This document shows positions 1 to 46,382 of a stretch of 46,382 nucleotides of DNA, one piece after another. A program made the translations under genes and the position numbers. The stretch comes from Nitrososphaerota archaeon. GTDB taxonomy: Archaea > Thermoproteota > Nitrososphaeria > Nitrososphaerales > JAAOZN01. The notes beneath the pieces were generated by a model that had not been told where the DNA came from, made no database searches, and saw nothing but the letters and a program-made list of their open reading frames with translations. The first letter of the stretch is position 1. Each line of letters opens with the position of its first letter. The stretch is from NCBI GenBank assembly GCA_011605775.1, contig JAAOZN010000007.1, forward strand, positions 1 to 46,382, read 5' to 3'.

Positions 1-966
1 AAAGGTAGACGATTCGTGTATAGAAGCGTGGAGGATGTTAAGAAGGATATAGACTCAGCCAAAGCAATCGCAGACCTACTAAAAATACTCTCAGATAAAC
101 TCGGTGGGCTGGACTGGCTTGCTAGGCTTATCGACCCCATCTTCCTCTACAACAAGGGCTATGAAGAGCTGAGCCCACAGGAGTTAAGAAACTACGAAAA
201 CATCGTGCTGGTTTATCGGTGGTTGAAAACTGGTGCCCGAACCGTCTTCCTTCAAGACGCGAATACCCCAATAATGCGCACAAACGAGCTCGTCGAAGTG
301 CTAAATCACATAAAAAGAAGCTTCCCAACCGTTGTAAGGATCACATCTTACGCCAGGGCAAAAACGCTAGCTCACAAACCACTCGAAGATCTGATCAAGA
401 TAAGGCAAGCTGGGCTTACTAGAGTACACGTTGGCTTGGAGAGTGGGGATGACGAGGTTCTGGCATATATTAGAAAGGGTGTGACGAGCGAGGAACAGAT
501 CGAAGCGGGCAGACGCGCAAAGAAAGCTGGCTTCGAGTTATCAGAATACTGGATGCCCGGAGTAGGTGGTAGGGCCCGCTGGGAGCAGCACGCTAGAAAC
601 ACGGCTAGAGTACTTAATGAGATAAACCCGGATTACATAAGATCAAGACCATTCACACCACGCCCAAACACTCCCCTCTACGAAGCATATATTAGAGGAG
701 AGTTTCAGCTCACAACACCACACGAAAGGCTGCGGGAGCTAAGATTGACTATCAGCGAACTTAACGTCACAAGCAGGGTCTGCTTCGACCACTTCATGAA
801 CTCTTGGCGCAAAGCAGACGGCACCTTCTTATTTAAACAAGACTACGAGGGCTACAAATTCCCGGAAGAGAAGCAGCTAGTATTAGAGTTGATAGATGAA
901 GGGTTAAGGCTCGATGAATCGACTCATATAAGTGCAGAAACCTTGGCCAGAATGCCATACATATAA
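1..966 (+). CDS. Radical SAM domain protein, 5' end outside window
   Basis: The reading frame is open from base 1, and the first codons (KGRRFVYRSVEDV) look like the stretch that normally follows the CxxxCxxC iron-sulfur loop of radical SAM enzymes. The cluster-binding N-terminus therefore lies upstream of the window, and the GTG at 16 is probably internal. What remains is the later half of the TIM-barrel-type core: FLQDANTPI, then VGLESGDDEVL near residue 145, then a C-terminal region. The family is recognisable but the substrate is not. It is followed by a tRNA on the other strand 1 nt past the stop codon. Family-level confidence is good; specific function is unknown. Confidence 0.75.
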   Translation, partial: KGRRFVYRSVEDVKKDIDSAKAIADLLKILSDKLGGLDWLARLIDPIFLYNKGYEELSPQELRNYENIVLVYRWLKTGARTVFLQDANTPIMRTNELVEVLNHIKRSFPTVVRITSYARAKTLAHKPLEDLIKIRQAGLTRVHVGLESGDDEVLAYIRKGVTSEEQIEAGRRAKKAGFELSEYWMPGVGGRARWEQHARNTARVLNEINPDYIRSRPFTPRPNTPLYEAYIRGEFQLTTPHERLRELRLTISELNVTSRVCFDHFMNSWRKADGTFLFKQDYEGYKFPEEKQLVLELIDEGLRLDESTHISAETLARMPYI

Positions 967-967
967 G

Positions 968-1102
968 TGGGACCGCGCGGATTTGAACCGCGGACCTCTA
1001 CCGTAGCGTTAACTCGCCAATTCGGTTATCAGCGTCGCCGAGCACCCTTAGGCTCTCGAACGCTCCTTGGCCAGCCTGCTAACCAAGCTGAGCTACGGTC
1101 CC
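968..1102 (-). tRNA. tRNA-Ile(GAU) with three candidate introns
   Basis: The minus strand reads GGGACCG...CGGUCCC (7-bp acceptor, A73, CCA not encoded) with T-arm CGCGG-UUCAAAU-CCGCG. The gene is 135 nt. A normal 75-nt tRNA emerges only if three pieces are removed: about 14 nt in the D-arm (1066-1079), 23 nt inside the 5' anticodon stem (1034-1056) and about 23 nt at the variable loop (998-1020). The exons then give D-stem GCUC/GAGC, anticodon arm UUCGG-CUGAUAA-CCGAA (anticodon GAU) and variable loop AGGUC. None of the introns is at the canonical 37/38 site. Boundaries can shift by one or a few nt, most for the variable-loop intron. A TATA-like element lies about 28 nt upstream. Confidence 0.85.
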
Positions 1103-1123
1103 CAGACGCTTTAGCTTATAGAG

Positions 1124-1135
1124 CTTCTAAATAAC
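1124..1135 (-). promoter_or_regulatory. TATA-like box of tRNA-Ile
   Basis: On the minus strand the sequence GTTATTTAGAAG is centred about 28 nt upstream of the first tRNA base, the usual distance for an archaeal TATA box. Confidence 0.45.
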
Positions 1136-1152
1136 TTTTATGTATGGGTCGA

Positions 1153-1228
1153 GGATGATGTTACGATAAGGTCTTAGTGTTTGGTGCTTTCTTTGGCTAT
1201 CACAATTCTACTTATCGTAACATCATCC
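1153..1228. repeat. Perfect 18-bp inverted repeat, 40-nt spacer
   Basis: GGATGATGTTACGATAAG at 1153-1170 is matched by its exact reverse complement at 1211-1228. The arms are separated by 40 nt without obvious structure. The element lies between the divergent promoters of tRNA-Ile and the DUF47 gene. It could be a long hairpin or cruciform, a paired regulator site, or a tiny inverted-repeat mobile element. No target duplication is visible at its edges. Confidence 0.8.
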
Positions 1229-1283
1229 AATGGATAGCCGTAAAAATTATTAATCAAAGAGCCTAACATATGGCGGAAATATT

Positions 1284-1937
1284 ATGTTCAGCAGCAGTAG
1301 TGAGCTTCAGGCAAGGAGGAAGACGCTTTCCATACTCCAGGATGAGGCTAAGCGTGTACTGGAAGCAGCTAGGGAGTTCTCTGAAACCTTCCCCGCTATA
1401 CTTGGAAACGATCAACAAGCACTTAACAGATGTGCTGAAGCCATTATGAAGGCCGAGGATGATGTTGAGAATCTACGGAGGGTGTTGACGAGGGAGTTAG
1501 CTGAGTTGGGTCCGATGGTTATTAACCGTGAAGATGTTTTACGTGCAGCCTACGACATAGAGGAGATCACTAGCTACATATCGAGCGCAGCTTTCAGATT
1601 GGCTGGGTTTAAGCTTACCGACTTTAAGAAGACTTCTCTACTAAAGGATCTTGGTTCTGTTATCGATCTAGCTGTTGAAATGGTTCATAGACTTAATGAG
1701 GTTGTTCGGGCTTTGACAATAAACCCTAGCCTAGCCATCGAGCTGACGAACAGTATTCAAAAGATTGAGAGGCAGGTTGACGACCAATATAGATCGCTTA
1801 GTTTGAAGCTCTTAAGTGAGCTGGAGTCCTTTAAGGAGGTGCTTGTGCTGAAAGATATAATCGAGCGGGTGGAGAACATGGCTGATCAATGCCTCAAAGC
1901 CGCTGATTCGATTACCATAATCGCCCTAAGCCTATAG
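1284..1937 (+). CDS. DUF47 / PhoU-like protein
   Basis: This is a 217-residue, almost wholly helical protein with the pattern of the DUF47 (TIGR00153-type) relatives of PhoU. In that family two long three-helix bundles form a soluble protein usually tied to phosphate uptake through PiT transporters. The C-terminal stretch LKDIIERVENMADQCLKAAD is typical. No PiT transporter is adjacent, so the phosphate link is family knowledge only. Upstream is an A/T-rich TATA-like segment around 1242-1254. EndA follows after 16 nt on the same strand, so the two may be co-transcribed. Confidence 0.7.
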   Translation: MFSSSSELQARRKTLSILQDEAKRVLEAAREFSETFPAILGNDQQALNRCAEAIMKAEDDVENLRRVLTRELAELGPMVINREDVLRAAYDIEEITSYISSAAFRLAGFKLTDFKKTSLLKDLGSVIDLAVEMVHRLNEVVRALTINPSLAIELTNSIQKIERQVDDQYRSLSLKLLSELESFKEVLVLKDIIERVENMADQCLKAADSITIIALSL

Positions 1938-1953
1938 ATGAGGAAGTAGCAAT

Positions 1954-2499
1954 ATGCACGCTGAGCTTGTAGGCAACAGAATCATCATCTGGAATATTGA
2001 CGATGCGAGAGCCCTCTTTAAAGAAGGATTTTACGGCAAACCCTTGGGCATACCTAAACCTAAGAACGCTGAATTTAATGCACCTCTTGTCCTAGATCTG
2101 ATAGAAGGATACTATCTTCTAGAGAAGGGCAAAATTTCTATAACACAGTCACCGTCGCACCGAAAGATGAGTTTAAAGAGTATAAGAGAAATTTGTAAAT
2201 CCGAGTACTTGGACTTCCCAGAAAAGTATCTGGTGTATAAGCATCTTAGAGAAGCAGGGTTAGTAGTTAGCCCGGGCATCAAGTTCGGTTGTGATTTTGC
2301 TGTATATGAGCATGGGCCGGGAATAGATCACGCGCCCTATCTTATTGAAGTCGTTAAACCTTCACACGACCTCACAGCTACCCGCATTATCTTGTCAGGT
2401 AGGTTGGCTACTACTGTAAGGAAGCAGTTCATCTTAGCTGTTGCTGACGTACCCAGAAAGAAGGTTGAGTTTATAGCCTTTGATTGGTGGAGAGCTTAA
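1954..2499 (+). CDS. endA: tRNA-splicing endonuclease
   Basis: This nuclease cuts tRNA precursors at bulge-helix-bulge motifs. The 181-residue protein has an N-terminal domain (about 1-85) and the catalytic C-terminal domain with LVYKHLREAG, VSPGIKFGCDFAVYEHG and SGRLATTVRK. The expected catalytic triad is visible as Tyr118, His126 and Lys157. The length matches the single-type-subunit enzymes (alpha4) or the catalytic alpha subunit of the alpha2beta2 enzymes. No second subunit gene is in the window. It lies 0.85 kb from a tRNA gene that needs non-canonical intron removal, for which enzymes with broad specificity are known to be required. Confidence 0.95.
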   Translation: MHAELVGNRIIIWNIDDARALFKEGFYGKPLGIPKPKNAEFNAPLVLDLIEGYYLLEKGKISITQSPSHRKMSLKSIREICKSEYLDFPEKYLVYKHLREAGLVVSPGIKFGCDFAVYEHGPGIDHAPYLIEVVKPSHDLTATRIILSGRLATTVRKQFILAVADVPRKKVEFIAFDWWRA

Positions 2500-2547
2500 G
2501 CAACAATAATATATTTAGCCGCATCTATTGCTGTGTTGGTGGGGCTT

Positions 2548-2673
2548 ATGGCTGAAGGTGTAAAATGCCCATACTGCGACTCTACGTTCCCAGATAAAGC
2601 CACTTTATCCAAACATATCGATCAGGTTCACCTTGGGAAAGGTCTTCTTGAAGGGGATAGGAGAAAGTGGTAA
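2548..2673 (+). CDS. 41-aa C2H2 zinc-finger protein
   Basis: A short open frame starts at ATG 2548 and ends TAA 2671-2673. The product begins MAEGVKCPYCDSTFPDKATL and carries C-X2-C-X12-H-X4-H, the classic C2H2 zinc-finger spacing, in its first 30 residues, followed by a basic tail. A good TATA-like box (AATATATTTA, about 2509-2518) precedes it, and an in-frame GTG at 2539 is an alternative start. Such tiny single-finger proteins are common in archaea, with roles mostly unknown. DNA, RNA or protein binding is possible. Confidence 0.75.
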   Translation: MAEGVKCPYCDSTFPDKATLSKHIDQVHLGKGLLEGDRRKW

Positions 2674-2681
2674 TCTGAACG

Positions 2682-2993
2682 CTACCCTCTCTTTTTAGCA
2701 CATTCATCACAGTACGCTACATCAGGTGGTACAGGCTTACCACATAAAGCGCATCTGTCAGTAGCCTCAGCTGGGGTGGAGGAGGTTGGGGTTAAGAGTC
2801 CACTTCTAACGAACGGTTGCCTAGAACCCAGTTTCGCTCTCTTAAGATCAGGTAGAAGAATGAGGATAAGCCCGAATAGCACCATTAGGAATGAGGTTGC
2901 TGCGAACATAAAGGATTCAAGCCTTAAGAGGATCATCGATAGAATTACCAAAATGAGCCCGACAGTCGGCGTGCTGTTGCTAGAGATAGGCAT
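2682..2993 (-). CDS. Small membrane protein with C-terminal zinc ribbon
   Basis: The 103-residue product has two hydrophobic helices (about residues 10-26 and 30-48), a short basic linker, then a zinc-ribbon-like tail CALCGKPVPPDVAYCDECA with two C-X2-C pairs resembling DUF2116-type ribbons. The membrane part probably anchors a cytosolic metal-binding ribbon. It faces the zinc-finger gene tail to tail, 8 nt apart. A plus-strand frame covers the same bases but lacks any recognisable motif, so this strand is preferred. Function unknown. Confidence 0.65.
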   Translation of the reverse strand: MPISSNSTPTVGLILVILSMILLRLESFMFAATSFLMVLFGLILILLPDLKRAKLGSRQPFVRSGLLTPTSSTPAEATDRCALCGKPVPPDVAYCDECAKKRG

Positions 2994-3029
2994 CCCCGCC
3001 TTGATTTAGAGAGAGGGTTATAAAGTATT

Positions 3030-3752
3030 TTACTGCTTATTTCTACTATAGGAGAAGCTAAGAGCTTCTATCTTCACACCTTGTAGCGTTAAGAACCTTA
3101 TAAGTTCACAAACCCCTTCCACAGACCTCCAGTACATCTGAGGCACTTCGATAAACTCAGCGTTGGGGAAGACGTCTCTTAACACATTAAATAGGGTCTG
3201 AATGTCTTCTGAATTATATCCCCAACTCAGTATCGGCTCACTCATATTCTTCCCCAAGCTAAGCATCTTATATGAAATCGTCTTTAAGGTAGCGGTAATA
3301 TGGGGTCTAGAACCAGTGGCATCATTCAGATACAAATAGATCTCCTCTGTTACCGAAGGGCTCTTCCCTGGACCAAAGTGGCTTCTATACCTTTCAAGCT
3401 GCCTTGTATTGAGAAGCATAGGTGAACGAAGCTTATGGGGCACTATAACATCAACTACATGTTTTGCGGTAAGCTCTGCAGCCAGCTGGTCTAAAGTGTC
3501 TTTCAGCGCATCATAAGGTATGGTTAAGAATACCATTTCTGCCGCTTTAGCAGCCTCTGCATTTGTTGCGCCTACTACTCTGTTTGTATCTAAATTGCGT
3601 GCTTTCACAATCTTTGACGCTGTTTCTTGCGCTCTGAAGAGGTTTCTAGAACCTATATATACTTGGTAGCCCGTTGAGGCAAACTCTGCGGCTAACGCTC
3701 TACCTTCTAATCCAGACCCACCTATGATGGCTATCTTCTTACTCTGCACCAC
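3030..3752 (-). CDS. NADPH:F420 oxidoreductase-like dinucleotide-binding protein
   Basis: The 240-residue protein opens with a Rossmann motif IAIIGGSGLEGRALAAEFA and IGSR, the arrangement in F420-dependent NADP reductases (Fno/NpdG), which bind the NADP phosphate by the Ser-Arg pair. VFLTIPYDAL also fits that family. The last 100 residues are divergent: this part normally shapes the F420 pocket, so a different partner is possible. F420 use in this organism is supported by the FrhB-like and LLM-class genes in the window. It is divergently transcribed from acylphosphatase across 127 nt that carries an A/T-rich TATA segment near 3757-3772. Confidence 0.65.
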   Translation of the reverse strand: MVQSKKIAIIGGSGLEGRALAAEFASTGYQVYIGSRNLFRAQETASKIVKARNLDTNRVVGATNAEAAKAAEMVFLTIPYDALKDTLDQLAAELTAKHVVDVIVPHKLRSPMLLNTRQLERYRSHFGPGKSPSVTEEIYLYLNDATGSRPHITATLKTISYKMLSLGKNMSEPILSWGYNSEDIQTLFNVLRDVFPNAEFIEVPQMYWRSVEGVCELIRFLTLQGVKIEALSFSYSRNKQ

Positions 3753-3879
3753 ACTATTGTATATAATATATTAGAGTATTTCAATTTTATTGCCTCCGTT
3801 GTGTAGAGGTATCGTACCAAATGTAGTCTTTTGCTAGTCGATCAGCTTAAATTCTACCTTAACTGCATGTGATGAAGGT

Positions 3880-4161
3880 TTGGCTAAGGGTAGGTTACAT
3901 CTTTACGTTTCAGGTTATGTGCAAGGTGTCTTTTATAGATCTAATGCGAAGAGGATTGCGGAGTCGCTCTCATTGACAGGCTGGGTTAGAAACCTTAGGG
4001 ATGGGCGTGTTGAGATCGTAGTAGAAGGGGAAGAGGAGGGTCTGGCAAAGTTTATCGAGTGGTGTAAGCGCGGCCCGATTGGCGCTAAAGTGGAGTCGGT
4101 TGATGTTATGCGTGAAGAATATAAGGGTGAGTTTAAAGGGTTTGAGATAAGGTATCAATAG
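3880..4161 (+). CDS. acyP: Acylphosphatase
   Basis: The enzyme hydrolyses acyl phosphates such as carbamoyl or acetyl phosphate. The 93-residue product shows the whole signature: VSGYVQGVFYRSNAKRIAE with the phosphate-binding Arg of the GVFYR loop (about residue 19), and GWVRNLRDGRVEIVVEG containing the catalytic Asn. The size is typical. The start is taken at TTG 3880; a GTGATGAAGG stretch immediately upstream can serve as ribosome-binding site. It is closely followed by a dehydrogenase gene, so a small operon is likely. Confidence 0.93.
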   Translation: MAKGRLHLYVSGYVQGVFYRSNAKRIAESLSLTGWVRNLRDGRVEIVVEGEEEGLAKFIEWCKRGPIGAKVESVDVMREEYKGEFKGFEIRYQ

Positions 4162-4177
4162 ATTAGTGGTGGTTAAT

Positions 4178-5206
4178 TTGGTTAAGAGAGTTGCCTTGAT
4201 CAGAGGGGACGGCTCAGGTCCTGAGTTAGTAGATTGTATGATAAAGGTTCTCAAAGCTGTTGATGCCCAGGTAGAGATAAAGGTTTGTGAAGCTGGGTAT
4301 GAGTGGTGGCAGAAGCACGGTGGCGACTCCTTTATACCAAAAGAAACTTGGGAAATACTGCAGAATTCGGATGCTTGTTTTAAGGGACCAACTACTACAC
4401 CCCCAGACCCCAACACACCCAGAAGTGTAGCCGTGAGCATAAGGCAGAAGTTCAATCTCTACGCAAACATAAGGCCGATTAAAACATTCAAGGGTGCTGA
4501 AGGTCCGCTAGGCTCTGTTGACTTTGTCTGCGTCAGAGAGGCCACCGAAGGCTTGTATAGCGGCTTGGATGTTCGTCTCAGCGAAGATACTGCAATTGCT
4601 GTGAGGAAGATAACACGCAGCGCCTCTATGCGTGTCGCTAGACGTGCATTTGAGGAGGTTGTGAGAAGGGGTTGGAGTAATCTCATAGTTGTGACGAAAC
4701 GGAACGTTTTGAAGGAGACCGATGGTCTCTTTTTTAACTCAGTTCTAGAGGTGGGTAAAGCGTACCCCAATGTTAAGGTGGAAGAGTATTATATCGATAA
4801 CCTTGCTCAGCAACTTGTTAAGAACCCCCAACGCTTTAACCAGCATGTCATTTTAAGCACAAACCTATTTATGGACATAATCTCAGAGGAGGCTTCTGCG
4901 CTGGTTGGCAGTATAGGTATGATCTACTCTGGCAACTTCGGCGATAACTACGCTATGTTTGAGCCAGCACACGGGAGCTCGCCTAAGTATAAGGGGTTGG
5001 ATAAGGTCAACCCCACCGCGACGATTCTCTCAGGCGCTTGGATGCTCGAATATCTTGGAGATGTAAAAAGAGCTCGCGCTATCTTTGAAGCAACAGAGGA
5101 AGTAATCGCTGAGAAGAGAGTTGTGACCTATGATCTGGGCGGAAACGCCAGATCGTCTGAGATGGCTGAAGAGATAGCTAGGCTTGCAGCGAAGAAGCTC
5201 AGATAA
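4178..5206 (+). CDS. Isocitrate/isopropylmalate dehydrogenase family protein
   Basis: This is an NAD(P)-dependent decarboxylating dehydrogenase of the beta-hydroxyacid family, acting on isocitrate, homoisocitrate or 3-isopropylmalate. The motifs seen are RVALIRGDGSGPELV at the N-terminus, substrate-binding residues in VREATEGLYSGL, the TKRNVLKETDGLF block, and GNFGDNYAMFEPAHGSSPKYKGLDKVNPTATILSG with metal and cofactor loop. An NAD-type isocitrate dehydrogenase is my first guess; the sequence alone does not settle the substrate. I prefer TTG 4178, with GGTGGT just upstream; GTG 4166 would add four residues. A DUF488 gene follows after 4 nt. Confidence 0.88.
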   Translation: MVKRVALIRGDGSGPELVDCMIKVLKAVDAQVEIKVCEAGYEWWQKHGGDSFIPKETWEILQNSDACFKGPTTTPPDPNTPRSVAVSIRQKFNLYANIRPIKTFKGAEGPLGSVDFVCVREATEGLYSGLDVRLSEDTAIAVRKITRSASMRVARRAFEEVVRRGWSNLIVVTKRNVLKETDGLFFNSVLEVGKAYPNVKVEEYYIDNLAQQLVKNPQRFNQHVILSTNLFMDIISEEASALVGSIGMIYSGNFGDNYAMFEPAHGSSPKYKGLDKVNPTATILSGAWMLEYLGDVKRARAIFEATEEVIAEKRVVTYDLGGNARSSEMAEEIARLAAKKLR

Positions 5207-5210
5207 AACC

Positions 5211-5636
5211 GTGATCTACACCATAGGCTACGGCGCGAGGAGTAAAGCGAGTTTTCTACATCTATTGCGCAAGCATAAGATAGAGGTTCTAGTGGATGTT
5301 AGAAGGTGGCCTAGCTCAAAGATCGAGGAGTTCAGGCGGGATTTTATGGAAAGGTGGCTTCAAGAATCCTCGATAAGATATGTGTGGATGGGAAGTAGTC
5401 TAGGCGGTTTCAGAAAAGGTGGCTACGAGAAGTATATGGCTGATGCTGAGTTCCAAAATGGGGTTAAAGAGCTGCTTAAAATCGCTTCGCAGAATAGGGT
5501 GTGTATAATGTGTCGAGAGGTCAGCCCTAAGGGTTGTCATAGAAAGTATATCGCAAGATATCTACGAGGCTTAGGAGTGGTGGTTAAGCATATAATGTCA
5601 GATAAGAAGGTTGTCGATGATGTTGAGTTGATCTAA
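5211..5636 (+). CDS. DUF488 family protein
   Basis: The protein begins VIYTIGYGARSKASFLHLL and continues with VDVRRWPSSK, RYVWMGSSLGG and a CxxxxxxGCHRKYIA motif (CREVSPKGCHRKYIA, near residue 107), all characteristic of DUF488. This is a widespread small-protein family with conserved Cys/His residues and no firmly assigned reaction. The start is set at GTG 5211, 4 nt after the dehydrogenase stop; an earlier ATG at 5184 would overlap that gene by 23 nt. The 3' end overlaps the convergent DUF362 gene by 4 nt. Confidence 0.85.
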   Translation: MIYTIGYGARSKASFLHLLRKHKIEVLVDVRRWPSSKIEEFRRDFMERWLQESSIRYVWMGSSLGGFRKGGYEKYMADAEFQNGVKELLKIASQNRVCIMCREVSPKGCHRKYIARYLRGLGVVVKHIMSDKKVVDDVELI

Positions 5637-6661
5637 CCTTGCTTCTGTAGAACTTCTTCTATCCACTCGACTTCTTCTTTGCTCTTTTCGTCAAGAGGTA
5701 TAAGTTTTATATCATCGGCAGAGCCTACACCAACGCCTATTTCAGCAGCCCTCTTGATCTGTTCAAGCTCGAAGATTCTGCCTTTCATAACATCTGGTGT
5801 AGAGCCGAACCTTCTCAATATAGCAGCACCGACAGCATCTATAGCAACTCTATCGGTGCTGGCTATGATCAAGTTTGGTTGGATTACTCTTCCACTCTCT
5901 GGTCCTCCCGTAGCGAAACCAGATAAAGCATCTAAGATCACTAGATCAGTCTTATAGAAGGCGTTGATCTCGGCGATCATAAGTCTCTGGTAAGGTGAAG
6001 TATGCAGCTCAACCATGTAGTCGTAAAGTTCCCCTGGCACATTCTTTGCGACAAGCCCTACTGAATTCTTTAGCGACATCGTGAAGTGCCCTCCAAACCT
6101 ATGTGTCTTTAAACAGCACGTCTGAATCACTCTATCAGCTTCAAAAAGGCTCTTCGGCAGATAGAAGCCTCTTAACCAATGCGTACCATCCGGCTCTACT
6201 TTAACCCATCTACTCAAAGGATTGTCGTTAAGTACCTCTACTTTTACCCCCGCTTTAGCAGCTAATTCAAACACGCCCAACCGCTCTAAAACCATGCGGG
6301 TATCTCCCATCCCACTTCTTTCACCAATAATCATCTCATTTACCTCTTGGCTTTTTAGAGAGGCGATAATCGTTCTGAGCGTATCTAAATGTGTGGATGC
6401 TGGATATGGGTCTGCGCTATTAAAGTTGGCTTTTAAGAAAACTTTTTTGTCCCTATAGTCAGATAGATTAAATTTTGAAAGGATTCTCTTAACACCATCA
6501 CCCCTATCAACAGTTTTAATTATGTAAACCTCTGCTGGTCTCACAACCCCCTTATTCGCCTTCATCTCTCTTAGTGACATTACGGTAAAGTATGCTGAGG
6601 CTAAAGCGCCTACTGTACCCAAAGCGGATAAAGCGATCAATCGACGCCTACCAATCTTCAA
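5633..6661 (-). CDS. DUF362 protein with Tat-like N-terminus
   Basis: The 342-residue protein starts MKIGRRRLIALSALGTVGALASAYF, a twin-arginine-like basic n-region followed by a hydrophobic helix, so export or membrane anchoring is likely. The body carries the DUF362 pattern: VFLKANFNSADPYPASTHLDTL, a conserved CCLKTHRFGGHFTMSLKNSVGL block, and LVILDALSGFATGGPESG. Many DUF362 proteins carry a ferredoxin domain; none is seen here. The reaction is unknown, although the family often sits beside redox enzymes. The neighbouring minus-strand gene is an FrhB-like iron-sulfur flavoprotein, 76 nt upstream. Confidence 0.8.
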   Translation of the reverse strand: MKIGRRRLIALSALGTVGALASAYFTVMSLREMKANKGVVRPAEVYIIKTVDRGDGVKRILSKFNLSDYRDKKVFLKANFNSADPYPASTHLDTLRTIIASLKSQEVNEMIIGERSGMGDTRMVLERLGVFELAAKAGVKVEVLNDNPLSRWVKVEPDGTHWLRGFYLPKSLFEADRVIQTCCLKTHRFGGHFTMSLKNSVGLVAKNVPGELYDYMVELHTSPYQRLMIAEINAFYKTDLVILDALSGFATGGPESGRVIQPNLIIASTDRVAIDAVGAAILRRFGSTPDVMKGRIFELEQIKRAAEIGVGVGSADDIKLIPLDEKSKEEVEWIEEVLQKQG

Positions 6662-6737
6662 CTAATACAATTGAGCACCCAGAGCCATATATGCGTTCTT
6701 TTGAAAAATAGGGCCTATTTGAAGAAAAGGGAGCGGT

Positions 6738-7793
6738 TTAAGATGGACTGCTTAGAGCCTTAGCCCTCCTATTCCTTTGGATAGCTGAAAGCTTCACTAC
6801 TGTATCGTAAGATGCTTTGTGTTTCTCTATGGGTTCTGTTTCGATGTAACCTGCTTTCACAGCGGACTCTAAGACATTTTTGCCCTGGTCTGTTCTCACT
6901 ACACATATTGTCCAACCTTGTGCACCGGCTCCACCAGCAGATATATCAGCCAACTCTGCTGAAAAGTCTCCGCAGTAGAAGCAGCCCTTTCTCACATACT
7001 GCCTAGCTTCCTTCAGACCTATTTCAGCTACTCTACCATCTTTTGTTTCGATTATTATCTTACCCTTTATGTTCATCTTCGCTATCTGACTAGGCTCTAT
7101 TCCAAGCTCTCCTCGAATCTTCTTATCTATGAGCCCACTCATAGAGTAGCTTTCGTGGCACATCAAGCCTATTGTGAAGACTACTGTGCCTACACTCTTC
7201 CTCAACTTATTGTACTGCATCTTCCTAACCGCCTCAACTTCACACCCTGTTCCTACAAAGGCTACTCTGATCCCCTTAGCACCAGCCTCCCTTAGCAGAA
7301 GGTTATTAGGGCTATAGGTGTACCGTGTTCCAGCAGATGAAAGAACCTCAGCCTTAGTCCTAACTAATCTAGGCCTAGCCTCCCAGGTCTCAGGGTTAAA
7401 CCCAGCCACTATAGCAGCATCAATTACACCGTTTTCTAAACTCCAAATGAGGAGCGAAGACACCAACCCTCCATCTTGACACACTTTAAGCACATCTGGA
7501 TCACGGCTTCTGGCTGCAAGTATGCTCTGGTGCACACCAAAGGATTCTCCTTCACTCGTTCTGTTGAAGAGCATCCTCTCCACATCAGCAACATTGAAGT
7601 TATAGCGTGGGCAGGCCTTAAAGCAGACACCACAATCAGTGCACTTCCCTACTAGGGCTGGTAATGTTTCCTCATAGAGGTAGGTTAGTGCTGTTTGGGG
7701 GCAGACCGCAACACAGGAGCCGCAGCCACAACATTGACCGCTATCAACTACCGCGTGGTAAAACTCTTTGAATGTTGTTTTCTGTGTAGACAT
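6738..7793 (-). CDS. Coenzyme F420 hydrogenase/dehydrogenase beta-subunit-like protein
   Basis: This resembles FrhB/FdhB, the flavin and iron-sulfur subunits that pass electrons to or from coenzyme F420. The 351-residue product has an N-terminal pair of ferredoxin-type clusters (Cys-rich segments near residues 21-31 and 50-61, each ending CP), then FrhB N and C domains with CQDGGLVSSLL, FVGTGCEVEAVR and the KGCFYCGDFSAELADIS block with its conserved cysteines. No hydrogenase large or small subunit is adjacent, so it may serve a different donor, as many free-standing FrhB paralogues do. The pairing with DUF362 is suggestive only. Confidence 0.85.
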   Translation of the reverse strand: MSTQKTTFKEFYHAVVDSGQCCGCGSCVAVCPQTALTYLYEETLPALVGKCTDCGVCFKACPRYNFNVADVERMLFNRTSEGESFGVHQSILAARSRDPDVLKVCQDGGLVSSLLIWSLENGVIDAAIVAGFNPETWEARPRLVRTKAEVLSSAGTRYTYSPNNLLLREAGAKGIRVAFVGTGCEVEAVRKMQYNKLRKSVGTVVFTIGLMCHESYSMSGLIDKKIRGELGIEPSQIAKMNIKGKIIIETKDGRVAEIGLKEARQYVRKGCFYCGDFSAELADISAGGAGAQGWTICVVRTDQGKNVLESAVKAGYIETEPIEKHKASYDTVVKLSAIQRNRRAKALSSPS

Positions 7794-7844
7794 CTAAGTG
7801 AAATGGGGGTTGATGTGTCTTTTAAATTTTTTATCATCTTTCGG

Positions 7845-8807
7845 CTAGATGCTTTGAGCAAGCTTTGTAACAGTGTGATCTACATCTTGCATCGGTATTC
7901 GACCGCTGTTTGTGAAAGAAGCAAGTTTAACTACACCCTTGCCTAAGATAGATCTGTCCTCAATGTCCTCAATAAACTTATGCGGCTTGCTTTTGGAGGA
8001 GGTTTCGGTTTCACTCTTATAGATGCGCTTTAAAACTTCAATAAGCAGATACCCCAGGTAGAGGTATGCATCCACCACCATATTCGCTTCAAGCAGATAA
8101 AAGGCCTTTTTCGCAGCAAGCGTTGGGAGCAACTTTTCTAATTTGCATTGTCCTAAGAGCCCTAAAGCCTCTGTTTCGTAACATCTAGATAAGAAGTCAA
8201 GCCTTCTTTTCACGGTTGTAGTGGTCGCTTCCGCTAAACCGAGCAGCGAACCTATGGTCTGGCTGTAAGCGCCACAATATGCTCTAAACTGCTTCATTAG
8301 ATGGGATGGTCGAGGGGTGTCGCCAGCAGCCCAGATCAAAACTTCAAGTAAGCTGTAGCCTGATGCTAGAAGCCAGAAGCATGCACTCATATTGTAATCT
8401 TCTTTAAGGGCGCGTTTGCCTAAGCCGAGGTAGCTGATGGAGTTTGTAAGCGCTGAGGCTGCTAAGTTCTTTCTTACCTTCTGGGTCTGGTTCTTGAGCA
8501 AGTTTATTAGCGATGCCAGGCGTAGATCTGGATCTTGGAGGATTATACATTCGGTTAAGGATGGAATGAGCACATTATCAGATCTGCGAGTTATCTGTTC
8601 TACATCGGAATACCATATGTCTAAAATGAGGTCTTGCTCTACTATCCTCTCAAAACCATCACAGTTTCGTGAAATTATGACCAAATCGAGTTCACATACA
8701 GGATGGTTAATACCCTTAGCCCAGCATCCAACCAAACCTACAGGAGAATCTTCATGTTCGTCAAGAATCTTTCGCAGCACGTTACCGTAGAGTTCCCGCC
8801 AATCCAT
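7845..8807 (-). CDS. Nucleotidyltransferase-like protein
   Basis: The N-terminal 100 residues resemble a minimal polymerase-beta-type nucleotidyltransferase: GCWAKG (27-32) stands where GSxAxG is expected, and ELDLVII (39-45) supplies a DxD-like metal site of which only one Asp is in register. A further Asp lies in ILDIWYSD. The first motif has lost the usual Ser, so activity is uncertain. The remaining 220 residues are helical and unfamiliar. The gene stands alone, with a TATA-like box about 29 nt upstream of the ATG, suggesting a leaderless transcript. Confidence 0.55.
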   Translation of the reverse strand: MDWRELYGNVLRKILDEHEDSPVGLVGCWAKGINHPVCELDLVIISRNCDGFERIVEQDLILDIWYSDVEQITRRSDNVLIPSLTECIILQDPDLRLASLINLLKNQTQKVRKNLAASALTNSISYLGLGKRALKEDYNMSACFWLLASGYSLLEVLIWAAGDTPRPSHLMKQFRAYCGAYSQTIGSLLGLAEATTTTVKRRLDFLSRCYETEALGLLGQCKLEKLLPTLAAKKAFYLLEANMVVDAYLYLGYLLIEVLKRIYKSETETSSKSKPHKFIEDIEDRSILGKGVVKLASFTNSGRIPMQDVDHTVTKLAQSI

Positions 8808-8910
8808 AGTTAGAAGGAGAGTAGAGGATGCTTTTAAGTTGCTTCGCGAAAAGTCTTTAAAGGGTTAAGTAGAGCCACCTTACTAAGAGCGGTTAGAGTG
8901 AGCCCAAAGG

Positions 8911-9357
8911 TTGAGCGAGTTTAAGCACATAGTCAGGATAAAGGGTAAGGACCTCGATGGTTCGAAGAAGCTAGTGGCGGCGCTAGCTGATCTTAAAGGC
9001 GTTGGGTTAAATCTGGCATACGCTGTCATTAACGCTTTGAGGCTTGATCCTAAGGCTAGGCTAGGTTTCCTTTCCGATGCTGAAATTAACGAGATAGAGA
9101 AGGGGTTGAGTGATCCGAGTAGAATCGGAATTCCTACTTGGAAGCTCAACCGAAGGAAGAGCCCAGACGATGGGTTGAACTACCATCTTATAGGTGCTGA
9201 CCTAGAGTTCGCTGTAAGAAGCGACATAGAGCGGGAGAAAATGATCGGTAGCTGGAGAGGCGTAAGACACTCACTTGGGTTAAAGGTTAGAGGGCAGAGA
9301 ACCCGCACAACAGGCAGAAAAGGTAGAACCGTTGGGGTAAGAAAGTCGGCGTCGTGA
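8911..9357 (+). CDS. rps13: 30S ribosomal protein S13
   Basis: This is the small-subunit head protein contacting 5S/L5 bridges and P-site tRNA. The 148-residue length is typical of archaeal S13. FKHIVRIKGKDLDGSKKL, the GVGLNLAYAVINAL helix-turn and the basic tail SWRGVRHSLGLKVRGQRTRTTGRKGRTVG are diagnostic. TTG 8911 is the start that leaves AAAGG immediately upstream; a nearby GTG is out of frame. TATA-like TCTTTAAAGGG near 8853-8863 would place the transcript start about 25 nt before the gene. It begins the S13-S4-S11 operon. Confidence 0.97.
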   Translation: MSEFKHIVRIKGKDLDGSKKLVAALADLKGVGLNLAYAVINALRLDPKARLGFLSDAEINEIEKGLSDPSRIGIPTWKLNRRKSPDDGLNYHLIGADLEFAVRSDIEREKMIGSWRGVRHSLGLKVRGQRTRTTGRKGRTVGVRKSAS

Positions 9358-9364
9358 TCAGCAT

Positions 9365-9898
9365 ATGGGAGACCCTAAGAAACCTAGAAAAAAGTACACG
9401 CGACCAAGGACCCCTTGGAGAGCGGACCTACTAGCCCAAGAACTATACTTAGTCGGAACCTACGGGTTAAGAAATAAACGGGAACTATGGAAAGCTCAGA
9501 CCCTTCTCTCTAAAATCCGTAAACAAGCAAGGATGCTTCTAGCAGCCCCTCCAGAGATTAGAGCGAAAAGAGAAGCTACACTTTTAACTTCGCTCGCTAA
9601 AAAGGGTCTGGTTTCTACAGACGCTACGCTTGACGACGTTCTCAGCCTCACTGTGGAGAACATCTTGGCAAGGAGGCTTCAAACAGTAGTCTGGAGAAAA
9701 GGGTTGGCTTCAACACCTTATCAAGCACGCCAACTTATAACACATAGGCACATAGTAATCGGCGATAGAGTTGTGACGAAACCGGGCTATTTGGTTTCGG
9801 TGGATGAAGAACCTAAAGTAGGGTTTAGAGCCGATAGCCCTTATAAAGCTAGGCTCGCCACATTAGCTGCCACACCCGCCTCTGAGGAAGGTGAGTAA
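9365..9898 (+). CDS. rps4: 30S ribosomal protein S4
   Basis: This is a primary 16S rRNA-binding protein of the small subunit body. The 177-residue product begins [18 protein letters not shown] and contains the S4 RNA-binding domain ([40 protein letters not shown], about residues 104-145), with the usual acidic-rich archaeal tail. It follows S13 by 7 nt and overlaps S11 by 8 nt, the standard archaeal order. Confidence 0.97.
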
Positions 9899-10304
9899 AG
9901 AATTGGCGCAGAAGGAAGAGCCTACTAAATGGGGTGTAGCGCACATCTACAGCAGCTACAACAACACCATAGTTCACATCACAGATCTGACTGGCGCAGA
10001 AACCATCGCGTTCAGCTCGGGAGGAAGGCACGTCAAAGCAGATCGGTTTGAGTCCTCACCCTACGCAGCTATGAAGTCAGCGACCGCAGCGGCGGAAACA
10101 GCTAAGGCTAAGGGAATAACACATCTTCACATAAAAGTAAGGGCTGTGGGAGGCACAGGACCAAGAACACCTGGTCCAGGTGCACAAGCGGCTATTAGAG
10201 CTTTAGCTAGAGCTGGTTTCAGAATAGGTAGGATAGAGGATGTAACGCCTATTCCTCATGATACTACGAGGAAGAAGGGTGGAAGAAGAGGAAGAAGAGC
10301 CTAG
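9891..10304 (+). CDS. rps11: 30S ribosomal protein S11
   Basis: This platform protein of the small subunit contacts the mRNA exit region. The 137-residue product has [48 protein letters not shown] and a polybasic C-terminus [11 protein letters not shown], all textbook. The start is GTG 9891, inside the end of rps4. In many archaea rpoD, rpl18e, rpl13 and rps9 follow; here the next gene is glmS with its own promoter, so the operon stops at S11. Confidence 0.97.
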
Positions 10305-10348
10305 CCTCTAACCTGCGCATTCAGTTTCAGCTTCTGATTCGTAACATA

Positions 10349-10380
10349 TTTATTATAAGACTGTGTTTTAGGTTTGTGTA
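10349..10380 (+). promoter_or_regulatory. Promoter of glmS, probably leaderless
   Basis: TTTATTATA at 10349-10357 is a strong archaeal TATA-like box. A transcript starting about 26 nt from its centre would begin within 2-3 nt of the ATG at 10381, leaving no 5' leader. Confidence 0.55.
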
Positions 10381-12106
10381 ATGTGTGGTATTATCGGGTG
10401 TGTTACCGATGTTGATGTAGTAGAAGTGTTAATCGATGGTTTGAAGAATATGGAGTATAGAGGTTATGATTCTGCCGGGTTTGGTGTGCACGACGGAAAC
10501 ACAATAAGAGTCTGTAAAGGTGTGGGGCGAGTAGATGAGATAGTTAGAAGCCTAGATCTGAAGAGCTTCTCTGGTAAAATAGGCTTGGCGCATACAAGAT
10601 GGGCGACACACGGAGGTGTAACACCAGAAAACGCTCACCCACATTTATCTTGTAACGAAGAAGTCGCAGTTGTCCATAATGGCATCATCGAAAACTATCA
10701 AGCGCTTAAAGCGAGTTTAGAGGCTAAGGGGCATAGATTTAGGAGCACAACCGACACAGAAGTGATCCCGCATCTGATAGAGGAGAAGCTAAAGGCTGGT
10801 AAGAATCATAGAGACGCTGTTTTGGATGCTGTTAGGGAGCTGAAAGGCTCATACGCCTTCCTCGTTCTATTTAGAGATTTAGGCGACAGATTGTATGGTG
10901 TACGAAAGGACGCTCCTCTCATAATCGGTTTAAGTGAAAGAGGGAACTTTCTGGCAAGCGATGTGCTCTCTTTTCTCAAACATACGAATAAAGCTGTGTT
11001 CTTAGAGAACCTAGAAGTAACCGAGGTCAAGAGAGATAGCTACATTATATGGAATTTCGAAGGCGAAGAGGTTCAACGCAGCGTCTCTACTTTGGTATGG
11101 GAATCCATGACTGTCTCAAAAAAAGAGTTCACGCACTACACATTAAAAGAGATCCTTGAGCAGCGTGAAACTATCGCTTTGGCCCTCAGACAAGATTCAG
11201 ACGATCTTGACCGCTTCTGCTTAGCCCTGCAAGGGGCTGATAGGATATATATCATAGGTGCTGGGACGAGTTATCACGCTGGGCTGGTAGCTAAGCACCT
11301 TTTCCTTAACCTAGCTAAGCTACCTGTAGAAGTGATCTTAGCGAGCGAATTCGAGGATTACGTTACACTTATCGATGAGGGAACACTTCTGCTCGCTATC
11401 TCGCAGAGCGGCGAAACCGCTGACGTATTATCTGCCGTTAACATAGCTGAGAAGAGGGGTGCGTCTGTGCTCTACTTTAGCAAGAATGAGTGAGCAGACC
11501 CTTTACCTAAATTGTGGTCCAGAGGTTGGTGTGGCTGCTACGAAGACCTTCACAGCTCAGCTCGCTGTCATCTACTGTATAGCCTCTAGGCTTTCAAATC
11601 TATCTATCGACTTGATCAAGATAACAAAAGCTGTAGAGGAGGTGTTCGGTGTTGAGCGGCAGATGGCCTATCTCGCCCAAGCCTTTTCAACATCTAAAGA
11701 CTGCTACTTCATAGGAAGAGGCATAAACTACCCCATAGCGCTTGAAGGCGCCCTGAAGCTTAAGGAGATAGCGTATGTCCACGCAGCTGGAGAACTTAAG
11801 CACGGAACCTTAGCCCTTATATCCGAAGGTGTACCAGTAATAGCGCTCAACCCAAGAGACAAAACCTACCACGATACGCTAAGTAACGTCGCTGAAATTA
11901 AGGCGAGGGGAGGTAGGGTGATCGGCATCTCAGACGTTGAGAACAGCCTATACGACTACTACGTAAAGATACCTTCTGTGGGAAAGCTATTCTACCCCTT
12001 GGTTGAGGTTATACCCCTACAGATGTTCGCGTACTACTCAGCGTTAGAGAGGGGGCAGAACCCAGACTACCCAAGGAACTTAGCCAAATCAGTTACTGTA
12101 AAGTAG
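10381..12106 (+). pseudogene. glmS: Glutamine-fructose-6-phosphate transaminase, frame broken by internal deletion
   Basis: GlmS makes glucosamine-6-phosphate from fructose-6-phosphate and glutamine. The N-terminal part (10381-11493) starts MCGIIGCV with the nucleophile Cys2, keeps the glutaminase motifs (HTRWATHG, HNGIIEN), and runs through the first sugar-isomerase domain (GAGTSYHAGLVAK, SQSGETADVL). It then shifts out of frame after GASVL. The other part resumes near 11470 as STLARMSEQTLY, GPEVGVAATKTFTAQ and the normal end PRNLAKSVTVK. Family comparison suggests that about eight residues of the LSIVNVVG type are missing, a net loss of roughly 23 nt. Either the gene is dead or the assembly lost a segment. 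Both halves look otherwise under selection. Confidence 0.85.
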
Positions 12107-12251
12107 ACTCAAACGAAAGAGCAAATCCATCTAGCCTCTAAACCAATGAATATGAGTCGGTGCTTAACCACTTTCTGCTAATTTCGGCCTAGCGGCTCAA
12201 CTCTTTTAAAGCCTTACGTGCACATATAGAGTTAGATAAGGTGGTCCTCGA

Positions 12252-13250
12252 TTGAGTGAAGATGAGCATTTGTACGATGTAATAATAGTCGGCGGCGCCT
12301 CCGCCGGGCTTACTGCAGCGATTTACGCTGGAAGACAGGGCTTAAAGACGCTTCTGCTAACAAAGGATATAGGAGGGCAAGCTCTTCTGACTGATTCCAT
12401 ACAAAACTACCCAGGCTTCGTTAATATAAGTGGGTGGGAGTTGATGAAGAAGTTTCATGAGCAGGCGCTGCTTTACGGTGTCAAGATATTATTCGAGGAG
12501 GTGAAAGAGATCAGGGAGAAGGATGGCGTATGCTTTACAGTCAAGACCACAGTAGGAGAGTACGACGCCTGCGCCCTGATTTTAGCATTCGGTAAGACAC
12601 CTAGAGACTTAGGTGTAGAAGGTGAAGAACGGTTGAAATCCAGAGGTGTCTCATACTGCGCTATTTGCGATGGCCCTCTCTTTAAGGGTAAAGATGTGGC
12701 AGTGGTAGGCTCCTCTGAACCAGCGGTAGAAGCAGCTCTCTTACTAAGTAATTTAGCATCCAAGGTCTATTTGATCTACAAGCTCGCCAAGCTACTTGCC
12801 CCTGACGAGCTCGTTGAAACGCTGCGAGGCAAGAATAATGTCGCTTTTCTGCCAGAATGTGAAGTGGTGAAGATCAACGGGGTTTCTTCTGTTGAATCCG
12901 TCTCAATTAAAGAGAAGAGTGGCGAGGTAAGAGATATACGGGTACAGGGTGTGTTTGTGGAGATGGGCTATGTGGCTAAGACAGATTTAGTTAAACATTT
13001 GGTCCAACTCAACGCTAAGAATGAAGTAGTAACAGCGAAGGACGGTTCAACGTCACATCCAGGCATATTTGCTGCAGGTGATGTTACCGACACACCATAT
13101 AAGCAGGTAGTAATCTCAGCAGCCCAAGGTGCGATCGCGGCTCTCTCAGCCTACAACTATATACAGCGGCTCAGAGGCAAGCCAGCCATCAAAGGCGACT
13201 GGAGGAGCTTACCAGAAGCTAAAAAAGTGGAAATCAAACTCGAACTTTAA
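12252..13250 (+). CDS. trxB: Thioredoxin reductase family flavoprotein
   Basis: This FAD- and NADPH-dependent disulfide reductase recycles thioredoxin-like proteins. In 332 residues it shows the FAD motif DVIIVGGASAGLTAAIYAG, the redox-active CAICDG, the NADPH-type second Rossmann motif (VAVVGSSEPAVEAAL; the usual GGGxS is altered to VGSSE) and the FAD-binding end HPGIFAAGDVTDTPYKQVVISAAQG. The altered second motif may mean weak or different pyridine nucleotide use. Start is TTG 12252, preceded by GGTGGTCC. A TATA-like CTTTTAAAG lies near 12201-12211. Its 3' end overlaps the convergent rhomboid gene by 17 nt. Confidence 0.92.
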   Translation: MSEDEHLYDVIIVGGASAGLTAAIYAGRQGLKTLLLTKDIGGQALLTDSIQNYPGFVNISGWELMKKFHEQALLYGVKILFEEVKEIREKDGVCFTVKTTVGEYDACALILAFGKTPRDLGVEGEERLKSRGVSYCAICDGPLFKGKDVAVVGSSEPAVEAALLLSNLASKVYLIYKLAKLLAPDELVETLRGKNNVAFLPECEVVKINGVSSVESVSIKEKSGEVRDIRVQGVFVEMGYVAKTDLVKHLVQLNAKNEVVTAKDGSTSHPGIFAAGDVTDTPYKQVVISAAQGAIAALSAYNYIQRLRGKPAIKGDWRSLPEAKKVEIKLEL

Positions 13251-13812
13251 CCCTTCTAACTCTAACTCTGAGGTAGGCACCGTAGATCAAACCCACAATC
13301 ATACCTCCAAGATGCGCGCCGTGCGCTATTCCCGTAGGCATAGATAGACCAGCTATATCTATGAGCGCCCATATTGCTGCTGCTAGCGCCATGGGGACTG
13401 GTATGAATCCGTAGATGTAAACGAGTAAAGAGGGCGCTATTACTGCTAGTGTGCCGATTATACCATAGATTGCGCCTGACGCTCCGATGGCTGGTATGTA
13501 GGGGTCAGATGAAGTAAGCAAGTATCCTAAGTTTCCCACTATTCCAGATAAAATGAAGAGGGCTGCGAACGAGCCGCTACCTATGACCCTTTCAAGGTAG
13601 ATGCCGAAGAAGAAGAGCGCAAACAGGTTAAAGAAGAGGTGTAGGAAGTCTGCGTGGAGGAAGATCGATGTTATAAACGTCCAAGGCTCGTAGAAGGCGA
13701 AGGCTGGAAAGAAGGCCAGGTTAATCCAAGTATCCGAAGCAAGCTGATAGACGAAGAACAAGAGTATCACTAGAATAAAGATGAAGGTGAACTTTGGTCT
13801 ACCATCATACAA
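13234..13812 (-). CDS. Rhomboid-family intramembrane serine protease
   Basis: The protein cleaves transmembrane segments within the lipid bilayer. About six hydrophobic helices are visible, with HADFLHLFFNLFALFFFG, the catalytic serine in GASGAIYGIIG and the catalytic histidine in HGAHLGGMIVG, in the correct order and spacing. I start at TTG 13812 because the TATA-like box (TTTTATATTTT on the minus strand) lies at about 13852-13863; an upstream in-frame TTG at 13854 would sit inside that box. A palindrome GGTTACCAGTAACC flanks the TATA box. Substrate unknown. Confidence 0.88.
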   Translation of the reverse strand: MYDGRPKFTFIFILVILLFFVYQLASDTWINLAFFPAFAFYEPWTFITSIFLHADFLHLFFNLFALFFFGIYLERVIGSGSFAALFILSGIVGNLGYLLTSSDPYIPAIGASGAIYGIIGTLAVIAPSLLVYIYGFIPVPMALAAAIWALIDIAGLSMPTGIAHGAHLGGMIVGLIYGAYLRVRVRRVKVRV

Positions 13813-13864
13813 CCCTAAACACCAACATATGTGCCGCCTAACTATGCAAAACAAAATATAAAAC

Positions 13865-13878
13865 GGTTACCAGTAACC
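13865..13878. promoter_or_regulatory. Palindrome next to the rhomboid TATA box
   Basis: GGTTACCAGTAACC has 6-bp arms around a 2-nt centre and abuts the minus-strand TATA-like element. This is where an archaeal activator or repressor dimer could act. No repeat of it was noticed elsewhere in the window. Confidence 0.4.
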
Positions 13879-14051
13879 ACAGCCCAATGTGCTATAGAGA
13901 ATGGAGATCAGCCTAGAGCGTGATCTAACCTTATGTCGGTAAATATTGGCTTTCGGCCGTTGCTGAAACAAGTGTACGCTTGGGTCAGATAATTCAAATA
14001 CCTTCTTCGATTTGTAGAGTAGGGAGATTATAGTCAAACCTAGGTTTAGGG

Positions 14052-15149
14052 TTAGAGGCTCTTCGCCTCTTCGAGCTTTTCAGGCAGATATTTGTCAACG
14101 ATCGTGGTTAAACCGTATTTTGCGAAGGCTTCTAGCTCGCTCTTCCTTTTTATCTTAAGGAACATGTCGAGCTCACGCAGCCAGATCCCCTTTGAATACC
14201 TTGGGTCCTTCTTTAACTCGTAGATCCTCTTAATATCCATTTCAGTTAAGGGGTCGCTCGGTAGACGGTACTTAACTATATCTGTGCCCCAAACACCTAT
14301 CCACTTAGCATCAGGAACCGTTAGATCTTGTAGATGGGCAGCACCAACAGAGCCAGAGACTATGACCATAGCAATATGCTCCCCATACACATCACCATCT
14401 GCAAGAATATACACTGGAAGCTTCAGCTCAGTATTCAGCCTCCTCAACATATAGCGTGTTGATCTCGGCGGTTGACCAGCTGTGTCAACGATCAACGCCT
14501 TATACCGTTTATGCACGTTCTCCTCAACGAACCTCGTGAATAGCCCGCCTTTTTCAACAGCTAAAACCATCTCAGCCGAGGTATCCACGAACTCAGCTGT
14601 GCTAAGACTAGGGCCGATGAGGTAACCGTCTGGGTGTGAAGCTAAGTTTAGGCGCTTACCCTCATAACCAGGCACAGTATACTCTATCGTCAGATCGCCG
14701 AAGATTGCCGAACGTTCTTCCGGGTAGACGTTAAAGTCCTCTCTAGCCTTCGATAGCAGGACCTCTAGATCGGTTATTATCTCATCAGACTCAGACTGAT
14801 CGGTAAAGTCCACACCATAGGCTTGGGCTGAGTAGAAGACATCTCTAAGTGTAGACGTCTTTGACGTCTCAACGAGTTTATTTACGAATGAAGCAAGCCA
14901 GATCAGCTGAGTAAATGAGCGAATATGTTTAATGTTGTGAGCTGATCTCTTTATCTTCGCCGGACCGAGCACATACTGCCTAAGCCGCTCATCATAAACT
15001 ATGTTGCTGACAGACCTACTTGCCAAGGTGACTTCAGGAAAGTTCTCCTTCTCAATATCCTCATAGATCATCCGACCCAGCTGGTGAAGTAGCTTCTTTA
15101 CTTCAGCCTTCCTTCTACTGGCTGTACTCTTCGAGCCTTCGCTGCTCAA
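14052..15149 (-). CDS. top6A: DNA topoisomerase VI subunit A
   Basis: This subunit cuts both DNA strands and is the homologue of Spo11. The 365-residue product carries the catalytic tyrosine Tyr106 in LRDVFYSAQAYG (CAP-like winged-helix domain) and the Toprim acidic motif in YILADGDVYGEHIAMV, which gives the magnesium site. The C-terminal KDPRYSKGIWLRELDMFLK block is standard. It overlaps top6B by 35 nt and ends the minus-strand operon aIF1A-RIO1-KH-top6B-top6A, an order shared by many archaea. Confidence 0.97.
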   Translation of the reverse strand: MSSEGSKSTASRRKAEVKKLLHQLGRMIYEDIEKENFPEVTLASRSVSNIVYDERLRQYVLGPAKIKRSAHNIKHIRSFTQLIWLASFVNKLVETSKTSTLRDVFYSAQAYGVDFTDQSESDEIITDLEVLLSKAREDFNVYPEERSAIFGDLTIEYTVPGYEGKRLNLASHPDGYLIGPSLSTAEFVDTSAEMVLAVEKGGLFTRFVEENVHKRYKALIVDTAGQPPRSTRYMLRRLNTELKLPVYILADGDVYGEHIAMVIVSGSVGAAHLQDLTVPDAKWIGVWGTDIVKYRLPSDPLTEMDIKRIYELKKDPRYSKGIWLRELDMFLKIKRKSELEAFAKYGLTTIVDKYLPEKLEEAKSL

Positions 15150-16758
15150 ATCTTACCGCCTCTTCAACGTAATTAACCTCTTTCTCTTCTTTAATTGGCT
15201 TCTCACTTTCATCGACAAAAGGCTCCTCTACACTCTTCTTAAGCAGCTTCCTATAGTTAGGGGGTCGAGGCGCCCCTATAAGCTCAGCCGAAAATCTTGC
15301 AATTAAGGGCAGATACTTCTCGTATATGTTCATCTTCTTCTTGACAAAAGCGAGTGTGCTCTTTCTGGAGAGGTAGGTGCTGAGTCTTCTAAGGACCTCC
15401 CTTAACCCATTCTTTAACTCTCTTTCAAGTTCGGGTCTGTCTGCCAGATACTCTTTTCCCACGGTCTTGTAAGGCACCTTCGTTGAGCATACGTGCGTTA
15501 TGATAGTTAGAGGCGCGTCTTGTGGAATCTTATACCTCTTCCAGTCTATCTCCTCGTTAACCACCTTCCAAGATATATCGTTAGCCTCATCATATAGAAG
15601 CGGGATTCTATTAGCGAACCTAAGAAGCTTCAACCCGGGCTCAACATTCTTCCCACCATATGCTAGACCAACCTCCACGATAAATGGGAAGCCAGAGTAT
15701 GCAGAAGGAGGTCTCTGCACCACCGCTACAAACTCAGGCTGCAATTCCTTTTCTATGCCTGCGGCAAGAAGTTCCTCGCCTAAAGGTGAAAGGCATCTAG
15801 AATCTGGTGGTAGGAATTTATCATATGAATGTAGAGCACTCCCAAGCCTAGTTATCTCATCATTGGTCAAATCTTGAGGTTTCTTATTGGGGTCTAGACC
15901 AGCGTATCTTAGAAAGTCTTCCGCGATACGCTCACCAACCCTGTGAAAGTTCTTTGAAAGAAACTTCTTTAACGTGCTTTCACTAGATTCTCTGAGCAGC
16001 CTCCTAAGAGCCTCTAGGTCTATGCCAAGGGGGTGTGGGAGCGTCTCTTTCGCTGGCTTCGGCATCTTCTCTGTCACCCGCTCATAGAAGCAGAGCCTAC
16101 CACTTGGGTCGATGAAGAGAATATTAGCATAGGGTGTTACGAGCGCTGTCTGCTTAAAATATTCCTGTATCTTTAATCCAGCTCTACTATAGTCGCCTTC
16201 TAGTGTGAGCTGCACAGATACACCTGTTTTGCCGAGAGCCGGCTTGACCGATTTGTTAAGCACAAGAGGTGTATTGTCGTGTATATTGACCATCATCTCA
16301 AATGTGTACGCCTTTTCTCCATCTACAGAAGTCGTAACTAAAACGGGCTTGTTTGTCGTAACTTGTCCGTAAAGGATTGCCATTGTAGCACCCATACCAA
16401 ACATACCTCTAGACTGCTTAAGCTGAAACTTACTCCCGTAGAATATGCGGGCAAAAGCGTCTGGCACATACTTCGGCTCAACACCCGGACCATTATCTTG
16501 GACCTTCAGTATGTAGGGTTTTGGGTCTGCTAAAGCACCGTCTAAGTCAGCAGAAGTTATTCTCACAAATATGTCGGGTAATATCTGCGCTGCCTCACAC
16601 GCATCCAACGCATTCTCAACCAACTCTCTCGTTGCAGAGTAGAGGGCTCTGCTTGGGTTACTGAAACCAGCTAGATCTCTATTTCGGTAGAAGAATTCGC
16701 TAGGCGATATCTCCTTGAAGAGAGTCTGTCTCTTAGCCACCCCTACTCCTCCTCCCAT
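15115..16758 (-). CDS. top6B: DNA topoisomerase VI subunit B
   Basis: This is the ATPase subunit that gates strand passage. The 547-residue product has the GHKL ATP site: ATRELVENALDACE (N box, near 50), VQDNGPGVEPKYV (G1), SRGMFGMGATMAILYG (G2). It then has the helix-two-turn-helix region and the transducer domain ending with an acidic/basic tail. Length and domain order are typical. It overlaps the KH gene by 16 nt and top6A by 35 nt, indicating one transcript and balanced subunit synthesis. Confidence 0.97.
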   Translation of the reverse strand: MGGGVGVAKRQTLFKEISPSEFFYRNRDLAGFSNPSRALYSATRELVENALDACEAAQILPDIFVRITSADLDGALADPKPYILKVQDNGPGVEPKYVPDAFARIFYGSKFQLKQSRGMFGMGATMAILYGQVTTNKPVLVTTSVDGEKAYTFEMMVNIHDNTPLVLNKSVKPALGKTGVSVQLTLEGDYSRAGLKIQEYFKQTALVTPYANILFIDPSGRLCFYERVTEKMPKPAKETLPHPLGIDLEALRRLLRESSESTLKKFLSKNFHRVGERIAEDFLRYAGLDPNKKPQDLTNDEITRLGSALHSYDKFLPPDSRCLSPLGEELLAAGIEKELQPEFVAVVQRPPSAYSGFPFIVEVGLAYGGKNVEPGLKLLRFANRIPLLYDEANDISWKVVNEEIDWKRYKIPQDAPLTIITHVCSTKVPYKTVGKEYLADRPELERELKNGLREVLRRLSTYLSRKSTLAFVKKKMNIYEKYLPLIARFSAELIGAPRPPNYRKLLKKSVEEPFVDESEKPIKEEKEVNYVEEAVRFEQRRLEEYSQ

Positions 16759-17303
16759 AGTTTTAGGCGCTCAAACTTTGCTTGCTGCCTGGCTCTCTGC
16801 AGCATCCTATATACTGTGCTATGTTGGCTTCCTGATGCGAGCATCTTTACAGCTTCTGATGCGAGCCTAACCCCATCTGGCTCACCTATTATGGCTACAG
16901 TATGCCCATAAACAGAGATCTCAGTCCCTGTAAGCTCTTCTATTACTCTCCTTGCTTTGCCACGTAACCCGATTATTCTACCTTTTATTCTGGTTAAAGC
17001 GTCTTTAGATCTGCCTACGTATTCACGAAGATCTATAGTTTCAAGTATGTATTTATCGCTAAGGAGCTTAAACGCTCTTTGGGGCGAAAATCCTCGGCTT
17101 ATCGCATTAATTATAGATACAGCTTTAAACGGCTCAGCCTCCTCAACCGAACCCTTCAGCTTCACAGTAACCTCCCCAGTTTTGCTGTCTACGTCGAGAG
17201 ATACATTGCAAGTCTTCTCTATTTCTGCTTTCGTCAAGCCTTGCTTACCTAACAGTACACCTACACGATCCAAAGGTATCCTTAGCGTCTGTTCAAAGCT
17301 CAT
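16743..17303 (-). CDS. KH-domain RNA-processing protein (Dim2/Pno1-like)
   Basis: This archaeal relative of Dim2/Pno1 acts in small-subunit rRNA maturation. The 186-residue product has two KH domains: the first opens RIPLDRVGVLLGKQGLTKAEIE (GxxG-type loop as GKQG), and the second contains LTRIKGRIIGLRGKARRVIEELTGTEISVYGHTVAIIGE with the loop GLRG. The neighbour upstream is RIO1 kinase, a known partner in ribosome biogenesis, and the two genes overlap by 4 nt. Assignment rests on motifs and on conserved gene order. Confidence 0.92.
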   Translation of the reverse strand: MSFEQTLRIPLDRVGVLLGKQGLTKAEIEKTCNVSLDVDSKTGEVTVKLKGSVEEAEPFKAVSIINAISRGFSPQRAFKLLSDKYILETIDLREYVGRSKDALTRIKGRIIGLRGKARRVIEELTGTEISVYGHTVAIIGEPDGVRLASEAVKMLASGSQHSTVYRMLQRARQQAKFERLKLWEEE

Positions 17304-18094
17304 TCGCCCTTCACTTTTTTAAGTAAAGTTTTCGTTTGCAGAATCTTCACACCGTTTTTGGCGAAGAAGCGATTGAGATTCTCTAAGTCACGCAGAAGAA
17401 ATTCATCTGCATTAGGGTGGTCTATGCTTACCGCAGAGCCGAAGTCAAATAAGATGACTTCACCCTTCCATTTGAAGATGTTGTATTCGGAGAGATCTGC
17501 GTGCACCAACTCCGCCCTCTGATAAAGTAGACGTATCTGCTCTATACAAAGGCGGTAATCTTTCTGTGTTACTTCTTCCACCTCTCTTAGGGTTGGGGCT
17601 GGTGTGCCGTTCTCACCTATGAACCGCATGACAAGTACGTTACGGTTCAAACCAAAAGGTTCAGGAACCTTAACTCCTGCTTCATAAGCTTCGGTTAAGT
17701 TACGGTATTCTTTTTTAGCCCAGACCTCGACTATGTCGTGTATACCTCTACCTACCTCGGCAAACCTAGGGTCACCTTCTATGTATGGTAAGCGTCTTCT
17801 AAACTCCGAAGCTACGGTCAGATAGATCTTCACAGCAACGTCTGTGCCGTCAGCCTTCTTACCCCAATAGACTCTTGACTCTTTGCCAGTCTTGACTACG
17901 CCTAAGAGTATGTGGAGCACACCCTTGTTGATAAGCTTGTAGAGCGCCATCTTGGTGCTTTTATCAAAGACATCTTCTACTACCTCGTAGTCTTCTGAGC
18001 GCTTTCTAAGGTATCTGCTCTTCTTCTCATACTCTAATATCCTTGCCCTTACCTCCTCTGGAAAATCTCCCTCGCTACTCCACATCCAGCTCAT
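17300..18094 (-). CDS. rio1: RIO1-type serine protein kinase
   Basis: This atypical kinase/ATPase is needed for late small-subunit maturation. The 264-residue product has a flexible loop GVVKTGKESRVYWGKK replacing a normal P-loop, the catalytic loop VHADLSEYNIFKW and the metal-binding FDFGSAVSIDHPN. RIO domains lack the activation and substrate-recognition segments of classical kinases, as here. It lies between aIF1A (2 nt away) and the KH gene (4-nt overlap), in agreement with a shared role in translation and ribosome assembly. Confidence 0.95.
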   Translation of the reverse strand: MSWMWSSEGDFPEEVRARILEYEKKSRYLRKRSEDYEVVEDVFDKSTKMALYKLINKGVLHILLGVVKTGKESRVYWGKKADGTDVAVKIYLTVASEFRRRLPYIEGDPRFAEVGRGIHDIVEVWAKKEYRNLTEAYEAGVKVPEPFGLNRNVLVMRFIGENGTPAPTLREVEEVTQKDYRLCIEQIRLLYQRAELVHADLSEYNIFKWKGEVILFDFGSAVSIDHPNADEFLLRDLENLNRFFAKNGVKILQTKTLLKKVKGE

Positions 18095-18096
18095 CC

Positions 18097-18408
18097 TCAG
18101 AGGTTTAGTGGTAGATACCCTTGTGATTTTAGGAGGTCTACTTGTGCTATCGTGTAGCGCCAGATGATATCTCCACGCTCATCGCTCTTAAAGTCCCAGG
18201 GTGCTACTAAGACTACATCATTATCCCTAACCCATATTCTACGCTTAAGCTTCCCTCTTATTCTACCTATCCTAGTTTTACCATCAGCGCATTTAACAAC
18301 CATAAGGTCACTTCCAAGCCTCTTAACTACTCTACCAAGTACCTCCCCTTCACTAGGATAGACCATCTCCTTTAACTCCTCTTCACTTATCACTTTCCTC
18401 TTTCCCAT
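18097..18408 (-). CDS. eif1A: Translation initiation factor aIF1A
   Basis: This factor binds the ribosomal A site during initiation. The 103-residue product has the OB fold (EGEVLGRVVKRLGSDLMVVKCADGKTRIGRIRGKLKRRIWVRDNDVVLVAPWDF in outline) and a basic N-terminus, MGKRK. GGTGAT lies close before the ATG as ribosome-binding site. It is the first gene of the topoisomerase VI operon. The leader carries a 9-bp inverted repeat. Confidence 0.95.
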   Translation of the reverse strand: MGKRKVISEEELKEMVYPSEGEVLGRVVKRLGSDLMVVKCADGKTRIGRIRGKLKRRIWVRDNDVVLVAPWDFKSDERGDIIWRYTIAQVDLLKSQGYLPLNL

Positions 18409-18422
18409 ATTTGATCACCTAA

Positions 18423-18459
18423 CTTACACCCTCTTCACAACCTCAGAGTTGGGTGTAAG
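18423..18459 (-). promoter_or_regulatory. 9-bp inverted repeat in aIF1A leader
   Basis: CTTACACCC at 18423-18431 and GGGTGTAAG at 18451-18459 are perfect complements with a 19-nt spacer. The TATA-like TTATTAATAA lies just upstream at 18461-18470, so the repeat would fall in or next to the transcript start and 5' leader. It may be a leader hairpin or a dimer-binding operator. Confidence 0.5.
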
Positions 18460-18580
18460 CTTATTAATAAGGTAGATTGGTGAGTGTATTAAACTTTTAT
18501 GAAGGTTCGCAGGTGTTGTCAGCCTAGGACCGGTCGAAAAACTTAAAATGGGGGCAAAAAGTGTTGGAAGGTATCGATAG

Positions 18581-19786
18581 TTGTGTGGAGCCTTGGCTTT
18601 ACCATTAGATAACATTCGCATCCTGGATTTATCAAGGGATTTAGCCGGCCCCTTCTGCTCGATGATTCTTGCGGATTTAGGGGCTGAGGTGATTAAAGTG
18701 GAGATTCCGGAGAGAGGTGACGAAGCAAGGTCTTGGGGACCTCCATTTATCGGCGGTGAAAGTGCGTACTTCCTCAGCGTAAACCGCAATAAGAAGAGTG
18801 TTACGATAAATTTGAAGATGGAGGAAGGTAGAGAAATTTTGTATAAGATGGTTGAGAAATCTGATGTTTTTCTGGAGAATTTCAGATGGGGTGTTGCTGA
18901 AAGACTTGGGATTCACTACGAAAAAATCAGTAAGATAAACCCGCGCATAATCTATTGTTCCATATCTGGTTTCGGTCATACCGGGCCATATAGGGATCGC
19001 CCAGCTTATGACATAATCATCCAAGGGATGAGTGGGATAATGGACATCACTGGCGAAGATAGCAGACCACCTGTTAAGGTGGGTGTGTCAATAACGGACT
19101 TAGGTGCTGGTATGTATGCGGCTATCGCCATACTCTCCGCTATCCTAGCGCGTGAAAGATCTGGAAAAGGGCAGTGGATCGACATATCCCTTCTAGATTC
19201 GGCTGTTTCATTGCTGACGAATGTTGCTGCAAACTACTTTGCTACCGGTGTGGCTCCTAGGCGCATGGGGTCAGCCCATCCGAATATCGCTCCCTACCAA
19301 TGCTTCAAAGCTGCTGATGGGAAATATTTGACATTAGCCGTTGGGAATGATGAGATTTGGAAAAGATTTTGCCGCGCTTTAGGTTTGGAAAAGCTGATCG
19401 ACGATCCAGAGTTTACAACAAACCCGAATAGGGTTCAAAACAGGGAGAAACTAGTTTCCGTGCTCAGTGAAATCTTTCTAACGAAGAAACGCGATGAGTG
19501 GGTTAAGTTTCTTTTAGAAAGGGGGGTACCTTGCGGACCAGTAAATACGTTAGAAGAAGTATTTCGGGATCCACAGATTCTTGAGAGGAACATGTTAGTC
19601 GAAATCAAGCATCCTAAGGCGGGTAAGATCAAGCAGATTGGGATACCTATTAAATTCTCGCAAATAAATTTAGATGTGCAGTCTTCACCACCGTTGCTGG
19701 GGCAGCATACGGAAGATGTTCTTAAAAATCTATTAAATATGAGCAGCCAGGAGATAAATCGGTTAAAAGAAAAGGGAGTTATTTGA
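18581..19786 (+). CDS. Class III (CaiB/BaiF/Frc) CoA-transferase
   Basis: Members move CoA between carboxylic acids via aspartyl thioester intermediates. The 401-residue product shows IRILDLSRDLAGPFCSMILADLGAEVIKVE, SVNRNKKSVTINLK, SISGFGHTGPYRDRPAYDIIIQGMSG and the YPCQ-like APYQCFKAADGKYLTLAVGN block, all family hallmarks. The likely catalytic Asp is in the VSITDLGAGMYA segment. The acid substrate cannot be read from the sequence. Start TTG 18581 is preceded by GGAAGGT; TTG 18593 is an alternative. No partner acyl-CoA enzyme is adjacent. Confidence 0.88.
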   Translation: MCGALALPLDNIRILDLSRDLAGPFCSMILADLGAEVIKVEIPERGDEARSWGPPFIGGESAYFLSVNRNKKSVTINLKMEEGREILYKMVEKSDVFLENFRWGVAERLGIHYEKISKINPRIIYCSISGFGHTGPYRDRPAYDIIIQGMSGIMDITGEDSRPPVKVGVSITDLGAGMYAAIAILSAILARERSGKGQWIDISLLDSAVSLLTNVAANYFATGVAPRRMGSAHPNIAPYQCFKAADGKYLTLAVGNDEIWKRFCRALGLEKLIDDPEFTTNPNRVQNREKLVSVLSEIFLTKKRDEWVKFLLERGVPCGPVNTLEEVFRDPQILERNMLVEIKHPKAGKIKQIGIPIKFSQINLDVQSSPPLLGQHTEDVLKNLLNMSSQEINRLKEKGVI

Positions 19787-19933
19787 CAGGGCGCTCATGG
19801 ACTTAGAGGGTTTAGAATAGGCATGTTCTTGACTAAAACAGCCCCTTCTACACCTCAGCAACATAAATAAACACCCTCCCAGACCACCAAGCTACAGATA
19901 ACCGTAATATGCATCTATAGCACCATATGGTAA

Positions 19934-20024
19934 GGGGGAAGAGGCGCAGCCCAACCAATCGACGGGCGATCTGACCTACTCAACAGGGATGACGAGTAAA
20001 GTGTTGGGTTGTGCTTCAGCCCCC
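19934..20024 (+). ncRNA. Candidate structured RNA upstream of tRNA-Ala
   Basis: A long helix forms from 19934-19955 and 20003-20024. It consists of 5 bp (GGGGG/CCCCC), a 2x2 internal loop AA/AG, then 15 continuous pairs (GAGGCGCAGCCCAAC with GTTGGGTTGTGCTTC, including four G-U pairs). The 47-nt apical part contains CUGA (19971-19974) and AUGA (19989-19992), which could form a kink-turn of the kind L7Ae binds. There is no open frame and no terminator T-run. It ends 13 nt before the tRNA, which has no clear TATA box of its own, so co-transcription is plausible. I do not recognise the RNA family. Confidence 0.5.
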
Positions 20025-20036
20025 AGCTGTAGAAAC

Positions 20037-20131
20037 GGGCCGGTAGTTCAGTGGTATGAGCAGCTGCTTAGGCTGGTGCAGACGCCCGCCTCGCACGCGG
20101 GAGGTCGGGGGTTCAAATCCCCCCCGGTCCA
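20037..20131 (+). tRNA. tRNA-Ala(CGC) with a 22-nt intron after position 25
   Basis: Acceptor GGGCCGG pairs with CCGGUCC and contains the G3-U70 wobble that identifies alanine tRNA. T-arm is GGGGG-UUCAAAU-CCCCC; anticodon arm CCCGC-CUCGCAC-GCGGG (anticodon CGC); discriminator A, CCA not encoded. Between D-stem GUUC/GAGC and the anticodon stem there are 22 extra nt (20062-20083, or shifted by one). They contain a 4-bp CUGC/GCAG helix flanked by short bulges, compatible with a bulge-helix-bulge. Removing it gives a 73-nt tRNA. Confidence 0.92.
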
Positions 20132-20309
20132 CTTATTGAAAGAGGGTTGAGTAATATGTTGTAAGCAGTAACTACTTAGAAGTAAATGAGAACGGATGCT
20201 TCAACTTCACCAGACTACCTATATTGTCACCGAACTGAACAATCCATCGCAAAATTGCCAAAAAAGAAAAGTTCTTAAATCAACTTCGGGAGAGTTAATT
20301 GAAAACCGA

Positions 20310-21293
20310 TTGCAGCAAGAGCCGGTCTCATCGCTCATCAAAATAATGCTCGCTCTAGTTGATAATATGAAGAAGAGCGGGAATCCTGTAGGTGTTTCGA
20401 AAGATAAATTATCATCTTGGGCTAGAGGGGTAGAGCAAGGCAACAGCAGTTTGGTTTTATGTACTGGCTGTGAATATCAGCTCATCCCTTATTTTCTTCC
20501 TTTGGTTGATAGAGTGAAGAAGAGCGGATTGGTAGAGAGTAAGCTGTTAGACTTTACACTTAGGTTAAAGGGCTTTGGTCTTGATTTTGTGAGCTTATTT
20601 GCATCTTTGAGCGCAAAAGATAGCGACTATTATAATGAGTTGGTGCGTAAACATCTTCTACTGTTACGTAGAGTAAAAGAAGATATCGCTTTCCTACCCG
20701 ACGAATTGTACCCTGGGACTCTACTTTACGAATTCGGTTTTCTTGAAGAGTTCGTGGAGCACGCGAAAAAGGTTTCGAAGACCTTTAAGGAGAGGGGTGT
20801 AAAGACAATCATCACGATTTCTCCTCACTCATTAGAGATGTTTAGATTGGTCTACCCTTCTTTTGTAGATGGGTTTGACTTTGAAATCGTCCATTACCTT
20901 GAGTTGCTTACAAAGTATGCTTCGAATCTGAGGCTAGCGGTCAAGGAACCTACTTCAGTTACGATACACGATCCTTGCCATCTAGCGAGGAGCATGAATA
21001 TTGTAGAGGAGCCGCGAGCGATCCTGAACTCAGTAAAGGGTGTGGAATTAAAAGAAGTGCCTTTTGCAAAGAAGCGGTGGACTACCTGCTGTGGGGCGCC
21101 GATAGAGACCTTTCTACCGATGTTAACAGAGGGTATAAGCCAGAAGCGGGTAAAAGAACTGAAGGAGAGCGGCTCAGACATCGCCTTAACCCTTTGTCCA
21201 TTCTGCCACACAAATCTAAGAAATGCTTCTTCGACCTCTGGTTTAAAGGTTATGGATTTTGTAGACTTCCTTAGCAGGTGTATAGAATCTTGA
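20310..21293 (+). CDS. LutA/HdrB-like cysteine-rich (CCG) iron-sulfur protein
   Basis: Proteins with CCG domains bind unusual Fe-S clusters or Zn in lactate oxidation (LutA), glycolate oxidation or heterodisulfide reduction (HdrB). The C-terminal repeat is complete: HDPCHLARSMN, TTCCGAPIE and LCPFCHTNL. The N-terminal repeat is weak: VLCTGCEYQ is present but the later position reads ISPHSLEMF without Cys. I start at TTG 20310 because a TATA-like TTCTTAAAT sits near 20270-20279; the frame is open back to ATG 20196, but those codons look non-coding. It overlaps the LutB-like gene by 16 nt. Its partner and substrate remain uncertain. Confidence 0.78.
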   Translation: MQQEPVSSLIKIMLALVDNMKKSGNPVGVSKDKLSSWARGVEQGNSSLVLCTGCEYQLIPYFLPLVDRVKKSGLVESKLLDFTLRLKGFGLDFVSLFASLSAKDSDYYNELVRKHLLLLRRVKEDIAFLPDELYPGTLLYEFGFLEEFVEHAKKVSKTFKERGVKTIITISPHSLEMFRLVYPSFVDGFDFEIVHYLELLTKYASNLRLAVKEPTSVTIHDPCHLARSMNIVEEPRAILNSVKGVELKEVPFAKKRWTTCCGAPIETFLPMLTEGISQKRVKELKESGSDIALTLCPFCHTNLRNASSTSGLKVMDFVDFLSRCIES

Positions 21294-22492
21294 AGGCTGC
21301 TTTTGATGAATATTATCACCGACTTATGGAAGCTTTTCAAAACGAGAGTATTGCGCTGGCTATAGAGCGTGCAACAGCATCTTACCGCAAGAATGTTACA
21401 AATGCTCTGACCAAGTACCCGCACACTGTGAAGTTGGCGAAGGAGGTTAGAAGTATCAAGGAGCGATCCGTCGATCGGTGGGAGGATCTGTTAAAGGAGG
21501 CGATGGATAACATAATCAGCAATAATGGGCAAGCATACTTTGCTAAAACAGCAGGGGATGCGAAGAAGATCATAAGCGATCTCGTAGGAAGAGAGAAAGT
21601 AGTGGTGAAGTCAAAGAGCCTTACATCAGAGGAGATTGGTTTACGTCAGCATCTAGAGTCTTTAGGAAACGAGGTCTGGGAGACGGACTTGGGAGAATTT
21701 ATAATTCAGTTGCTGGACGAGGAGCCGATGCACATACTAAGCCCAGCTATCCACGTACCGAGAGAGGAAGTGGCGAAGCTCTTCTCTAATGTTATGAAAG
21801 AGAGCATCCCAGCAGATATCCAAAAAGAAGTGGGGGCTGCTAGAAGGTTTTTGCGGAATAAATACATAAATGCTGATGTTGGGATAAGTGGTGCAAACAT
21901 CGTATCCGCTGATACTGGCGCGGTCTTCGTGCTTGAGAATGAGGGTAACGCCCGCCTCGTCACAGGCCTACCTGAAAAGCACATAGTATTGGTCGGGATA
22001 GAAAAGCTAGTTCCAACCTTAGCGGATGCTTTTAAAGTTGCTGAAGTTACATGGCGCTACGCACAATACGTCATACCATCTTATATGAGTTTAATAGGTG
22101 GTCCAAGCAAGACTGGTGACATAGAAAAGGTGATCACATATGGCGCACACGGACCCAAAGAGTACCACGTGGTTTTCATCGATAACGGGAGGAGTGAGTT
22201 AGCAAAAGACCCAGACTTAAAGGAAGCTCTTTACTGCTTGAGGTGCGGCGGCTGCATGTACGAATGCCCCGTCTTCTCACTTGTAGGTGGAAGGTTCGGT
22301 CACAAGTATTTTATAGGCTACGGTGCGGCTTGGGAGTTGGCTGTTTCTGGATTAGAATGGGCAGCACCAATAGCTTACACCTGCTTACGTTGCGACAGGT
22401 GCAAGGAGAGGTGTCCCGTCGAGATAAATACTGCCAAGATAGTCTTGAGAATAAGAAGATTGTTTGTTGATAAGTATCGCTCTTCTAAATAG
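21278..22492 (+). CDS. LutB-like iron-sulfur LUD-domain protein
   Basis: This is the electron-transfer subunit type of the LutABC lactate oxidation complex. Residues about 60-300 form the LUD domain (GISGANIVSADTGAVFVLENEGNARL is highly characteristic). The C-terminus holds two [4Fe-4S] ferredoxin motifs, CLRCGGCMYECP and CLRCDRCKERCP. GTG 21278 overlaps the previous gene; TTG 21290 is an alternative. LutC and a lactate permease are not adjacent, so the true substrate could be another 2-hydroxyacid or a quinone/heterodisulfide system. Confidence 0.88.
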   Translation: MYRILKAAFDEYYHRLMEAFQNESIALAIERATASYRKNVTNALTKYPHTVKLAKEVRSIKERSVDRWEDLLKEAMDNIISNNGQAYFAKTAGDAKKIISDLVGREKVVVKSKSLTSEEIGLRQHLESLGNEVWETDLGEFIIQLLDEEPMHILSPAIHVPREEVAKLFSNVMKESIPADIQKEVGAARRFLRNKYINADVGISGANIVSADTGAVFVLENEGNARLVTGLPEKHIVLVGIEKLVPTLADAFKVAEVTWRYAQYVIPSYMSLIGGPSKTGDIEKVITYGAHGPKEYHVVFIDNGRSELAKDPDLKEALYCLRCGGCMYECPVFSLVGGRFGHKYFIGYGAAWELAVSGLEWAAPIAYTCLRCDRCKERCPVEINTAKIVLRIRRLFVDKYRSSK

Positions 22493-22536
22493 ATAAAGTA
22501 GCACGAGACTTCGGCACTACCTTTATTAATTATCAG

Positions 22537-22550
22537 CCCTCTCTAGAGGG
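22537..22550. promoter_or_regulatory. Palindrome at the nurA transcript start region
   Basis: CCCTCTCTAGAGGG (6-bp arms, 2-nt centre) follows a TATA-like TTTATTAATTAT (22522-22533) by a few bases and ends 7 nt before the TTG start of the NurA-like gene. Its position suits a repressor site. Confidence 0.35.
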
Positions 22551-22557
22551 TAGAAGG

Positions 22558-24360
22558 TTGTCTGGTGTCATAGCAAGTAGGTTAGGGAACCAAACATCAA
22601 CCTTGGTTAAAAGCTTCACTACTAGAGCGGATAGATTAAAGGGTAGGTGCGAGTTCCAAGCTCTATTCAAACGCGCAAGTGGAGAGGAGTGGCTGGTTGC
22701 GGCGCGTAAGTTCTTTGACGCTCAAGAGGGGTTAGCCGTAGGTATAGACGGCTCTATGGACTACGATGAGCGGCTCGAGATGATTCTGTTTTATGTCTGT
22801 GCAACAGCCTATAAATGCCCTATTCGCTTCGATGGGAAGAGTATAAATGTCGGCGTGACAGCTGCTGAGCGCGACTCAAGATTTACAGCCTCTGCTGCTA
22901 TACCGCTTTGGCTTGACGATACCTCCTATACCCTTAATCCACTTACCTCAACAGATGTGGAGTTTGAATTTAAGCAAGCGTTAGACCGAATCCCATACGC
23001 TATAATGACTTTAGGCGAACTCTCACTCGCCTTAAAGACAATTAGCCAAGAAGGTGTGAAGGTACTCTTCCTCGACCGACCTCTATCAGGGACCTTCGGT
23101 CCAGCAGCAAGAGACCTTAGACTCCTTCTAAGAATAGGTACCTCAGCGTTAACCGAGATAGAGACCCAAGAGGGTAGGGTATCTATGCTCGATCTCAGCT
23201 TGGCTTCGGTGCTTGGCCCTGGAACCTTATATGTCCCTGCGCGCCCACCCTATCTACTCTATCGAGCTATACAGACTTTAATTCAGCGAGGCGAGTTGAC
23301 GAAGAGCGAATTAGCTAGGGAACTTAAGATAGGTGATGAGGAGCTTCACAGACTTGTGAAGAAGCTGAATGAGATGAATGAGCACTATAATCAGCAGCTG
23401 CTCGAAAAATGTGATCTCATGAGTATATCCCTTAAACCAGAGGTTAAGGATTATTGGGCTAGGACTAAGGCGGTGGCTGAAGCTGTTAGAAGGAGGGTCT
23501 TTGAAAGCGACGAACATCCTCTACAGCTCGATGAAGATAAGTGGCTGACCGTCCTCGACATAAACGCTGTGAACATCTTTCTAATCTACGAGCTTTTACA
23601 TCAAACACAGAAGAAGAGAGTACTAGTTATAGGTGTGACCAAAGATACCGTGGCATCAGATTTTACGAGAAGCGTAATTCCATACGCTATATCCCAGAAT
23701 ATATTGGAGAGTGGCGAAGCACCGTTGATAAGAAATGATAAAGCGTTCTTGACTGTCCTAACATCCGTTAATGAAGAGTTTATTGAAACGCCTTGGAGGA
23801 CGCTGAGTTATGATATCTGCTTCACCACGCTGGTTAAGAGCGGTGAGCAGAGAGCTCCTCTACGTGCTGCTCGAAAGATTGTCTTCAGAGAAAAGTTCCT
23901 AGTCAAGTCATATTTCCAGCTGAAGACTTTTGCGACAGATAATCGAGCACGCTCACCTGTATTCGTATATGATCGCTTTTACCACCCTGCCTTTGATGAA
24001 ACTTTCTGTAAACCTCTAAACGTTTTGTCGAGAGATAAGGTTATTCAGATAGAGCCTTATGTTGAAGACGGTGGTGTAAACCCTCTTGATAATCTAATAC
24101 TAGTTATCCTTTCGCAGTCTGATAACCCTGAAGTGCTGGAAGCCATCGGGCATAACCAGCTTCTCTACTTAGCTGATAAGGCTGTAAAGGCTGAAGTTAA
24201 CCTTATGAGGGCGATGCTTAGAGGAATCGCTGACCTTCACCTAGGAACTCTCACAAGAAAGCACCGCTACTTCTATATAGCGAAGGGATTTAGGGGCGCA
24301 AGATCTGAGATAGAGGAGAGTAGGAAAAGAGCAGCCCGAGTAGGTGGTTTGGAAGCTTGA
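22558..24360 (+). CDS. nurA: NurA-like nuclease, enlarged, with internal winged-helix region
   Basis: NurA is the 5'-3' nuclease that works with HerA in DNA end resection. This 600-residue protein is far longer than usual (about 300-450). NurA-type metal motifs are visible: VGIDGSMDYD (Asp64), VLFLDRPLSG near 170, VLVIGVTKDTVASDF near 353-367, and the C-terminal helix region NPLDNLILVILSQSDNPEVLEAIGH. A helix-turn-helix-like stretch (RGELTKSELARELKIGDEEL, about 243-262) interrupts the nuclease core. The overlap with HerA by 4 nt supports a functional pair. No mre11 or rad50 lies nearby. Start TTG 22558. Confidence 0.82.
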   Translation: MSGVIASRLGNQTSTLVKSFTTRADRLKGRCEFQALFKRASGEEWLVAARKFFDAQEGLAVGIDGSMDYDERLEMILFYVCATAYKCPIRFDGKSINVGVTAAERDSRFTASAAIPLWLDDTSYTLNPLTSTDVEFEFKQALDRIPYAIMTLGELSLALKTISQEGVKVLFLDRPLSGTFGPAARDLRLLLRIGTSALTEIETQEGRVSMLDLSLASVLGPGTLYVPARPPYLLYRAIQTLIQRGELTKSELARELKIGDEELHRLVKKLNEMNEHYNQQLLEKCDLMSISLKPEVKDYWARTKAVAEAVRRRVFESDEHPLQLDEDKWLTVLDINAVNIFLIYELLHQTQKKRVLVIGVTKDTVASDFTRSVIPYAISQNILESGEAPLIRNDKAFLTVLTSVNEEFIETPWRTLSYDICFTTLVKSGEQRAPLRAARKIVFREKFLVKSYFQLKTFATDNRARSPVFVYDRFYHPAFDETFCKPLNVLSRDKVIQIEPYVEDGGVNPLDNLILVILSQSDNPEVLEAIGHNQLLYLADKAVKAEVNLMRAMLRGIADLHLGTLTRKHRYFYIAKGFRGARSEIEESRKRAARVGGLEA

Positions 24361-26138
24361 ATCCTCAAAGTATCTTTGATGATATGGGTGGAAAGTTCGA
24401 AGCAAGGTTAAGGGATCACAGAACCGTAGTTAGGTCAACGAAAACAAGAGAGGGAGAGATAAGCGTCTCTAACTCGATTGCTGTATTAGAGGCTAAATTC
24501 GACTTCAAGGTTCTTGATAGACTTCATCAACCATCCTTTGTTGGGATAGAGCGTGTAACATCCGAGGGCTCAAGGATCTACCTAATATATGAGATTGTTA
24601 ATCTCAGACCTACACATTTTCAGATGCTTGGGATGGATGTTTCTCTACCTAAAACTGTTAGGCTGGAGTTTCTTACAAGGATAAATGATAGCTGGGGTGA
24701 GAGCGAGGAGACTTGGCTGGACATAGTGGCTGTACCCACTGGTTATTCGCTGGAACTGGAGAGTGGTGAACCAAGATTTGCGAAAACCACTCTGATACCC
24801 CTTATAGGCTCTAAGGCATATCTTCTCTCAAACTATACTGTACGCAAGTTTCTTTGCGTAGAAGAAGGTGTGCCGATAGGTACTCTGATAGGCTTTAACA
24901 TGCCTTTGACCGTTGATATCGAAAGCATAGTTAGATACCACGCTGGCGTATTCGGCTTCACGGGTTCAGGCAAATCAAACCTAACATCCTATCTGATAAG
25001 AAAGGCGGTTGAAGCCATCCCAGATCTTAAAGTGGTGGTCTTTGATGTTGCTGGCGAGTATCCTATACACCTGCTAGATCTACTAACAACCAGTGGTATG
25101 GTCTTCTCAACCGAAGACTTTCAAGGCGATGTATCCAACTTCCTAAACGCTCAAGCTGTACCTGAAACATTAGAACAAAGGCTACCTGACTCGGTGCTTA
25201 GAGAGAGTGTTAAAAGATTATTTGAGGAAGGTAGGATTCAGAAGGTAGTGGCTGAAGATAGCGGGGAGTTCAAGATAGATCTGAATTTTATACTCACAAC
25301 TCTGAAGAATATTTATGATTCAGGGAAAGCCGGGGCGACTTCCGCTAACCTTAAGCTTAAAGAGATCATAAAGCAGCTAATAGAGGGTAAAGGATACGAT
25401 CGGAACACCGATCTAACGGAGCTTAGAGAGGAGGATAGAGAGTACCTTATCCAAACATTAGAAGAGCTGGTTCATTTAGCGCCAGAGCGATCGTCATTGA
25501 AGATAGACTTGACCGCAATTTTAGACTACCTTAAAGAAGCAGACAAGTTGAGGGAAAGCGAAAAAGTCGAAGCGCACATATTAACCCCGAACGCGTTTGC
25601 AAACCAGTTGCTGAAAAGTGACCAACCAGCTCTAAACATATTGTATCTGCCTGACCCAGACAAAGCCAGATTAATGGCGGCCAAAATCATCAACATTCTT
25701 CTCCACATAAAGAAGACCAGAGGCGCTAGAAGAAAGGTTCTGGTAGTGTTAGATGAGGCTCAAGAGTTCATCCCCGATAGGACTCTCAAAAACGACTATT
25801 CGGATGAATCAAATAGAGCGGTGGAAGCCCTTCTTAGACAGGGTAGAAAGTATAGGGCACACTGCTGGCTGAGCACGCAGAGAGTTGCACACTTGAATGT
25901 AAATGCTCTTCAGCAGCTTCACAGCTACTTTGTAAGCACCTTGCCTAGGCTATATGACAGAATCGTTATCGCAGACGCTTTCTCGCTCAGCTACGATCTA
26001 TTGGAGAAGACTACTGAACTAGATACTGGTCAGTGGCTCTTTGTCTCCTACAAAGCTACTAAACAGAAGAGCGTTCCAGCATTTATACAGTCTCCTAATA
26101 ACGAAGATATCCTGCTCACAAATCTGGGTGTTAAGTAG
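24357..26138 (+). CDS. herA: HerA-type hexameric ATPase/translocase
   Basis: HerA is an FtsK/VirB4-related DNA pump. The 593-residue product has an N-terminal HAS-barrel-like region (1-190), Walker A GFTGSGKSN at 200-208, Walker B VLVVLDEAQEF with Asp466-Glu467, and RQGRKYRAHCWLSTQR containing the likely arginine finger and sensor. Between Walker A and B lies a long helical insertion (about 255-420), as is common in HerA. It starts with TTG inside the NurA stop (TTGA overlap). Its end overlaps the convergent molybdoenzyme gene by 8 nt. Confidence 0.93.
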   Translation: MNPQSIFDDMGGKFEARLRDHRTVVRSTKTREGEISVSNSIAVLEAKFDFKVLDRLHQPSFVGIERVTSEGSRIYLIYEIVNLRPTHFQMLGMDVSLPKTVRLEFLTRINDSWGESEETWLDIVAVPTGYSLELESGEPRFAKTTLIPLIGSKAYLLSNYTVRKFLCVEEGVPIGTLIGFNMPLTVDIESIVRYHAGVFGFTGSGKSNLTSYLIRKAVEAIPDLKVVVFDVAGEYPIHLLDLLTTSGMVFSTEDFQGDVSNFLNAQAVPETLEQRLPDSVLRESVKRLFEEGRIQKVVAEDSGEFKIDLNFILTTLKNIYDSGKAGATSANLKLKEIIKQLIEGKGYDRNTDLTELREEDREYLIQTLEELVHLAPERSSLKIDLTAILDYLKEADKLRESEKVEAHILTPNAFANQLLKSDQPALNILYLPDPDKARLMAAKIINILLHIKKTRGARRKVLVVLDEAQEFIPDRTLKNDYSDESNRAVEALLRQGRKYRAHCWLSTQRVAHLNVNALQQLHSYFVSTLPRLYDRIVIADAFSLSYDLLEKTTELDTGQWLFVSYKATKQKSVPAFIQSPNNEDILLTNLGVK

Positions 26139-27672
26139 CTTCTACGTGTACAACTATTGTGTGGTATCCTGAAGCGCCCTTTGGGAATGGTTCAGATAGG
26201 TCGTCTGACTGAAGGTACCCATAGCCGTCTGTAGCCCTAACCTTAATCAGATAGCTGCCTAATGTATTAACCTCCCAATCTAACCACCATATAACCCAAG
26301 TATACTTAGAGAGGGGTTTCTTGAGGTTAGCTGTTAGCCAAGTTGAACCGCCATCTAGGCTGACTTCAACCTTAGATATGCCTCTATCGCCAGCGAAAGC
26401 TATACCAAAAATCTGCACTTTATCGCCTAGCCTTGTTTCTTGTGGTTTCGGGTCTAGTCCGAAGCGCTTTCTAAGTGGACTATAGCCAGGCACCAATATA
26501 GTTGAATGTGTCTGGTATTCTGCTTCATTAGCCCAACCGAGCTTTTGCCAAAAACCCAAGTATATGCTATCGACTACTTCTATCTCGGTTATCCACTTTG
26601 GATTCATCATACCGTAATATTTTGGTGCTATGAGTCTTAGCGGGTAACCGTGATCTGCGGTTAATGGTTCGTTATTCATTTCATAGGCTAGTATAGTCCC
26701 CTCGTCTAAGGCTACATGAAGCGGTATGCCCACGCTATATCCATCAGAGCATCTGAACACAACATACTTGGCATCATTTTTGACTTCGGCCTTTTCTAAT
26801 ATGCTTCTTAACGTCACACCTCTCCAAAGAGCTGTGCTTATCAGATCCCCTCCTACCGGGTTACTGACACATTCTAATGTAGCATACTCTTCTACTTGAG
26901 GCATAGCCTTAATGTCATCTAACCTTAGCTGAAGCGGATCAGTTACCAACCCATTAACCTTAAGCACCCACCTCTCTACATCAACTGTAGGCGAAACAAA
27001 GTCTTTCGAAATTGAGAAGAATAGGGGAGTTGGTGTGACTTCGTAGTCTGTCAAAGGTTTGAGAGTTTTCACATAAGGTTCCGAAAGCTTGTCTTCAGCA
27101 GATTTAGATAAAGTCAAATAGAGTAAGGTGGATAGGGCAGCTGCCACTAAAGGTGTGCTTAAAATTAGCCTTTTGATTAGTCGTCTTCTTTCAACATTTG
27201 CTTGCTGACTATGTGGTGCGAAAGCCATTAAATAGGAGGCTCCTACTATGATTCCAAAGATTACGCTTAAGGGTATGTGGTAGATTATGAGGCTACTGAG
27301 TTGTATTCGCAGTAGATCTCCAGAGAGGTTGGCAGCTAGTAATACAAGTGTGAGTGTAGTTGAGTAGGCTAAGGTAGTGGAGACGAGCACACCAACCACT
27401 CTGATTTTCTTAAATTCTTGCACATAAGTTAGAATTATACCTAAGAAACCATAAAAGCAGAGAAGTAATGCTATTCCCAGAAGAAGGGCAAGATACTTTG
27501 CAGCAGAGCCAAGTACCTCTATTATTCGGTAGGAGAGCGCTGCAGGGGTAATAGAGATTATGGCTTGTGCTATGATTTCGGGAGCGAATGGGGCGTCGAC
27601 TAATATTATTTTTAGAAGCGCGGCTACCGCTATTGACGCCGCTCCAGCCACTAGTCCGGATTTAAACCCCAT
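26131..27672 (-). CDS. Membrane-anchored sulfite-oxidase-fold molybdopterin enzyme
   Basis: The 513-residue protein joins an N-terminal membrane part (five or six helices in residues 1-195) to a sulfite oxidase-type molybdopterin domain (about 215-395) and a C-terminal immunoglobulin-like Mo-co dimerisation domain (about 405-510, with EVSLDGGSTWLTA). Cys268 in TLECVSNPVGG is the expected molybdenum ligand. This architecture suggests a quinone- or membrane-linked oxidoreductase with the active domain outside. The substrate (sulfite, sulfoxide or other) is not decidable. It follows the TusA-DsrE-cysteine synthase genes on the same strand by 20 nt. Confidence 0.85.
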   Translation of the reverse strand: MGFKSGLVAGAASIAVAALLKIILVDAPFAPEIIAQAIISITPAALSYRIIEVLGSAAKYLALLLGIALLLCFYGFLGIILTYVQEFKKIRVVGVLVSTTLAYSTTLTLVLLAANLSGDLLRIQLSSLIIYHIPLSVIFGIIVGASYLMAFAPHSQQANVERRRLIKRLILSTPLVAAALSTLLYLTLSKSAEDKLSEPYVKTLKPLTDYEVTPTPLFFSISKDFVSPTVDVERWVLKVNGLVTDPLQLRLDDIKAMPQVEEYATLECVSNPVGGDLISTALWRGVTLRSILEKAEVKNDAKYVVFRCSDGYSVGIPLHVALDEGTILAYEMNNEPLTADHGYPLRLIAPKYYGMMNPKWITEIEVVDSIYLGFWQKLGWANEAEYQTHSTILVPGYSPLRKRFGLDPKPQETRLGDKVQIFGIAFAGDRGISKVEVSLDGGSTWLTANLKKPLSKYTWVIWWLDWEVNTLGSYLIKVRATDGYGYLQSDDLSEPFPKGASGYHTIVVHVEAT

Positions 27673-27692
27673 AACCTTGCTCCGATTTGATA

Positions 27693-28733
27693 TTAGTAAA
27701 CCCTCAAAACTTCCTCTTGGAATAATATGTTTTCAGGCAGGTACCTTGCGTTGCGGCTGTAATATTCGAACTCCTCTCTCGTGAAGACTTTAAATTTGCT
27801 GTAGAGGCTCCAGAACTTTCTGCCATCATCAGCAAATATCAGAACCAGTTTACCTTTACTGAGCCTCTCAGCCACTTTTTGGGCTGCTGCGTAAACAGCG
27901 CCGCTAGATGGGCCTACAAATAGACGTTTAGATTCTGCAAGAAACCTAACCGTTTTGAACGCCTCGCTATCGGAGACTTTGATCCACTCATCTATTAAAT
28001 CGAGCCTTCTGCGGAGCAACTCAGGCGCCATAGATTCCTCTAAGTTTCTTAAGCCTTGTATATGGTGAGCCTTTTGAGGCTGCACACCAATAACTTTAAC
28101 GTTAGGGTTCTTCTTCTTAATGTAAGCTGCCACACCAGTTAAAGTGCCTCCTGTGCCTACTCCAGCTATGAAGTGTGTCACATCTTTTAGGCTGCTCCAA
28201 ATCTCTGGACCCGTGCTCTCATAGTGCGCAAGGAAGTTTGCTTCGTTCGCATACTGGTTCAGCATAACATACTTCTCCGGTCTAGCCCTAATTATAGAGT
28301 TCGCTAACGCTATGCACTGATCTGTGCCCGGCCCTACACGTGGGCATAGATCATCTTCCGTCTGAAGTACCAACGCCCCAAGCCTCCTGATCAGCTCTTT
28401 GGTTTCTTCGCTGACTTTAGCCGGGACGACTAATTCGGCAGTATAGCCGAGTGCCCTCGCTATACCAGCTATAGCGATGCCGGTGTTACCTGATGTCGGT
28501 TCGATGAGTATGGTCTGCCCTTTTTTTAGCACCCCCTTTTTCTCGGCGTCTTTGATCATCCATAGCGCTGCCCTATCCTTTAGCGAGCCGAAGGGGTTGA
28601 ACCATTCTAGCTTAGCATATAGCTCTACTTTATCGTTGGGGGATGAGAGTGGTATGTGTGGCGTATTGCCCACGCGCTTTAAGATATCCTCAAAGCTCTG
28701 CACCGACTTCACCTCAAAAGTATTGTACACCAT
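27693..28733 (-). CDS. PLP-dependent cysteine synthase family protein
   Basis: The enzyme forms cysteine from an activated serine and sulfide or a sulfur carrier. The 346-residue product has the PLP lysine Lys52 in NPFGSLKDRAA, the substrate loop TSGNTGIA and the phosphate-binding GVGTGGTLTG. It has a C-terminal extension of about 40 residues beyond the minimal fold, as seen in O-phosphoserine sulfhydrylases and CysM. Linkage to tusA and dsrE suggests that sulfur may be delivered by a protein carrier. It starts with GTG 28733, overlapping dsrE by 20 nt. Confidence 0.9.
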   Translation of the reverse strand: MVYNTFEVKSVQSFEDILKRVGNTPHIPLSSPNDKVELYAKLEWFNPFGSLKDRAALWMIKDAEKKGVLKKGQTILIEPTSGNTGIAIAGIARALGYTAELVVPAKVSEETKELIRRLGALVLQTEDDLCPRVGPGTDQCIALANSIIRARPEKYVMLNQYANEANFLAHYESTGPEIWSSLKDVTHFIAGVGTGGTLTGVAAYIKKKNPNVKVIGVQPQKAHHIQGLRNLEESMAPELLRRRLDLIDEWIKVSDSEAFKTVRFLAESKRLFVGPSSGAVYAAAQKVAERLSKGKLVLIFADDGRKFWSLYSKFKVFTREEFEYYSRNARYLPENILFQEEVLRVY

Positions 28734-29085
28734 CAGCCTCCAACACGAGATCGTTTAGAGTAGCGGCGCCAACCAGCTTTACCTCACTCATTATCTGATC
28801 CCTTGGTATGCCGAGCAGTTGGCAGCTTCGTTCACAAGCCATCAACTTTACACCCGCTTTGACCGCTTGATCTAGAACCTCTTTGAGGGTTGGGAACTCT
28901 CCTATCTTGATCTTCTCTGCCTCACCTTTCCTTACTGCAGTCACACCTTTTATTACGAAGTAGACCGTAGCGTCTATATCTGTCGCAGCGGCTGTTGCTG
29001 CTAATATTAAGGGTGCGTAAAGGCGCTCAGGTGTGTCCACCCCACTTGTTTGAACATATAGCATCTTCTTTCTTTGCTCACTCAT
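28714..29085 (-). CDS. DsrE-family sulfur carrier-like protein
   Basis: DsrE/DsrF-fold proteins carry persulfide sulfur. The 123-residue product has an alpha/beta fold with a small-residue-rich first helix (LAATAAATDIDATVYFVIKGV) and a Cys pair in MACERSCQLLG near residue 77-87; one of these is probably the persulfide site. It stands between tusA (no gap) and cysteine synthase (20-nt overlap), which supports sulfur relay. Whether it works in assimilation or sulfur oxidation cannot be told. Confidence 0.85.
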   Translation of the reverse strand: MSEQRKKMLYVQTSGVDTPERLYAPLILAATAAATDIDATVYFVIKGVTAVRKGEAEKIKIGEFPTLKEVLDQAVKAGVKLMACERSCQLLGIPRDQIMSEVKLVGAATLNDLVLEADGVQYF

Positions 29086-29325
29086 CTACTTCACCTTCTT
29101 GATCAAGAAGTGTATGTCTTTGCCGTTCTTCTGGATGGAAAGTATGCTATGCCCAACCCTGTTCGCCCAACGCGGTATATCTTCTTCAGAGGCTGGGTCA
29201 TCTGCGATAACCTCGATAACCTCACCTGTTGGAAGGGCATCCACGGCTACCTTCGTTCGGAATACTGGTTCTGGACAGTAGAGCCCTCTTAAATCGAGTT
29301 TGTTTACGATCTTCTGTTCGGTCAA
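29086..29325 (-). CDS. tusA: TusA-family sulfurtransferase
   Basis: TusA proteins bind sulfur as a persulfide on one Cys. The 79-residue product starts KLDLRGLYCPEPVFRTKVAVDAL, with the defining CPxP motif at Cys17, and ends with the typical beta-alpha-beta fold. It is the first gene of a tight four-gene minus-strand unit (tusA, dsrE, cysteine synthase, molybdoenzyme). It is divergently transcribed from aIF2-beta across 105 nt. Confidence 0.93.
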   Translation of the reverse strand: MTEQKIVNKLDLRGLYCPEPVFRTKVAVDALPTGEVIEVIADDPASEEDIPRWANRVGHSILSIQKNGKDIHFLIKKVK

Positions 29326-29430
29326 GTTTGCTCTAATGGTGTATGGTATTTAGAGGTAAATAAACATAACGCTGTTATAGGAGCGAAACCTTGAAATATC
29401 AACCCGTAACCACTATTTGCTGAAAGAGGT

Positions 29431-29844
29431 TTGAGCCTATCCTACCACGAGCTCTTACACAGACTTAGAGTTAAGATGGGTACGCCAGCAAAGTCAACCG
29501 GAACTAGGCTGGAACTGCCTGAGCCTCAGATTCTCTGGGTCGGTAACAAGACTATCCTCAGGAACTTCGCTGACTACCCTAGGCTGCTTCGGCGTGATGC
29601 AAATAAGCTTCTGATGTTCTTGGCTAAGGAGCTGGCTACCGCGGCTTCCTTAGATGGTGAGAGAGCGATCTTTATTGGAAGGAAGGATAAGCAGTCTTTC
29701 GCTGTGCTGCTTAATAGATATATGCGTGACTATGTATTATGTCCTGTCTGCGGTAGCCCAGATACTAGAGTCGAGAAGGTGAAGCGACTACAATTTCTGC
29801 TCTGCGAAGCCTGTGGCGCCAAATCTTCTCTGAAGTCCGTGTGA
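29431..29844 (+). CDS. eif2B: Translation initiation factor aIF2 beta subunit
   Basis: This is part of the aIF2 complex that brings initiator tRNA. The 137-residue product has the central domain (VGNKTILRNFADYPRLLRRDANKLLMFLAKELAT) and a C-terminal zinc ribbon YVLCPVCGSPDTRV...LLCEACGAKS. Start is TTG 29431. The stop overlaps the ATG of the DUF424 gene (TGATG), consistent with translational coupling, an arrangement common in archaea. Confidence 0.96.
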   Translation: MSLSYHELLHRLRVKMGTPAKSTGTRLELPEPQILWVGNKTILRNFADYPRLLRRDANKLLMFLAKELATAASLDGERAIFIGRKDKQSFAVLLNRYMRDYVLCPVCGSPDTRVEKVKRLQFLLCEACGAKSSLKSV

Positions 29845-30215
29845 TGGTTTTGGGTGAAAGTAGATTCTGCGTCAAACTTATTACAAGCGGAGACATAAGG
29901 ATGGCGAATATCTGTGATGCTGAGATTCTGAACAAGACTATAAGTGAAGGTAATCTTGTTATGCACATTTCACCCGACTACTTTGGAGAAGAGGTTGTGG
30001 GTCTAGATGAAGCGCTTAAGATAGTTGAGGAGACGCCGATACTGAACCTAGCTGGCAACAACATCGTAAGCAAGGTTATTGAAGCAAACTTTGCATCGCC
30101 AAGAGCAGTAAGAGAAATAGGTTGCGTCAAGTTCCTTATGGTTTTCAAATTTAAGCACACAAAGTCACAGTCGAAGAAGCGTAGTAGAGTTGCTACTCCG
30201 CATAGAGAACGCTAA
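29844..30215 (+). CDS. DUF424 family protein
   Basis: This is a conserved archaeal small protein often found next to aIF2-beta. The pattern FCVKLITSGDIRMANICDAEILNKTI, HISPDYFGEEVV and LNLAGNNIVSKVIEANFAS fits DUF424. The last 20 residues are basic (KHTKSQSKKRSRVATPHRER), which may bind RNA. I place the start at ATG 29844 in the TGATG overlap; GTG 29841 is one codon upstream. Molecular role unknown; neighbours point to translation. Confidence 0.85.
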   Translation: MVLGESRFCVKLITSGDIRMANICDAEILNKTISEGNLVMHISPDYFGEEVVGLDEALKIVEETPILNLAGNNIVSKVIEANFASPRAVREIGCVKFLMVFKFKHTKSQSKKRSRVATPHRER

Positions 30216-30272
30216 CTGTATATAGCAAAGAGTCTGTATTAGACCGGTAAAAATTAGTAGAAGGGTGCTCCT

Positions 30273-30419
30273 CTATAACTCTATTCGCTGGAGCTGATGC
30301 CCAGGGTTAGAGTTTATATGTGCGACAGCGCTTCCGACCTGTAGGGTCTCGAAGCCGCAGGAACACTTATACTTCCAGCCGTTTAGGCCGCTTTTTTGAT
30401 CTGGTGCTTTCTTACTCAA
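30273..30419 (-). CDS. 48-aa zinc-finger-like protein
   Basis: A short minus-strand frame runs from TTG 30419 to TAG 30273. It encodes MSKKAPDQKSGLNGWKYKCS and continues CGFET...AVAHINSNPGHQL. The CSCG knuckle with two later histidines (H-X6-H) resembles small archaeal zinc-binding proteins. A TATA-like TTTATAAAG (about 30461-30470) lies about 45 nt upstream and GATGATCAGA precedes the start. The composition and motif argue for a real gene; function unknown. Confidence 0.6.
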   Translation of the reverse strand: MSKKAPDQKSGLNGWKYKCSCGFETLQVGSAVAHINSNPGHQLQRIEL

Positions 30420-30505
30420 ATCTGATCATCTCTTGTAGATGACGCTTCGGCAGACCGCTTTATAAATTTTGCTAAACATGTTGACCTAAGCATACATTTT
30501 CTTCG

Positions 30506-31469
30506 CTACGTAGGCGCCTCAGCCAGCATCACTTTAGCAACGCCCTCGAAGCTGCCCCGCTTGATCAGAACTTCGACTTGAGAACCTACCCCCTTCCTCT
30601 TGATTATATCTTGCAGATCACGGATACTACTTATACGCACACCATCCATACTTACTATGACGTCACCTTCTTCTATATCTGCTTCAGCAGCAGGTCCGTC
30701 TGGAACCACCCTAACCACCAGCACACCTCTATCAACACCTAACCCGTAGTATCTGGCTACCTCCTTTGTAACATCCATACCCACTATACCAAGCCAAGGT
30801 CTGATGACCCTGCCGAACCTAATAAGATCTTCGAGAATCATCTTAACCGTATTCACAGGCACGGCGAACCCAATACCCTGAGCCTGAGAGATCATCGCAG
30901 TATTTACCCCGATCACTCTACCATTAGTGTCGATAAGGGGTCCTCCGCTATTACCGGGGTTTATCGCAGCGTCTGTCTGTATAAGATTCTCGTAGACCCT
31001 CATCCTCAAGCCTAATGTACCTGTTAAGAGCGCTTATGACCCCTATTGTAACCGTTGGTCCGCCTTTTAAAAGGAAGCCAAAGGGGTTGCCTATGGCGAT
31101 AGCGAGCTGCCCAACCTTCAGAGCGTCTGAGTCACCCAATTCAGCCGGTTGAATATCTTCAACCTTAGCTTTTACAACCGCTATATCAGTAGCAGGATCT
31201 ACACCTACGACCCAACCTTCATATCTAGAGCCAGCGTAGGTTGTAACGACAACCTCTCTGCTCTCAGCGACCACATGATGATTGGTAACGATGTGACCAG
31301 AACTATCTACCGCCACGCCTGAGCCTATCCCGCTAACGGGGTAGATGTTAAAGAAGTGGTCACGGACGAGCTGGACGGTGCTAATATTCACGACGCTCCT
31401 ACTTACTTTAGCAACAGCTTCTACGATCCTGTCTTCAAATTCGCTAGGGAAAGATGGCACACCATCCAC
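30506..31469 (-). pseudogene. HtrA/DegP-type serine protease with a frame break
   Basis: This is a trypsin-fold protease with a C-terminal PDZ domain, used for protein quality control. The N-terminal frame (31469 down to about 31000) carries His65 in VTNHHVV and Asp95 in DPATDIAVV. The C-terminal frame (from about 31009 down to 30506) carries the nucleophile in [11 protein letters not shown] and a PDZ domain ([29 protein letters not shown]). The frames join at a GGG on the minus strand (30997-30999): one surplus base or two missing bases explain it. The two parts together make a full-length, otherwise healthy protein. No signal peptide is seen at the N-terminus. Confidence 0.85.
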
Positions 31470-31501
31470 CTACACTAAACCAGCTAAGAAGTCAGATAAA
31501 A

Positions 31502-31540
31502 GGATTAAAAAATAAAAGAACAAGGGGGCTTAGCCCCCTT
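31502..31540 (-). terminator. Hairpin terminator of the matrixin gene, stop codon in the loop
   Basis: Minus-strand AAGGGGGC-TAA-GCCCCCTT (31522-31540) forms an 8-bp stem whose 3-nt loop is the stop codon itself. A U-rich run follows (31502-31520). This is a good intrinsic-type terminator. Confidence 0.65.
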
Positions 31541-32762
31541 TAACAACCTCATATGGGATGGATGCTGGTAGCGTTACTATCCGAGGAGCTTCAAATCCCT
31601 TTACGCTATTGTTAGGTACCCAGCCGAAGACTTGTGCGACTCCATATATGTCGAGTGTAGAAATCCCCATAGACCTTAGCCCCCAGCTCGTCAGCACAGG
31701 ATACATTAGATCCTCTGGGATGTCTGTGTGACCTAATCCAAGCGCGTGCCCCAGCTCGTGAAGTGTAACAGCGTAAACAATCTTCTCAGTGTACCTTGGT
31801 CCAACTCTGACGGTGACAGTTATATTGTTGAATATTTTGTCTTCTGTGAATGAGGTCTGCGTCTCCCCTCCTATTCTGAACATCCCTTCGTCTGTGAATC
31901 TGATCTTAACATCTGCGTCATCTGAATTGGTCAGCTTCAGAACGATGTTGGAGAGGTAGCTGTATTCGCTGTGTTGGGAAGCGAAGACTTTAAGCGTGTC
32001 GTTCCAAGTCTTAATCGCTTCGATTACAGCGTTGGTGTAGTTTGCTGCGAGCGGGCTTTCCTCGATTTTGATGGTTATTGTGGTGTGATCCCAGGTTCCG
32101 CCTAGGGTTCTTATGCTGTAAGCCCGTAGGGTTGTTGTAGCCTCTAAAGTGCCATCAAGTTTCAAGAGATACGCTCCATTCAGCCTCACCATCTGAGCCT
32201 TGAAGGAAACGTTGTAGACCCCTTCGACCTCTGTTGGTTCTACTCTGCCCTGTAGTAAAGCGAGGTAATGTTTGCCCTCTTCGTCACTGATTCTAATCTG
32301 TATGATCAAAAGACCGTGCTTGGTCTTGGTGTTGAAGACGCCTCTGCCAGATTCAACAGAATAGGTTTTATCGTCTATGGTAAGTTGCCCCTTGTTAATT
32401 AGTAGGGTGCCTTGGTTATGCCAGATCTGAAGGGTGCCTGATAAAGAGAGTGTTGCATCTGCTGTTGAGGCTTTAGACCATCTGCTTATGTTCTTCGCCT
32501 CACCAGCAGCAGTAATGGTGAAGTTGGCTTCGCTGAGCTCGGGTGGTTGGAAAATAGGTGGTAAGGGTATGGGTCTTCCAAAGCGCGCCTCTGGGTAACC
32601 TTTGCTAGTCTGCTTAAGTAAACCATAGTTAGTAGTGGTAGAGGTTGGTATGCTGTTCTTCACGGATACTGCTTCAGCCTGCATCTGCACTGCGAGCGAG
32701 CCGATTAGTAGTGCAGCTACCAGCGTGGTCACAGCAGCTATAGCCAGTTTTCCTGCGCGCAT
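31530..32762 (-). CDS. Secreted matrixin-type zinc metalloprotease
   Basis: The 410-residue protein begins with a signal peptide (MRAGKLAIAAVTTLVAALLI). A long beta-rich middle region follows, then a metzincin catalytic domain: HELGHALGLGH at 335-345 gives the three zinc histidines and the Glu base, and a downstream Met-turn DLMYPVL follows. It should act outside the cell. The first half has no family I recognise; it may be a pro-domain or a surface-binding region. The gene ends in a hairpin terminator. HtrA lies downstream on the same strand but is separately terminated. Confidence 0.85.
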   Translation of the reverse strand: MRAGKLAIAAVTTLVAALLIGSLAVQMQAEAVSVKNSIPTSTTTNYGLLKQTSKGYPEARFGRPIPLPPIFQPPELSEANFTITAAGEAKNISRWSKASTADATLSLSGTLQIWHNQGTLLINKGQLTIDDKTYSVESGRGVFNTKTKHGLLIIQIRISDEEGKHYLALLQGRVEPTEVEGVYNVSFKAQMVRLNGAYLLKLDGTLEATTTLRAYSIRTLGGTWDHTTITIKIEESPLAANYTNAVIEAIKTWNDTLKVFASQHSEYSYLSNIVLKLTNSDDADVKIRFTDEGMFRIGGETQTSFTEDKIFNNITVTVRVGPRYTEKIVYAVTLHELGHALGLGHTDIPEDLMYPVLTSWGLRSMGISTLDIYGVAQVFGWVPNNSVKGFEAPRIVTLPASIPYEVVKGG

Positions 32763-32819
32763 CGCACCACCGCCTTAACCTTATGCTTGGGCGGTAATTT
32801 AGGAATCCTATTACCAAAG

Positions 32820-34079
32820 GTGGAGAGTGGAATAGGAACGACCGTTTCGGGCAAGATTTATCGCCTACATAAGCAGCACCTAAGCGGGTTGCTTAGCGAT
32901 CTGGACTCTAAGATGGAGGAAAGAGGCTTAGATGGTATCTTAGCGTTAGGCGACTCTACATCAAACAACCCTGAGCTACTCTACCTTGTAGGCTGCTCCC
33001 TACCAAGAGGAGGCTTTTACCTTAAGAGGAGGGGGCAAGACCCGATCTTAGTTGTAAGCGAAACAGACCTAGGCTCAGCCAGATCAAGTAGAGTTAAATA
33101 TGTTAAGAGCTTTGGTGAAGTGGGCTACTATAGGCTGCTGGAGAAGGATGCGAAGCGCGCTTACATCAACCTCGTCAAACAACTTGTGGTTGATGCTGGT
33201 CTCGAGGGGAAGATTGCCATTTATGGTAGAAATAGGCCGAATATAATCTTACAGGTATCTTCTGCGTTAAAGCGGATGGGCTTGAGTGTTGTTGAGGAGG
33301 ACTCGCCAACGCTCCTAGAGGAGGTTATGATGACGAAAGATGACCGAGAAATCGAAGCTATTAAGCGAGTTGGCGTAGCAGCCTGCAAGATAGTGAAAGA
33401 GATCCTAGAGCATCTAGCATCCTGCAGAGTAGGGGATAGACTTCTTTACAAGGGAGAGGAGTTGAGAGTTGGGCACATCAAACGATTAGTTCGGGTGCTC
33501 TTGGCTGAAAAAAACCTTAAACCCTTAGATGAGATGATCTTTGCACCAGCCCCAGAATCCAGCGACCCACACTACTCAGGCATAGATTCCGAGCCGATTA
33601 GAGTTGGGCAGCCCATAGTCTTCGACCTCTTCCCACAGGGCAGCGAAGGATACTGCTTCGATCTAACCAGAACAATATCCATAGGCTCGCCTACACCAGA
33701 GTTTAGGGAGATGTTTGAGGCTGTACTTGAAGCGCAGCTGACCGTTTTAGAGCGTTTGAGGAGCGGTATGCTTGCTAAAGAAGCTATGGAGGCTGCTTGC
33801 GAAGTCTTTGAGAAGAAGGGTTACGACACACCCAGAACAAACCCCAAATTAACCAAAGGCTTTACACACAGCCTAGGGCACGGCATAGGTCTGACTATAG
33901 GTGAAAGACCCTATCTTTCACTCTACTCACAAGAAAGAATTGTTGATAGGCAGGTCTTCACAGTAGAGCCCGGGCTATATGATGCTAAGCTTGGTGGCGT
34001 TAGGTTAGAAGATGTAATTGTTATGGAGGGTGGTGCTGCTAAAAACCTTACCGATCTTGAGAAGATGCTTGTGTATTAG
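32820..34079 (+). CDS. M24-family metallopeptidase (Xaa-Pro dipeptidase-like)
   Basis: Pita-bread peptidases cleave X-Pro bonds with a two-metal centre. The N-terminal creatinase-like domain (about 1-170) is followed by the catalytic domain with metal ligands in VFDLFPQ, CFDLTRT, SLGHGIGL, TVEPGLYD and VRLEDV, all five present in order. No signal peptide, so cytosolic. I favour GTG 32820; an in-frame TTG at 32787 would add 11 residues but lies within the shared promoter region with the divergent metalloprotease gene. Substrate specificity is inferred only from the family. Confidence 0.87.
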   Translation: MESGIGTTVSGKIYRLHKQHLSGLLSDLDSKMEERGLDGILALGDSTSNNPELLYLVGCSLPRGGFYLKRRGQDPILVVSETDLGSARSSRVKYVKSFGEVGYYRLLEKDAKRAYINLVKQLVVDAGLEGKIAIYGRNRPNIILQVSSALKRMGLSVVEEDSPTLLEEVMMTKDDREIEAIKRVGVAACKIVKEILEHLASCRVGDRLLYKGEELRVGHIKRLVRVLLAEKNLKPLDEMIFAPAPESSDPHYSGIDSEPIRVGQPIVFDLFPQGSEGYCFDLTRTISIGSPTPEFREMFEAVLEAQLTVLERLRSGMLAKEAMEAACEVFEKKGYDTPRTNPKLTKGFTHSLGHGIGLTIGERPYLSLYSQERIVDRQVFTVEPGLYDAKLGGVRLEDVIVMEGGAAKNLTDLEKMLVY

Positions 34080-35110
34080 CGTAGCCGCTGCAAGATCGTT
34101 TCAGCTTCGGCGACTTTCATCCTTGCCGCGATGTAGTCACCCTTCTCTAGAAGGGCTGTAGCTTGTTTCGCAAGTTTAGATGCCTCCTGCAACATCCTCT
34201 CCTCCCTGTCTACATTCACACCCTTCGCTTTGATGTCGTTGAGCTGTCTTCTTATCTTCTGGATCTCCTCGCCCAGACTCTTAACTTCCTCGCTGAGGTT
34301 CTTCTTCATCTGCTTCATAACCTCATTTATCTGCTTCACCGCCTCACCTAACTTCCCGGCTTGTATCTGGCGTCTGGACGCGTTCAGCCCCTCTATCTGC
34401 TCTTTAAACCCACCTTTAGCACCTTCTGCGCCAAAGAGCCTACCTAGGGTCTTGTTCACATAATCTTCAGCCAACTTGGCTTTCTCCTTCGCATACGCTT
34501 GGTTTAAGTTACTTACCAAGTGACCGAGCATACTCTTGGCTTCAGCGACCCTTCTACCCGCACCTAAAGCATCGCCTTTAGCCGATAGAGATTTCGCCTC
34601 ATCGACTAACTGCGAAACAGCAGCGAGCTTCTCAGCCAAATTAGAGATATTGTAACCTTTCGCCGCAGCCGAATTTGTCATGTTCTTTATGTTAGTTAGC
34701 AAAGCGCTCATTCTTAGGGTTGAGTGTGAAGCAGCCACTATCTGCTCTTCTTCGCTCTCTTTGATCTCGGCCGCTACGCTCTTCACTATGCTAAGCGCTT
34801 TCAGCGAGTTGTTTAAGGCGTCTTGATATGCTCCTTCGTTAAATGCTTTTTGCGCCTTTTCTGCTAATGTTTCAGCTTCTTTTAGGCGGATCTTTAGAGC
34901 TTCGTATGCTTGGTCGCCCTCTCCCCCCTTCAGTACCGTTTGTAGGTTTGTGATCGCTTTATCAAGAATTTGGTTTAGGGCGTAGGCTGAACCCTTAACT
35001 CCTCCAGCATCCGCTTCTGTTAATGTGATCTGGGGAACGGTTAGAGCTGCGAGTAGTATGAGGGCTGCTAGAGTAGCCGCCTTAACCACCATCATCCACT
35101 TTGCCCCCAC
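34076..35110 (-). CDS. Secreted helical coiled-coil protein
   Basis: The 344-residue product starts with a signal peptide or anchor (hydrophobic stretch about 10-28). The rest is almost wholly alpha-helical with Ala/Lys/Glu-rich heptads and repeats of the type KGDYIAARMKVAEAE and EGAYQDALNNSLKAL, reminiscent of TPR-like pairs. No enzyme motif is visible. It lies 24 nt downstream of a membrane winged-helix gene on the same strand, so the two are probably co-expressed. It may be a cell-surface spacer or binding protein; function unknown. Confidence 0.65.
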   Translation of the reverse strand: MGAKWMMVVKAATLAALILLAALTVPQITLTEADAGGVKGSAYALNQILDKAITNLQTVLKGGEGDQAYEALKIRLKEAETLAEKAQKAFNEGAYQDALNNSLKALSIVKSVAAEIKESEEEQIVAASHSTLRMSALLTNIKNMTNSAAAKGYNISNLAEKLAAVSQLVDEAKSLSAKGDALGAGRRVAEAKSMLGHLVSNLNQAYAKEKAKLAEDYVNKTLGRLFGAEGAKGGFKEQIEGLNASRRQIQAGKLGEAVKQINEVMKQMKKNLSEEVKSLGEEIQKIRRQLNDIKAKGVNVDREERMLQEASKLAKQATALLEKGDYIAARMKVAEAETILQRLR

Positions 35111-35134
35111 CTTCTATAGACACTGGTCTCGATT

Positions 35135-36088
35135 TTAGGGATTCTGAGGAACATCCGTTCCACCCCCGATTTCAGACTCACTTCTTATATACACGAGGTT
35201 CTGCCCACCAACCTTCTTCACACCCACCAGCCCCTCGCGTTGGAGCCTTCTGACCGTCCTCCACATCGAGGTCTTAGGTAAGTTGAAGCGGCTTCTGAGC
35301 TCAGCCTCAAAAGCCTCGCCTCCAACCTCAGCCAGAAACCTCAACACCTCCTTATCATCGGGTCTCAAATCTGGTTTAGATGCAAGAATCTTCTCCACAT
35401 CTATGACGCGCTTCTCCTTCACATATAACTTGGCAGCAAGCCTCCTCCTTCTCAAAGTAATCCAAGTAACAGCCCCGCCAACAAACACAACGCCAGCTGC
35501 AAGAGCAGAGTAGCTTAACCATCCCCACCATCCTACTTCACTTTGCTGTGTAGTTGTGGGTTTGGTCGGTGTGACGATGTAGTTTAGGGTCAGCCCCCCT
35601 CTGTCGAACACAATTGTTAAGGTTTCTCCTTCGCTGCTGATGCTGAGAGGCGCCTTATTTAAACCAACGACGGTAAGCTCTTTTGGCAGCTTAACCGTGA
35701 TATCTACTGGAGCGTCTATTGTGAAGGTCCAGAGCCTACCAGTTTTGTTGGTTAGGTCTTGTGTGAAGTATGATATCTTTATGTCTGTCAGACCTAAGGT
35801 ATCGACTTCGAGACCGTTTTGTGTGGTGTTGTAGTCGAGGATAAGCCCATCACCGCCCGTGACGATCAAATCTTCAAATCTTCCACCGAAGAGTGTTAAG
35901 TTGATTGAGGGTAAGAGGGGGTTAGCCTCAACTTCATACTCGACCCAAACGTATCCATCAGCGTAGATTGTGGTTGTTAGACGCTTAGGTTCGTAGGTAG
36001 TTGGGACAGCTTGCACCATAGGTGTAAAGAGTAGTAAAGCTAAAGTCGCTGCGAGTAGAGTGGTTTTTGCGCCCGACTCAGACACCAC
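35135..36088 (-). CDS. Membrane protein with external beta domain and cytoplasmic winged helix
   Basis: The 317-residue product has a signal peptide (1-27), a beta-rich domain predicted outside (30-180), one transmembrane helix (about 187-210) followed by RRRR, and a cytoplasmic winged-helix DNA-binding domain (about 238-303: VLRFLAEVGGEAFEAELRSRFNLPKTSMWRTVRRL in outline). The positive-inside rule puts the winged helix in the cytosol. It looks like a one-component sensor-regulator that reads an external or membrane signal and acts directly on DNA. It probably heads an operon with the secreted coiled-coil protein. Confidence 0.75.
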   Translation of the reverse strand: MVSESGAKTTLLAATLALLLFTPMVQAVPTTYEPKRLTTTIYADGYVWVEYEVEANPLLPSINLTLFGGRFEDLIVTGGDGLILDYNTTQNGLEVDTLGLTDIKISYFTQDLTNKTGRLWTFTIDAPVDITVKLPKELTVVGLNKAPLSISSEGETLTIVFDRGGLTLNYIVTPTKPTTTQQSEVGWWGWLSYSALAAGVVFVGGAVTWITLRRRRLAAKLYVKEKRVIDVEKILASKPDLRPDDKEVLRFLAEVGGEAFEAELRSRFNLPKTSMWRTVRRLQREGLVGVKKVGGQNLVYIRSESEIGGGTDVPQNP

Positions 36089-36154
36089 CCTTGAAGCACG
36101 CTTTTATCTTAGCACTCATAAACGATTTCTATCACCCTTAATTAAGGTATTGGT

Positions 36155-36586
36155 GTGAGTGAAGTAAGGTATCGTATGCTTGAGCATATGACTGACGCGT
36201 ACGTAGAGGCCTATGGGAGAGATTTAAGCGAAGCGTACGCAAACGCAGCATACGCGCTTACAGACACTATCATCGATATAGAGAATGTGAAACCTGAATT
36301 GAGGAAGGTGATTGAGGTAAGGGGTTTTGATCTCATAAACCTACTCTACAACTGGTTAGAGGCTATATTGTTGGAGATGCAGGTTGAGCAAAACGTTTAC
36401 AGAGAGTTTTCAACACAGGTTTCAAAAGAGGACGACTCATGGCTGATTCGAGCCGAATGTTTTGGCGAAAGATTCGTTGCTGAGAAGCACCGACCAAAGG
36501 TTGAGGTGAAGGCTGTAACCTACCATCTTATGGAAGTAGTTGAGGAAGGAAACCGATATGTGCTGCGTTTTCTCCTTGATCTCTAG
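36155..36586 (+). CDS. Archease
   Basis: Archease speeds RtcB, the RNA ligase that joins tRNA halves after intron removal. The 143-residue product has YRMLEHMTDAYVEAYGRDLSEAYANAAYALTDTI, LLYNWLEAILLEM and the conserved end KAVTYHLMEVVEEGNRYVLRFLLDL, with the metal-binding Asp and His. Start GTG 36155. In this organism, whose tRNAs bear several introns, a ligation helper fits well. rtcB itself is not in the window. Confidence 0.95.
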   Translation: MSEVRYRMLEHMTDAYVEAYGRDLSEAYANAAYALTDTIIDIENVKPELRKVIEVRGFDLINLLYNWLEAILLEMQVEQNVYREFSTQVSKEDDSWLIRAECFGERFVAEKHRPKVEVKAVTYHLMEVVEEGNRYVLRFLLDL

Positions 36587-36600
36587 CAGAGGTGGTTGGG

Positions 36601-37155
36601 ATGGAGATTGTTGTAGCGTTATCTGGTAAGGGTCTTCTAATCGGTATTAGGCTTCTGAAGGCTCTAAAAAGCCTTGGTGTAAAGAGTCATTTGGTGTTAG
36701 ATGAGTATAGTGAGTATGAGATTTTTGCAGAAACGGGCTTAAGAAGGTCGGCTGTTCTTGCGTTAGCTGACCACACTTATGATAACAGAGATTTTACAGC
36801 GCGGATAGCAAGCGGCTCCTATAAGGTTGAAGGGATGGTAATAGCGCCCTGCAGCCTTAAGCGGGTCGCTGATTTGGCACAAGGTTACGCTTCAGACTTA
36901 ATCGGTCGGGCTGCTGATGTTACGCTTAAGGAAGGAAGAGACCTAGTCATCTCACCTACTGAAACACCGCTCTCTGAAGGTGATATAAGGAACCTTATTA
37001 CGCTCGCAGAGGCTGGTGCTACGATCCTACCAGCCACTCCATTATTCTACACCGGTGTAGAAGATTTGAATGAAGCGATAGACCAGCTCGTCGGTAGAAT
37101 GCTCGATAGGTTCAAGATCACCCACAACCTCTACAAGCCTTGGGGTGTGAGTTAA
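36601..37155 (+). CDS. ubiX: UbiX-type flavin prenyltransferase
   Basis: UbiX makes prenylated FMN, the cofactor of UbiD decarboxylases. The product of about 184 residues shows IVVALSGKGLLIGIRLLKAL (the usual TGASG is changed to LSGKG), MVIAPCSLKRVADLAQGYASDLIGRAADVTLKEGRDLVISPTETPLS and ATILPATPLFYTG, which cover the FMN and prenyl phosphate sites. ATG 36601 has GAGGTGGT five bases upstream; GTG 36592 is an alternative. It follows archease by 14 nt and precedes the LLM gene by 1 nt. Confidence 0.87.
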   Translation: MEIVVALSGKGLLIGIRLLKALKSLGVKSHLVLDEYSEYEIFAETGLRRSAVLALADHTYDNRDFTARIASGSYKVEGMVIAPCSLKRVADLAQGYASDLIGRAADVTLKEGRDLVISPTETPLSEGDIRNLITLAEAGATILPATPLFYTGVEDLNEAIDQLVGRMLDRFKITHNLYKPWGVS

Positions 37156-37156
37156 G

Positions 37157-38043
37157 TTGGTTAAGTTCGGCGTCATCTTACCGCAAGACGGGAAGACCTA
37201 CAAAGAGATCGTTGAAACAGCGAAGGCTGCTGAAGATCTTGGTTTCAACTCCTTCTGGCTCTTCGACCACTTTATGCCCTTCTTCGTCGGCAAGAAGAAA
37301 GATTATCTCGAGGCTTGGACGACCCTCTCATCCCTAGCGGCGGAGACGAGCAGCATAAGGCTAGGCACATTAGTCACTTGCGTCTCATATAGGAACCCAG
37401 CGCTCCTAGCTAAGATCTCCTCCACCATAGATGTGCTCTCAGGGGGAGGCTTGAATTCGGGATAGGTGCGGGTTGGTATAGTGCTGAATACGAAGCATAT
37501 GGCTACCCCTTCCCGAGGGCTGGTGTAAGGTTAGCGCAGCTCAAGGAAGCCATAAGTATAATTAAGGGTATGTGGACGCATCCACAATTCACGTTTGAGG
37601 GAAGGTATTACACGGTTAGAGATGCTGTATGTGAGCCCAAGCCTCTACAGACCCCGCACCCCCCAGTACTTATAGGTGGAAGTAGACCGAAGATGCTCCA
37701 GCTTATGGCTGAAGAGGCTGATATCGCCAACTTCGGTTATAGGGTCTTCGGGTTAAGAAAGGCAGCATCCACACTCGATACGTTATGTAAGAAGGTGGGG
37801 CGTGCACCATCAGATCTGGTGAAATCGTATACTGGTGTATGTTTTGTCACAAAAGGTCTGCTTAAGGTCTTTCTGAACACACCCCACCTTGATGTGGTTG
37901 TAGCAGGCTCTCCTACACGATGTGCTGATAAGATTGACAGGCTTCTTATGTTGGGCTTCACATACTTCATCTTACAGTTTATTGGTAGAGATAGGCTTAA
38001 GGGTATGGAGGTTTTCGCTAAAGAGGTTATACCTGTCTTCTGA
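37157..38043 (+). pseudogene. LLM-class (F420/flavin-dependent) oxidoreductase with a frame break
   Basis: This is a luciferase-like TIM-barrel oxidoreductase, often F420-dependent in archaea. The first part (37157-37465) carries the barrel start VKFGVILPQ and NSFWLFDHFMPF, and ends in DVLSGGGLNSG. The rest (reading on in another frame from about 37447, with GIGAGWYSAEYEAYGYPFPR and MWTHPQFTFEGRYYTV) is complete to VIPVF. One base missing from the G5 run at 37442-37446 restores SGGRLEFGIGAGW, the expected family sequence. A sequencing error is the simplest explanation; a real mutation is possible. The end overlaps the convergent nep1 by 17 nt. Confidence 0.85.
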
Positions 38044-38656
38044 GCCTCTCATAATCATATATCACTCTCGCCAACACCGTATGTGTTTCAAGCGGCATTT
38101 CATGGATAGCAACCATCACATTAAATTTCTTTACAACATCTGGCGAAAATCCTCCTCGTGGGAAGCCCCCAACCACAAACACGGTATTATTCTTCACATA
38201 CTTGCTCACCCATTCCTCTGGCTTCATCAAGTTGCCTCTGCGGCTGAAGCCTATAACCGATTCAGCACCAATCTGATCGATCAAATCATCAACCTTCGTC
38301 TCTCTGACTCTCAGCAGCTCCTCTTTATGACCGCTCAGCACCTTCTCCATCAAACCTTGGAATCTAAAGTAGGTTTTCGGTAGCCTAGTCTTCTCTGCAA
38401 CCTCTATAACGAGGTTGGCGTAAGTATGTATGTAGAGTTTTGCCTCACCCATGAGATAGGCTGGTGTCCCCGTGACCGCTAAGACCGCTTGGTGGACTAG
38501 GTCCGGACGCCCCCTTCTCAAGCCGTCTTTAAGCTTCAGCATGGCAGTATGGTGTAGGCTGCGGTCCAGCAATATCTGGCCTAGGGTGCTTCCCCTTACT
38601 CTTAGCAGAAGCCAAGATGCTCCTTTCGCTCCATAGCTGCTGAGGTACAAGCTCAA
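38027..38656 (-). CDS. nep1: 16S rRNA pseudouridine N1-methyltransferase Nep1
   Basis: Nep1/Emg1 is a SPOUT methyltransferase acting on a conserved pseudouridine in 16S rRNA and helping small-subunit assembly. The 209-residue product shows LLDRSLHHTAMLKLKDGLRRGRPDLVH, GTPAYLMGEAKLYIHTYANLVIEV, PKTYFRFQGLMEKVL and a SPOUT knot region VFVVGGFPRGGFS. Length is typical. The ribosomal and RNase P genes beside it (opposite strand) match the usual archaeal neighbourhood. Confidence 0.95.
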   Translation of the reverse strand: MSLYLSSYGAKGASWLLLRVRGSTLGQILLDRSLHHTAMLKLKDGLRRGRPDLVHQAVLAVTGTPAYLMGEAKLYIHTYANLVIEVAEKTRLPKTYFRFQGLMEKVLSGHKEELLRVRETKVDDLIDQIGAESVIGFSRRGNLMKPEEWVSKYVKNNTVFVVGGFPRGGFSPDVVKKFNVMVAIHEMPLETHTVLARVIYDYERLRRQV

Positions 38657-38742
38657 GAGCCGATTCTGCGAGAATTATGTGAAGCACATATATCAATTGG
38701 TTTAGAACGGTTTAAAAACTTACACCTTGCGATAAACCAGCG

Positions 38743-39048
38743 TTGAAGCCGCCGAGACGCCTGTTAGCCGATCTAGCTAGACAGAGGATTGAAAGAATTT
38801 TACTGGTAGCTTTAGAGGTAGCTAAAACAGATTACGAGCTCGCAAAGAAGGAGGCTGCGTTGGCTCGGCGAATAGCCTTAAAGTACAATGTACGCTTACC
38901 CTTTTCTCTTAAAAGATTCTTCTGCCACGGCTGCAAGCAGCTTATCATACCTGGATTAAACTGCAGAGTTAGGCTCTCACGTAGAGCACACATCTTGAGG
39001 GTGACCTGTTTGATGTGCGGGCACACTTATAGACGCCCTTTAGGGTAG
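38743..39048 (+). CDS. rnp4: RNase P protein component 4 (Rpp21/Rpr2)
   Basis: This zinc-ribbon subunit of archaeal RNase P processes tRNA 5' ends. The 101-residue product has a helical N-terminus (ADLARQRIERILLVALEVAK) and a zinc ribbon with FFCHGCKQLIIPGLNCRVR and CLMCGHTYRRPLG, i.e. two C-X2-C pairs. Start TTG 38743. The next gene is S19e, the common archaeal order. Confidence 0.92.
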   Translation: MKPPRRLLADLARQRIERILLVALEVAKTDYELAKKEAALARRIALKYNVRLPFSLKRFFCHGCKQLIIPGLNCRVRLSRRAHILRVTCLMCGHTYRRPLG

Positions 39049-39094
39049 AGATATATAGGGCTTATAAGTTGGGTTAGGTTAAGCTGATAAGGGG

Positions 39095-39550
39095 ATGCCG
39101 ACCGTCTACGACGTGCCACAAGATCTACTCATAAAAAGACTTGCTGAGTACCTTAGGCGACTTCCTCAAGTTGCACCACCGATGTGGGCTTATATGGTTA
39201 AGACTGGTTCACACGCCGAGCGCCCACCAGCAGATAGAGAGTGGTGGTATACAAGGGCTGCATCTATACTCAGGAAACTCTACCTACATGGACCTCTTGG
39301 TCTAAGCGATCTCGAGTCTATGTATGGGGGTAGAAAGAGTGTAGGTTATTCGCTAGCGCATCATAGGGACGGAGGAGGCTCTAACATCAGACGTATCCTA
39401 CAGCAGCTGGAGTCTGCCGGATTAGTAGCCAAAGAAGGTAAGAAAGGTAGGGTCTTGACGAACAAGGGTCGCAGCCTTCTTGATAGGCTTAGTGGTGAAA
39501 TATTTAAGGAGCTGGTTAAAGTAAACCCTGAGCTGGCAAAATATGGTTGA
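39095..39550 (+). CDS. rps19e: 30S ribosomal protein S19e
   Basis: This is an archaeal/eukaryotic small-subunit head protein. The 151-residue product has MPTVYDVPQDLLIKRLAEYL, the diagnostic WYTRAASILRKLYLHGPLGLSDLESMYGGRK and the winged helix end IRRILQQLESAGLVAKEGKKGRVLTNKGRSLLD. A TATA-like GCTTATAAG about 28 nt upstream suggests a short or absent leader. It overlaps the PDCD5 gene by 8 nt. Confidence 0.97.
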   Translation: MPTVYDVPQDLLIKRLAEYLRRLPQVAPPMWAYMVKTGSHAERPPADREWWYTRAASILRKLYLHGPLGLSDLESMYGGRKSVGYSLAHHRDGGGSNIRRILQQLESAGLVAKEGKKGRVLTNKGRSLLDRLSGEIFKELVKVNPELAKYG

Positions 39551-39833
39551 GGTGGCTGAGATGGCTTCTGAAACACAGGATAGGCAGATGCGTGAAGAGC
39601 AGCAGAGAGCCATCAGAGAATCCATACTTAGAATAATCTTCACCTCAGAAGCGCGTGAACGCCTCGCAAACATAAGAATGGTCAGACCGGAGCTGGCGAA
39701 GCTAGTAGAGGATCGCTTTATACAGCTCGCCTCAGCCGGTAAACTTACACACCCCGTCACCGATGAGGAGCTTAAGCAGGTTTTAGCGAGCCTACAGCAG
39801 CCTAAGAGAGAGTTTAAGATAAGGTGGGCTTAG
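39543..39833 (+). CDS. PDCD5-type DNA-binding protein
   Basis: This small helical-bundle protein is conserved in archaea and eukaryotes and probably binds nucleic acid or ribosome components. The 96-residue product includes ILRIIFTSEARERLANIRMVRPELAKLVEDRFIQLASAGKL and ends PKREFKIRW, all standard. It sits between S19e (8-nt overlap) and L39e (no gap), as in most archaea. The N-terminus may start at a later ATG (39561). Confidence 0.93.
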   Translation: MVEVAEMASETQDRQMREEQQRAIRESILRIIFTSEARERLANIRMVRPELAKLVEDRFIQLASAGKLTHPVTDEELKQVLASLQQPKREFKIRWA

Positions 39834-39992
39834 TTGAGTAGAAACAAGCCTTCTGGTTTAAAGATACGCCTCATCTCGAAACTGAAGGAGAACTACGCTG
39901 TGCCGACTTGGGTTATCGTTAAGACTAAACGCAGAGTAAGAACACACCCTGGGAGAAGGCATTGGCGTAGAAGTAGGCTTAAGGTCGGGTAG
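39834..39992 (+). CDS. rpl39e: 50S ribosomal protein L39e
   Basis: This is a very small, basic protein lining the peptide exit tunnel. It begins TTG 39834 directly after the PDCD5 stop and ends TAG 39992. The 52 residues include [20 protein letters not shown] and the arginine-rich tail [22 protein letters not shown], typical for L39e. L31e follows after 9 nt. Confidence 0.96.
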
Positions 39993-40001
39993 TGAGAGGA
40001 T

Positions 40002-40277
40002 ATGAGTAAAGAAGATGATGTTGAGCTTGAGAGGATCTATACCGTAAACCTAAGGCGCCTCATCATAACCCCGCGATGGAGGAGAGCGGTAAGAGCGGTC
40101 AATATGTTGAAAGAGTTTGCGCAGAAGCATATGAAGGCTAGCGAAGTTAAGATAGATCAATCAGTTAACAATCTTATTTGGAGCAGAGGCATCGAAAGCC
40201 CTCCACGTAAGCTTACAGTCAAGATGGTGAAGGATAAGGATGGCGTAGTTACAATATCACTACCATCCGAAGATTAG
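40002..40277 (+). CDS. rpl31e: 50S ribosomal protein L31e
   Basis: This large-subunit protein lies near the exit tunnel. The 91-residue product has ERIYTVNLRRLIITPRWRRAVRAVNMLKEF and VDQSVNNLIWSRG-like residues, as in archaeal L31e. GAGAGGAT upstream of ATG 40002 is a ribosome-binding site. In many archaea aIF6 comes next; here the convergent ASCH-like gene overlaps by 4 nt. Confidence 0.96.
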   Translation: MSKEDDVELERIYTVNLRRLIITPRWRRAVRAVNMLKEFAQKHMKASEVKIDQSVNNLIWSRGIESPPRKLTVKMVKDKDGVVTISLPSED

Positions 40278-40792
40278 TCCACATGCCTAACTCGAAACCA
40301 GTTTCTGTAGATGGTAGCGCCCCTACCATACCATTTAGAAAGAAGCCTTCTTAATTCATCAGCCGTCTCCACCCCAGCTAGCTGCGCTTCTCTGTCGGTC
40401 AACTTATCTACGTCGACCACTTCATTTTTGTAGAATTCTATATACACCTCTGGCTCTTCGCCCTTAAACCTGTTCGAAACCACATAATATACTCCCGTTT
40501 TAGGCTTGTTCCGGTAAGTTACTTGCACCTCACCTAGTTTAATCTTCTCTATCAGAGGTTTTATGAACACGATCTTCTTAACCCTCTCACCTGCTTTTTC
40601 TGTGCCCACCCAGATCGACGGTAGTTGACGCTTTATTTCATCAGCAGCTTCCTCGAAGCTAAGTGAGCGGTCTACGAGCATATCCCAGTCGATCTTATCA
40701 AATATGTCTGGTTCACATAGATTCTCTTTCACCCATCTTTTAAAACTGCTCCAATTCTCATCGTCCTCAAGGTCGTCTCTGCTGTAGTTCAT
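40274..40792 (-). CDS. ASCH/PUA-like domain protein
   Basis: The 172-residue product has an acidic helical N-terminus (1-75) followed by an ASCH-like domain: FIKPLIEKIKLGEVQVTYRNKPKTGVYYVVSNRF and TDREAQLAGVETADELRRLLSKWYG match the usual pattern of beta-barrel, Lys/Thr-Arg motif and A-x-x-x-G helix. ASCH domains bind RNA or modified nucleosides. Its place beside ribosomal genes makes an RNA role plausible, but nothing in the sequence identifies the ligand. Confidence 0.65.
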   Translation of the reverse strand: MNYSRDDLEDDENWSSFKRWVKENLCEPDIFDKIDWDMLVDRSLSFEEAADEIKRQLPSIWVGTEKAGERVKKIVFIKPLIEKIKLGEVQVTYRNKPKTGVYYVVSNRFKGEEPEVYIEFYKNEVVDVDKLTDREAQLAGVETADELRRLLSKWYGRGATIYRNWFRVRHVD

Positions 40793-40881
40793 CTATCTTC
40801 ACTACCCTCTGAGTCTGTAGGGGAAAAATAAGGTCATTACTTCATTACAGTATTGGTTCCTGTATCGGTTTTAGAAACTCT

Positions 40882-41943
40882 TTACTCTAGTTGAGTTATG
40901 TTATTGAAGGGTAGATCAAGAGTGCATTCGGGTCCAGAATCTAGCGTCCTCTCAGCCCCGAAGATGCTGTCCAAAACATCATAGTTTGCGAGCTTAATCT
41001 TCTTGAATCCTGAGACCAAGACTACGGAGGTAACCTTGCTATACCCACACGTGCTGAAGCCATACTCCACTCTAACCCCTCCGTCTCTAAGCAAGGTTGC
41101 AAGATGCTTTACACTATCCTCTACTTCACCCGCCAAAAGATTCTTTGAACCGCTCAGATAAAGTAGCGCAGACTCGGCTTCTGCTGGATCGGCTTTCTTA
41201 TATATAGATGCCACCGCCTCGCCAACCGCCTCAAGCACATCAACCCTATCGCTTAAAGCGAGCAGCGTAAACCTATCTTTAATAGAGGCTGTTACAGTTT
41301 TATCTAAGCCTACTGGATAATCTTCTTTTTCAAAGGCTCCGAGTAGTCTGGATAGCGCAAAGGCTATCCGCTCGTTTATCTCCTCATACACATCTAGAAT
41401 AGGTTTATCGCTTAAGGTTTGGGTGAAGTCGTTGTTGTCGATTACGATGACGTGGTCGCAAGCTCTGCTGAGGTGTCGAAGCGCTATAGAAGAGTAGAAG
41501 AGTTTGCTATGCTCAAAGTCTGAGGGCATTATAGCCACAGCCAGCACAGGCGAACCTTGCTCTTTTGCGGTTTCGGCTACTAGAGGGGCTAAACCTGAGC
41601 CCGTAGCTCCTCCTAGACCTGATATTATAAGTGTGAGCTTGGCGCCTTTCACCACTTCACGTATCTTGTTTAGATGCTTTACTCCCACACCTCTTACTGC
41701 TGCAGGCTCTCTCCTTAGGTGGGTGAGTGGTATGTAGATCGATTCGGTCAGCCCTCTTAGATCGTTTTCGTCGCAGCTTAGGTAGTAGAAGTGGTGTATA
41801 CCTGTTTTGAATTCGCTGATCTTTGACGCTACTCTACAGCCAGCAGTCCCTACACCAACTCCAATAATATTCGAAGCCTCATCAAATATGAAGTGTTTTA
41901 AGGTTAGAGTATGCCCTCTACTCAAGGCTTGATCGCATAGCAT
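40882..41943 (-). CDS. Divergent FtsZ/tubulin-superfamily GTPase
   Basis: The protein polymerises with GTP in this superfamily. The 353-residue product has IIGVGVGTAGCRVASKI (26-42, replacing GxGGGGxN), the tubulin signature variant GLGGATGSG (109-117), and NNDF plus VYEEINERIAFALSRLLG in the nucleotide-binding helix. The T7 catalytic loop expected as NLDxAD reads TVTASIKDRFTLLALS, so the usual catalytic Asp pair is altered. It may be an FtsZ-like cytoskeletal protein not needed for division, or a degenerate regulatory copy. The start is the ATG at 41943. Confidence 0.75.
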   Translation of the reverse strand: MLCDQALSRGHTLTLKHFIFDEASNIIGVGVGTAGCRVASKISEFKTGIHHFYYLSCDENDLRGLTESIYIPLTHLRREPAAVRGVGVKHLNKIREVVKGAKLTLIISGLGGATGSGLAPLVAETAKEQGSPVLAVAIMPSDFEHSKLFYSSIALRHLSRACDHVIVIDNNDFTQTLSDKPILDVYEEINERIAFALSRLLGAFEKEDYPVGLDKTVTASIKDRFTLLALSDRVDVLEAVGEAVASIYKKADPAEAESALLYLSGSKNLLAGEVEDSVKHLATLLRDGGVRVEYGFSTCGYSKVTSVVLVSGFKKIKLANYDVLDSIFGAERTLDSGPECTLDLPFNNITQLE

Positions 41944-41997
41944 TACACAGATTTACTATAATCCTCTACTTCTTAAGAGGGTTAGACCTTTTGTCAC

Positions 41998-43290
41998 CTA
42001 ATGTTGACAGACTACACCACGAAGGCAGGCTGCCGTTGCTCCTTTAACTTCAACATCCACATAGGAACCCAATTCAACACCATCATAAAGTAGAACTGGC
42101 TTATAGTAGGGGTTTCTGGCCACTTTAGCTCCCTTAACCTTCTCGTCAACAAGAGCCTCACCCCTCCAACCGAGCCAACGCCTATTCCTTTCTAAGGTGA
42201 TCAATTTCACTAAGCTGTGGAGGGCTGCTGAGCGCCGTTTTACGACACTATATGGGAGCTGAGGTAATGAGGCGGCTCTTGTACCAGGCCTTGGGCTGAA
42301 GCGTGATATATTTACTACATCTGGTTTTACTTGCTCGAGCAGAGCAACTGTTTCTTTAAAGCACTCTTCTTTTTCTGTAGGGTAGCCCACGATCACATCT
42401 GTGCTTAAGGTTACTGAGGGTATTATTCGCCTAGCTTCATCCACGATCTTTATGAAGTCCTCTTTTGTGTACCCTCTCCTCATGTCAGATAATACATCGT
42501 TGCACCCGCTCTGCACAGGTATGTGCAGGAACTTGAAGAACCTCTCTTCCCGCAGCACATCGACTATCCTACTAACATCATCGAGTATATGTGTGGGGTT
42601 CATCATACCAACCCTAACCTTAAAGCATCCATCGAGCTTAGCGATCTTATCGAGCAGATCTGCTAAAGAGGAGCCCCTATCCTTCCCATAGCAACCATTG
42701 TCTTGCGAAGTGAGCCAGATTTCCCTACAACCGTGCCTAACAAGTCTAACGACTTCTTCCAAGATAAGCGCCTCCTCGAAGCTCTTGAGCTTCCCCCTCG
42801 CTATCTTGACTTGGCAGAAGGAGCAGGCTGAAAGGCACCCTGATGCGATCTGCACCACGCCTACGACAGGGTTTCGAAGCACCCTCGGTTGAAGAAGCTT
42901 GTTGTATGTTTGGCTGAGCTCTTCAACCCTCTCTCCCTCAAGCGCCTTCTCAGCAACCTCCTTTACCCTATCGATGGAGTTAGGTCCCAGCAATGAAGCT
43001 CGTTGGTTTATGCTTAGTATTGTTTCTCTTGAAGTTTTGGGCATGCAGCCAGCGACTATCATAGGTTTGCCTAGAGATGTAAGCGCCTTAAGCCTTGTCA
43101 CCATCCTTTGATAGGTTGGGTCCTTGACGGTGCACGTGACTATGACATTGAGATCTGCTTCTGTAGGTGATCGGGTTATTGTGTAGCCTGCGTCAAGTAG
43201 TAAACCAGCTACGATCTCAGCATCGGCTAGATTCGCGCTGCATCCATATGACTCTATGTAAACCTTAGCTTGCGCTCCTGCTTGGGTCAC
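41998..43290 (-). CDS. tRNA methylthiotransferase (MtaB/CDKAL1-like)
   Basis: This radical SAM enzyme adds a methylthio group to t6A37 of ANN-decoding tRNAs. The 430-residue product has the N-terminal cluster cysteines Cys17, Cys53 and Cys82, the radical SAM motif SGCLSACSFC (Cys152, 156, 159), LWLTSQDNGCYG-like and HIPVQSGCNDVLSDMRRGYT blocks, and a C-terminal TRAM domain (GWRGEALVDEK...GSYVDVEVKGA). The archaeal/eukaryal subgroup is the best fit. It starts with GTG overlapping the MoaD-like gene by 4 nt. Confidence 0.92.
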   Translation of the reverse strand: MTQAGAQAKVYIESYGCSANLADAEIVAGLLLDAGYTITRSPTEADLNVIVTCTVKDPTYQRMVTRLKALTSLGKPMIVAGCMPKTSRETILSINQRASLLGPNSIDRVKEVAEKALEGERVEELSQTYNKLLQPRVLRNPVVGVVQIASGCLSACSFCQVKIARGKLKSFEEALILEEVVRLVRHGCREIWLTSQDNGCYGKDRGSSLADLLDKIAKLDGCFKVRVGMMNPTHILDDVSRIVDVLREERFFKFLHIPVQSGCNDVLSDMRRGYTKEDFIKIVDEARRIIPSVTLSTDVIVGYPTEKEECFKETVALLEQVKPDVVNISRFSPRPGTRAASLPQLPYSVVKRRSAALHSLVKLITLERNRRWLGWRGEALVDEKVKGAKVARNPYYKPVLLYDGVELGSYVDVEVKGATAACLRGVVCQH

Positions 43291-43592
43291 AGCCCGCCGC
43301 CTATCGGTGGTAGGATCACAACTAGATCCCCATTTTTAAGCTTCAAAGAGGCTAGGTCTGAGGTGTCCACAGCATTACCGTTGACTAGCATAACCAGGCT
43401 CTCTCTTAAAGTCCCTTTCTGGTCCAGTAGGAATTCAGCGCTCTTCTTTCCGTAGCGAGCCACCAGCGCCTCCAAGAACTTCCTCGCATCAACTTCTCCA
43501 TTAAACTCAAAGGCTTCCTCCTTCTTACCAGTAATCTCTCTTAGCGCTGCAAAGTACTTTGTAGTGATTATGGTCTTCTGCTCGCCGGTCAT
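43287..43592 (-). CDS. MoaD/SAMP-like ubiquitin-fold protein
   Basis: This is a sulfur carrier for molybdopterin synthesis or an archaeal ubiquitin-like modifier. The 101-residue product has a beta-grasp pattern (TTKYFAALREITGKKEEAFEF, LVMLVNGNAV, LKNGDLVVILPP) and the end PPIGGGL. The Gly-Gly needed for adenylation is followed by an extra Leu that normal MoaD/SAMP proteins lack; it would need removal or prevent activation. The organism needs molybdopterin for the molybdoenzyme near 27 kb. It is coupled to the methylthiotransferase gene, so a role in thiolation is also conceivable. Confidence 0.82.
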   Translation of the reverse strand: MTGEQKTIITTKYFAALREITGKKEEAFEFNGEVDARKFLEALVARYGKKSAEFLLDQKGTLRESLVMLVNGNAVDTSDLASLKLKNGDLVVILPPIGGGL

Positions 43593-43634
43593 CTTACTTA
43601 AGGCTGGGTCTTTGCTGTCATAAAAGAATTTAGG

Positions 43635-43967
43635 TTAAGCCTGCTCGAGAAGCCTATTTACCAAATCGTCCAGAAGGTGACCTCTACAAACGACTTGAAT
43701 CTTGTACCTCGGTGCCACTTCAGAGACCGCTTCGCGTATCCTTCGACCTAGATCTACAGCAACAGGGCTTGCTGGTGAGAACGGAGAATAGACCACTCGA
43801 ATGGTTTCATCGTCTACACGGCTTATCTCCAGAATTATGTTGGATTCGGAGAGGAGCCGATTTGTCTCAGGATCTCTAACTTTCTGAATCTGTTCAACCA
43901 GATCTTTGAGGAGCGTATCCACGCTTACCCACTCACACGCCATTCTATTTAACTCTAACCTCACCAC
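43635..43967 (-). CDS. DUF59/MIP18-like protein without the usual Cys
   Basis: The 110-residue product resembles the MIP18/PaaD family that helps iron-sulfur cluster assembly: QIQKVRDPETNRLLSESNII, then VVYSPFSPASPVAVDLGRRIREAVSE. In normal members this segment has a Cys-Pro; here Ser stands in place of the Cys. The C-terminus (YKIQVVCRGHLLDDLVNRLL) is helical. It overlaps gcvPB by 7 nt. I am confident of a small alpha/beta fold but only moderately of the family. Confidence 0.5.
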   Translation of the reverse strand: MVRLELNRMACEWVSVDTLLKDLVEQIQKVRDPETNRLLSESNIILEISRVDDETIRVVYSPFSPASPVAVDLGRRIREAVSEVAPRYKIQVVCRGHLLDDLVNRLLEQA

Positions 43968-45430
43968 CTTACCTTTAGTGTGCGAGGATGCGACGCTCTA
44001 ACCTCATCTACCCGTGCTACAGCGGTGCTATGTGGCGCATCAGCCGCTGCTCTAGGATCTTCATAAGCTACTTTCGCCGCTTCGTTTAATGCTTTAGCGT
44101 AGTGATCGAGTTCCTCTAAGCTCTCAGATTCTGTAGGCTCAATCATAATAGCTTCGCGTATAGTTATAGGGAAGTAGATAGTCGGCGGATGCACACCGTG
44201 CTCAAGAAGCAGCTTGGCTAAATCAAGCGCCGAGGCTTTCGATGAAGCCACAAATTCATGCTTACAGGGGGTATTTGAAAGGCCTTGAATGTCAAAGTAT
44301 CTTCGATCAAGTCTACTCATTAGGTAGTTCGCTGCAAGCGTAGCGAGAGCAGAGGTATCTCTTAACCCGTCTCGACCGAGCAGAAGACAATAAACATATG
44401 CGCCTACTAGTACACCTATGTTACCGAAATAGCTTCTCACTCTACCGACTGACTTAGGTCTATCATAGTTCCACCTATATCTACAGCCATCAAACTCAAG
44501 AACTGGAGTAGGGAGATAATCGCCTAACTCTTCAGTAGCGAAGATAGGACCTGCACCAGGGCCGCCTCCACCGTGTGGTGTGCCGAAGGTCTTATGTAGG
44601 TTCAGGTGCGCTATATCGAATCCGATATCCCCCGGTCTTACCCTACCTAGTAGTGCGTTCAAGTTTGCTCCATCATAATATGTCAGCCCACCTGCTTCAT
44701 GTATTATCCCGATAACCTCTTTCACATTCTTCTCGAACAATCCTAGTGTATTTGGGACGGTCATCATCATACCAGCCGTAGATCTACCAGCCACGGCCTT
44801 CACAGCCTCAATATCTACCACCCCATCTTTCGTAGAGGGTATCTTAACGACTTTGAAGCCAGCCATCGCAGCGCTCGCAGGGTTGGTTCCATGAGCGGTA
44901 TCAGGTATAAGAATCTCGTTTCTAGTGCCAAGTTGCCCTCTATCCTTTAACCAAGCTCTGATCATCAGCGCACCCGTAAACTCGCCTTGAGCGCCTGCGG
45001 CGGGTTGTAGGGAAAACTTCGGCAAACCCACTATTTCAGCGAGCATCGTGCCTAACTCAAAAAGCATCTTTAATAGACCTTGAACGTATTCCTCAGGCTC
45101 TTCGGGGTGAATCGTCTTGAATCTAGCGTTTGAGATTACCCTCTTAATTATCTTTGGGTTATATTTCATTGTGCAGCTACCAAGAGGGTATGTGCCCAAA
45201 TCTACCGCATAGTTCATCTGAGATAGTCTGGTATAGTGTCTTATTATCTGAGGCTGAGCTACCTCAGGCAGCCTAATATCATATCTCCTCAAATTTTTGG
45301 GTACTGTTTCCAAGACGTCTCCCACCTGTTTACTGAGCTCCGGGTCTGAGGGGAGGGTTAAGCCGCACCTACCTTTCCTACTTAACTCTATAAGTAGGGG
45401 CTCATCCCAGCTAGCCTGCCTAAATACCAT
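43961..45430 (-). CDS. gcvPB: Glycine dehydrogenase (decarboxylating) subunit 2
   Basis: With subunit 1 it forms the PLP-dependent P-protein of the glycine cleavage system. The 489-residue product has the PLP lysine in HLNLHKTFGTPHGGGGPGAGP, the glycine-binding surroundings YPLGSCTMKYNPK, and GAQGEFTGALMIRAW. Length is typical. It lies 1 nt after gcvPA. gcvH and gcvT are not in the window. The two-subunit form is usual in archaea and many bacteria. Confidence 0.96.
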   Translation of the reverse strand: MVFRQASWDEPLLIELSRKGRCGLTLPSDPELSKQVGDVLETVPKNLRRYDIRLPEVAQPQIIRHYTRLSQMNYAVDLGTYPLGSCTMKYNPKIIKRVISNARFKTIHPEEPEEYVQGLLKMLFELGTMLAEIVGLPKFSLQPAAGAQGEFTGALMIRAWLKDRGQLGTRNEILIPDTAHGTNPASAAMAGFKVVKIPSTKDGVVDIEAVKAVAGRSTAGMMMTVPNTLGLFEKNVKEVIGIIHEAGGLTYYDGANLNALLGRVRPGDIGFDIAHLNLHKTFGTPHGGGGPGAGPIFATEELGDYLPTPVLEFDGCRYRWNYDRPKSVGRVRSYFGNIGVLVGAYVYCLLLGRDGLRDTSALATLAANYLMSRLDRRYFDIQGLSNTPCKHEFVASSKASALDLAKLLLEHGVHPPTIYFPITIREAIMIEPTESESLEELDHYAKALNEAAKVAYEDPRAAADAPHSTAVARVDEVRASHPRTLKVRW

Positions 45431-45431
45431 G

Positions 45432-46382
45432 TCAACTCAACTCCTTCTTTATAGCGTTGACCAAAAGATCGATGTCGCTTTTCAAATGGACTTCGGTTGC
45501 TGAGAATAACGCTGCATCACTTAGCTCAGGGAAGTCTCTACCTAAAGGCAGCCCACCAACTAACCCGCATCTTGATAGGTTCACGTAGATCTTCTTAGGG
45601 TCTGCTTTTAGAAACCTTACAACGAAGTCTTTAAAGAAAGGAGTGTAATAAGGGGAAACCACATTCTCTAATTCACCCAGCTTCATAGCAGCGTAATGCG
45701 AGCTCTCCATTATACGCTTGCCAAGCTCCCTAAAACCGCTGCTTCCAAGGCTAGTTAGATAAGCGGCAACAGCTACTGCACAAAGGGCTTCGTTCGTGCA
45801 GATGTTAGATGTGGCTTCCTCTCTTCTTATATGCTGCTCGCGTGTCTGCATAACCATAGTGTAACATCTTCTAGCACCATCCCTTGTGACGGTTTCGCCT
45901 ATTATGCGCCCAGGCATCTGCCTATAGACCTTCTGCCCTCCTCTGGCTGCGAATATTCCAATAAGAGGACCGCCGTAGTTGAGGTGTAAACCCAAGGGCT
46001 GCCCCTCTCCTACAACTATATCTGCGCCATACTCCGCTGGGGGCTTAACTACAGCTAGCGAAGTAGGGTCTAACCCTACTATGGCCATAGCACCGTGTTC
46101 ATGGGCTAATTTACATACATCTTCAGCAAGCTCTTCAAAGACCCCGAAGTAGTTTGGGTTCTCAAAGTAGATGGCAGCAACATCTTCGTCAACCTTCTCT
46201 TTTAGAATAGCATAATCTACGCACCCTTTCATCAGATCATACTCAGCCGTGATAACCTCGACCCCTATTGGTGTGCAGTATGTCCTTATCACCTCAAGCC
46301 TCTGTGGACCGCAATTCCTCAACGCGACGATCTTTCGTCTTCTGGTTATTCTCACTGCCATCCTGCAAGCTTCGCCAGCAGC
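45432..46382 (-). CDS. gcvPA: Glycine dehydrogenase (decarboxylating) subunit 1, 5' end outside window
   Basis: This is the partner of gcvPB. The frame remains open to the window edge (AAGEACR before the Met at 46361), so the N-terminal 130 or so residues are missing; the full family length is about 450. The visible part has the fold-type-I core: VKPPAEYGADIVVGEGQPLGLHLNYGGPLIGIF, RQMPGRIIGETVTRDGARRCYTMVMQTREQHIRREEATSNICTNEAL and the C-terminal domain. These blocks are strongly diagnostic. Confidence 0.95.
   Translation of the reverse strand, partial: AAGEACRMAVRITRRRKIVALRNCGPQRLEVIRTYCTPIGVEVITAEYDLMKGCVDYAILKEKVDEDVAAIYFENPNYFGVFEELAEDVCKLAHEHGAMAIVGLDPTSLAVVKPPAEYGADIVVGEGQPLGLHLNYGGPLIGIFAARGGQKVYRQMPGRIIGETVTRDGARRCYTMVMQTREQHIRREEATSNICTNEALCAVAVAAYLTSLGSSGFRELGKRIMESSHYAAMKLGELENVVSPYYTPFFKDFVVRFLKADPKKIYVNLSRCGLVGGLPLGRDFPELSDAALFSATEVHLKSDIDLLVNAIKKELS

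What the first reader, a model, noticed from the sequence alone, without database searches (positions are those of the whole stretch)
968..1102. tRNA-Ile(GAU) gene interrupted by three introns, none at the canonical site
The 135-nt gene folds to a perfect 75-nt tRNA-Ile only after removing pieces in the D-arm, in the 5' anticodon stem (between positions 30 and 31) and at 43/44. Introns of 14, 23 and 23 nt are very short. Multi-intron tRNAs are known mainly in Thermoproteales. I could not fold a strict bulge-helix-bulge at every junction, so the cutting rules may be relaxed here.
Basis: partly seen in the sequence, partly recalled or inferred. Interest (0 to 1): 0.72.

Follow-up and report, generated by a model that had tools for sequence, protein, structure and literature searches.

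The report
Triple-intron isoleucine tRNA in a thaumarchaeon
A single isoleucine tRNA gene of an uncultured thaumarchaeon is cut into four pieces by three tiny introns, none at the usual place; relatives show that the pieces are real and the cut sites fit the normal archaeal splicing signal, so this is a well-supported but not new kind of thing, in a lineage less known for it.

Summary
On the minus strand, window 968-1102 encodes a 135-nt pre-tRNA that becomes a standard 75-nt tRNA-Ile(GAU) after removal of introns of 14, 23 and 23 nt. By splice-signal register the junctions are 21/22, 30/31 and 43/44. Six orthologues from two families of the same order carry all three introns; their mature sequences are nearly invariant while the introns differ. 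Other relatives have only some of the introns or none, so the exon joins are seen uninterrupted. The organism is a thaumarchaeon (Nitrososphaeria), not a Thermoproteales. The genome has a two-gene splicing endonuclease (catalytic subunit encoded about 850 bp away, with the loop linked to relaxed substrates) and RtcB. No other tRNA-Ile(GAU) gene was found. tRNAs with up to three introns, and non-canonical introns in Thaumarchaeota, are already published: a new member of a known kind. No RNA evidence was available.

The parts
968..1102 (-). tRNA-Ile(GAU) gene, 135 nt including three introns
1080..1102 (-). Exon 1: acceptor 5' strand, D stem 5' strand and D loop (positions 1-21)
1066..1079 (-). 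Intron 1, 14 nt, GCAGGCTGGCCAAG, between 21 and 22; BHB central helix UGGU/GCCA, outer GCU/AGC, inner only CA/UG
   Evidence: orthologous D-arm introns in two other families
1057..1065 (-). Exon 2: GAGCGTTCG, positions 22-30
1034..1056 (-). Intron 2, 23 nt, between 30 and 31; central helix CGUU/GGCG, inner GAGC/GCUC
1021..1033 (-). Exon 3: GCTGATAACCGAA, positions 31-43, with anticodon GAU
998..1020 (-). Intron 3, 23 nt, between 43 and 44; central helix ACCG/CGGU, inner UGGCG/CGCUA
968..997 (-). Exon 4: variable loop, T arm, acceptor 3' strand, A73
1954..2499 (+). tRNA-splicing endonuclease catalytic (alpha) subunit, 181 aa, with crenarchaeal-type loop (YGKPLGIPKPKN) and apparent Y/H/K triad; likely enzyme for these introns

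Best explanation
A functional, single-copy tRNA-Ile(GAU) gene with three ordinary archaeal BHB introns at 21/22, 30/31 and 43/44. The precursor is cut at each junction by the (alpha-beta)2 splicing endonuclease encoded in this genome and the four exons are joined by RtcB. Introns 1 and 2 probably leave in sequence, because their BHB motifs compete for exon nucleotides 23-25; intron 3 can fold independently. Shown: gene anatomy, orthologues with variable introns and conserved exons, BHB core at the standard register, presence of both endonuclease subunits and RtcB. Inferred: transcription, actual cleavage, order of splicing.
For: Spliced product is a standard tRNA-Ile(gat), 85% identical over all 75 nt without gaps to the intronless tRNA-Ile(gat) gene of another family (L087). 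Six orthologues carry the same three introns; mature sequence identical in the genus and 3 of 75 differences to the other family, while intron lengths vary (14-21, 20-30, 19-24 nt). Inner helices are kept through paired changes: intron 2 GAGC/GCUC to AUGG/CCAU, intron 3 UGGC/GCCA to UGGU/ACCA. All three central helices are 4/4 at the standard register in this genome (all three by chance 4e-5); register shift of intron 1 gives 0/4. Relatives lack individual introns, leaving exons contiguous. No second tRNA-Ile(GAU) found. Two endonuclease paralogues, RtcB.
Against: No RNA data. The BHB fold is the predicted minimum only at intron 3; at introns 1 and 2 continuous helices are predicted more stable (local -11.4 against -2.9, and -15.9 against -6.2 kcal/mol). 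Intron 3 in the six orthologues and intron 1 in family f4 keep only 3 of 4 central pairs. Outer helices are short or absent.
Confidence: 0.93

Rival explanations
1. Decayed or insertion-damaged tRNA pseudogene; the true tRNA-Ile(GAU) lies elsewhere in the genome.
For: Standard tools miss it or mis-call it.
Against: Mature part identical in three congeners and near-identical across families while introns diverge, i.e. purifying selection on exons only; no other GAU gene found in a 99.6%-complete assembly.
Confidence: 0.02
2. Only introns 2 and 3 are spliced; the D-arm insert is retained as an enlarged, hairpin-forming D arm, since exon and insert pair perfectly over 9 bp.
For: Perfect hairpin CUUGGUUAG/CUGGCCAAG is far more stable than the BHB; inner helix of the BHB is only 2 bp.
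Against: Retention destroys the GCTC/GAGC D stem. Orthologous inserts at the same place differ in length and sequence and the 9-bp hairpin is not kept (7 pairs in G001 by eye; different hairpin in f4), while UGGU/GCC(A,G) plus GCU/AGC is kept in f1 and f7. Most relatives lack the insert.
Confidence: 0.03
3. A single-intron alternative fold is the real gene.
For: ARAGORN with introns allowed returns tRNA-Pro(AGG) with a 45-nt intron.
Against: That reading ignores the anticodon arm conserved in all relatives and has no comparative support; exon joins are directly seen in intronless orthologues.
Confidence: 0.01

Closest known systems
Three-intron tRNAs of Pyrobaculum, e.g. tRNA-Glu(UUC) of P. 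calidifontis and tRNA-Pro(UGG) of P. islandicum (PMC4390854; PMC4090602)
   Same: Three short BHB introns in one tRNA gene; non-canonical positions among them
   Different: P. islandicum tRNA-Pro keeps one intron at canonical 37/38; here none does. Different phylum and different tRNA.
Non-canonical tRNA introns of Thaumarchaeota (107 counted by tRNAscan-SE 2.0, PMC8450103) and multi-intron tRNAs of Caldiarchaeum subterraneum (PMC3293823)
   Same: Related lineages, BHB introns in D arm, V arm and elsewhere, several per gene
Introns and split joints at position 30/31 (intron position list in PMC4090602; split tRNA-Lys joined at 30/31 in Staphylothermus and Nanoarchaeum, PMC3218864)
   Same: Same junction as intron 2
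   Different: Intron in cis here, not a trans-splice joint

Membership tests
Archaeal BHB tRNA intron | Two 3-nt bulges separated by a 4-bp helix at the junction, cut sites in the bulges | tested here: met
   All three introns in this genome have 4/4 central pairs with 3-nt bulges at the standard register; at introns 1 and 2 this is not the predicted minimum-energy fold
Archaeal BHB tRNA intron, strict form (hBHBh') | Complete outer and inner helices on both sides of the BHB core | tested here: not met
   Intron 1: outer 3 bp, inner 2 bp. Intron 2: outer 2, inner 4. Intron 3: outer 0, inner 5. These correspond to relaxed forms (HBh', h'BH) described for non-canonical introns and (alpha-beta)2 enzymes (PMC4090602)
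Archaeal BHB tRNA intron | Removal gives a standard tRNA cloverleaf | tested here: met
   identity to intronless orthologues
Archaeal BHB tRNA intron | Excised by splicing endonuclease and exons ligated in the cell | not testable with these tools
   No RNA data; enzymes present
(alpha-beta)2 splicing endonuclease | Catalytic subunit with Y/H/K triad plus a degenerate partner subunit; lineage-specific loop with Lys | tested here: met
   Window 1954-2499 aligns end to end with crenarchaeal catalytic subunits 2cv8, 3p1z (E 5e-44, 4e-40) including the YGKPLGIPKPKN loop; second 181-aa paralogue on contig 72 lacks the GPGIDHAPY motif. Assembly state itself not tested
Thermoproteales multi-intron tRNA | Organism in Thermoproteales | tested here: not met
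   Same-genus contigs are titled Nitrososphaerales/Nitrososphaeria archaeon

The most novel reading that the evidence does not exclude
A conserved three-intron tRNA in thaumarchaea whose intron 1 and intron 2 splice signals overlap in exon nucleotides 23-25, so that one must be removed before the other can be recognised: an obligate order of splicing kept in two families.
Probability: 0.35. Interest if true: 0.45.

Novelty: new member of a known kind. Interest (0 to 1): 0.33.

Why it matters
It adds to the evidence that heavy tRNA interruption is not special to Thermoproteales. The order-wide comparison shows one tRNA with none, one or all three introns in related families, which gives a natural series for intron gain or loss in a single essential gene. 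It also shows that default tRNA finders miss such genes, so tRNA sets of these genomes are probably under-annotated.

Tried and rejected
Default ARAGORN and Rfam gathering scans missed the gene; sensitive Rfam found it. Shifting the D-arm cut to 22/23 was rejected (0/4 central pairs). I first took the order for Sulfolobales/Desulfurococcales from genome sizes; the named contigs show Nitrososphaeria. The bare pattern CTGATAA was uninformative. Marck and Grosjean 2003 is not held, so whether 21/22 has been listed before was not checked.

Full report
What is there. The minus strand of window 968-1102 reads GGGACCG TA GCTC AGCTTGGTTA [GCAGGCTGGCCAAG] GAGC G TTCG [AGAGCCTAAGGGTGCTCGGCGAC] G CTGATAA CCGAA [TTGGCGAGTTAACGCTACGGTAG] AGGTC CGCGG TTCAAAT CCGCG CGGTCCC A. 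Without the bracketed parts it is a 75-nt tRNA that ARAGORN calls tRNA-Ile(gat) with no intron; every partial removal fails or gives an intron-bearing or wrong call. Rfam's tRNA model with sensitive filters matches exactly these 135 nt (34.4 bits, gathering 29).

Comparative evidence. A blastn search of 60 relatives found the gene in two congeners (G001, G002) and four genomes of another family, f4 (G005, G031, G039, G047). All six have inserts at the same three places. The mature sequence is identical within the genus and differs by 3 of 75 from f4, whereas the inserts differ in length (14-21, 20-30 and 19-24 nt) and sequence. A pattern survey of 400 genomes of the order found all three introns only in f1 (3 of 3 genomes) and f4 (4 of 5; the fifth gave no match). 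In f7, G008 has only the D-arm intron; G022 has that intron plus a 13-nt insert in the anticodon-arm region. Five f2 genomes have only an insert at 43/44 beginning with the same CCGAATTG. G007 (f6), G046 (f2) and most listed f10 genomes have the exons uninterrupted. Some f10 genomes have instead a 12-nt insert that reads as a canonical 37/38 intron, so very short introns are usual here. The survey depends on exact exon words and on a sample of the order, and the listing was cut, so a genome without any match is not evidence of absence.

Splice signals. With the standard rule (four exon bases ending two bases before the 5' cut pair with intron bases -6 to -3; 3-nt bulges holding each cut) the central helices in this genome are UGGU/GCCA, CGUU/GGCG and ACCG/CGGU, each 4 of 4. 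Shuffled introns reach this at all three sites in 4e-5 of trials; with an inner helix as long as observed the single-site rates are 0.006, 0.001 and 0.0001. Inner helices are kept through paired changes between families (GAGC/GCUC to AUGG/CCAU; UGGC/GCCA to UGGU/ACCA). So the BHB core can be drawn at every junction; what is incomplete are the outer and inner helices, most of all for intron 1. A caveat: the lowest-energy fold contains the BHB only at intron 3; at introns 1 and 2 continuous helices are predicted more stable. Intron 1's outer helix and intron 2's central and outer helices both need exon nucleotides 23-25, so these two signals cannot form fully at once; that suggests sequential removal (inference). 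tRNAscan-SE 2.0 iterates its intron search because cases in which one intron must leave before the next BHB can form are known (PMC8450103).

Organism. The genome itself is unnamed, but the congener genes are identical in sequence to those on contigs titled 'Nitrososphaerales archaeon' (L064) and 'Nitrososphaeria archaeon isolate DRTY6_bin.124' (L065). It is a thaumarchaeon.

Machinery. Pfam tRNA_int_endo has two hits in the genome: one in this window at 1954-2499 (+), about 850 bp from the tRNA gene, and one on contig 72. The window copy aligns end to end with crenarchaeal catalytic subunits of known structure and shares their extra loop (YGKPLGIPKPKN). That loop has been linked to relaxed substrate recognition (PMC12397907). 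The second copy lacks the GPGIDHAPY motif and is probably the structural partner. RtcB, the likely ligase, is present. That the endonuclease and the tRNA are neighbours is noted only; no functional link is claimed.

Is it needed? No other GAU tRNA appeared among 29 Rfam tRNA hits, by blastn, or by the exon pattern. With 99.6% estimated completeness, this is most likely the only reader of the AUU/AUC codons and therefore essential (inference).

Comparison with what is known. Up to three introns per archaeal tRNA, and introns at 22/23, 25/26, 30/31 and other places, are published (PMC4090602, PMC4390854, PMC8450103), with most multi-intron cases in Thermoproteales; non-canonical introns in Thaumarchaeota are also published (PMC8450103), as are multi-intron tRNAs in Caldiarchaeum (PMC3293823). 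The present gene is a new member of that kind. Its distinguishing points are that all three introns are non-canonical and that the arrangement is kept in two families of Nitrososphaeria.

Noticed in passing
window 1153-1228: A roughly 75-bp element with 18-bp perfect terminal inverted repeats (GGATGATGTTACGATAAG) lies just upstream of the tRNA-Ile gene. At least seven related copies occur elsewhere in the genome; several are flanked by 7-9 bp direct repeats (e.g. AGCTGCTC in L102, TGCAGGGAG in L100), as expected of a non-autonomous mobile element (MITE-like). No target repeat is evident at the window copy, and the same place in G001 and G002 lacks it.
   Followed up: partly
window 20037-20131: tRNA with anticodon CGC in an Ala-like body, carrying a D-arm insert of about 24 nt; ARAGORN mis-calls it.
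   Followed up: no
G000, loci L009, L016-L026: About 12 of the 29 Rfam tRNA hits are longer than an intronless tRNA of their class, some with more than one apparent insert (L025, L026), so the whole genome is rich in tRNA introns.
   Followed up: partly
L090 (G019), 43/44 region: tRNA-Ile of G019 (family f2) has an intron containing a second copy of CGGCTGATAACC, as if the intron had partly duplicated the anticodon arm.
   Followed up: no
L030-L032, about 30-45 nt upstream of the tRNA: Conserved AAAAGTTATTTTAGA-like stretch in all three congeners, a probable TATA/BRE promoter.
   Followed up: no
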